Source of the DNA: an uncultured Lachnospiraceae bacterium
GTDB lineage: Bacteria > Bacillota > Clostridia > Lachnospirales > Lachnospiraceae
Direction of reading: 5' to 3'
Assembly (NCBI GenBank): GCA_902799015.1
Contig: CADBZI010000039.1
Location: 1 to 38,130 of the forward strand
DNA: 38,130 nucleotides
Below are positions 1 through 38,130 of this stretch, in pieces (position 1 is the stretch's first letter; each line of letters begins with the position of its first letter). Position numbers and translations under genes: made by a program. The notes under the pieces were generated by a model. The model was not told the origin of the DNA and did not search any database. It worked only from the letters and a program-made list of their open reading frames with translations.

Positions 1-441
1 ATTGGCGAAGCGGATTTCTATCGGCAGACGAACGGCCTCATATGGCGGGCGCTGCTCGAAGTCGTTCACAACGGAGACGCGCCCGACATCGTGACGCTCC
101 ACCAACAGCTCATACAAGATAAAAACCTCAAGCGCGTCGGCGGAATTTCGACGGTGACACACCTTGGCAGCCTCGAACCGACAGCGGCGAATATCGAGAA
201 ATACGCGAAAACTGTCCTCGACTACTCGAAGCGGCGGCAGATGGTGGAGACAAGCGAGCTTCTACGAGCGGATGCGTTCGACTTCGACAAGGAAACGAGC
301 GCAGCGCTCGGGCAGGCGCAGGAACGCCTCACGGACGCCGCCATAGCAGACGGAGGGGCGAACGTTCTCAACATGCTCGAAGCAGTCGCGCGCTATGAAA
401 CAGAGACACTTCATGCCCCTGCTGGCCGCCAGCCTCGGTGA
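1..441 (+). CDS. DnaB-type replicative helicase, N-terminal fragment (broken at both ends)
   Basis: The frame is open from base 1, so the true start lies outside the window. The translation resembles the all-alpha N-terminal domain of DnaB helicases: a tract like FYRQTNGLIWRALLEV, then D-I-V-T-L, and a helix containing TAANIEKYAKTVLDYSKRR. The homology fades by about base 400. The last codons before the stop at 439-441 are antisense to the neighbouring sugar-binding gene and are not native. The helicase domain with Walker motifs is absent. Codon use (many TCG, ACG, CTC, GCG codons) and the lone plus-strand orientation differ from the neighbours. This suggests foreign DNA, perhaps phage-type, or a chimeric contig end. 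Family assignment is by recognition only. Confidence 0.6.
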   Translation: MGEADFYRQTNGLIWRALLEVVHNGDAPDIVTLHQQLIQDKNLKRVGGISTVTHLGSLEPTAANIEKYAKTVLDYSKRRQMVETSELLRADAFDFDKETSAALGQAQERLTDAAIADGGANVLNMLEAVARYETETLHAPAGRQPR

Positions 442-1033
442 AGTCACCGGTCTGCTCGTCAAGGATGGTCCATCCTTCTCTGTCAGCGATTTCCTGGAAG
501 CCCTCGGAACGTCCGATCTGTGCGGAAGAACCGGTGGATCCGGAGATAACCAGCGCGTTGATCTCGTCGATGCCCTTTGCTTCCGCATAAGCCTTCAGCC
601 ACTCGCCGGCTGCAAGACCTTCTGTCTTGAAGTTGGAGCCAACCCATGATACATACTTGTCGGAATCATCGATGGTACGGTCGATTACGATAACCGGGAT
701 TCCTGCATCCTCGCACTCTGTCAGAACAGTGTCCCATCCGGTAGCGATGATCGGATCGATGATGATGTAGTCAACTTCCTGCTCGATGAAGGAACGAACT
801 GCCTCTTTCTGTGCTGCTTCATCGTTGTCGCAGTCAACGAAGCTGAGGTTATAGCCGTTCTCCTCGCTGAATACATCCTGGCAGGACTTTGTGGAAGCTG
901 TTCTCCAGTCAGACTCATGTCCGACCTGCGCGAAGCCGATGTTGATCAGATCATCAGCGGAAGCGCTCATCGCTCCGACATACAGTCCTGCTACCAGTGA
1001 GATCGTAAGACCCGCAACCAATTTCATCTTCAT
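368..1033 (-). CDS. YtfQ-like sugar ABC transporter substrate-binding protein, C-terminus lost
   Basis: This is a type I periplasmic binding protein close to E. coli YtfQ, which binds galactofuranose and related sugars. Visible family features are NIGFAQVGHESDWRTA after the signal peptide, EAVRSFIEQ, DPIIATGWDTVL, PVIVIDR and the QTGDFTEAGGQQ segment. The ATG at 1033 is chosen because AAAGGAGG lies 6 bases upstream; a longer frame to 1069 has no such site. Residues 1-24 form a signal peptide ending near ASA-DD. There is no lipobox cysteine, which is unusual for a Firmicute binding protein. Family members are about 310-330 residues. Here homology stops after about 205 residues, near base 419, and unrelated codons follow to a stop at 368. 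The gene is downstream of a YesM/YesN-type kinase and regulator, the usual arrangement for regulated sugar uptake. Its permease and ATPase genes would lie beyond the break. Confidence 0.8.
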   Translation of the reverse strand: MKMKLVAGLTISLVAGLYVGAMSASADDLINIGFAQVGHESDWRTASTKSCQDVFSEENGYNLSFVDCDNDEAAQKEAVRSFIEQEVDYIIIDPIIATGWDTVLTECEDAGIPVIVIDRTIDDSDKYVSWVGSNFKTEGLAAGEWLKAYAEAKGIDEINALVISGSTGSSAQIGRSEGFQEIADREGWTILDEQTGDFTEAGGQQGHEVSLFHSARLLRAC

Positions 1034-1090
1034 AAAGAATCCTCCTTTTCCGGCGGTTCCTCCCGCCAATCCAATTTATTGGTTGTATCT

Positions 1091-1119
1091 ATGATAATCC
1101 CGATTCAAAACCCTCTCAA
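1091..1119 (-). promoter_or_regulatory. Predicted sigma-A promoter of the sugar-binding protein gene
   Basis: On the minus strand TTGAGA (1114-1119) and TATCAT (1091-1096) are separated by exactly 17 bases, 58 bases before the ATG at 1033. Upstream, at 1186-1199, TGAAAACGTTAAAA partly matches a catabolite-responsive (CcpA) element; it lacks the final C, so that reading is weak. Confidence 0.5.
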
Positions 1120-1194
1120 TGAAACAATTTCGGAAAAGAGTTCAATAATTTCACAAATTACGATCCGTTTTCACCGCTATTTTCGTGAAAACGT

Positions 1195-1235
1195 TAAAAA
1201 AGTTGACTTTCTTACGAAAAAAGTCAACTTTTTTA
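1195..1235 (-). terminator. Intrinsic terminator after the histidine kinase gene
   Basis: A perfect 16-bp stem (1195-1210 with 1220-1235) has a 9-base loop and A/T runs on both flanks, so it could work in both directions. It overlaps the TAA stop of the kinase gene at 1233-1235. It separates the azlCD/two-component operon from the sugar-binding protein promoter. Confidence 0.8.
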
Positions 1236-2762
1236 CGAACCATGTTCCTCTGACCCAATCGATCCGGAATTCCTGTTCTCCGGCAGCTCTTTGGGATTAT
1301 ATACGGTGACGCTTGTCCCCTCCCCATAGACACTCTCGATCTGTATCCGATATGCTTCTCCGAAGTTCAGGCGAAGTCTCTGGGCTGCATTCGCAAGCCC
1401 GAATCCGGTATTATCCTCTTCCGGCGGCCGGGTTCCGTTCACCATCTCTTGCACCTTCTGCAGGTCTTCCTCCTTCATGCCGATCCCGTTATCGGATACC
1501 CGGATGCAGACAAAGCTGTTTTTTTCAAACGCTGTGATCGTCAGAAGGCCCATGCCTCTTTTATTCTTAATTCCGTGATAAAGCGCATTCTCCACAATGG
1601 GCTGCAGCGTCATCTTGATGACGGGAACCTCCATCAGGTCTTGCGGAACATCAATCTCGTAGGAAAGAATATCCTGATAACGGAACTTCTGAATCTGCAG
1701 ATAAGCCTCTACATGCGAGATCTCTTCCCGCAGGGTTATGATGTCCCGGCCTCCGGAGAGCGTCGTGCGGAAAAACTGTGACAGGGACATGACAAGCGCC
1801 TGAACCTCTTCTTTTCTTCCTGCCTCTGAAAGCCAGAGAATGTTATCCAGGGTATTATAAAGAAAATGCGGATTGATCTGCGCCTGCAGAAGCTTCTGCT
1901 CCATGTTCCGGTTATAGATCTGTTCCTCCCGGATATCCTCAATCAGAATCGTAATCTGCTGTGCCATCCGGTTGAAGCTCTCTCCCACCACAGACAACTC
2001 GTTCCCGGACGCAATATGGATCCTCGTATCCAGATGCCCCTGTCCGATCTCTTCCGCAGCATCGCAGAGCTTGTGGACCGGCCGGGTAATGCTGCGCGTA
2101 ATCAGAACAACGAAAATGGCACTGATGCATAAGACCAGCACAAAGATCACTGCCGCCATCCGTACGACCCTTCTTCTCTGGGAAAGCGTCTGCTCCCGGA
2201 TCTCGCCCATGCTCTTGGTCTCGTAGGAAATATATTCGGTGATTCTCTCCTGGATCAGCTCTGTGATGATACGGATGTCCGTCTCCAGGCGCTCCATGTT
2301 CTCCTCATAGCTGCCTGTCTGTTTGACACTCGCATCGATATCATCCACATGGGTGCGGAGCGTTTTCAGAAGCTTGCAAAGTCTTGCGGCTGCCTGGGCA
2401 GCTTCCGGGGACGAGGAGCTTTTCTCCAGCATATTAAAGCTGGCCTGCGCCTGATCGATCATCGTATCGGGATTCGTCATGCTGACAACCGCGCCGACTT
2501 CATTTTTTCCCAGGGAGCGCGCAATCATCTGATACATGACCGAGTCCATATCTTCCTTGAAATGGATGTTATAGATATTCGCTCTTGTGACATTCTGTGC
2601 GATCGAGTCATAGGAAGCTCCGACACTGCTCAGCATGACCAGAAGAAAGACGGACAGAAGCAGAAAAGGGATAGAGATCATCCCCGTCATAATGGCCAGC
2701 CTGGCCGTCAGATTCATATTCTCGATCACATGAAGCAGCCTGCGAAATCCCTTTTTTATCAT
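1233..2762 (-). CDS. YesM-type membrane sensor histidine kinase
   Basis: A 509-residue sensor kinase of the HPK8/YesM family. It has a membrane helix at about 25-46, an extracellular region to about 198 with predicted coiled segments, and a second helix at about 201-222. A HAMP domain covers about 223-275. The His_kinase motif is QINPHFLYNTLDNILWL with the phospho-acceptor H299, and an ATPase domain with DNGIGM and GFGLANA follows. It should phosphorylate the response regulator encoded just upstream; the ATG of this gene overlaps the regulator stop by 4 bases. YesM/YesN pairs usually control uptake of oligosaccharides or sugars, which fits the sugar-binding protein downstream. The ligand cannot be read from the sequence. 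Confidence 0.92.
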   Translation of the reverse strand: MIKKGFRRLLHVIENMNLTARLAIMTGMISIPFLLLSVFLLVMLSSVGASYDSIAQNVTRANIYNIHFKEDMDSVMYQMIARSLGKNEVGAVVSMTNPDTMIDQAQASFNMLEKSSSSPEAAQAAARLCKLLKTLRTHVDDIDASVKQTGSYEENMERLETDIRIITELIQERITEYISYETKSMGEIREQTLSQRRRVVRMAAVIFVLVLCISAIFVVLITRSITRPVHKLCDAAEEIGQGHLDTRIHIASGNELSVVGESFNRMAQQITILIEDIREEQIYNRNMEQKLLQAQINPHFLYNTLDNILWLSEAGRKEEVQALVMSLSQFFRTTLSGGRDIITLREEISHVEAYLQIQKFRYQDILSYEIDVPQDLMEVPVIKMTLQPIVENALYHGIKNKRGMGLLTITAFEKNSFVCIRVSDNGIGMKEEDLQKVQEMVNGTRPPEEDNTGFGLANAAQRLRLNFGEAYRIQIESVYGEGTSVTVYNPKELPENRNSGSIGSEEHGS

Positions 2763-4438
2763 ACCTGTGATTCCTGCTCTTTATAAGATACACGGTATTC
2801 TCTCGGTGTCATGCCCTGGATCTTCTTAAACGTAGAACTAAAGTAGTGCGGATCGCGGTAACCGACCCTGTAAGCGACCTCTGAGCTGCGCAGCTGCGTT
2901 GTCCGGAGCAGCTCTTTGGCTCTTTCCATTCTTTTTCCGATCAGATATTCAATGAAGGTTGTTCCCAATTCCTGGGAAAAGATAGAAGAAAAATGATTCG
3001 GGCTCATCCCCACAGTCTGGGCCACCCGGTTCAGGGAGATGTCTTCCTGATCAAAATGCGTGTCGATATAGGAGACAGCCTGCCGGAGGATCTTCCCGTA
3101 GCGCTTCTCCGTGTTGTGATCTCTCAGCGCAATCACTTCCTTCAGATAGGAAGTCAGATAGCTTCTTGCCTGCTCCGCCGTGATCCTGCCCTTCAGCAGA
3201 GAATTGATATCTCCGCACTTTTTGTCAATTTCATTTACCTGCCTGCCCATGTCCTTCAGAAAGCGAACCATCGTAAAATACATGTCCATGGACAGATAGG
3301 TCAGAAGCAGATAGGAGTTCAGGTTGTCCTCACCAATCGATTGAAACAGTCCTTCCAAAAACGGTTCCGCCTCCTCCAGGGTTCCGGTTCTGAGATACTC
3401 TTCCAGCATCTTCCTGGAATTGTCATTTGTGACCGCCTGATCAATGTCAAGCGCAGCGGCGTCTTTTTCGGAAGCACGCGCCTCTGTGGGCAGCGGTGAT
3501 ACCTGCAGGCCGGACAGATCCTTTTTTACGCTGTCTGTCTCATCGGCCGTAACCACCCGGTTCATTCCGGTGATGAAACGGCTGGACAAGGCTTTGTTCG
3601 CGGAGTTATATGCCTTTCCGATATCACTGATTCTGCCGACTGTTCTGCCGGCTCCGATGAACCAGGTGTGCTCCGCGTCTTTTTCGACACATTCCTTCAG
3701 GCGCCGGATCAGCTCTTTCTGCGTATCCGATACTTCCTCTTCGGAATTCGCCGTTCCGATCATGGCAAACCCATTTTCATTCCGGTCAAAGAAGATCCAT
3801 CCCGGAATCTGTTCCGGAATCGCGGCAAGCTCCGTGCGAAGCTGTTCCGAAGGCATCGCATTTTCTTTTCCGCGTACGGTCATCAGAATGACAGAGTAAT
3901 ACCGTGCGGAGATGTGAATGCCGAGGTGATCGGCCATCGCCAGGATCTCTTTCAGAGAACGGTCATTGGTCACAAGCGCGCGGAACAGCAGATTCTTCTC
4001 CGCGTCTTTCTGTTCCCGTGCAAGCTCCTCGCTCCAAGCATTATTCTCCGGCTGCGCTCTCTCCTGCTCGATTTTCTCCTGAACACGCCGGATGCATTCC
4101 AGAAGCTTCCCCGGCGGAAGCGGCTTAAGCAGATAATCGGTGACGCCCAGCGAGACGGCCTGCTGGGCATAGACAAACTCATCATATCCGGAAAGAATGA
4201 TAATCGCGGTATCCGGAAGTTCCTTCCGGACAAGCGCAGACAGCTCCAGCCCATCCATAAACGGCATCTTGATATCGGTCAGCAGGATATCCGGCTTCGT
4301 CTCCAGAATCATCGGCCATGCAAGTTCCCCGTCGCTGGCCTCCCCGACAAACTCGATATCTTCCTTTTCCCAGTTGATCTGCCGCTTGATGCCGTCGCGC
4401 ATTACAATCTCGTCCTCAACAAGGAATAGCTTTACCAT
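2759..4438 (-). CDS. YesN-type response regulator with AraC DNA-binding domain
   Basis: A 559-residue cytoplasmic regulator. Residues 1-120 form a receiver domain with acidic pocket E8-D9, phospho-acceptor D55 in LLTDIKMPFMDG, and the conserved K in DYLLKPLPPG. A long middle region follows. The C-terminus (about 450-555) carries two AraC helix-turn-helix motifs (DISLNRVAQTVGMSPNHFSS and SSEVAYRVGYRDPHYFSSTF). Two starts are possible, GTG at 4441 and ATG at 4438. The ATG is preferred because AGGAG lies 5 bases upstream, against 2 bases for GTG. It starts only 9 bases after azlD, so it probably shares a transcript with azlCD, an uncommon partnership. Phosphorylated by the adjacent kinase, it likely activates the sugar-binding protein promoter. 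Confidence 0.92.
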   Translation of the reverse strand: MVKLFLVEDEIVMRDGIKRQINWEKEDIEFVGEASDGELAWPMILETKPDILLTDIKMPFMDGLELSALVRKELPDTAIIILSGYDEFVYAQQAVSLGVTDYLLKPLPPGKLLECIRRVQEKIEQERAQPENNAWSEELAREQKDAEKNLLFRALVTNDRSLKEILAMADHLGIHISARYYSVILMTVRGKENAMPSEQLRTELAAIPEQIPGWIFFDRNENGFAMIGTANSEEEVSDTQKELIRRLKECVEKDAEHTWFIGAGRTVGRISDIGKAYNSANKALSSRFITGMNRVVTADETDSVKKDLSGLQVSPLPTEARASEKDAAALDIDQAVTNDNSRKMLEEYLRTGTLEEAEPFLEGLFQSIGEDNLNSYLLLTYLSMDMYFTMVRFLKDMGRQVNEIDKKCGDINSLLKGRITAEQARSYLTSYLKEVIALRDHNTEKRYGKILRQAVSYIDTHFDQEDISLNRVAQTVGMSPNHFSSIFSQELGTTFIEYLIGKRMERAKELLRTTQLRSSEVAYRVGYRDPHYFSSTFKKIQGMTPREYRVSYKEQESQV

Positions 4439-4447
4439 CACGTCTCC

Positions 4448-4756
4448 TCAAACAATGAAAAACTCGGAAACCAGTACCACGATACAGCACAGACTTGCCA
4501 CCTGAAGCAGGCTTCTTCCGAACCATGCGGCAACGATGCCGGCCACGAGGGCAAGTGCGCCTGAAACCGGACTCTGCGTCGCCTCGATCATGGCAGGAAA
4601 TGTCATGACCGCAAGCGTGACATAGGGTACATAATACAGAAAAGACTGCAGAAACGGAGAACGGATCCTCCTGCGGATCAGCGTGACAGGAAGCACACGC
4701 ACCAGATAGGTTACCGCAAACATAACCAGTATATAAAGATTGATGCTCTTGCTCAT
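4448..4756 (-). CDS. azlD: AzlD family branched-chain amino acid export subunit
   Basis: A 102-residue membrane protein with about four hydrophobic helices, beginning MSKSINLYILVMFAVTYLVR and containing the family tract RRRIRSPFLQSFLYYVPYVTL. AzlD proteins act with AzlC as a two-subunit exporter of branched-chain amino acids and their analogues. The ATG overlaps the azlC stop by 4 bases (4753-4756), so translation is coupled. Size and partner agree with the family. Substrate is inferred from the family only. Confidence 0.88.
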   Translation of the reverse strand: MSKSINLYILVMFAVTYLVRVLPVTLIRRRIRSPFLQSFLYYVPYVTLAVMTFPAMIEATQSPVSGALALVAGIVAAWFGRSLLQVASLCCIVVLVSEFFIV

Positions 4757-5517
4757 ATCCTGTCCTCCTTCCTTTTCTCTTCTGTACTGTCACCGGACGG
4801 ATGCGGAAACAGAACGGATGCTGCCGCGGACAGCACGATGGTCAGAAGGATGATCCGGTTTCCCGATGAGAGGCTGCTCAGCCAGGGCAGCTTCGATGCT
4901 GCAAGACTTGCAGCAAAACTCACGATAATCAGTCCCAGAATGATTCTGTCTTCTTTTGAAGGCGGAATAATGACAGCCAGAAACATGCCGAACAGCGCAA
5001 CGCCCAGTGCACTTACAATCCTGGCAGGCATCAGATTGCCGACCAGAATTCCGAGTGCGGTACCGAGTGCCCACAAGGGTGCTGCCACAGCTCCGGCCCC
5101 GTAAGGATAGAAGGGATTCAGATCCCCTTTTTGCCGCATTTCAATCGCGAAGATCTCATCTGTGATGAAATAGGCAACACCGAACCGGTGGATCGGATGC
5201 ATCTTCTCCGGAAGCTTCTGACTGACGGCAGTGCTCATCAGAAGATACCGGGCGTTGACAATTAGGGTGATCAGTGCCATCTCAAACAGTCCCGAGGCAG
5301 CCGCGATCACCGTAAAGCCGGCATATTCCCCGGCGGAGGCAAGACACAGAATACTGGCAATGAATCCCTGAAGCGGACTCAGTCCCGCATCCCTCGCCGC
5401 CACGCCAAGCGCAAACGCAACGGCAAAGTACCCCAGCCCGATCGGCAGCCCGTCACGCAGCCCCTCAAAAAACATGGCTTTATTGTTTTTGTTTCCAGCA
5501 GTCATTCTCTGTTCCAT
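4753..5517 (-). CDS. azlC: AzlC family branched-chain amino acid exporter
   Basis: A 254-residue polytopic membrane protein. The N-terminal tract GLRDGLPIGLGYFAVAFALG and the later VNARYLLMSTAVSQKL are typical of AzlC. The family exports branched-chain amino acids and provides resistance to toxic analogues. The chosen ATG at 5517 has only a weak ribosome binding site; an alternative in-frame ATG at 5505 is no better. An 18-base dyad lies 6 bases upstream and may regulate initiation. Downstream it overlaps azlD. Confidence 0.88.
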   Translation of the reverse strand: MEQRMTAGNKNNKAMFFEGLRDGLPIGLGYFAVAFALGVAARDAGLSPLQGFIASILCLASAGEYAGFTVIAAASGLFEMALITLIVNARYLLMSTAVSQKLPEKMHPIHRFGVAYFITDEIFAIEMRQKGDLNPFYPYGAGAVAAPLWALGTALGILVGNLMPARIVSALGVALFGMFLAVIIPPSKEDRIILGLIIVSFAASLAASKLPWLSSLSSGNRIILLTIVLSAAASVLFPHPSGDSTEEKRKEDRI

Positions 5518-5523
5518 CTCATC

Positions 5524-5541
5524 TATAAACTTTTGTTTATA
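5524..5541. promoter_or_regulatory. Dyad immediately upstream of azlC
   Basis: A perfect inverted repeat, TATAAAC-TTTT-GTTTATA, ends 6 bases before the azlC start. It could be an operator, or an RNA hairpin that limits access to the start codon, which has no clear Shine-Dalgarno site. No regulator family can be assigned. Confidence 0.35.
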
Positions 5542-5565
5542 TCTGATTCTGTCCGGTCTGAAGCC

Positions 5566-5619
5566 GATCCCGTAATCGAAACTGCTTCGTCCTTCGGACT
5601 CGCACTTTCGAACGGGATC
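5566..5619 (-). other. Long hairpin between larB and azlC, without a T-run
   Basis: GATCCCGT pairs with ACGGGATC (5566-5573 with 5612-5619), TCGAAA pairs with TTTCGA inside it, and GTCC-TTC-GGAC forms the tip. It follows the larB stop by a few bases. No T-run follows on the minus strand, so it is not a standard intrinsic terminator. It may stabilise the larB mRNA end or mark a processing site. Confidence 0.45.
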
Positions 5620-5622
5620 TGG

Positions 5623-6420
5623 CTATCTTTGCCGGTTGATCATAGCAGCCTGATAGCCGGCTCCGAAGCCATTGTCAATATTTACGACAGATACACCGCT
5701 CGCACAGGAATTCAGCATCGCTAAAAGTGCGCTGAGCCCATGAAAGCTGGCACCGTATCCGACAGAAGTCGGAACCGCGATCACAGGACAGTCCGCAAGG
5801 CCGGCGATGACACTCGCCAGCGCTCCTTCCATCCCCGCAACCGCGATAATCACGGAGGCACGCATAATCTCATCCATATGAGACAATAGTCTGTGCAGAC
5901 CGGACACGCCTACATCCGTCAGCCGGATCACCCGGTTTCCCAGCGCCTGCGCTGTGAGTGCCGCTTCCTCACTGACAGGAAGATCCGATGTCCCTCCGGA
6001 AGCAACAACAATGCTGCCGCTTCCGGAAGGTTCCGGCATCTGTCCGACCACGGCAAGACGCGCGATCTCGTAATAATGAATCCCGTCCTGCCCGCTGTCG
6101 GACTCGGGCTGCAGCTTTATCCCGCTGCTTTTCAGACCCTCTTCCAGGAAAGAAGCCTTTTCGGAAGACAATCTCGTAACAAGAATGGTCTTCACCCCAT
6201 TCTGCCGCATGTTCCGGACAATTCCCAGGATCTGCTGCTTTGTCTTTCCTTCGCCATAGATCACCTCTGCAAATCCCTGACGGATCTGACGGTGATTGTC
6301 AATCATTGCATATCCAAGGTCCGTAAAGGGATCCTCCCGGATCTTCACAAGCGCCTCCTCCGGACTGATCGTTCCGTCCCGGACGCATGCAAGAATCTTC
6401 CTCATCTCAGACTGTTCCAT
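5623..6420 (-). CDS. larB: LarB, nickel-pincer cofactor biosynthesis carboxylase
   Basis: A 265-residue protein with the PurE-like fold of LarB in its C-terminal half. Recognisable tracts are VASGGTSDLPVSEEA, VGVSGLHRLL, AGMEGALASVIAGL and PTSVGYGASFHGLSALLAML. In Lactiplantibacillus, LarB carboxylates nicotinic acid adenine dinucleotide and cleaves the pyrophosphate, the first step toward the nickel-pincer nucleotide of lactate racemase. The ATG at 6420 has AAGGAG 10 bases upstream. The usual partners larC, larE and larA are not in this window. The gene follows ddh by 34 bases and probably shares its transcript. Confidence 0.9.
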   Translation of the reverse strand: MEQSEMRKILACVRDGTISPEEALVKIREDPFTDLGYAMIDNHRQIRQGFAEVIYGEGKTKQQILGIVRNMRQNGVKTILVTRLSSEKASFLEEGLKSSGIKLQPESDSGQDGIHYYEIARLAVVGQMPEPSGSGSIVVASGGTSDLPVSEEAALTAQALGNRVIRLTDVGVSGLHRLLSHMDEIMRASVIIAVAGMEGALASVIAGLADCPVIAVPTSVGYGASFHGLSALLAMLNSCASGVSVVNIDNGFGAGYQAAMINRQR

Positions 6421-6454
6421 GGCAGAAAGTCTCCTTCAAAAAATCCTGTAATCA

Positions 6455-7429
6455 TTACAGATAATGTGCTCTCAGCCACTCATCTGTCTCAGGGCTGAGA
6501 TACTTCGGCGCGATATCAAACATGGTTCTGGCACCGGTCTGGCCTTCCGCATTCATACGATAAGCCGCCCTTGCGACCGCGGCGATCACGCTTCCTGTAA
6601 ACTCCGGATTGGAATCCAGCTTCAGGCTGTACTCGATCACATGCTTTCTTTCACCAGTCTGTCCGGAATAGATCACTGATCCTCCATGCGGCAGCTCACT
6701 GTGCTTCTCCTTCATCTCCTGCGCGGAAATGAACTGCACGGTCGTGTCATAGTCCGCGAAATAGTTCGGCATCTCTTTGATCTCTTTTTCAATCCGGGCA
6801 AGATCCGCTCCCTCCTGCGCCACGACATAGCATTCACGGGTGTGCTTCTGACGAACCGTAAGCTCTGGGTTCTTTCCGGAACGAACCTGCTCCAGCGCCT
6901 CCTCGACGGGAACGGTGTACTGTCTGGCGTCCACAACGCCGTCGATCCGGCGGATCGCATCGGAATGCCCCTGGGAAACGCCCCTTCCCCAGAAGGTGTA
7001 ATCACGCCCGTTTGGAAGTACACTGTGCGCATAGATTCTGCTTAGAGAGAACATACCCGGATCCCATCCACAGGATATCACACCAATCCGCAAACCGCGC
7101 TTCGCGGCTTTGTCTACGGCATCAAAATGCTCCGGAATTCTTGCATGTGTATCAAAGCTGTCTACGACATTGAACATGGACGCATATTCCGGTGTCTGCT
7201 CCGGAAGATCCGTAGCGCTGCCGCCGCACAGAATGAGAACATCAATTTCATCCTTTTTGCCGGGAAGCTCTTCGATGCTCAAAACCGGGCATCCGGAGAC
7301 CGTCTTCACGCCGGCCGGATCTCTCCTGGTAAATACTGCCGTAAGCTCCTGATCCGCATTCGCCATGACAGCCTTTTCAACACCCCTGCCAAGATTACCG
7401 TATCCAAGAATTCCTATTCTGATGCTCAT
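6455..7429 (-). CDS. ddh: meso-diaminopimelate D-dehydrogenase
   Basis: A 324-residue NADPH-dependent enzyme that converts tetrahydrodipicolinate to meso-diaminopimelate in one step, bypassing the succinylase and acetylase routes to lysine and peptidoglycan. The Rossmann motif GILGYGNLGRGVE is at the N-terminus. Family-specific tracts are LCGGSATDLPEQTP, VDSFDTHARIPEHFD, SCGWDPGMFSL and TFWGRGVSQGHSDAIRRI. The ATG at 7429 is preferred over 7447 because AAGGAGG lies 5 bases upstream and the Rossmann strand then starts at residue 3. The ribosome binding site lies directly after a strong hairpin and T-run, so expression may be attenuated in the leader. Confidence 0.95.
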   Translation of the reverse strand: MSIRIGILGYGNLGRGVEKAVMANADQELTAVFTRRDPAGVKTVSGCPVLSIEELPGKKDEIDVLILCGGSATDLPEQTPEYASMFNVVDSFDTHARIPEHFDAVDKAAKRGLRIGVISCGWDPGMFSLSRIYAHSVLPNGRDYTFWGRGVSQGHSDAIRRIDGVVDARQYTVPVEEALEQVRSGKNPELTVRQKHTRECYVVAQEGADLARIEKEIKEMPNYFADYDTTVQFISAQEMKEKHSELPHGGSVIYSGQTGERKHVIEYSLKLDSNPEFTGSVIAAVARAAYRMNAEGQTGARTMFDIAPKYLSPETDEWLRAHYL

Positions 7430-7445
7430 ATGCCCCTCCTTCTCC

Positions 7446-7492
7446 AAAAACTGCAGCGAGTCCTTCTGCTTCCGGCAGAGGATTCGCTGCAG
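7446..7492 (-). terminator. Intrinsic terminator between araA and ddh, possibly a ddh leader attenuator
   Basis: Near-complementary arms, CTGCAGCGAGTCCTTCTGC and GCAGAGGATTCGCTGCAG, span 7451-7492. Five T residues follow on the minus strand (7446-7450). It ends araA transcription. Because a good promoter lies upstream of it and the ddh ribosome binding site directly downstream, it may also attenuate ddh. Confidence 0.75.
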
Positions 7493-7513
7493 CCTGATAC
7501 AACTGCAATATTG

Positions 7514-7543
7514 AGTTTAAACGTTATCCGTTCCGCTTGTCAA
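7514..7543 (-). promoter_or_regulatory. Predicted ddh promoter
   Basis: A perfect -35 TTGACA (7538-7543) and -10 TAAACT (7514-7519) are 18 bases apart on the minus strand. The -10 overlaps the palindrome GTTTAAAC. Transcripts would start near 7506 and run into the hairpin at 7451-7492. Confidence 0.5.
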
Positions 7544-7566
7544 CAAAGATCAAAGCGCAAGCCTTT

Positions 7567-9018
7567 TCAGAACTTCCTTCCGCAGAACTTCAGAAGATCC
7601 GCTTCTGTCGTATTCTCGTCTATGATCACCAGCTCTGTTCCGGTAAACCGCGCAAAATTGGCAATGTCTTCCTTGGTCAGGGAAGTCGATACCACGGAGT
7701 GATGTGCGCCGCCGGCATAGCACCACGCTGCCGTTCCGATTCTGAAGTTCGGCTTATGGCGGTACATGATCCTTGCCACCGGAAGATTCGGCATCACCTT
7801 CGGCTGCTTCACCAGCTCGATATCCGCGCAGATAATGCGGAAATGATCGCCCATGTCAACCAGTGTCACCTGAATGGCATCTCCGGTCACGCCGTCAAAG
7901 ATCAGACGGGCAGGATCTTCCTTGCCGCCGATACCAAGCGGAAGCACATCGATGACCGGCTTGTTTGCCGCGAAGCTCACCGGAACCTCGAGCATATGAG
8001 ACGCAAGCTCCAGCTCCTGTCCCTTCGTCAGATCATAGGTGTAATCCTCGATGAAGCCGGTGCTTCCCTCTCTGTTCTCAGCCATCTTCATCAGTACGGC
8101 AGAAAATGCAGCGATCTTATAGTCGCCTTCCGGTCCGAAACCGATTCCTTTTCCCATCAGGTTCTGGCACGCAATACCCGGAAGCTGCTTCAGTCCGTAC
8201 AGATCCTGGAAGGTATCCGTGAAAGCGCCGATCCCGTTCTTTTCGAGGAATTTCTCCAAAGCAACTTCATACTTCGCCTGCTCGCGCACCGCATCAATCC
8301 GGTCTGTCTTCATCGTATAACGGGAGGTATACTCCTCCATCTTCTTGTCGATCTCTTCTTCTGTCACCTGATCGGCAATCTTGACCAGATCCCCCAGCGC
8401 ATAGTAATTGGTCTCCCAGCCGTAGCAGATCTGGGTCTCAACACGGTCGCCGTCCGTCACGGCAACCTCACGCATGTTGTTGCCGAACGCTGCAACCTTC
8501 AGGCTTCTGGAGAAAGCAATCGCCTTCGCGACCTCGGCAAACTTGCGGATGTCAGCCACAACATCTTCATGCTCATAGTATCCTGCCACAACCTGATGCG
8601 GGATTCCCATGCGGGCAAGGATGAATCCGTATTCTCTGTCCCCGTGCGCCGCCTGGTTCAGGTTCATGAAGTCCATGTCAATGGTATCATACGGCAGGAA
8701 CTCATTTGCCTGGGTATGAAGATGAAGAAGCGGTTTTCTCAGAATCTGAAGGCCCTTAATCCACATCTTCGCAGGAGAAAAGGTGTGCATCCAGGTGATC
8801 ACGCCGATGCAGTCGTCATCGCTCTCCACTTTTCTCATGTCCTCAATGCACAGCTCGGAAGTCTCAACTGTCGGAAGAAGCTCAACATGTGCCACATCCC
8901 CGATCTTCTCATCCAGAAATGCCGCCATTCTTCCGGCATCTTCCGCCACCTGTTTCAGGCATTCCTCGCCATACAGATCCTGGCTGCCAACAACAAAATA
9001 CAACTTCGCCTTATTCAT
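7567..9018 (-). CDS. araA: L-arabinose isomerase
   Basis: A 483-residue cytoplasmic enzyme that interconverts L-arabinose and L-ribulose, the first step of arabinose use. Family signatures are FVVGSQDLYGEECL at the start, GVITWMHTFSPAKMWI, LHTQANEFLPYDTIDMDFMN, GTAAWCYAGGAHHSVVS and the metal ligands in the EGDYK and GDHFR regions. Length is close to the usual 475-500. GAGG precedes the ATG by 6 bases. It appears to be transcribed alone, from a promoter overlapped by AraR-like half-sites, and ends at the hairpin at 7451-7492. The kinase and epimerase genes araB and araD are not nearby. The YtfQ-like binding protein may supply pentose or furanose sugars. Confidence 0.96.
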   Translation of the reverse strand: MNKAKLYFVVGSQDLYGEECLKQVAEDAGRMAAFLDEKIGDVAHVELLPTVETSELCIEDMRKVESDDDCIGVITWMHTFSPAKMWIKGLQILRKPLLHLHTQANEFLPYDTIDMDFMNLNQAAHGDREYGFILARMGIPHQVVAGYYEHEDVVADIRKFAEVAKAIAFSRSLKVAAFGNNMREVAVTDGDRVETQICYGWETNYYALGDLVKIADQVTEEEIDKKMEEYTSRYTMKTDRIDAVREQAKYEVALEKFLEKNGIGAFTDTFQDLYGLKQLPGIACQNLMGKGIGFGPEGDYKIAAFSAVLMKMAENREGSTGFIEDYTYDLTKGQELELASHMLEVPVSFAANKPVIDVLPLGIGGKEDPARLIFDGVTGDAIQVTLVDMGDHFRIICADIELVKQPKVMPNLPVARIMYRHKPNFRIGTAAWCYAGGAHHSVVSTSLTKEDIANFARFTGTELVIIDENTTEADLLKFCGRKF

Positions 9019-9072
9019 AGATAACCTCGATTCTGGAATTGCCCCTCAGTACGGGTTGTTCGATACATCTAC

Positions 9073-9101
9073 ATTGTATTGAGTCGAAACGTATTTGTAA
9101 A
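9073..9101 (-). promoter_or_regulatory. Predicted araA promoter
   Basis: TTTACA (9096-9101) and TACAAT (9073-9078) lie 17 bases apart on the minus strand. Each matches five of six consensus bases. The start codon of araA is about 55 bases downstream. Confidence 0.65.
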
Positions 9102-9136
9102 CCGTACAACTTGCCTTTTATATAAAAAAGTTGTAC
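9095..9136. promoter_or_regulatory. AraR-like operator half-sites over the araA promoter
   Basis: TTGTA-N5-TACAA (9095-9109) covers the -35 box. A larger dyad, GTACAACTT (9104-9112) and AAGTTGTAC (9128-9136), flanks a 15-base AT-rich spacer. Bacillus AraR binds contiguous TTGTAC-GTACAA palindromes. The same half-sites occur here with different spacing, so AraR-type arabinose repression is a reasonable inference. No araR gene is in the window. Confidence 0.5.
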
Positions 9137-9147
9137 TTATCCAATAT

Positions 9148-9195
9148 AAAAATATCTTCCACAGCCGGAAGATGTATCGAAAGACTGTGGAAGAT
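9148..9195 (-). terminator. Terminator at the end of the nif-like/hyp/hydF operon
   Basis: ATCTTCCACAG (9154-9164) pairs perfectly with CTGTGGAAGAT (9185-9195), and five T residues follow on the minus strand (9148-9152). A second small perfect hairpin, CCTGTAAG-N6-CTTACAGG (9204-9225), overlaps the stop codon of the last gene. Together they close the 12-gene operon. Confidence 0.8.
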
Positions 9196-9218
9196 CGTAA
9201 TTTCCTGTAAGCCAGCCC

Positions 9219-10982
9219 TTACAGGTTTAATATCTTTTTCATCTCCAGCGGGGCATCCACCAGATAATCCGCGCCATTCTCGATCAGTTCCTCACGGGTC
9301 CCGTAGCCGTAGGTCACCCCGATGGAGGCGCAGCCGGCTTCTTTTGCGCCGATGATGTCGTATCTGGAATCCCCTGCCATGATCACGTCACATGCCTTCA
9401 GGCCAAGGGCATCCAGCGCTCTTTTGATCAGAACGCTCTTCTGGTTGGAGGGGTCATAGGGATCCGGGCCGATGATCGCATCGAAGGCTCTGGCCAGGTC
9501 AAAATGCTCCAGGATCTGCCGGGCCATCTCCTGCGGCTTTGAGGTTACCACGGCGCAGCGGATTCCGGATTCCTTCAGATCCGAGAGCAGCTGCGGTATT
9601 TGGTCATAGACCTGAAGGTTATAGCATTCTCCGGCGTGATAGCACTCCCTGTAGGTCTCAACCGCCTTCCATGCTTCTTCCTCCTCCATTCCGCAGTAGG
9701 TTTCATACGAATAAAGCAGGGACGGGCCGACGAATCTGCGCAGGGTCTTTTCCTCCAGCGGGGGATGCCCTAACTTCTCCAGAGAATACCGAACGGAATT
9801 CATGATTCCGGGCCCGGAGTCGTTGATGGTTCCGTCCAGATCAAACAAGACTGCCCTGTATCTTCTGCCTGCGCATTCTTTTGCGTAACCGGTGATTCTT
9901 CGGATGACATCTGCGCCGGCCGGGAAGGGCGCCTTCGCGCATTTGGAAGGATTTGCCGCAACTGCTTTTTCTGTCAGCTTCAGCACCGGATCCAGCTGAT
10001 CTTCCGGAATCCTCAGATCACCGCAGCAGGCCAGATAGGTATTGTGCAGATCCTCTACGGAGGAAAAACCGGCCAAAGGCAGCAGGAAGGAAACCGTCTC
10101 CGGATCCGCCTCCCTGAGATATCCGGCCAGAAAATAGCAGACAGCCTTCCCATGCGCGATCTTAAGATGATACGTCATCGCATAGCTTAAAGCATGGGGA
10201 ATGCTGGTTCCGGTATGCGCAATTGCCATGCCTCCGAGCATTGCAGCCCGCATCAGAAGATCATAGGATTCCTCATCCGGCTCCTTTTCTCCCCGCAGGA
10301 TCGGGAGGCATTTCCCCCATTCTCTGAGTCCGTCGGCGGCAATGAGACGGGAGATGGGACCGGCATCCGCATTCAGATAGCTCTCACACAGATGGGACAA
10401 TGCATCGAACGCAGTGTTGCACAGCATCTGACGGCTTGCGCTGCGCAGATACTTTCCATCGATCAGAGACAGAGCAGGAAAGATCTTATGCGGAATGGAG
10501 CCCTTTGCCTGTTTGATCTCATCGGTCAGAACCGACACGGCAGTTACCTCTGAACCGGTGCCGCAGGTCGTCGGAATGCAGACGACGGGGACGGTGGAAC
10601 TGTCTGCCTTTGCCGTGTAGAGATAGTCCCGCCCCTCTTTCGCATGAAAGAGCATCAGCGCAATTGCTTTTGCCGCGTCCATGGGAGACCCGCCGCCGGC
10701 GCCGATCACAAAGTCGCAGCCTTCCTCCAGCCCAAAGTCCCTGGCCTTCATTACGGTTGCTGCAGACGGATTTTCCTCAACACTGTCATAAAGAGCGTGA
10801 CGAATGCCGCATTCCTCCAGTGCCGCGCAGATATCATCATAGACGCCGCAGCTTTTCGCGGAATGCCTGCCCGTAACAATCAGTGCTTTTTCTCCGAGCT
10901 TTTTCAGATCACCGGCATGTGCCTTGACGACATCCCTGCCGCAATATACTCTGGCCGGCATATAAAAACGGTCTTCTCTCAT
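9219..10982 (-). CDS. Fusion of iron-containing alcohol dehydrogenase and HAD phosphatase
   Basis: A single 587-residue frame joins two enzymes. Residues 1-370 are a group III iron-type alcohol dehydrogenase: GAGGGSPMDAAKAIA, IPTTCGTGSEVT, and metal ligands D193, H197, H263 and H277. Residues 376-587 are a HAD hydrolase of the phosphoglycolate phosphatase type: motif I FDLDGTINDSG with D381 and D383, motif II T480 in VVTSKP, K520, and motif IV AGDSRYDIIGAKEAG. All catalytic residues appear present in both halves. AAAGGAG precedes the ATG, which overlaps the hydF stop by 4 bases, so it is the last gene of the operon. A dehydrogenase that acts on an aldehyde or ketone, with a linked phosphatase, could make or detoxify a small metabolite for the system; this is inference and the substrate is unknown. 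Confidence 0.88.
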   Translation of the reverse strand: MREDRFYMPARVYCGRDVVKAHAGDLKKLGEKALIVTGRHSAKSCGVYDDICAALEECGIRHALYDSVEENPSAATVMKARDFGLEEGCDFVIGAGGGSPMDAAKAIALMLFHAKEGRDYLYTAKADSSTVPVVCIPTTCGTGSEVTAVSVLTDEIKQAKGSIPHKIFPALSLIDGKYLRSASRQMLCNTAFDALSHLCESYLNADAGPISRLIAADGLREWGKCLPILRGEKEPDEESYDLLMRAAMLGGMAIAHTGTSIPHALSYAMTYHLKIAHGKAVCYFLAGYLREADPETVSFLLPLAGFSSVEDLHNTYLACCGDLRIPEDQLDPVLKLTEKAVAANPSKCAKAPFPAGADVIRRITGYAKECAGRRYRAVLFDLDGTINDSGPGIMNSVRYSLEKLGHPPLEEKTLRRFVGPSLLYSYETYCGMEEEEAWKAVETYRECYHAGECYNLQVYDQIPQLLSDLKESGIRCAVVTSKPQEMARQILEHFDLARAFDAIIGPDPYDPSNQKSVLIKRALDALGLKACDVIMAGDSRYDIIGAKEAGCASIGVTYGYGTREELIENGADYLVDAPLEMKKILNL

Positions 10983-12223
10983 CTCTTACTCCTTTCCTGT
11001 GCTTCCGGAATCGGCCTGAGCGCGCGCTCCAGAATGCCGTGGACCTGGGCGATTACCATTCCGTAATTTGTGATCGGAACGCCCAGGGCATGCGCCTGCT
11101 CATTGCGTGCACTGACCTCTTTCTCATTCAGCATACAGGAACCGCAGTGAATGACAAGACGGTACTGTTCCAGATCCGCGGGAAAGGAAAGGCCCGACGA
11201 GGTTTCAAATACCGGCTCCTGTTTCGTATAGGAACGAATCCATGCCGGAAGCTTCACGGTACCGATGTCTCCGCACTGTCTGTGATGCGTACATCCCTCA
11301 GCAATCAGGATTCTGTCTCCGTCTTTGATCTGATTCAAAGCAGAGATTCCCGCAAGCTGCATCTGTAATACGCCCTTGTATCTCGCCATCAGGATGGAAA
11401 AAGAGGTCATGGGAATCTCATCCGGAACGACTTCTGATACAAATGAAAAAGCCTGGCTGTCCGTAATCACCAGAGCAGGCTGCTTCGGCAAAGAGGCCAT
11501 CACCGCCTTCAATTCCGTGTCTCTTACGCATAAAACCTGAATTCCGTGATCGAGAAGATCCCTGAGTACCTGCTGCTGCGGGAGGATCAGCCTTCCCTTT
11601 GGCGCAGAGCCGTCAAGCGGGATCACAAGAATGACCAGATCCAGAGGGCGGACCAGGTCCGCTGCCAGAGGCTTCTCCTTCTGCTTCTCAAGCGCCGCTG
11701 CACTCTGGCCGATCATTTCCCGAAGAGCAGTCAGGTTTTCCCCTGTCAGGGCACTGACGCAGATCTGACGCACAACGTTCTGCCCGAAATCGGACTGAGA
11801 CATCTTATGTTTTACTGCCGGATCATCGATCAGATCTGTTTTGTTCCAGGCAAGAATGCAGTCCGTCTTCTGCTCCTGAAACAGACCCAGCAGCTCCCGG
11901 TCAGATGCTCCGATGCCTTTTGCCGCATCCACCACAAGCACCGCAAGATCTGTTCTTTTCAGGATCTCCCGCGTCCTGTTGACACGCAGCTCGCCCAATC
12001 CTCCCTCATCGTCGAAACCCGGGGTATCCGTGATCACGACAGGACCTGCGGGAAGAATCTCCATGGACTTGGACACCGGATCGGTTGTCGTGCCCGGTAC
12101 ATCGGAGACAACCGACATCTGCTGGGAGGTCAGGGCATTGACCAGGCTTGACTTTCCCGCGTTTCTGCTTCCGAAGAATCCGATATGAAGCCGCACACTG
12201 CGCGGCGCATCATTCATGCTCAT
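10979..12223 (-). CDS. hydF: HydF, [FeFe]-hydrogenase H-cluster maturation GTPase
   Basis: A 414-residue protein of normal HydF length. The GTPase domain has the P-loop GFFGSRNAGKSSLVNAL, switch DTPGFDDEGG and NKTD. A dimerisation domain follows. The C-terminal cluster domain has the CxH motif EGCTHHRQCGDIG and the HCxxC motif in VIHCGSCM, the ligands of the [4Fe-4S] cluster that carries the 2Fe precursor. The ATG at 12223 has AAAGGAGG 7 bases upstream and overlaps the stop of the nifK-like gene by 4 bases. HydF normally works with the radical-SAM enzymes HydE and HydG; neither is in this window. Here it sits among nitrogenase-like and hypCDEF genes, so it may serve as scaffold for a different cofactor, or partners lie elsewhere. 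Confidence 0.93.
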   Translation of the reverse strand: MSMNDAPRSVRLHIGFFGSRNAGKSSLVNALTSQQMSVVSDVPGTTTDPVSKSMEILPAGPVVITDTPGFDDEGGLGELRVNRTREILKRTDLAVLVVDAAKGIGASDRELLGLFQEQKTDCILAWNKTDLIDDPAVKHKMSQSDFGQNVVRQICVSALTGENLTALREMIGQSAAALEKQKEKPLAADLVRPLDLVILVIPLDGSAPKGRLILPQQQVLRDLLDHGIQVLCVRDTELKAVMASLPKQPALVITDSQAFSFVSEVVPDEIPMTSFSILMARYKGVLQMQLAGISALNQIKDGDRILIAEGCTHHRQCGDIGTVKLPAWIRSYTKQEPVFETSSGLSFPADLEQYRLVIHCGSCMLNEKEVSARNEQAHALGVPITNYGMVIAQVHGILERALRPIPEAQERSKR

Positions 12224-13473
12224 AGAGAACCTCCTTTTTCCAGCAGTGAACCGATCTGATTCAGATATAACCGTCCGGACAGCGCAAAATGCGGCAGCGC
12301 ATGAAATCTGCACCCGGACCGGCAGGCTTCCTTCAGCATCGGATCCGCTGTCACTTCCTCATACTCTGCAAGTACTTCCCGAATCTGCCTTTCCCCCTCC
12401 GGCGTGAAACCTTGCTCCGGAAGCAATCCCTGCCTGGTTTCTGTCAGAGCGATCAGATCGCAGGGCTTTCCATCCGTAAGAACTATGTCTGCCGCGGCAC
12501 TGCCCATGGTGACCGGCTCTCCCGCGATGCATCTGACGGGGGTATCCGGGTTCTTCCGTTTTTCCCGTGACGGAAGGCTGTTCAGAATCTCCAGATAGGG
12601 GACGCTGCTTTTCCTGGTGAGCGCGCTTTTTTTCACTGCTTCACACAGAATCCTCCTGAAAGAGCCCGTCGGAACGCCGACCGTATAAGGGATACCGAAG
12701 GTTTCCTCCATCCACCGTGCTGTTTCCATTCCAGTGGAGGACACTACCAGGTTTACATCCGCGCCTGCGGATCGTTTCAGGCTCTGAAGACCATCTCCGA
12801 TCGCCCAGTTGCTGACAACCTCAAAGCCTTCTTCTTCCAGGATCCTTCTCATCGCCATGGCATCTTCCCTGACCGGATAATCCAGAGGAGTCATCCCGAG
12901 AATATTCAGGCGGATCCGGCGTCCGTCCGGGTTCGTGTCAGCTGCAATGATCCGGCCCGTGCCGGGAAGGCCCCGTAACGTTCCGGAATCGCCGGCTGCC
13001 CCTGCATCTTCTGATAACAGCATCTTCGCAAGATGGAGAAACGCCTGTCCGGCCCCTTTTGTATAATCGTGCATCGCGTTGGTCTCGACATGAAAGGAGG
13101 CAATACCAGTCAGAGCCGTTACCTTCTTGCAGATTGCTTCAAAATCAGTCCCGATCAGCCATGGAACCGGCGAATTCGCGATCGCGATGAACGCAGGATG
13201 AAACGTGTTGGCTGCGGAAACAATATCATCAATCAGCCGCTGGTCATTTCCGGTAATCGCGTCAAGCTGGGTCAGGCCGGAAAGAAAGATCAGGCTTTCC
13301 ATGCTGACCCACCGGATCTCGTCATGTGTGTTATAGGTGGAATTGCACCCGGACGGGTCATGCATCACAACCATGCCGCCCAGCTCATACAGCGCGGAGC
13401 ATACCCCCGACACATCTCCCGTATAGACCGGCAGATTCCACCACGTTTGTGATTTCCAGCTCTCTCCTGCCAT
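12220..13473 (-). CDS. Nitrogenase component 1-like protein, NifK/NifN-type, second copy
   Basis: A 417-residue member of the nitrogenase component 1 superfamily. It is a paralogue of the product at 19880-21082, shown by shared tracts such as VCSALYELGGMVVMHDPSGC and SPVPWLIGTDF. C43 aligns by eye with NifK C95, a P-cluster ligand. The other two NifK cysteines are missing: no C precedes the GVCSAL tract, and the third position reads SPVPWLIGTD. GGAGG lies 8 bases before the ATG. It begins 3 bases after its likely partner at 13477 and overlaps hydF by 4. It should form a heterotetramer with that partner and accept electrons from the single NifH-like protein, or act as a NifEN-like scaffold. 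Substrate is unknown. Confidence 0.82.
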   Translation of the reverse strand: MAGESWKSQTWWNLPVYTGDVSGVCSALYELGGMVVMHDPSGCNSTYNTHDEIRWVSMESLIFLSGLTQLDAITGNDQRLIDDIVSAANTFHPAFIAIANSPVPWLIGTDFEAICKKVTALTGIASFHVETNAMHDYTKGAGQAFLHLAKMLLSEDAGAAGDSGTLRGLPGTGRIIAADTNPDGRRIRLNILGMTPLDYPVREDAMAMRRILEEEGFEVVSNWAIGDGLQSLKRSAGADVNLVVSSTGMETARWMEETFGIPYTVGVPTGSFRRILCEAVKKSALTRKSSVPYLEILNSLPSREKRKNPDTPVRCIAGEPVTMGSAAADIVLTDGKPCDLIALTETRQGLLPEQGFTPEGERQIREVLAEYEEVTADPMLKEACRSGCRFHALPHFALSGRLYLNQIGSLLEKGGSL

Positions 13474-13476
13474 CTT

Positions 13477-14883
13477 TTATTCCTCCGGCTGTGTTGAGAC
13501 TACCGTGCTGCACAGACTCGGCCACCCGATCCCCTTTTTCGGAATCATCCGCTTGTAATCAAGTTCCTCCTCCTTCGCCTGCCGCAGAAGGGCGCAAAGA
13601 TCCCGGATCCCCTGATAGCCCCACAGACCGCCGCCTTCGATGATATTCACGAAATGACCACTCTGGCAGAACCATGCCGCCTTCTGGCCGAGCGCGATCA
13701 CCCTGCGTCCGGAGGTGACGACGTCCTTCCCTCTTCCATACAGAACCATGCCGGGCTGGATGGTCGGAACCAGCCTCAGGTCCGGGCAATGCTCCTTCAG
13801 CCAGTTGAAGGCTTCCTGTTCTTCTTCCAATATCGCATCCAGGAACACACATTCCACAAAGATCCCATGCTGAATCAGAAGCTTCGCGATCCCAAGCGGC
13901 CTGGAATGGGCAGTGTAATCGATGGCAACCGTCCAGTCATGCAGATCTTCGGCAAGCTCCTGAAGAGCCGCAATGCATGTCCTTTCCTGTTCCCGCATCC
14001 AATCCTCCGAAGCAAGATCTCTTCCGCATACATCGGACAAGGCTTTGATCTGAGCGCGGATCTCATCAAAGGAAACTGCCGCTGACAGATACACGAATCC
14101 TGCTGAGGTCCGCTCAGAAAGATCCTTCACCGCCTGACAGGCATTCGGATAGGTGCAGACATTGACCGCGGCATCGCCCAGAGCGAGAAACTGTTCGAAA
14201 TCATCGCAGTCATAGATCTGCTTTACTTCAAAACGGTTTGAGGACAGAAGGGTGATCAGCTCGCAGTCCCGGTCAAACGGAACATCACTTCCGAGAAGAT
14301 TGACCCTCGCAGGGTTCTTCCGGACAGGCTGTATGATTCCGAACGCTGCCATCCTCAGCTTCATGTCCGGCGTCGGTCCTTCCTTCTGCCGGATGCAATC
14401 CATGTATCCCTTGACAAACCGGATCTGAGGAAACCGGCGGCCCAGCTCGCGGAAGATGTAATCCTCATCGCTGCCTGTGAAAATGTGCAGGCAGACCAGG
14501 AAGACAAATACGACAGGCGGCTCTTTTGGAAGATTCCGGATGACATCCGATACGCCTTCGATCGTAATGGTTTCCAGATTGTCAACCTGAACGTCCCGCT
14601 CGCGGAGCATGACGCTGGAGAACCGGTCCCGGCATCCCATCTCCGCTGCAGTCATCACAACGCCGCGCAGGCAATTGTCCGAGCATACATAGATGCTGTG
14701 CGACTGAGGGACGGCCATTCCGATATGTACAATATTCCAGGTTCCGTGGGCAGGCGCATTGTACTCCAGAGTACGTGGAAACGGCGCGGGGAAGGAGGCA
14801 TCCGCGATACGGATCCCCTCTTCCAGATGTGCAATCGCTCCATCCGACAATGTCTCATGGAAACCGGAAACTCTTTTAAGCAT
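13477..14883 (-). CDS. Nitrogenase component 1-like protein, NifD/NifE-type, second copy
   Basis: A 468-residue nitrogenase component 1-type protein. It aligns by eye with the product at 21129-22418: LEYNAPAHG with LAYNSPGAEG, C71 in SDNCLRG with C66, and C131 in LVCLHIFTGSDED with C126. These two cysteines match NifD C88 and C154; the equivalent of NifD C62 is absent. Another cysteine shared with the paralogue is C249 in PNACQA, near the region of the FeMo-co ligand C275 but not in the same motif. The ATG at 14883 is favoured because GGAGAG lies 7 bases upstream; longer forms add only a basic tail overlapping the previous gene. It overlaps the TM1266-family gene by 8 bases. Confidence 0.82.
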   Translation of the reverse strand: MLKRVSGFHETLSDGAIAHLEEGIRIADASFPAPFPRTLEYNAPAHGTWNIVHIGMAVPQSHSIYVCSDNCLRGVVMTAAEMGCRDRFSSVMLRERDVQVDNLETITIEGVSDVIRNLPKEPPVVFVFLVCLHIFTGSDEDYIFRELGRRFPQIRFVKGYMDCIRQKEGPTPDMKLRMAAFGIIQPVRKNPARVNLLGSDVPFDRDCELITLLSSNRFEVKQIYDCDDFEQFLALGDAAVNVCTYPNACQAVKDLSERTSAGFVYLSAAVSFDEIRAQIKALSDVCGRDLASEDWMREQERTCIAALQELAEDLHDWTVAIDYTAHSRPLGIAKLLIQHGIFVECVFLDAILEEEQEAFNWLKEHCPDLRLVPTIQPGMVLYGRGKDVVTSGRRVIALGQKAAWFCQSGHFVNIIEGGGLWGYQGIRDLCALLRQAKEEELDYKRMIPKKGIGWPSLCSTVVSTQPEE

Positions 14884-15157
14884 GCGCGTTCTCTCCGTCT
14901 TCTTTTTCCTGCGTGATGACATCCGAATAAACGGTTCTGCTGGCAACCCCTTCCAGTCTGCCGATCTTTCCGCTCAGTGCGGAGATGAAGTCCTGCGGAG
15001 CATCCACGGCAAGGCTGATGATGCTGATGTTCCGCTCTCTGTACGGAATCCCCATTCTCCCGATCACGTACCTGGATGCCTCATGCAGATATGCATTCAG
15101 TTTCGTGATCTGGCTGGTATCCGAGACAATAATTGAGATGATTGCAACTCGCTTCAT
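14876..15157 (-). CDS. TM1266-family putative regulator of the iron-only hydrogenase system
   Basis: A 93-residue protein matching the TM1266 family: MKRVAIISIIVSD, LNAYLHEASRYVIGRMGIPY, and ISIISLAVDAPQDFISALSG. The family has a ferredoxin-like ACT/NikR-type fold and is named for its frequent linkage to hydE, hydF and hydG. Its biochemical role is not established. AAAGGAAA lies upstream of the ATG. The gene lies 23 bases after hypE and overlaps the following nifD-like gene. Together with hydF it ties this operon to H-cluster biology. Confidence 0.88.
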   Translation of the reverse strand: MKRVAIISIIVSDTSQITKLNAYLHEASRYVIGRMGIPYRERNISIISLAVDAPQDFISALSGKIGRLEGVASRTVYSDVITQEKEDGENAHA

Positions 15158-15180
15158 GGCGATTTCCTTTCCTGTGCAGG

Positions 15181-16189
15181 TCAGCAGATCCGGGGAAGCA
15201 GTTCATTTCCGGGCTGAGGCAGATACGTCTGTGTACCGATTGCGGTCTGCATCACAACACGTCCCGCTTCGCTGTCCGTGACGCGGCCGATTACGGCAGC
15301 TTTCTCAGAGTGCTCGACTGCATGCAGAATTGCAAGTACCTGCTCTGTCTTTTCCTGCGGTACGATCATAACCATGGTTCCCTCACAGGCCAGGTACAGA
15401 GGATCCAGTCCCAGCATCCCTGTCACTCCGCTCACCGAAGGAAGGACCGGGATCGCTTCCTGCTCCAGAAGAATTCCCTTCCGGCTCTCTGCGGCGATCT
15501 CATACAGAACCGTTCCGACGCCGCCCCGGGTGGCATCCCGGATCACATGTACATCGGGAACCTCCCGGAGAACTGCCTCTACATTCTTCCACAGCGGCGC
15601 GCAGTCACTGCTTACCTCAGCCTCAATGCCAAACTCATCCCGCTCCAGCAGAATGCAGCAGCCGTGCCGTCCGATGTCTCCCGTTACGATCACGCTGTCC
15701 CCGCTTTGGGCCAGCTTGCCGGAGGTGTTGACATTCTCCGCGATCTGCCCGATCCCGGTTGTCGTGATAAAGACGCCGTCCACCTGCCCCTTTCCGGCAA
15801 CCTTGGTGTCTCCCGCAACAATTACAACGCCTGCCTCCTTCCTGCTCCATGGAGCAGACAATCTCCTCCAGGCGGTCCATCGGGAACCCTTCCTCAATGA
15901 CAAACGCGCAGGTGAGATACAGAGGCTTCGCGCCCATGCACGCAAGGTCATTTACCGTACCGCAGATGGAAAGCTTTCCGATGTTTCCGCCCCGGAAAAA
16001 CCGCGGCGAAACGATGAATCCGTCTGTCGTCATGGCAATTCTGCCGCCCGGAGCGGGAAGGATCGCCGCGTCATCCGGGGTAAAATACGGATTCGAAAAA
16101 TGCGCCTTGAATACCTGCTCGATCAATTCTGCTGTCTGCTTTCCGCCTGCGCCGTGGGCAAGCGTTACGGTCTTATTCTTCAGGTCCAT
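15181..16189 (-). pseudogene. hypE: HypE, carbamoyl-dehydratase for Fe-cyanide ligand synthesis, frameshifted
   Basis: Two frames together make a full-length HypE. From the ATG at 16189 (AAGGAGA upstream) the first frame encodes LAHGAGGKQTAELIEQVF, FFRGGNIGKLSICGTVNDLA and ends native at CSMEQE. The second frame resumes at KEAGVVIVAGDTKVA near 15845 and continues through RDATRGGVGTVLYEIA to the canonical C-terminal PRIC, whose cysteine receives the carbamoyl group. The break lies at about 15836-15848. Compared with family spacing between SM and AGV (about six residues), five bases seem to be missing. A perfect 16-base palindrome (15842-15857) sits at the break. It may be a real mutation, in which case cyanide ligand synthesis fails, or a sequencing or assembly error. 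Intact neighbours favour the latter. Confidence 0.85.
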
Positions 16190-16228
16190 GCCTGTCTCCT
16201 TTTCTTTTTTCAGATATCATCCTGTTAA

Positions 16229-17296
16229 TCAGCCATACAGATAGAATGCCGAACATGCGCCCTCTGAGGATACCATGCAGGCGCCGACCGGATGCTCCGG
16301 GGTACAGCCTTTTCCAAACAAAGGACACGCTTTCGGCGTGATCCTGCCCTGCAGCACCTCACCGCACCGGCAGCCTCTTGCCTCTCTTCCGTTCATTTCG
16401 GGAAGCTGGTATTTTTTGCGTGCGTCATAAGCGGCATATTCCTCTCTCAGCTCCATTCCCGAGTCTGCAAGAGTGCCGATCCCACGCCATCTGGAGTCAC
16501 AAGGCTGCATATAGCTGCGGACCAGTTCCCTGGCCTGCACACTGCCGTCCTCCGTGACAACCCGCGGATAGCAGTTGACCAGAAATGGCTTGCCCTCCTG
16601 CGTCTTCTTCACGATCACGGCAAGTGCCGTCAGCAGTTCGGACGCGGTGAATCCCGCTACAACTCCGCTCATGCCAAGCGCGAGCATCTCACGGCATTCC
16701 GACAGGCCCTGGATGGCGCATACATGACCGGGATACAGGTAGGCATCGGTGGTTTCCATCATCGCCCGGTACGCGGCGGGCATGGTCTTATTCGCGCAAA
16801 GGAGGCTGAAGTTGTGCAGATCCTCCCGGATTGCATGCTCCAGCGCGATGCACGAGGAGGGTGTTGTCGTCTCAAATCCGACAGACAGGAATACAGCCTC
16901 TTCCTCCGGATGCGTTCTTGCCCATACCTCCGCGTCCAGCGGAGAGTAGACAACCTGCACCTTTGCCCCCTTCCCCCGTGCCGTCTGCAAACTCATCTTT
17001 GATCCGGGAACCCGTACCAGGTCTCCGAAGGTCAGGATCGTGCATCCCTTTTCCAGCGCCAGAAAGATGGCCTCGTCAATGTAGGAAACCGGTGTCACGC
17101 AGACCGGACATCCCGGTCCGGAGATCAATGTGATGTCCTCCGACAGAAGGCTCCTGATTCCAAGCCGGAAGATCTCATGCGTATGCGTACCGCAGACCTC
17201 CATAATCCGGATCTTCGGTCCGTGATAGGTGGACAGGATCTTTCGCGCCTTTTCCAGGGAGCCGGACAGCGTATTCTTCTTTTCCGTGTCAGTCAT
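16229..17296 (-). CDS. hypD: HypD, Fe(CN)2CO assembly scaffold
   Basis: A 355-residue iron-sulfur protein that, with HypC, carries the Fe(CN)2CO unit during [NiFe] hydrogenase maturation. Conserved motifs are MEVCGTHTHEIFR, SGPGCPVCVTP, VGFETTTPS, and the C-terminal cluster ligands in CRCGEVLQG and CPLFGKGCTPEHPVGACMVS. Two motifs deviate from the usual forms as I know them: PGHVCAIQG where PxHVS is typical, and AGFTASELL where a GFEPLD-like tract is typical. That suggests a divergent branch. The ATG overlaps hypC by 4 bases. Confidence 0.94.
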   Translation of the reverse strand: MTDTEKKNTLSGSLEKARKILSTYHGPKIRIMEVCGTHTHEIFRLGIRSLLSEDITLISGPGCPVCVTPVSYIDEAIFLALEKGCTILTFGDLVRVPGSKMSLQTARGKGAKVQVVYSPLDAEVWARTHPEEEAVFLSVGFETTTPSSCIALEHAIREDLHNFSLLCANKTMPAAYRAMMETTDAYLYPGHVCAIQGLSECREMLALGMSGVVAGFTASELLTALAVIVKKTQEGKPFLVNCYPRVVTEDGSVQARELVRSYMQPCDSRWRGIGTLADSGMELREEYAAYDARKKYQLPEMNGREARGCRCGEVLQGRITPKACPLFGKGCTPEHPVGACMVSSEGACSAFYLYG

Positions 17297-17505
17297 ACCA
17301 GAAGTTCCTCCATCAGGCTGTCCGCCTCCTCTTCCTCATTTTTTGTGATCTTTGCAATGGCAGCGCCCGCGTGCACCATCACATAATCGCCGGGAGCCAG
17401 ATCCGAGATCAGCTGCGCGGAGACCTCTCTGCGTGCTCCCGACGCATCCACAATAGCGCTTTTGTCACTTACCTTGACAACCCTTGCTGATAATCCTACA
17501 CACAT
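17293..17505 (-). CDS. hypC: HypC, Fe(CN)2CO chaperone
   Basis: A 70-residue HypC/HybG/HupF-family protein. The essential C2 follows the initiator methionine (MCVGLSARVV). The typical tract LAPGDYVMVHAGAAIAKI is present, and the C-terminus is acidic. HypC partners with HypD to hold iron while cyanide and CO are added, and normally delivers it to the hydrogenase large subunit. No large subunit is encoded in the window. AAAGGAG lies 9 bases before the ATG. Length is slightly short for the family but complete. Confidence 0.94.
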   Translation of the reverse strand: MCVGLSARVVKVSDKSAIVDASGARREVSAQLISDLAPGDYVMVHAGAAIAKITKNEEEEADSLMEELLV

Positions 17506-17528
17506 GACTGTTTTCTCCTTTCAAAAGA

Positions 17529-19892
17529 TCATCCCTCCCTCCGGAGGATTTCCTGTGCGGCCAGTGCCTGTCCGATGCTGATTCCGCCGTCATTGGGAGG
17601 AATCAGATGATGCGTATAAACCTCCATGCCGCTTTCTTCGAGTTTTTCTGATGTCAGTTCCAGAAGCAGCGTGTTCTGGTAGACGCCTCCGGTCAGAACC
17701 GCCCGCTTTTGGCCTGTTTTTTTCGATTCAGCGAGGATGGCTCCTGCAATCATGGAAGCAAGTGCTTCATGAAACAGATACGCAAGCGCTCCGGACTCCT
17801 CGCCCGCAAGATACTGTTCCACGATCTGTCTGACGAGCAGATCTGTAGGAAGCACCTGAAATGCTGCGCTTTCTGCCGGTTTCGCTTCCCCGGCTTTGTC
17901 CGTCCACACCCTGACGGAGGAAACCGGAATTCCCTCTTTGGATGCCTTTTTCTTCCGGTAATCCTGCGCGGCAAACATCAAAGACGTAGAAGCTTCTCCT
18001 TCAAAGGTGGACTCTTTGCAGATGCCGAGGATCGCACTGACTGCGTCAAACAGCCTTCCCGCACTGGTTGATGTTACGGTATTCATCCTTCTGTCCGCCA
18101 TCAGTGAGATCGTCTTCAGGGAAGAAGCACTGCACAGGGAGAGCTTTTCCACGATCCTGGCAGCCTCAGAGGCATCCGGATACAGGGAATGAAGCATGGA
18201 AGATGCGATGCGCCAGCCCTGTCTTGACGCGGTATCTCCTCCCACCATCAAAAACGGCCGGATGCTCCCGAACCGCTCAAAACCGGCACGGTCACAGCGC
18301 ATCAGTTCGCCGCCCCAGATCGTTCCATCGATTCCCCATCCGGTTCCGTCGAAGGAAGCGCCAAGCACCTCACCGTCCAGATCATTCTCCGCCATACAGG
18401 AAACGATATGGGCAAAATGATGCTGTACGGGAATGAGCCGTATGCCTCTTTTTTTTGCCAGCTTCTTCGCAAACTCTGAGGAATGATAGGCGGGATGAAG
18501 ATCACAGGCAATTACCTCCGCCTTTCTTTCCAGCAGCGTTTCCATACGGGCAGCGGATTCCTCCAGCGCACGGACGGACCTCGGATCCGCGAGATCTCCT
18601 ACATAGGCAGAAGGATAAAACATGGAGCCGATCCCGATGCAGAACGTATTCTTCAGCTCACCGCCTGCGGCAAGCACGACCTTGTCATATTCCCCGCCGG
18701 TAAGAACCGGAAGCGGCGCGTATCCTCTGGACCTTCGGATCATGTAGGGCTTGCCTTTGTAAAAGTCCATAACGGAATCATCACAGCGGATCCGGATCAT
18801 TCTGTCATGAGACAGGATCGCGTCCACGAATCCTCCCAGCTCCCGGACGGCCTCTTCGTCATCCCGGCAGATCGGGGCGCCGGATACATTTCCGCTGGTC
18901 ATAACCAGACTGTCCGGCATCTGTACTTCGTCGGGATAATCAAACAGCAGCATCTGCACAGGCGCGTAGGGGAGCATGACGCCGATCTTCGGATTCCCCG
19001 GCGCAACCGCTTCGCACAGATTGGCAGTTTCCCTTTTTTCAAGAAGCAGGATCGGCTTCTGATATCCGGTCAGGATCCTTCTTTGCTCTTCTGTGATCCG
19101 GCATGCCCGAAGCACGGTCTCTTCGTCGCGCATCATGACCGCAAATGGCTTCACCGGTCTTCTCTTCCTGGCGCGCAGCCGCATGACCGCCTCCTGCGAT
19201 GTCGCGTCGCAGCAAAGATGGTATCCGCCGATTCCCTTTACCGCGAGGATCTTTCCATCCGCGAGCATCCGTCTCGCCTTCCGGATCGCACCCGCACCGC
19301 GCTCATTGCCTCCCACCAGATAGACCTGCGGGCCGCAGTCATTGCAGCATACCGGCTGCGCGTCATATCTTCTGGAGGCAGGGTCCTCATACTCGGCGGC
19401 ACACGCCGGACACATGGGGAATTCCTTCATGCTGGTGCGCGCGCGGTCATAGGGAAGCTCGTCCAGGATCGTCAGCCTTGGACCGCACTGTGTGCAATTG
19501 ATAAAAGGATGAAGGTACCTGCGATTCTTCGGATCAAACAGTTCCTTTCTGCATTCCGGGCAGGTGGCAATATCCGGAGAGATAAAGATCTCACCTTTTT
19601 CCTTTTCACTTTCGATGATCCGGAAGGAATCCTCCATAGGGACGGCGTCGGTATCTCTGACGTCGATTTTGAGAATCACGGACCGCTCCGGCGGATCGAG
19701 GTTCAGAATCTCAAGGAAACGATCCAGCGCCTTCTGATCTCCGTGTGCAATTACCTCCACATAGGAGCCTCGATTACAGACCGATCCCAGGATTCCAAGC
19801 TCCATGGCAGCTCTGCTGACAAACGGACGGAATCCCACTCCCTGCACAATGCCGTACAGTCTGATTCTCTTTGTCAGCTTCAGATCCTCCAT
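17529..19892 (-). CDS. hypF: HypF, carbamoyltransferase for cyanide ligand synthesis
   Basis: A 787-residue multidomain protein. It has an N-terminal acylphosphatase domain (GIVQGVGFRPFV), then two zinc-finger modules (CPECRKELFDP, CTQCG, CPACAAEYEDP, CCNDCG). A YrdC-like domain (AVKGIGGYHLCCDATS, KRRPVKPFAVMM) and a C-terminal Kae1-like domain (HHFAHIVSCMAEN, GASFDGTGWGIDG, LTGGVYQN) follow. HypF uses carbamoyl phosphate and ATP to carbamoylate the HypE cysteine. The ATG at 19892 is preferred; it overlaps the preceding nifK-like gene by 13 bases. The overlap fuses the nitrogenase-like and hyp parts into one transcript. Confidence 0.95.
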   Translation of the reverse strand: MEDLKLTKRIRLYGIVQGVGFRPFVSRAAMELGILGSVCNRGSYVEVIAHGDQKALDRFLEILNLDPPERSVILKIDVRDTDAVPMEDSFRIIESEKEKGEIFISPDIATCPECRKELFDPKNRRYLHPFINCTQCGPRLTILDELPYDRARTSMKEFPMCPACAAEYEDPASRRYDAQPVCCNDCGPQVYLVGGNERGAGAIRKARRMLADGKILAVKGIGGYHLCCDATSQEAVMRLRARKRRPVKPFAVMMRDEETVLRACRITEEQRRILTGYQKPILLLEKRETANLCEAVAPGNPKIGVMLPYAPVQMLLFDYPDEVQMPDSLVMTSGNVSGAPICRDDEEAVRELGGFVDAILSHDRMIRIRCDDSVMDFYKGKPYMIRRSRGYAPLPVLTGGEYDKVVLAAGGELKNTFCIGIGSMFYPSAYVGDLADPRSVRALEESAARMETLLERKAEVIACDLHPAYHSSEFAKKLAKKRGIRLIPVQHHFAHIVSCMAENDLDGEVLGASFDGTGWGIDGTIWGGELMRCDRAGFERFGSIRPFLMVGGDTASRQGWRIASSMLHSLYPDASEAARIVEKLSLCSASSLKTISLMADRRMNTVTSTSAGRLFDAVSAILGICKESTFEGEASTSLMFAAQDYRKKKASKEGIPVSSVRVWTDKAGEAKPAESAAFQVLPTDLLVRQIVEQYLAGEESGALAYLFHEALASMIAGAILAESKKTGQKRAVLTGGVYQNTLLLELTSEKLEESGMEVYTHHLIPPNDGGISIGQALAAQEILRREG

Positions 19893-21082
19893 ACCTCTAC
19901 CTTCTCTGCGTTCGGGGCACATGCAGCCCTCTCTTCCTTCCTTCTTTTCCGGTCGATCGCGGCCTGCCCGGATACCGCAAAATGAAATGCATCAATCCAG
20001 CTTCCATGATACGAACCGGCCATCGGCTTCAGCACCGGATCGGCGATGATCATATCCCAGTCCTTTCTTGCGGCAAGCGCAATGAAGTCATCTTCTTCTC
20101 TGAGCCTCACATCTCCCTCCATGGTCAGCTCCGGTTTCTGGTCAAACCAGGTGGCTGCGAGAATCTCTCCCGTCACGCCCTTTTCTCTCATCGCAGTGCG
20201 GATGGCATTCGCCATTACCTGCTGGTGCACCACAAGAATCTTCGCGTCCGGAGCAAAGATGGCCGCTTCCTTCCACGGATCCTCCTCGAGCACAATCATC
20301 GGATCTGCCGGAAAACAGATCTCATAGGGAATCCGGTATTCTTCCTGCAGATACTTCGCCGCAGCGATGCCTGCCGGGGATACCACATAATTGCGCTCCG
20401 CAAGAGCGCTTCTCTTCAAAGCTTCCAGTCCGCCATCCATTCCATACAGCAAAACCTCATCATATCCCGCCTGCAGCAGGGAGGTCCTGATTGCTTTTGT
20501 CCAGGACGGATCAAACAGGTCCAAAGGATTCAGGCCAAGCACGCCGCAGATTCTGTCCCGGGATGGTTTGTCCGTGTAGCCGCGCGCAAACCGTTTCACC
20601 AGAGCCAGGAGCGCTTCTTCAATTCCTCTGTCATACAGATGCATGCCATCCGCAGCAACGGCAATGCAGGGCAGATGTGTGATTCGTTCGGCCATTGCGG
20701 CGTCTGCGGCAAGATCCGTTCCGATCACCGCGGGAACAGGCGTGCCGATCAGTGCAATAAACTTCACATCGATCTGCCGGGATGCTTCCTCCAGTTTCCG
20801 GATGAGAAGATCATCCCTGCCGAGAATCGCATCCATATCTCTGAGGCCTGCGCTGAAGACTGCTGCGACGTGAGCGGGTTCATCTGAAGACTGCTTCAGA
20901 TCCTCCTCTCCGAATGACCGAAGATAATCAGGCTGCCATCTTGGCTCATCGAATCCGCAGATATTGCCGGCGCAGCCGCCGGCGTCCACGATCACAACCA
21001 TACCGCCAAGCGCATAGCAAACCGAGACAGCGCCGGACTGATCCGGAGCAAATGGAGTCAAATATTTACGAAGTCCCTTCAT
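19880..21082 (-). CDS. Nitrogenase component 1-like protein, NifK/NifN-type, first copy
   Basis: A 400-residue nitrogenase component 1-type protein. The N-terminal tract GAVSVCYALGGMVVIVDAGGC resembles NifK around its C95; here that cysteine is C37. The positions of NifK C70 and C153 are occupied by other residues (FAPDQSGAV and GTPVPAVIGTDL), so only one canonical ligand remains. C42 is an extra nearby cysteine not found in the paralogue at 12220-13473. AGGA lies 7 bases before the ATG. The gene is 46 bases after its partner at 21129 and overlaps hypF by 13. It probably forms a complex with that partner, reduced by the NifH-like protein. Confidence 0.83.
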   Translation of the reverse strand: MKGLRKYLTPFAPDQSGAVSVCYALGGMVVIVDAGGCAGNICGFDEPRWQPDYLRSFGEEDLKQSSDEPAHVAAVFSAGLRDMDAILGRDDLLIRKLEEASRQIDVKFIALIGTPVPAVIGTDLAADAAMAERITHLPCIAVAADGMHLYDRGIEEALLALVKRFARGYTDKPSRDRICGVLGLNPLDLFDPSWTKAIRTSLLQAGYDEVLLYGMDGGLEALKRSALAERNYVVSPAGIAAAKYLQEEYRIPYEICFPADPMIVLEEDPWKEAAIFAPDAKILVVHQQVMANAIRTAMREKGVTGEILAATWFDQKPELTMEGDVRLREEDDFIALAARKDWDMIIADPVLKPMAGSYHGSWIDAFHFAVSGQAAIDRKRRKEERAACAPNAEKVEVWRI

Positions 21083-21128
21083 ATCACAATCCTGTCTTTA
21101 TGCTTTGCCGATGGTTCCGGTCGGGATT

Positions 21129-22418
21129 TCAGTCTGCCGCCGTGTGAGATTGCAAGGCACGATCCATTTCCCTCACAAGGGATCGCACCGCTGCGAATCC
21201 ATATGGCTGGACATCACGATTCCAGGTTACATGTGCCGCCTTCGGATGATAGTACGCGGCATCCTTGCCGAGTGTCAGGCAAACCTCCCCCTCCTTTTCC
21301 TCATACGAGATCATGGAGGGATCCTGGTTGCAGTAAACTTTTGTATCCGGACTGATATCGGAAAGTGCCTTCAGGTACCAGAGATTCTCCTCATTCACGG
21401 TCGCGAAGATCTCTTTCACGCGCAGCCCTCCGGAAGAGAGCGTCAGGGCAAGCTCAAAGGGATCCGCGTTCAGACATTCCCCGATGGAAACACCGATGCC
21501 TGCCCGGTCCCGGCAGAAAGCATGGAACACATCAAACGTTTCCTGATACTCTGCCTGATCCTCTATGTCGATCCCTGTTGCCTGGGAAAACGCCGCATAT
21601 TGTCTGTGAATCCGCTCCGGATCATAGAACCTGCGAAGCTCCACATAAGGAAGATCCAGACGCCCCGCCAGGTCATCCGCCGCTGCCCTGCACTCGGGGT
21701 TCAGCACAATATTGAAATTGGCTTCCGCCATCTGCAGAAATTCCTCAAAGTCCGCACACGCACCGATCTGCCGGATTGTTTCCACACCGGCTTTCTTCAG
21801 ATATCCGGACAATTCGAAGTCTTCGTCCACCGGTGAGAAGAAGCCGAGATAATTCACGGCCCGGCTGTTTTTCTTCCGTTTCTCCAGAAGGGAATACAGA
21901 GACTGCCGGACATGCACCATCGGCGGACGGATCCCTTCTCTTGTCAGCGCATACATGTAGCAGGGACGCACCCGCACCTGGCTGATTTCCTCCGCCTTGC
22001 GGCATACGCGGTCCCAATCCGTTCCGAGCAATGCATCCGCGCAGGTCGCGCAGATCATCACCAGCTCAGGTTTCTTGTCCAGAAAACTGACAATCTCGGA
22101 AACAGCCTGCGGGATGCTCTTGAGATGCCGCCCCGTCACCAGATCCGTCTCATCCATCTGCAGATAGAAAAAGCGGTTCTTGTACTGCGGCATGCTGCTG
22201 ATCTGGGATGTATTTCGTCCGCAGCAGCCCGGAGAGACGATCAGCATGACAGACTCCGGGATCGACAATCCTGCCCGCTTTACTCCGAAGCCCTCCGCTC
22301 CGGGAGAATTATAGGCAAGGGTTGCCGGTGAACTGAATACAAGATGCTTCGTCACCTTATAAAGATCCGGTATTGTGTCCGCTCCGGCCAGCTCCTTGGC
22401 GGTAAAAAAAGAAGGCAT
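21129..22418 (-). CDS. Nitrogenase component 1-like protein, NifD/NifE-type, first copy
   Basis: A 429-residue nitrogenase component 1-type protein encoded 18 bases after the NifH-like gene. C66 in SPGCCGRN and C126 in CATCADALLGTD align by eye with NifD C88 and C154. The NifD C62 position is L in LAYNSPGAEG. The region of the FeMo-co ligand C275 reads NIVLNPECRAAADDL, with a cysteine (C243) three positions away. No obvious counterpart of NifD H442 was found. With one cysteine from the partner subunit this gives three candidate ligands for an interface [4Fe-4S] cluster, as in dark-operative protochlorophyllide reductase. AGGAG lies 7 bases before the ATG. Catalytic substrate cannot be inferred. 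Confidence 0.83.
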   Translation of the reverse strand: MPSFFTAKELAGADTIPDLYKVTKHLVFSSPATLAYNSPGAEGFGVKRAGLSIPESVMLIVSPGCCGRNTSQISSMPQYKNRFFYLQMDETDLVTGRHLKSIPQAVSEIVSFLDKKPELVMICATCADALLGTDWDRVCRKAEEISQVRVRPCYMYALTREGIRPPMVHVRQSLYSLLEKRKKNSRAVNYLGFFSPVDEDFELSGYLKKAGVETIRQIGACADFEEFLQMAEANFNIVLNPECRAAADDLAGRLDLPYVELRRFYDPERIHRQYAAFSQATGIDIEDQAEYQETFDVFHAFCRDRAGIGVSIGECLNADPFELALTLSSGGLRVKEIFATVNEENLWYLKALSDISPDTKVYCNQDPSMISYEEKEGEVCLTLGKDAAYYHPKAAHVTWNRDVQPYGFAAVRSLVREMDRALQSHTAAD

Positions 22419-22436
22419 GTGGTATCTCCTGTTTAT

Positions 22437-23189
22437 TCATTCCGTTTCCAGCAGTCTCTTTGCAAGATCAAGAAAGGTTTTCGACACTTCGAGCGAAGGA
22501 TCCCCTTCCACGACGGTCTTTCCTTCCTCCTCGAACCGGATAATATCATTGCTCCTGGGAATCTCGCCGATGATCGCAAGATTTCGTTCCGCGGCAAAGG
22601 CCTGCACCTTCTGTGTCTCATTTTCCACATTCCGGTGATTCAGAATCAACCCCAGAACCCGCGCATAGCTGCGGTCCTCAAAGTTCCTGACCGCACGGTT
22701 AATATTGTCCGCGGCATACAGGGCCATCTTCTCCCCGCTCGTCACAATCAGGACCTTCTGCGCATAGCCTTCCCGGATCGGCGCTGCGAATCCTCCGCAG
22801 ACAACATCTCCCAGAACGTCGTACAGAACAACGTCAGGCTTCCATTGCGCAAAGAGTTTCAATTCCTCCAGCAGCTGGAAGGTTGCGATGATACCGCGCC
22901 CGGCGCAGCCAAGTCCGGGGGTCGGTCCTCCGGTCTCAATGCACAGAACGCCCTTGTATCCTTCCGCGCTGATCTGTCGGAAATCGGTGGGATAGTCGTC
23001 CTGATCCCTGAGATAATCCATGACAGGCTCTACGGCCTTTCCTCCGAGAAGATTAATCGTAGAATCCGCCTTCGGATCGCATCCGATCTGAATGACTCTT
23101 TTTCCAAGCGTGGCAAATGCAGCCGCGAGGTTCGCAGTCATGGTCGATTTGCCGATTCCGCCTTTTCCGTAGATTGCAAGCTTTAACAT
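22437..23189 (-). CDS. NifH/BchL-like iron protein (ATP-dependent reductase component)
   Basis: A 250-residue homologue of the nitrogenase iron protein. It has the P-loop GKGGIGKST (residues 8-16), the [10 protein letters not shown] switch, and both cysteine ligands of the intersubunit [4Fe-4S] cluster in GLGCAGRG and [11 protein letters not shown]. The arginine that is ADP-ribosylated in true NifH is kept in CAGRG. It is shorter than canonical NifH (about 275-295). The ATG at 23189 has AGGAG 10 bases upstream. An in-frame ATG at 23276 would translate through the leader terminator and is rejected. As first gene of the operon, and the only NifH-like gene, it probably donates electrons to both nitrogenase-like pairs. 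Confidence 0.9.
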
Positions 23190-23219
23190 TGTTATTACAC
23201 TCCTGATGCGGCCAAGGTC

Positions 23220-23248
23220 AAAAAAGTGCGCGCTCTGATGAGCGCGCA
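23220..23248 (-). terminator. Intrinsic terminator inside the nifH-like leader
   Basis: TGCGCGCTC and GAGCGCGCA form a 9-bp GC-rich stem (23227-23235 with 23240-23248), loop of 4, followed by C and six T residues on the minus strand (23220-23225). It lies between promoter and first gene, so it can only act as a regulated attenuator of the operon. Confidence 0.8.
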
Positions 23249-23330
23249 GACATAATCCGTATCGTAGCTGATACATCTTTCTGCCGCTATTCTGGCTCGG
23301 GATACAGCCTTGCCGTCAGAGCGATCCTTT
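23220..23330 (-). ncRNA. Candidate cis-regulatory leader (riboswitch or attenuator) of the nif-like/hyp/hydF operon
   Basis: Upstream of the terminator the RNA can fold into a compact domain. P1 is CGCT (23320-23323) with AGCG (23285-23288). P2 is GGCT (23306-23309) with AGCC (23294-23297). GGAT (23324-23327) can pair with ATCC in the P2 loop (23300-23303) as a pseudoknot. Alternatively AGCGGCAGA (23280-23288) can pair with TCTGCGCGCT (23241-23250), nine pairs with one bulged G, which would destroy the terminator. P1 and this antiterminator compete for the same bases. The hairpin GTATC-N6-GATAC (23259-23274) lies inside. I recognise no known riboswitch class. Protein-mediated or peptide attenuation is possible. 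Confidence 0.5.
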
Positions 23331-23347
23331 CTTATTGCGTTTTAAGC

Positions 23348-23376
23348 ATTTTACATGATCTGATCAGAATGCGCAA
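23348..23376 (-). promoter_or_regulatory. Predicted promoter of the 12-gene operon, with palindrome in the spacer
   Basis: TTGCGC (23371-23376) and TAAAAT (23348-23353) are 17 bases apart on the minus strand. The spacer contains the perfect palindrome TCTGATCAGA (23359-23368), a possible operator. The -35 is weak, which suits an activated promoter. Leader length to the ATG is about 150 bases. Confidence 0.5.
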
Positions 23377-23389
23377 CCAGATCTGTCGG

Positions 23390-24364
23390 TTAATAGCCCA
23401 GCTCACGGTTTACAACATTGGATAACGGTCTTCCTTCGGAAAATGCCCGAAGATTCTCCCCGCAGATGGATACCACACGGCTGAGCGTTTCATCCAGCTG
23501 CCACCAGCCCGCACTGTGCGGGGTAATCAGCACATTCGGATAATCCCACAGCGGATGATCCTTCGGAAGCGGTTCCGGCTGGGTGACATCCAGCGCCGCG
23601 CCGCGCAGCTTCCCGCTGTCAAGAGCACGCATCAAAGCATCCGGATCGATCGCATTGCCCCGGCCGACATTCAGGATGCAGGCGCCTTCCTTCATGAGCG
23701 CAAATGCGTGATCCCCTATGATGTGTTCGGTTGCCTTCCCGCCCGGAAGAACCATTGCGATGATATCAGCCCTCGGCAGTGCTTCCTCGAGACGCTCTGT
23801 CGTGATCACCTCATCCACACAGTCGGGGCATGCCCCCTCATGGCGGCGGACACCGATCAGATAAGCGCCGAGTGCTTTCATCTTCCGGGCATAGAAGCTT
23901 CCGATATCTCCCAGTCCAAGCACCAGGATCGTCGATCCCTCTACCGCGAGCAGCGGACGGAGCGGTCCCCATACATGTGCCTGCTGATCCCGGGCATAGG
24001 CAGGAAAATTGCGGCAAAGGGAAAACGTCTGGGCAATCATATGCTCTCCGACGGACAGCGAGTACGCCCCGGACGCATTCGTCAGAACACAGGAATCCGG
24101 AAGGATTCCCCTGGGCGCGAACACATCCGCACCCGCCGACGCAAGCTGCACCCACTCCAGCTTCTTTGCCTTGGACAAAAGTGCGGGAGGGAAAAAATTG
24201 ATGGTTGCCACCGCCTGCTCCAGATCCTCTTCTGTCATTTCCTCCGGCGCGCGATAGACAAGCTCCAACTTTCTGTCTCCTGAGACGGCACATTCCTCCA
24301 GATACTTTCTGTGTTCGTCCGTGAGCGGAAAGATGCGGGTACTGATATATACTTTTTCTGACAT
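23390..24364 (-). CDS. D-isomer-specific 2-hydroxyacid dehydrogenase
   Basis: A 324-residue NAD(P)-dependent dehydrogenase. The nucleotide-binding motif is VLGLGDIGSFYARKM, followed by NVGRGNAIDPDAL, ALDVTQPEPLPKDHPLWDYP and PHSAGWW, which hold the catalytic R, E and H. The likely reaction is reduction of a 2-oxoacid to a D-2-hydroxyacid; the substrate is not clear (glyoxylate/hydroxypyruvate-type enzymes look similar). Two adjacent ATG codons occur; the second, at 24364, has AAAGGAAG 5 bases upstream and is chosen. It is transcribed toward the nif-like operon but a promoter lies between, so it is probably not part of it. Confidence 0.88.
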   Translation of the reverse strand: MSEKVYISTRIFPLTDEHRKYLEECAVSGDRKLELVYRAPEEMTEEDLEQAVATINFFPPALLSKAKKLEWVQLASAGADVFAPRGILPDSCVLTNASGAYSLSVGEHMIAQTFSLCRNFPAYARDQQAHVWGPLRPLLAVEGSTILVLGLGDIGSFYARKMKALGAYLIGVRRHEGACPDCVDEVITTERLEEALPRADIIAMVLPGGKATEHIIGDHAFALMKEGACILNVGRGNAIDPDALMRALDSGKLRGAALDVTQPEPLPKDHPLWDYPNVLITPHSAGWWQLDETLSRVVSICGENLRAFSEGRPLSNVVNRELGY

Positions 24365-24487
24365 CATGACTTCCTTTCCTGTTCGTGATGGGAAAGAATT
24401 CCGAAAATGGATTCCTTCGACTTCTGTTTTGACCGCCACCGCCTCCATCATAGCATGGATGAAATCAATTGGCTCTCTTTCTTTTAT

Positions 24488-24516
24488 TTGCATCTTACAG
24501 CAGTTTCATGTATGAT
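24488..24516 (+). promoter_or_regulatory. Predicted promoter of the PIN-like protein gene
   Basis: TTGCAT (24488-24493) and TATGAT (24511-24516) are separated by 17 bases on the plus strand, about 75 bases before the gene. Confidence 0.55.
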
Positions 24517-24591
24517 TGCATCCAGTATCTTAACAATTTTTATGCTGAACAATTTCTTTTATCAGGAAGCAATTGGGGAAAACGATTGAAT

Positions 24592-25680
24592 ATGAATATT
24601 TACTACATTGATTATGAAAATGTCTCCAGTCAGGGGCTTAAGGGAGTGGAGCTTTTGTCGGAGAATGATGAAGTGATTCTGCTTTACAGCAAAAAAGCCG
24701 ATCATGTGAAGATCGACATTCTGACGATGATGATGGAATCAAAAGCAAAGATCCGCTTCCTTCCGGTCCATGTCGGGACACCGAATGCGCTGGATTTCCA
24801 GCTGGTAACGCTGCTGTTTCTGAACTACAAGCCGGAGAATTCCTGCTATATCATCAGCAAGGACAGCGGATATGACTGCTGTATCAAAACTGCCGCGGAA
24901 AACGGCGCTGTGAATGTCGCGCGCTATCCGAACATTGAAAGTGCAGTGAATAAAACCTCTGTGAAGAAGGCACGCAAGGGAAAGCAGGCATCGGAGGAAG
25001 CCTCCAAGGATAAACCGCAGGCCGAACCGGAAAAGAAGGACAATGTGATGGTTCAGCCCTCTTCCGGAAGAAGTGAGACCTCCAGACAGCAGAGTGCCCA
25101 TGCATCTGAACAGCCCGCTCAGGAATCTGCTGCAGGTCCGGACCATGCACAGAATTCCTCCCGGAGCGTTGAAGCGCCGGACACAGTACAGGAGGCTTCC
25201 GCATCCGCTGCGGAAGATACTGCCAGAAAGAAGCCCTCCAGAAGAAGGGGAAGAAAAAAGACTGCGGCACCGGAAGCGGAAGCCTCTCAAGGGGGACAGA
25301 CCGTATCCTCTGACAGCGGAGAGGAAAAAAAGGATGCTCCGGGCAGTGCCGCGCTGAAGCCGGCTGAAAAGCCTGCAGAACAGGTTCTGCAGCAGAGATA
25401 TCTCTCCAGACAGTTTGACGCAAAGAATCCGCCTTCCCAGAACGCGGCAAAGTCCGAGGCAGACAAGCCGGTCTCCATTCTCTCCGTGATTCGCCGCAGG
25501 AATGATGTGCAGCTGGACATGCACCAGATCGACCTGATCCGGGAATCTTTAAAGAATTCGGGCAATAAGCAGCAGTTCTACAGTTACTTCGTCAAGAAGC
25601 TCGGACAAAAGCAGGGAATCGAGCTCTACCATTCCATCAAGAGCTCCTATACGGATCTTGTAAACGCAAACCTGATCTGA
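24592..25680 (+). CDS. PIN/NYN-like nuclease-domain protein with disordered basic linker
   Basis: A 362-residue protein. Residues 1-120 resemble a PIN/NYN-type ribonuclease fold: an N-terminal IYYIDYENVSS (D7, N10), LLYSKKADHVKID, ALDFQLVTLL (D68) and IISKDSGYDCCI (D91, D95), all candidate metal-binding acids. Residues 120-290 are low-complexity, rich in A, S, E, P and K, with a basic AT-hook-like patch (KKPSRRRGRKK). Residues 291-362 form a helical C-terminal domain. No good Shine-Dalgarno precedes the ATG at 24592. A TTG six bases earlier has GGGGAA at better spacing and may be the true start. It probably binds and cuts RNA; the target is unknown. It is a lone plus-strand gene ending at a bidirectional terminator. 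Confidence 0.72.
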   Translation: MNIYYIDYENVSSQGLKGVELLSENDEVILLYSKKADHVKIDILTMMMESKAKIRFLPVHVGTPNALDFQLVTLLFLNYKPENSCYIISKDSGYDCCIKTAAENGAVNVARYPNIESAVNKTSVKKARKGKQASEEASKDKPQAEPEKKDNVMVQPSSGRSETSRQQSAHASEQPAQESAAGPDHAQNSSRSVEAPDTVQEASASAAEDTARKKPSRRRGRKKTAAPEAEASQGGQTVSSDSGEEKKDAPGSAALKPAEKPAEQVLQQRYLSRQFDAKNPPSQNAAKSEADKPVSILSVIRRRNDVQLDMHQIDLIRESLKNSGNKQQFYSYFVKKLGQKQGIELYHSIKSSYTDLVNANLI

Positions 25681-25691
25681 AGTCAGCCTGA

Positions 25692-25734
25692 AAAAATGGC
25701 ACGGTTTGAGTACTTGTCAAACCGTGCCATTTTT
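25692..25734. terminator. Bidirectional terminator between convergent genes
   Basis: A perfect 18-bp stem (25692-25709 with 25717-25734), including TGGCACGGTTTGA, has a 7-base loop and A/T ends. It serves the PIN-like gene on the plus strand and the glucosaminidase on the minus strand. Its right arm copies the last codons of the glucosaminidase gene. Confidence 0.9.
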
Positions 25735-25748
25735 ATTACTTGTCAAAA

Positions 25749-26912
25749 TTACTTGTCAAACCGTGCCAGATTGTATTTTTCGATCACATTCACCAATGCG
25801 GACACATAGTTTGGCGCAGTGGCATATTTCAATCCTGCATAGCGCAGGTTTCCGTTGGGCAGTTTGGAGCCGAGAAGATAAGCGGAATGATCTGCCACAC
25901 TCTCCGCAATGGTATCATACTTCCGGAAAGCATCTACGATCGTTACGTATCGGCCATTCAGATACTCTCCTGTCTGCTTCTGATAGGTGGCTCCTTTCCA
26001 GTCGCTCTTCCAGGTCGTCCCGAGAGCGGCTTTCATCCCAAACAGGTTCCTGGCCTGCGTGGCCAGCGTCGAGGTTCCCCAGGCGCTCTCGATGATCGCC
26101 TGCGCAATGGTGATGGACGCGAGCACTCCGGTATTGAGCATGTCCGCATGCGCCAAAGCTCCGATCTTCTCGATAAATTTCTCCTGCGCCTCAGTTGTCG
26201 ATACCTTTTCCTGGGTGACGACGCCATCCGGTCCAAAGGTATACTTGACGCCCTTAATCTTCACTGTTTTATCCTGGATGGCGGCACCATACAGTCTGCC
26301 GACCTTCCCCTTCGGCCTGAAATAGTACTTATTCCCGTCAATGGTCACCCATCCGGTTCTCATTCTTCCGATCTTTTTCGGAAGTCCTCTTTCCTGGAAG
26401 AAATACAGACGTCCGTCAATCTCCTGCAATCCAAGGAGTTTGCTTCCGTCAGACCCATAATAGAAGGTATTCTTCTTCGCGGTCACCCAGCCATACTGCA
26501 AACTTCCGAACACGCCCGCTCCGCCTTTTTGCGCGAACATATAAAATGCGTTGTCCACTCTCACATAGCCGCTGTTCAGAGCACCCAGCTTCTTTCCCAT
26601 TCTTCCGCCCGGGAAAGCGTAGTATTTTTTATCGTTTTGCTCAAACCATCCGAGAGACAGATAGCCCTCCTCATCAAAGTGATACCAGTTCTTCTTCAGC
26701 TTCAGGAATCCTTTCGCCGGAGTTGTCTGATTCATGAAATACGTATACTTTCCGCTCGGCAGACTGTGCCAGCCCTGGCCGGAAACCGCCGCGGCATCTT
26801 CCGGAGTGAGTGCATGCGCCTTCGAAGACAGAAAGAGCACGAATACCAGCATAAGAAGCATTCCGCCTGTCATCCAGACCGGGTACCTTCTGTTTTTTAA
26901 AGTCATCGTCAT
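25749..26912 (-). CDS. Secreted GH73-type N-acetylglucosaminidase with wall-binding repeats
   Basis: A 387-residue secreted protein. Residues 1-35 are a signal peptide with a hydrophobic core (GGMLLMLVFVLFLSS) and a cleavage site near AHA. Residues 40-230 hold repeats of the choline/glucan-binding type, with G-W and Y-Y-F units (such as GWVTIDGNKYYF). Residues 240-387 are a mannosyl-glycoprotein endo-beta-N-acetylglucosaminidase domain: SITIAQAIIESAWGTS with the catalytic E, NLFGMKA, and FRKYDTIAESVADHSAYL. It should cleave the glycan strands of peptidoglycan during growth or separation. AGGA lies 7 bases before the ATG. A good promoter with an overlapping dyad is upstream. Confidence 0.9.
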   Translation of the reverse strand: MTMTLKNRRYPVWMTGGMLLMLVFVLFLSSKAHALTPEDAAAVSGQGWHSLPSGKYTYFMNQTTPAKGFLKLKKNWYHFDEEGYLSLGWFEQNDKKYYAFPGGRMGKKLGALNSGYVRVDNAFYMFAQKGGAGVFGSLQYGWVTAKKNTFYYGSDGSKLLGLQEIDGRLYFFQERGLPKKIGRMRTGWVTIDGNKYYFRPKGKVGRLYGAAIQDKTVKIKGVKYTFGPDGVVTQEKVSTTEAQEKFIEKIGALAHADMLNTGVLASITIAQAIIESAWGTSTLATQARNLFGMKAALGTTWKSDWKGATYQKQTGEYLNGRYVTIVDAFRKYDTIAESVADHSAYLLGSKLPNGNLRYAGLKYATAPNYVSALVNVIEKYNLARFDK

Positions 26913-27246
26913 GATACGATCCTAGCCTCCCATGGAATAATAAAACAAATGAGCCGGCATCCCTTTGCGCCATTACCGGCGGACACCTGATCTCTATGCA
27001 ATCCTGTTTATTGTAACAGGAAACCTCCTGATATGTAAAGATACTGTTACACAGTTATTACGCGAATTTATTTTTGTTTAAAAACCGGTTGCATTTTACC
27101 GGACACGGCAGTAAAGTAAACCTGTTACCGTTTTCATTTCATGATTCATTTCTTTTTCATTCATTGTTTCTGTGGTGTCAGAGCACCAATGGTTTCTTTT
27201 CTTTTTTGTCCTTTCATTTCTGCGTCTTATATCAGGAGGTATCTGT
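26913..27246. other. Divergent intergenic region, 334 bases
   Basis: It holds the minus-strand glucosaminidase promoter and, on the plus strand, a weaker promoter candidate TTGCAT-N17-TAAAGT (27089-27117) for the VWA gene. From about 27125 to 27235 the plus-strand leader is unusually T/C-rich, interrupted by the small hairpin TGGTG-N6-CACCA (27174-27189). No further gene was seen; the frame that opens at 27172 has no ribosome binding site. Confidence 0.45.
27002..27039 (-). promoter_or_regulatory. Predicted glucosaminidase promoter with overlapping dyad
   Basis: TTTACA (27034-27039) and TACAAT (27010-27015) are 18 bases apart on the minus strand. The perfect inverted repeat TCCTGTT-N6-AACAGGA (27002-27008 and 27015-27021) overlaps the -10 and start site, so repression there is possible. 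Confidence 0.5.
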
Positions 27247-28965
27247 ATGCGCCACTCTAATCTTATCCCCATCATTGTCTGGTCCATTGTCATCCTGCTG
27301 TTGTCTTCCGCTTTGTCATTTGCTTCTGAGACGGAGATGGATTCGCCTCTTCCGGTTCTCACTTCGTCTGAATCCGGAACGGATGCGGTCCTTGTCATCG
27401 ATGTTTCAGGCTCCATGAAACAATCGGATCCGGAGTATCTGTGTAAAGATGCTGCGAGAAGATTCCTCGAAACGCTCAGCCTGACCCCCGGATCCCGCGC
27501 CGCGCTCATCACGTTTTCAGATACCCTGCAGACTGTCCTTCCTTTGTGCTCGCTGGACAGCGATCCGGACAGGAGCAGCCTGTTTGATGAATTGAATCAT
27601 TTTACCTATACGTCAGGAGATACCGATATCGGCACTGCGCTGGAAAAAGCGGCATCTCTTCTGACCGAAGAAGACAGTCATCGTCCAAAGAGCATTTTCC
27701 TTCTGACGGACGGGGAAATCGACCTGCCTGCCGCGGAGAATGAAGAGATGGCGGAAAAGGAATCCCTGACCCGCGCATTGCTTGCCGTGGAGGAGGCAAA
27801 AACTCAGGGGATCACAATCCATACAATCTCCCTGGATCTGACCGGTGGAATGGATGAGCACCTCATGAATTATGTTGCGGATTCCACTGGAGGAACCGCG
27901 AACCGGATCCGGGATGCAGCAGCTCTGGAGCCTCTTTTTGAGGCACTGTCCTCCTTTGCCGCATCCGCACAAACCAAAGCCGAACAGCCGGATCAGGAGC
28001 AGGATCCTGCCAAAGATGCCGATCAGGCGGAAACCGAAACCGAATCAGAAACCGAAACCGAGCAATATATCCCTCCTGTCATACAAACCATCGGGACCAT
28101 TGACGGGCCTGTCCATCTGAAAGGTGTTTTTCCGAATCAATGCCGGGCCAGCCTGGATCTCTCCGATCTGTTTCGTGCAGAAGGATCTGAACCGGGGATC
28201 GCGGATTCCCTGCTGTTTACCGCCTGGTGCGACGACAGCACCATGCTTGCCTGTTCTGTAGAAGGCAATCTGCTCAAACTGTCCGGACGCAGAAACGGTA
28301 CTGCTCAGATTCATGTCATTGCAGAGCTTGCACCAGCGGATGCCGCTGCCGGAAACAATCCGAATCCCTTTCAGCAGGATTCGTGGCAGGAGGAAGCTGA
28401 GAATGCGGCCGCTTCGCCGCTCAGCCAGGCAGAAATCACCTTTACAGCCCAGGTAGACGCTCTGCTGCCCTCTCTTTGGGTTCTTTCCATCCTGCCGGTT
28501 TTCGCACTGCTGATCGCTGCGACGGTTCTCATTGTCCGGAAGCGAAAGAATTCCTGCATTCCACTGTCCGGAAGTCTTCAGTGGTATGTCAGAGGGGAAA
28601 ATGAAAAAATCTTCGGGATGCCGGCACAGACGATGGCGGATCTTGGCGACTATGGAAACAAGGTACGTCTCAGTGAGCTCGTTCAGGATGAACTGTTAGA
28701 CGGCTCCCCGCTTCATAAGGTGACAATCTGCGGTACGCCCGGCGGGATTGCGATTGAAAGCAGAAGCGCTTCCTGCCTGATTGCCGCCGAAGGAAGGCCG
28801 GTCCAGAGGCGTATGATCCTGACACATTCCATACGATTCAAAGTGCTGTGCGAAACCGGAAACGGAACCGCATGCGTGATCGCATGTTATTCTGCTGATC
28901 GCCCATGCAAAACGGAGCCATCCTATGAGGATGACTCCGATGAACGTACCAGACTGCTGGTCTAG
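27247..28965 (+). CDS. Secreted, membrane-anchored von Willebrand factor A domain protein
   Basis: A 572-residue protein. A signal peptide covers residues 1-27 (IPIIVWSIVILLLSSALSFA). A VWA domain at about 45-240 has a complete metal-binding MIDAS site: VLVIDVSGSMKQS, a T in SGDTDIGTALEKA, and LLTDGEID. An acidic repeat (ETETESETETE) follows, then a beta-rich Ig-like region, and a membrane helix at about 440-465 (VLSILPVFALLIAATVLIV). The cytoplasmic tail is about 110 residues. The ATG at 27247 has AGGAGG 7 bases upstream; the longer frame from 27172 is rejected. It may bind a protein partner outside the cell and report inward. No partner is visible nearby. Confidence 0.87.
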   Translation: MRHSNLIPIIVWSIVILLLSSALSFASETEMDSPLPVLTSSESGTDAVLVIDVSGSMKQSDPEYLCKDAARRFLETLSLTPGSRAALITFSDTLQTVLPLCSLDSDPDRSSLFDELNHFTYTSGDTDIGTALEKAASLLTEEDSHRPKSIFLLTDGEIDLPAAENEEMAEKESLTRALLAVEEAKTQGITIHTISLDLTGGMDEHLMNYVADSTGGTANRIRDAAALEPLFEALSSFAASAQTKAEQPDQEQDPAKDADQAETETESETETEQYIPPVIQTIGTIDGPVHLKGVFPNQCRASLDLSDLFRAEGSEPGIADSLLFTAWCDDSTMLACSVEGNLLKLSGRRNGTAQIHVIAELAPADAAAGNNPNPFQQDSWQEEAENAAASPLSQAEITFTAQVDALLPSLWVLSILPVFALLIAATVLIVRKRKNSCIPLSGSLQWYVRGENEKIFGMPAQTMADLGDYGNKVRLSELVQDELLDGSPLHKVTICGTPGGIAIESRSASCLIAAEGRPVQRRMILTHSIRFKVLCETGNGTACVIACYSADRPCKTEPSYEDDSDERTRLLV

Positions 28966-29006
28966 ATGCTGTTTGGTCTGATGGCTGCAGAATTCCGTGC
29001 CCGGGA

Positions 29007-30551
<1,545 letters not shown>

Positions 30552-31433
30552 TTATGCAGCCGGATCCGGCTGAACCTTATCTTCGCAGAAAGCGAGCAGC
30601 TTCTCACGGATGTGCGGATACTCTTCAATTGCCGTATCGTACAGCTTCTGCAGTGTCTCCGAATCCCGGGTATAGGTGGTAATATCCAGATGCTTTTCAG
30701 GTGCAATGATCAGCGCATGCCCCTGCTCTTCCAGTCTTCTCACCGCACGGAGCGTCGCATTGTAGCGTTCATGCCTCACGTCCAGATTGTGTACGAGATT
30801 CGGATACTGATGCAGCAGCGTGCGGTACAGCTTCTGATGCTTTTCCGCCTCCCGCACGGTATCCTTCGGACGGCACAGAAGAACAATCACTTTATCACAC
30901 CCTGCTTCCAGCGCACGTCTGACCGGCACGCTGTCGCTGCATCCGCAGTCATAATACACGTGTCCGCCGATCTCAACCGGTCTGCAGGCAATCGGAATTG
31001 CGCAGGTAGCCATATAGACCGAGTAATCATGCGGATCAAGATCATTTTTATTGAAGTAGTAAGGTTTTCCGGTTTCCGCATCTGTGGCAACGGCCCAGAG
31101 CTCACAGGGGTTTCTCATGATCGCGTCATAGTCCAGCTCATCTTCTCCCCCTCTTCCGGTCATATCCTGATAGATATACTCCAGGTTGAAGAAATTACCT
31201 TTGCTGTGGTAGAAGGCAGTCCATCCCATATAGTCCGGTCTTTCGACGTAGTCCACAAAGAATCTGCGGTTCCGGTCTCTCTGCCCGGCGACAAAAGAAG
31301 CGCCGCAGGCCGCGCCTGCGGATACGCCGATCACATAATCCGGCTTAATGCCGTCGTCCAGCATCCGGTCCAGAATGCCGGACGTATAAGCACATTTCAT
31401 GCCGCCGCCCTCGATCACAAGTCCAAGTTTCAA
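30552..31433 (-). CDS. Patatin-like phospholipase
   Basis: A 293-residue cytoplasmic lipid hydrolase of the patatin family. It has the oxyanion-hole motif EGGGMKCAYTSG, the nucleophile elbow GVSAGA, and the catalytic aspartate in YYDCGCSD, where the usual D-G-G/A reads D-C-G. The start codon appears to be TTG at 31433: AAGGGGA lies 7 bases upstream and the family begins with a short strand leading into the G-rich loop. The likely substrate is a phospholipid or other ester, not determined. A terminator follows. Confidence 0.88.
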   Translation of the reverse strand: MKLGLVIEGGGMKCAYTSGILDRMLDDGIKPDYVIGVSAGAACGASFVAGQRDRNRRFFVDYVERPDYMGWTAFYHSKGNFFNLEYIYQDMTGRGGEDELDYDAIMRNPCELWAVATDAETGKPYYFNKNDLDPHDYSVYMATCAIPIACRPVEIGGHVYYDCGCSDSVPVRRALEAGCDKVIVLLCRPKDTVREAEKHQKLYRTLLHQYPNLVHNLDVRHERYNATLRAVRRLEEQGHALIIAPEKHLDITTYTRDSETLQKLYDTAIEEYPHIREKLLAFCEDKVQPDPAA

Positions 31434-31507
31434 TTTTCAGTCCCCTTTCTATGCCAAACACATGAAGCTGTCATATCTCCTGCCGGAGCATCCACATCCT
31501 TTTGCTG

Positions 31508-32371
31508 TCAGGAATTGCTCTGACATGAAGACCGCTCACAGGCCTCTACGACATGCTTTACCAGAATGGAAGTCGTAACCGCGCCGACGCCTCCCGGTAC
31601 GGGAGTGATCGCGGCAACAACCGGCTCCGCCTCCTCGAATACAACATCCCCGCATAATTTATGATCAGGGCCCATGCTGATTCCGACGTCTATCACAATC
31701 TGGCCTTTTCTTACACACGCTTTGTCAACCGTTCCCGGGTGTCCCGTGGCGGTCAGAACGATATCCGCTTCCCGCACAATGGCAGGCAGGTCCACCGTCT
31801 TCGTGTGACAGACGGTCACCGTAGCGTTCCGGTCCGTCAGCATCAGCGCGGCAGGCTTGCCGAATACCCTGGATCTTCCGATCACGACAGCACGTTTCCC
31901 GGTACAGTCAATCTTACTATAGTCAAGGCATTCCATCGCTGCTTCTGCAGTACACGGCGCATACCCCTGGTTTCCGGACGTAATCAGGCTGCTCATGGAA
32001 AGATCTGTCATGCCGTCCACATCCTTTTCCGGACAAAGACAATTCACCACAGCATGCTCATCCATTGACTTCGGAAGCGGCCTGAGAAGCAGAACGCCAT
32101 GCACCGAATCATCCTGGCTGAGATGCTTCAGCAATGCGATAAGATCCTCCTGTGATACGTCTTCGGGAAGCTGTGTCTTTCTGCACCAAACACCGATCTT
32201 CTCACAGCGCGCGGACGCTCCTTTTTCATAGGAAATGTCCCCTGGTTTCTCTCCGATCCGGATCACATGCAGGCAAGGCCGGATTCCCTTATCCTTAAGA
32301 CGCCGAACCCGCTCACTGAGCGCTGCATTCAGGCGATCTGCCACATCCTTTCCTTTAATCAGCTGTGCCAT
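31508..32371 (-). CDS. folD: FolD, methylene-THF dehydrogenase / methenyl-THF cyclohydrolase
   Basis: A 287-residue bifunctional enzyme of C1-folate metabolism that interconverts methylene-, methenyl- and formyl-tetrahydrofolate. Visible signatures are RIGEKPGDISYEKGA with the catalytic K, GVLLLRPLP, PEKDVDGMT, VIGRSRVFGKPAALML and PVPGGVGAVTTSILV. The ATG at 32371 has AAAGGAG 5 bases upstream. It is the last gene of the metF-fum-fchA-folD group and partly duplicates the cyclohydrolase function of FchA. Confidence 0.95.
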   Translation of the reverse strand: MAQLIKGKDVADRLNAALSERVRRLKDKGIRPCLHVIRIGEKPGDISYEKGASARCEKIGVWCRKTQLPEDVSQEDLIALLKHLSQDDSVHGVLLLRPLPKSMDEHAVVNCLCPEKDVDGMTDLSMSSLITSGNQGYAPCTAEAAMECLDYSKIDCTGKRAVVIGRSRVFGKPAALMLTDRNATVTVCHTKTVDLPAIVREADIVLTATGHPGTVDKACVRKGQIVIDVGISMGPDHKLCGDVVFEEAEPVVAAITPVPGGVGAVTTSILVKHVVEACERSSCQSNS

Positions 32372-32462
32372 GAATCTCCTTTCTGCCCGGATATTTCTTC
32401 CGATTCTTCCTTCCATTCCAGTCCGCCGCCTGCAAGGCTTTAGACACCCGATGAGGCTTCCT

Positions 32463-33095
32463 CTAATTTCGCAGCTGTTTCAGTACCTGCGCATAGATCG
32501 CTTCCGCAGCCGGTACATATTCCTTCAGCATTCTGTCTGCACGGGCATTGTATTCGTCCGCGAGATCTCTGTCTTTCATTGATTTCGTATTGATGAAGAC
32601 ATTCAGCGCCGCACCCTCCAGCGCAGCCCTGCACAAGGCAGCTGCGTCCCCGGCATCCGAAACTGCCCCCTTGCTCCCAAGATCCGCGCAGATGCGGATC
32701 AGATCCAATGCCTGACAGGTCTTTTCCATGATCTGCAGAGGTACCTGGCAGGCATCCTTGAGTGCGGTTTTCATCACTTGATCCCGGGCATCCTTTTCTT
32801 CTGCCGTATTCTGCGGCATGGAATAGGCTTTGGAAAGCGGAAGAAACATCTGCGCGTCCAGATCAATCAGTTCCAAAAGCTCCTGCTGCAGTGCCCCGGC
32901 TTGTGCGGCTGCTCTCTCCATCTCTTCCTGAACCGCTGCATAGCGCTTCCGGCCGATGGTCAGATGTGTGACCATCTTTCCCAAAGAGATACCCAGGCAG
33001 CCGCACAGAGCACTTGCTCCTCCTCCGCCGGGAACAGCATCCCCCGATCCAAGGCGGGATGTAAATTCGCGGATTGTCATTTCCGGATAATTCAT
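32463..33095 (-). CDS. fchA: FchA-type methenyl-THF cyclohydrolase / formimino-THF cyclodeaminase
   Basis: A 210-residue member of the FTCD cyclodeaminase family. The N-terminus MTIREFTSRLGSGDAVPGGG and a central DAQMFLPLSKAYSMP tract are typical, as is the all-helical composition. In clostridia FchA hydrolyses methenyl-THF to formyl-THF in the methyl branch of the Wood-Ljungdahl pathway or in purine fermentation. Histidine-degrading organisms use related proteins to deaminate formimino-THF; no hut gene is nearby, so the C1 role is favoured. It follows the fumarase beta gene by one base. Confidence 0.9.
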   Translation of the reverse strand: MNYPEMTIREFTSRLGSGDAVPGGGGASALCGCLGISLGKMVTHLTIGRKRYAAVQEEMERAAAQAGALQQELLELIDLDAQMFLPLSKAYSMPQNTAEEKDARDQVMKTALKDACQVPLQIMEKTCQALDLIRICADLGSKGAVSDAGDAAALCRAALEGAALNVFINTKSMKDRDLADEYNARADRMLKEYVPAAEAIYAQVLKQLRN

Positions 33096-33096
33096 A

Positions 33097-33660
33097 TCAT
33101 TCCTGCTTTCTCATTGCAAGATAGTTTTCCCTTCCGAGCCTGTACAGATCATTGCCTGCACAGTCAATCAGCACGGTTACGGGAAAATCTTTTACGGTCA
33201 GTTTCCGGATCGCTTCCGGCCCGAGATCCTCATACGCAATCAGTTCGCTTTTGACAATGTGCTTGGATAACAGCGCACCTGCGCCGCCGATTGCCCCGAA
33301 ATAGATCCCATGATACTTCCTGATTGCTTCGATGACCTCCGGTGACCGCTTTCCTTTGCCGATCATAAAGCGCGCGCCAAGGGCGATCATCTGCGGCGCC
33401 CAGCGATCCATGCGTCCTGAGGTTGTCGGTCCTGCAGACCCGATGACCTGTCCCGGTTTCGCGGGGCTCGGGCCGACATAATAGATCACCGCATCCTTCG
33501 GATCAAAGGGCAGCGGTATGCCCTCCGCAAGCTGATCACACATTCTCTCATGCGCGGCATCTCTGGCAGTATAAACCGTTCCGGACAGCAGTACCTGGTC
33601 TCCGATGGACAGGCTATCCGCGATTTCCGTCGTCATCGGAAGTGCAATCCTTCGTTCCAT
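33097..33660 (-). CDS. Class I fumarate hydratase (or tartrate dehydratase), beta subunit
   Basis: A 187-residue subunit that matches the C-terminal domain of iron-sulfur fumarases. Typical tracts are GDQVLLSGTVYTARDAAH, YYVGPSPAKPGQVIGSAGPT, TSGRMDRWAPQMI, MIGKGKRS and AIGGAGALLS. With the alpha subunit it forms an oxygen-sensitive [4Fe-4S] hydro-lyase converting fumarate and malate. The TtdAB L-tartrate dehydratases are similar, so fumarase is the default inference. Its ATG overlaps the alpha stop by one base. Confidence 0.92.
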   Translation of the reverse strand: MERRIALPMTTEIADSLSIGDQVLLSGTVYTARDAAHERMCDQLAEGIPLPFDPKDAVIYYVGPSPAKPGQVIGSAGPTTSGRMDRWAPQMIALGARFMIGKGKRSPEVIEAIRKYHGIYFGAIGGAGALLSKHIVKSELIAYEDLGPEAIRKLTVKDFPVTVLIDCAGNDLYRLGRENYLAMRKQE

Positions 33661-34502
33661 CAGAACACCTCCGTCTCATGTCTGGTCACATGACAGCTGA
33701 TATTGACCGCGCAGGGCATCCCGGCAATGTGCGTGGGAAGCGTCTCGATGTTGACTGCAAGTGCCGTTGTCCTTCCTCCGAATCCCTGCGGCCCGATCCC
33801 GAGTTCATTGATCTCCTGAAGCAGCTCGTCCTCCAGAGAAGCATAAAACGGATCCGCGTGATGCGAATCAGCCGGACGAAGAAGCGCCTTCTTTGCCAGA
33901 AGGGCAGCATGATCGAAATTGCCTCCGATCCCTACGCCGACTATGATTGGCGGACAGGGATTTGATCCTGCGTTTTCCACGGTTTCAAGAATAAAGTCTT
34001 TGATTCCCGAAAGGCCCTGGGATGGCTTGAGCATCTTCAGCGCACTCATATTCTCGGAACCGAATCCCTTGGGCGCCACCGTAATCCTTACCCGGTCTCC
34101 CGGAACAATGTCCGTGGTAATCATTGCGGGCGTATTGTCATTGGTATTGCCTCTGCGCACCGGATCCACCTCCACACTCTTGCGCAGATAGCCACCGACA
34201 TACCCTCTGCGGACGCCCTCGTGCACGGCTTCGTACAGGCTTCCTCCGGTCAGGTGAACCTCCTGCCCGACCTCCAGAAAGACGCAAGCCATCCCGGTAT
34301 CCTGACAGATCGGAACCTGCTCTTTGCCGGCCAGCCTGTAATTCTCGATGATCCGGTCCAGAATCTCCTGTGCGACCGTGCCATCCTCGTTCTTTCTGGC
34401 AGAAAGAAGCGCCTCCTGCACATCCTTCGGAAGATTCAGATTGGCCGAAATGCACATCCGCGCTATGGCATCTGTAATCCGGCTGACATCAATCTCTCTC
34501 AT
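33660..34502 (-). CDS. Class I fumarate hydratase (or tartrate dehydratase), alpha subunit
   Basis: A 280-residue subunit. The cysteines expected to bind the [4Fe-4S] cluster are in VPICQDTGMACVF, SNPCPPIIVGVGIGG and AGMPCAVNISCH. The tract RRGNTNDNTPAMITTDIVPG is typical of the family. Three ATG codons are close together. The third, at 34502, lies 9 bases after GGAAGG and is chosen; the first directly abuts that site. The gene follows metF by 32 bases. A fumarase within a folate operon is uncommon. Confidence 0.92.
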   Translation of the reverse strand: MREIDVSRITDAIARMCISANLNLPKDVQEALLSARKNEDGTVAQEILDRIIENYRLAGKEQVPICQDTGMACVFLEVGQEVHLTGGSLYEAVHEGVRRGYVGGYLRKSVEVDPVRRGNTNDNTPAMITTDIVPGDRVRITVAPKGFGSENMSALKMLKPSQGLSGIKDFILETVENAGSNPCPPIIVGVGIGGNFDHAALLAKKALLRPADSHHADPFYASLEDELLQEINELGIGPQGFGGRTTALAVNIETLPTHIAGMPCAVNISCHVTRHETEVF

Positions 34503-34534
34503 CGTCATCATCCTTCCATTGTCGTCATGCTGTG

Positions 34535-35455
34535 TTACAGCAAAGACTGAAAATACCTGTCAAAGCCGCTTCGCGCAAGCACCTGGCTGACGTCATCCGC
34601 ACGGTTCAGCGCATACAGATGGATGCCGTGTATTCCTAAAGTAAGGTACCGGTTCAAAAGGTTTGCGGAATAGGTCAGGCCCTCCTCGCGGAACGCAGCC
34701 TTAATCTCCGGAATCTCATTGCCGTCCGGATCCTTCTGGAACCAGTTGTGCGTCAGAACCAGTGCCAGATCCCTGGGTACGGCGCAGGCATTGTGGGAAA
34801 AGCACTGCGTCAGGATGCCGTGCTTTGTGGTGACCGGCATGATGCCGACATCGATCGGCATCGTAATACCAGCCCGATCGACTTTGTCTCTCCAGACCTT
34901 GAACTGCTCCAGATCATAGCACAGCTGGGTAATGATATAATCGGCTCCCAGGTCCTGCTTCTGCTTCAGATACTCAATGTCCTGATCCTCGCTGACACAC
35001 TCGACGTGCCCGCCCGGTGCCGCGGCAACCGCGATCTCAAACCGGTCCCCGAATTCCTTTCGGATAAACTCGACCAATTGCGTTGCGTGATCAAAGTCTC
35101 CTCCGGTATGCGTCCATCCCTTCGGATAGTCCCCCCGAAGTGCAAGAATATGCTCTACATGGTTGTCCAGATATTCCTGAAGCTGCTGCCGGATCACTTC
35201 CTTCTTCAGACCGATACAGGTAAAATGCGTACACGGAACGGTTTGTTTCGCAATCTCCTGCAGCACCTCCCGATTCCTGCCGATATTAGAGCCTCCCGCA
35301 CCGTAGGTACAGGAAATATAATCCGGGTGATAGGCATTCAGCGCAGTCACCACCTTCGGCAGATTCTGCATGCCCTTTTCCGTTTTCGGCGGAAAAACTT
35401 CAAAAGAGAGCGTCATACGCTCTCTCATCCTCTCAGAAAACCGTATCTTTGCCAT
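34535..35455 (-). CDS. metF: Methylenetetrahydrofolate reductase
   Basis: A 306-residue flavoprotein that reduces methylene-THF to methyl-THF for methionine synthesis or the acetogenic methyl branch. Signatures are LSFEVFPPKTEKGMQNL, DYISCTYGAGGS, ILALRGDYPKGW, DLGADYIITQLCYDLEQF and the C-terminal LGIHGIHLYALNRAD. AGGAGG lies 6 bases before the ATG. It heads the metF-fumarase-fchA-folD group. No metV-like zinc partner is adjacent. Confidence 0.95.
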   Translation of the reverse strand: MAKIRFSERMRERMTLSFEVFPPKTEKGMQNLPKVVTALNAYHPDYISCTYGAGGSNIGRNREVLQEIAKQTVPCTHFTCIGLKKEVIRQQLQEYLDNHVEHILALRGDYPKGWTHTGGDFDHATQLVEFIRKEFGDRFEIAVAAAPGGHVECVSEDQDIEYLKQKQDLGADYIITQLCYDLEQFKVWRDKVDRAGITMPIDVGIMPVTTKHGILTQCFSHNACAVPRDLALVLTHNWFQKDPDGNEIPEIKAAFREEGLTYSANLLNRYLTLGIHGIHLYALNRADDVSQVLARSGFDRYFQSLL

Positions 35456-35511
35456 GGCACACCTCCTCCCATAACGCAGTTTTGGAAGTTGACTTATTGC
35501 TTGCTGACGCT

Positions 35512-36153
35512 TTAACGCTTCTTAAACAAGGATGTCTTTGATTCTGTCCCATTGATCAGTCTTCGAATGTTTTCTCTGTGCTGCCACCAGCACAATGCTG
35601 TCAGAAGAAATGCAAGAATGTCTGTTTCAATCAACAGAGCCTGTGTCATATGGAACTGCCCTGTCAGCCCCATTACAACCGTGCCAAGGAAGAATGCCGC
35701 GTAGCATGCCAGGGATCCTGCCGACACATACCCTGTCGGAATAGAAATTCCGAGAAAAATTGCAAGTCCGAAAAACAGAAGCGGCGGGCAGAATCCCATC
35801 GCCATGCCGGCGGAAGCCGCTACCCCTTTTCCGCCTCGAAATCCCATGTAGAAGGGGAAGTCATGCGCAATCACCGCTCCGGCACCTGCGTACAGTCTCA
35901 GAAGCGGAATACATTCCGGATACCGGCTTCCGAATAAAAACCCGACCAGAACTGCAGCCAGGAAGCTCTTCAGAAAATCTCCGGCAAAGGTGATCAGTCC
36001 CCATTTCGCGCCCAGCGTACGGATCATGTTCGTGGTTCCCGCATTCCCGCTTCCGTAGTTCCGGATATCGAAGCCATGCAGAATCCCTATGATATAACTC
36101 GTCTGAAACAGGCCGAACAGATAGCCGATTCCAAAACAGACTAATCTGATCAT
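35512..36153 (-). CDS. plsY: PlsY, acyl-phosphate:glycerol-3-phosphate acyltransferase
   Basis: A 213-residue integral membrane protein with about five helices. It transfers an acyl group from acyl phosphate to glycerol-3-phosphate, the first step of phospholipid synthesis. The three family motifs are visible: YGSGNAGTTNMIRTLG, HDFPFYMGFRGGKGVAAS, and the later LTGQFH/LIETDILAF region. It starts 33 bases after der, an order common in clostridia. The ribosome binding site is modest. Confidence 0.94.
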   Translation of the reverse strand: MIRLVCFGIGYLFGLFQTSYIIGILHGFDIRNYGSGNAGTTNMIRTLGAKWGLITFAGDFLKSFLAAVLVGFLFGSRYPECIPLLRLYAGAGAVIAHDFPFYMGFRGGKGVAASAGMAMGFCPPLLFFGLAIFLGISIPTGYVSAGSLACYAAFFLGTVVMGLTGQFHMTQALLIETDILAFLLTALCWWQHRENIRRLINGTESKTSLFKKR

Positions 36154-36186
36154 ATCTCTCTCATCCTTCCGTATTGATGCCAGTTC

Positions 36187-37518
36187 TTACGGCTGGTCTT
36201 TTCTCGCTCTTTCCCTTGTCAGGATCCGGATCGCCGTGCCCTTGAATCCGAAGGCCGTCCTGATCTGATTCTCAATGTACCGCTCATAGGAAAAATGCAT
36301 CAGCTTTTTGTCATTGACAAGCAGGACGAAAGTGGGCGGGGCTACGCCGACCTGGGTCATATAATAACATCTGAGTCTCTTTCCTTTGTCCATGGGCGGC
36401 TGCTGAAGCGCGACCGCCTCAGACAAAATCTCGTTGAGGACACCAGTCGCGACGCGCCGGTTTGCGCTCTCAATCACCTCATCGATCATCGTATACAGCT
36501 TATTCAGCCTCTGACCGGTTTTGGCGGAGAGAAACACGATATCCGCATACTGCATAAAGGAAAGGGTGGAGCGAATCTTGGAAGTATATCTGGAAACGGT
36601 GTGATTGTCCTTCTCTACACTGTCCCACTTATTCACCGCTATGATGATGCCCTTCCCGCGCTCATGCGCGATTCCGGCAACCTTGGCATCCTGCTCCGTG
36701 ATTCCTTCCTTCGCGTCGATGACGACGACAACCACGTCACAGCGCTCAATCGCGGCCACCGCGCGGACGATCATGTAGTGCTCCAGATTCTCCTTGATCT
36801 TATTCTTCCGCCGGATCCCGGCCGTATCGATAAAGATATATTCTTTTCCATTGTACCGGACCTCTGTGTCAACCGCATCCCGCGTGGTTCCGGCGATGTC
36901 CGATACAATCAGCCTGTCCTCTCCGAGAAGCCGGTTGATGATGGAGCTTTTTCCTACATTTGGCTTTCCTACAATGGCAATTCTGGGACGATCGTCCTCC
37001 TCTTCGGAAGAGGATTTTGGCGGAAGCAGGCGCAGCACTTCATCCAGCAGATCTCCGATGCCGGTGCGATTCGCGGCGGAAATCGGATACGGGTCACCGA
37101 TTCCGAGATTATAGAATTCATAGACGGCCGCCTCATCCCTCTGCCAGCTGTCCACCTTATTCACCACCAGAAGAACCTTCTTATGGCTTCTGCGCAGCAT
37201 GTCTGCGACCTTTGCGTCCGCGTCCACAAGTCCCTGCTTCAGATCCGTCAGGAAAAGAATCACATCCGCCGTATCAATCGCGATCTGTGCCTGCTCCCGC
37301 ATCTGAGCCAGTATAATATCATTCGTATCCGGCTCGATTCCGCCGGTGTCAATCAGTGTGAAGCTGCGGTCCAGCCATTCCACATCCGCGTAGATCCGGT
37401 CACGGGTTACGCCGGGGGTATCCTCAATAATGGAGATTCTTGCTCCTGCAAGCGAATTAAACAGCGTAGACTTTCCTACATTCGGTCTTCCTACGATTGC
37501 TACGATCGGTTTGCTCAT
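36187..37518 (-). CDS. der: Der (EngA), double-domain ribosome-assembly GTPase
   Basis: A 443-residue protein with two tandem GTPase domains and a KH-like C-terminal domain. Domain 1 has GRPNVGKSTLFNSL, DTGGIEP and NKVD; domain 2 has GKPNVGKSSIINRLLG, DTAGIRRKNK and NKWD. Der is essential for maturation of the 50S ribosomal subunit. The ATG at 37518 overlaps the stop of the DUF512 gene by 4 bases (ATGA); AAAGGAA lies 9 bases upstream. Length is standard. Confidence 0.96.
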   Translation of the reverse strand: MSKPIVAIVGRPNVGKSTLFNSLAGARISIIEDTPGVTRDRIYADVEWLDRSFTLIDTGGIEPDTNDIILAQMREQAQIAIDTADVILFLTDLKQGLVDADAKVADMLRRSHKKVLLVVNKVDSWQRDEAAVYEFYNLGIGDPYPISAANRTGIGDLLDEVLRLLPPKSSSEEEDDRPRIAIVGKPNVGKSSIINRLLGEDRLIVSDIAGTTRDAVDTEVRYNGKEYIFIDTAGIRRKNKIKENLEHYMIVRAVAAIERCDVVVVVIDAKEGITEQDAKVAGIAHERGKGIIIAVNKWDSVEKDNHTVSRYTSKIRSTLSFMQYADIVFLSAKTGQRLNKLYTMIDEVIESANRRVATGVLNEILSEAVALQQPPMDKGKRLRCYYMTQVGVAPPTFVLLVNDKKLMHFSYERYIENQIRTAFGFKGTAIRILTRERARKDQP

Positions 37519-38130
37519 CGATTGTGTTCCTTTTCTCTCCAATCTGGCGCCGAAAGCCCGCACACTGCCGCAACCAGACTCCGACCGTCAGATTCTACAA
37601 TAACGATTTTTATTTGTAAAGCTTCCTCAATTTGCTCGACTGTCCTGTCATCCAGAAACACCTTTTCCTGGCTGCGCAGCATATTGACCGGAATTAAAAG
37701 CCGCTCCCCCAGGTCTTTTCCCTGAAGCTGACGGATCAGATCCTGTCCCGTAATCAATCCGGAGACCGTAATCAGCTCCCCGAAGAAATCATTCCGGATC
37801 GGTATGACGTTCGCATGTGCAAAGGGATATACGGCAGTAATCTCCGAAACAAGCTGCTTCAGAGTCGGTGCCGCCAGAAGCCCTGTTGCAATCGTGACAT
37901 GGCGATCCGGCCCCGGCTGTATGCTGCCCATCCCATCCCGGAGTGTTTCCCGCACCTGCTCAATCAAAAGGCGCATCATCCCGACTCCGTTCTCCAGCTG
38001 CAGATAGCCGTCGTATCTTTCTTCAGCGGGAAACTCCCGTCCTGCCAGGATATACCATTCATCGCTGGCATGCACCAGGTGGGTTCCGGCATGTTCCATA
38101 TAATAATCCTGCCAGCGTTCAATCTGGCTG
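37515..38130 (-). CDS. DUF512 domain protein, C-terminal part (cut by window edge)
   Basis: The frame runs off the right edge; the first codons visible encode SQIERWQDYYMEH. The 204 residues seen match the C-terminal region of clostridial DUF512 proteins: HASDEWYILAGREFP, YDGYLQLENGVGM, DRHVTIATGLLAAPTL, ITVSGLITGQDL, and RSQEKVFLDDRTVEQIEE. Full-length members are about 430-460 residues, with an N-terminal PDZ domain and a radical-SAM-like middle. The function is not established. Its stop overlaps the der start, so the two are translationally coupled. Confidence 0.88.
   Translation of the reverse strand, partial: SQIERWQDYYMEHAGTHLVHASDEWYILAGREFPAEERYDGYLQLENGVGMMRLLIEQVRETLRDGMGSIQPGPDRHVTIATGLLAAPTLKQLVSEITAVYPFAHANVIPIRNDFFGELITVSGLITGQDLIRQLQGKDLGERLLIPVNMLRSQEKVFLDDRTVEQIEEALQIKIVIVESDGRSLVAAVCGLSAPDWREKEHNR

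What the first reader, a model, noticed from the sequence alone, without database searches (positions are those of the whole stretch)
9148..23376. Hybrid operon joining nitrogenase-like, HypCDEF and HydF genes
Twelve minus-strand genes run from a promoter at 23348-23376 to a terminator at 9148-9195, with overlaps or gaps of at most 46 bases. Seen in the sequence: one NifH-like reductase, two NifD/NifK-like pairs, HypF-C-D-E, a TM1266-family regulator, HydF, and an alcohol dehydrogenase-HAD fusion. Established: HypCDEF builds Fe(CN)2CO for [NiFe] hydrogenases, HydF is the scaffold of [FeFe] maturation, and nitrogenase-like complexes perform ATP-driven reductions or act as cofactor scaffolds. 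Neither hydrogenase subunits nor HypA/B nor HydE/G are in the operon. Inference: a so far undescribed metallocofactor pathway or reductase in which Hyp-derived iron-cyanide-carbonyl is delivered to, or modified by, Nif-like proteins, with HydF as carrier; alternatively a different route to the H-cluster.
Basis: partly seen in the sequence, partly recalled or inferred. Interest (0 to 1): 0.95.

Follow-up and report, generated by a model that had tools for sequence, protein, structure and literature searches.

The report
Nitrogenase-like route replacing hydrogenase maturase HydG
Many gut bacteria that have the hydrogen enzyme [FeFe]-hydrogenase lack HydG, the enzyme thought necessary to make its iron-cyanide-carbonyl core, and carry instead a conserved block of [NiFe]-type cyanide-making genes and two nitrogenase-like complexes that very probably does that job by an unknown chemistry.

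Summary
The twelve-gene minus-strand operon is real; one correction is that hypE is frameshifted in this assembly and intact in relatives. Its core (NifH, NifD/K-like pair 1, HypF-C-D-E, usually TM1266, pair 2) keeps one order in all 80 fetched loci; 51 reach the last core gene and hold all nine. They include isolates of Blautia, Coprococcus comes and Faecalicatena. In 50 such genomes HydF is found in 48, HydE in 49, an [FeFe]-hydrogenase in 49, HydG in 0. In an even sample of 392 genomes of the order, 18 had the cluster marker, 170 had HydG, none both. On a HydE tree the two states interleave (at least five changes). 61 of 66 carriers have no [NiFe] hit; the five with one have a second HypD on the same contig. 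Blautia luti, whose sequenced strain has the cluster and no HydG, is reported to make H2. Best reading: the cluster replaces HydG, supplying Hyp-derived Fe-CN/CO units, processed by nitrogenase-like complexes, to ordinary HydE and HydF. The replacement is strongly supported by distribution; the chemistry is inferred. Exceptions exist (two HydE/HydF genomes with neither).

The parts
22437..23189 (-). NifH-like Fe protein (ORF extends to 23276; start at 23189 by comparison with relatives)
   Evidence: PF00142 294 bits; closest solved relative C. pasteurianum NifH 1cp2, 241 bits; four Cys invariant in 80 of 80 loci
21129..22418 (-). NifA1: nitrogenase component-1-like subunit, pair 1
   Evidence: PF00148 94.7 bits; AF2 model pLDDT 84.5 matches nitrogenase, NifEN and DPOR chains; C66 and C126 invariant in 88 of 88
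19880..21082 (-). NifB1: partner subunit, pair 1 (fused to NifA1 in L037, L039, L043)
   Evidence: PF00148 53.6 bits; C37 and C42 invariant in 78 of 78
17529..19922 (-). HypF, carbamoyl transferase
   Evidence: TIGR00143 737 bits
17293..17505 (-). HypC
   Evidence: PF01455 79 bits; coordinates; a Cys (the second residue) and a His invariant in 68 of 68
16229..17296 (-). HypD
   Evidence: TIGR00075 369 bits; many Cys and His invariant in 70 of 70
15181..16189 (-). HypE, frameshifted near 15842 in this assembly; ends in PRIC
   Evidence: TIGR02124 149 + 257 bits on two frames; C-terminal Cys in 69 of 69 loci; one ORF in relatives
14876..15157 (-). TM1266-family [FeFe]-hydrogenase system putative regulator
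   Evidence: TIGR03959 108 bits
13477..14946 (-). NifA2: nitrogenase component-1-like subunit, pair 2 (real start probably near 14880)
   Evidence: PF00148 50.6 bits; AF2 model (pLDDT 75.4) best matches NifEN chains; two Cys invariant in 86 of 86
12220..13473 (-). NifB2: partner subunit, pair 2
   Evidence: PF00148 91.6 bits; C43 invariant in 57 of 57
10979..12313 (-). HydF, H-cluster scaffold GTPase (real start probably near 12223)
   Evidence: TIGR03918 528 bits vs cut-off 326; C-x-H and HC-x2-C motifs invariant in 29 of 29
9219..10982 (-). Fe-ADH + HAD fusion; last gene of the operon but lineage-specific, probably peripheral
   Evidence: PF00465 and PF13419; found only in close relatives, separate ORFs in G008
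9154..9173 (-). terminator-like hairpin
23227..23248 (-). terminator-like hairpin upstream of NifH (possible leader attenuator or terminator of the upstream gene)

Best explanation
[quoted passage not shown] Shown by comparison: it stands, with few exceptions, in genomes that have [FeFe]-hydrogenase, HydE and HydF, and in no searched genome together with HydG. Inferred: HypF and HypE make cyanide from carbamoyl phosphate and load it with CO onto an iron held by HypC-HypD, as in [NiFe] maturation; the NifH-like ATPase drives electrons into two [4Fe-4S]-bearing NifA/NifB heterodimers, which adjust that unit (Fe(CN)2CO has one cyanide too many and one CO too few) to an Fe(CO)2(CN)-type synthon, either by making CO (for example from CO2) or by reductive loss of one cyanide, and/or hold it as a NifEN-like scaffold. 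Ordinary HydE then builds the diiron unit and HydF delivers it, as in the known pathway. No tyrosine lyase is needed. TM1266 is probably a regulator.
For: HydG over cut-off in 0 of 51 carriers against 16 of 29 non-carriers of the family, 0 of 15 against 12 of 26 in the first relatives, and 0 of 18 against 170 of 374 in an even sample of 392 genomes of the order (Fisher p 3e-5, without correction for relatedness). In the 50 carriers reached through loci: HydE 49, HydF 48, PF02906 49 (the PF02906 hits of G145 and G153 are weak). The 20 best-scoring hydrogenase genes fetched, all of carriers, have MPCxAKK and EIMGCPGGC, and 17 of the 20 show TSCSPGW in the scan. HydE tree: carriers and HydG genomes interleave, 9 changes of the carrier label, at least 5 forced by well-supported branches. 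Swap inside one genus: G010 has HydG and neither cluster nor HypD, while its HydE is nested among carriers; a second genus (g103) holds three carriers and one HydG genome. HypD in 47 of 47 carriers tested (G017 a fragment) and in 2 of 20 HydG-bearing non-carriers (G025, and a fragment in G030). No [NiFe] hit in 61 of 66 carriers; the five with one have a second HypD on the same contig. HydE, HydF and TM1266 often sit in or beside the cluster. Key Cys of NifH, HypC, HypD, HypE and HydF invariant. Blautia luti is reported to evolve H2, with only [FeFe]-hydrogenases in the passages seen (PMC12773636), and the B. luti genome held here has cluster, HydE, HydF and no HydG.
Against: No biochemistry. 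G001 and G005 (same genus; G005 estimated 100% complete) have HydE and HydF but neither HydG nor cluster nor HypD; G011 (75% complete) has neither HydG nor cluster and only a HydE fragment. Nine of ten HydG-less non-carriers examined have PF02906 hits without HydE, HydF or HydG over cut-off and without the cluster, two of them with canonical motifs, so absence of HydG does not always go with the cluster. Gaps among carriers: G130 no HydE or HydF, G147 no HydF, G132 no hydrogenase hit, G014 and G017 no HydF hit; the window genome shows no HydE over cut-off (assembly about 85% complete) and its hypE is frameshifted. The B. luti activity was measured in strain DSM14534, the genome is of MSK.16.34, and the reported activity is low beside that of B. 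schinkii. Carriers were found through the cluster, so their HydE/HydF counts are not an independent sample.
Confidence: 0.8

Rival explanations
1. The cluster makes a different, undescribed Fe-CN-CO or nitrogenase-like cofactor or reductase; HydF is recruited as its carrier, and the exclusion with HydG reflects lineage.
For: Two complete NifD/K-like pairs look more like an enzyme plus scaffold than a source of small ligands; the HydG-less non-carriers with canonical hydrogenases show that HydG can be absent without the cluster.
Against: At least five changes of state on the HydE tree, swaps within two genera, HydE in 49 and hydrogenase in 49 of 50 carriers, and H2 production by Blautia luti (PMC12773636) leave [FeFe] maturation without a ligand source under this reading.
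Confidence: 0.1
2. The Hyp genes mature a [NiFe]-hydrogenase and merely sit beside an unrelated nitrogenase-like operon.
For: HypCDEF are established parts of [NiFe] maturation; 5 of 66 carriers have a group-4-like PF00374 hit.
Against: 61 of 66 carriers have no PF00374 hit; those with one have a second HypD on the same contig; the Hyp genes lie between the two nif-like pairs in all 51 loci that span the core.
Confidence: 0.03
3. HydG is simply dispensable: HydE and HydF use stray CO and cyanide, and the cluster has another role.
For: HydE + HydF alone gave about 1% of full activation (as told in PMC9431212, passages); G001 and G005 have HydE/HydF only; B. luti hydrogenase activity is low (PMC12773636).
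Against: Does not explain why HydE+HydF+ HydG- genomes almost always carry the cluster: 12 of the 14 same-genus genomes of that make-up, and 61 of 63 if the 48 genomes found through the cluster and G059 are counted.
Confidence: 0.05

Closest known systems
HydE-HydF-HydG pathway of H-cluster assembly
   Same: HydE, HydF and the hydrogenases are ordinary members; TM1266 regulator family
   Different: HydG, the tyrosine lyase that makes the Fe(CO)2(CN)(Cys) synthon (PMC11736057, passages), is absent from the carriers searched
HypCDEF branch of [NiFe]-hydrogenase maturation
   Same: All four proteins, key residues conserved, including HypE's C-terminal Cys (PRIC motif: PMC12130793, search listing)
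   Different: No [NiFe] hit in 61 of 66 carriers; a second HypD where an Ech-like hit exists; no HypA/HypB among the cluster genes
NifEN / NifDK and other nitrogenase-like reductases (DPOR, methylthio-alkane reductase)
   Same: NifH of the standard type; component-1 fold; invariant Cys in both subunits, at the interface-cluster positions of subunit A by alignment
   Different: 10-18% identity to the solved chains, two different pairs in one operon, and hydrogenase maturases as operon partners
NifH 'Cluster IV' genes of human gut Clostridiales (PMC4995403, passages)
   Same: Abundant, transcribed NifH-like genes related to those of Ruminococcus, Coprococcus and Eubacterium, function largely unknown; may include these NifH proteins
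   Different: That study had NifH amplicons; in the passages seen it does not link them to Hyp or HydF; identity with these genes not tested here

Membership tests
HydF (TIGR03918) | Score over curated cut-off; GTPase, dimer and tetramer domains; C-x-H ... C-x2-C Fe-S ligands | tested here: met
   528 bits vs 326; three Pfam domains; ligand motifs invariant in 29 of 29
HypCDEF | Each over its curated cut-off, with HypE C-terminal Cys, HypC N-terminal Cys and HypD Cys | tested here: met
   the window's HypE only as two frames, one of them (149 bits) below the whole-protein cut-off
[NiFe]-hydrogenase maturation system | A [NiFe] large subunit in the genome as target | tested here: not met
   No PF00374 hit in G000 or in 61 of 66 carriers
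[NiFe]-hydrogenase maturation system | HypA and HypB | not tested
   None among the cluster genes; not searched in whole genomes
HydEFG pathway | HydG present | tested here: not met
   0 of 51, 0 of 15, 0 of 18
HydEFG pathway | HydE and HydF present | tested here: met
   49 and 48 of 50 carriers; in G000 itself HydF only
NifH Fe protein | P-loop and the two Cys that bind the intersubunit [4Fe-4S] cluster | tested here: met
   GKGGIGKS; four Cys invariant in 80 of 80; which two are ligands is recalled
Nitrogenase superfamily component 1 | PF00148 over cut-off and component-1 fold | tested here: met
   All four proteins over 28.6 bits; A1 and A2 models; B1 and B2 not modelled
Nitrogenase (N2-fixing) | FeMo-cofactor Cys ligand in subunit D | tested here: inconclusive
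   NifA1 has no Cys at the aligned position (position recalled); the other three subunits were not aligned there
DPOR-type 3-Cys [4Fe-4S] cluster | Interface cluster bound by residues of both subunits | tested here: inconclusive
   A has two and B at least one invariant Cys; complexes were not modelled

The most novel reading that the evidence does not exclude
A second, tyrosine-independent biosynthesis of the H-cluster: cyanide from carbamoyl phosphate by HypEF, iron loaded on HypCD, and CO made (or a cyanide removed) by nitrogenase-like ATP-driven reduction, so that the [NiFe] and nitrogenase cofactor machineries together build the [FeFe] cofactor. It could also give a function to the abundant 'Cluster IV' NifH genes of the human gut.
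Probability: 0.5. Interest if true: 0.97.

Novelty: categorically new. Interest (0 to 1): 0.93.

Why it matters
All five CO and CN ligands of the H-cluster are held to come from tyrosine (PMC3105041, title and start of abstract in a search listing), through HydG. A route that dispenses with HydG would show that the Hyp, Hyd and Nif cofactor machineries can be recombined, might give a function to abundant gut NifH-like genes, would change how [FeFe]-hydrogenase capacity is read from gut genomes (HydG is not a safe marker), and might offer a new in vivo source of CO and cyanide ligands for hydrogenase production. It is directly testable by isotope labelling and infrared spectroscopy in cultured gut commensals.

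Tried and rejected
Rejected: [NiFe] maturation as the role of the Hyp genes. Held unlikely: nitrogen fixation (operon partners; no aligned FeMo-cofactor Cys in NifA1; other subunits not checked). Rejected: HydG hidden as a weak hit: the approximately 190-bit hits in B. luti, B. massiliensis and C. comes end at model position 383-401 of 470, and in B. massiliensis and C. comes they lie beside a ThiG-like gene (recognised by eye), i.e. ThiH; the similar hits in other carriers were not inspected one by one. Rejected: ADH-HAD as core. Rejected: the more distant NifHDK-like clusters with an ABC transporter (L048, L049, L050) as members; no Hyp cluster or HydF was found beside them. Led nowhere: Rfam on the window, no family; promoter scan; paper searches for a HydG-free or Hyp + nitrogenase-like route listed no description; several listings were capped at 20 papers, and the library lacks most subscription papers and bioRxiv. 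Not done: complex modelling, superfamily tree of all five Nif-like proteins, genome-wide HypA/HypB search.

The HydE tree has 59 of 60 rows (L204 dropped for low score). In one search identical sequences were dropped and each family kept only sufficiently complete copies.
Full report
OBSERVATION. The window is contig C39 of a 2.64 Mb assembly in 168 contigs, about 85% complete. Twelve minus-strand genes fill 9219-23276. Two things were missed: HypE is broken by a frameshift near 15842, and several starts lie downstream of the longest ORF start.

SPREAD AND ORDER. A search with one NifD-like protein found close relatives of the cluster in 14 other genomes of the same genus and in one other genus of the family (G059) among 116 relatives (G014 is counted because its contig L051 holds part of the cluster). 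A profile of 12 sequences found 243 relatives in one-genome-per-species data; the best 80 were fetched, the rest not seen. All 80 keep the order NifH, A1, B1, HypF, HypC, HypD, HypE, (TM1266), (a second NifH), A2, B2 as far as the contig or flank goes; 51 reach the last gene and all 51 hold all nine core genes; 15 of these have the second NifH and 45 a TM1266 gene. Record titles name Lachnospiraceae, Ruminococcaceae/Saccharofermentans, Atopobiaceae/Coriobacteriaceae and isolates of Blautia luti, B. massiliensis, Blautia sp. Marseille-P3087, Coprococcus comes, Faecalicatena contorta, Eubacterium uniforme, Lachnospiraceae C10 and strain YAD3003. HydE or HydF lies within 30 of the 80 fetched stretches; within the genus, HydE is in the operon of 8 of the 9 loci that extend that far, not in the window or G008.

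WHAT CARRIERS HAVE AND LACK. Fifty of the 80 carriers plus G059 were searched for HydG: 0 of 51 over the cut-off, against 16 of 29 family members without the cluster. In the first relatives set HydG was over cut-off in 12 of 41, all 12 without the cluster. In an even sample of 392 genomes of the order, 18 have the cluster-type NifA1 (E at most 1e-140), 170 have HydG, none has both (Fisher p 3e-5, relatedness not corrected for). The Hyp genes beside those 18 were not inspected, except in the window and where they are genomes already seen (G441 and G500 have the coordinates of L110 and L080); so these sets overlap in part. Among the fifty, HydE is over cut-off in 49, HydF in 48, [FeFe]-hydrogenase in 49, two of these weak. 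All eight isolates named above have hydrogenase, HydE and HydF and lack HydG and PF00374. Of the twenty best-scoring hydrogenases, all of carriers, seventeen show TSCSPGW, MPCxAKK and EIMGCPGGC; in the other three (L136-L138) the scan's first TSC match fell elsewhere, while the second and third motifs are intact. The window genome's own hydrogenase lies on two contig ends with group-B-like motifs (group assigned from recall). The best HydG-model hits in B. luti, B. massiliensis and C. comes are ThiH-like, without the HydG C-terminal part.

NOT A [NiFe] SYSTEM. PF00374 hits occur in 5 of 66 carriers, each only over the first 69-70 positions in ORFs of 359-390 aa (group-4-like by size, inferred); each of those five genomes has a second HypD on the same contig as that hit, 2-18 kb away. 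HypD is in 47 of 47 carriers tested (in G017 a contig-end fragment below the cut-off) and in 2 of 20 HydG-bearing non-carriers (one a fragment).

SWITCHES. A tree of 59 HydE proteins (46 carrier, 11 HydG, 2 neither) needs nine changes of the carrier label, at least five forced by well-supported branches. Either HydG and the cluster replaced each other repeatedly, or HydE moved between such genomes; in both cases similar HydE proteins serve both. Inside the window's genus, G010 has HydG, HydE and HydF but neither the cluster nor HypD. In another genus (g103) G292, G387 and G441 carry the cluster marker and G483 has HydG.

THE NIF-LIKE PROTEINS. NifH is closest among solved structures to C. pasteurianum NifH. 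NifA1 (AlphaFold2, pLDDT 84.5) matches nitrogenase, NifEN and DPOR chains at TM 0.6-0.7 (query-normalised) and 12-18% identity; NifA2 (pLDDT 75.4) matches NifEN chains best, at TM 0.5-0.6. Over 57-88 distinct sequences the invariant cysteines are two in A1 (two more in 85 of 88), two in B1, two in A2 and one in B2, which fits a [4Fe-4S] cluster at each A-B interface (inference). Key residues of HydF, HypC, HypD and HypE are invariant.

PHYSIOLOGY IN PRINT. Blautia luti DSM14534 ferments sugars to acetate, succinate, lactate, formate and H2, with crude-extract H2:methyl viologen activity of about 20-640 mU/mg (B. schinkii: about 23,000), and its genome is described with hydABC and a group B hydM (PMC12773636; abstract and passages; no word beginning 'matur' in the text). 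The B. luti genome held here (strain MSK.16.34) has a matching hydrogenase locus (by eye), the full cluster, HydE and HydF on other contigs, and no HydG. [quoted passage not shown]

MECHANISM (inferred). In the known path HydG makes [Fe(Cys)(CO)2(CN)]-, HydE turns it into a diiron unit, HydF finishes and delivers it (PMC11736057, passages). Since HydE and HydF stay, the cluster should hand HydE a similar synthon. HypCDEF gives Fe(CN)2CO, one cyanide too many and one CO too few; nitrogenase relatives are known to reduce CO2 to CO and to reduce cyanide (recalled), so the two NifH-driven complexes could correct the ligand set, or serve as scaffolds as NifEN does. Which complex does what is unknown.

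AGAINST AND OPEN. G001 and G005 have HydE, TM1266 and HydF without HydG, cluster or HypD; G011 has neither and only a HydE fragment. Ten HydG-less non-carriers were examined: nine have PF02906 hits, none HydE or HydF over cut-off (G043 has a weak HydE hit), three have HypD (G021, G022, G044, each with a PF00374 hit); G042 and G051 have canonical motifs. So either other routes exist or some of these hydrogenases are not matured. Among carriers G130, G132, G147, G014 and G017 lack one or two expected hits. The window genome shows no HydE over cut-off. A PMC paper discusses Clostridium acetogens in which hydG was not identified, without any nitrogenase-like proposal in the passages seen (PMC9431212). 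Ten paper searches listed no description of this system, within the limits of that library.

VERDICT. Confidence 0.8 for the replacement of HydG; about 0.5 for the specific Hyp-plus-reductase scheme.

Noticed in passing
window 15181-16189: HypE reads in two frames with a frameshift near 15842 although its C-terminal PRIC end is kept; assembly error or recent lesion, since relatives have one ORF.
   Followed up: partly
L159 (G042), L160 (G051); also L161-L167: HydG-less family members without the cluster have [FeFe]-hydrogenase genes (two with fully canonical motifs) but no HydE, HydF or HydG over cut-off, in genomes rated 94-100% complete (G024 67%). Unmatured, or a further route.
   Followed up: partly
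L156 (G005), L157 (G001): Same-genus genomes with HydE-TM1266-HydF and TM1266-HydE-HydF, each followed by two transporter-like genes (by eye), with neither HydG nor the cluster.
   Followed up: partly
L048, L049, L050: Another uncharacterised NifH + NifDK-like trio followed by three ORFs that look like an ABC transporter; about 30% identical to NifA1; one genome with it (G096) also has HydG.
   Followed up: partly
L037 15160-17793, L039 13692-16259, L043 3175-5796: NifA1 and NifB1 are fused into one ORF of 855-877 aa, supporting an A1-B1 heterodimer.
   Followed up: no
window 23227-23248; L036, L037, L038, L040, L041, L043, L045, L073, L080, L222: A terminator-like hairpin with T-run starts 36-104 bases before the first NifH start in 11 of 23 loci scanned (no shuffled control), with unlike sequences outside the genus; possible leader attenuation, or the end of the upstream gene.
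   Followed up: partly
G003 C67, G004 C3, G006 C22, G123 C25, G160 C64: Carriers with a group-4-like [NiFe] hit keep a second HypD on the same contig.
   Followed up: partly
window 9219-10982; L036 2715-4552: Fe-ADH and HAD phosphatase are one ORF here and separate ORFs in G008; next to L-arabinose isomerase in the window, G012 and G002.
   Followed up: no
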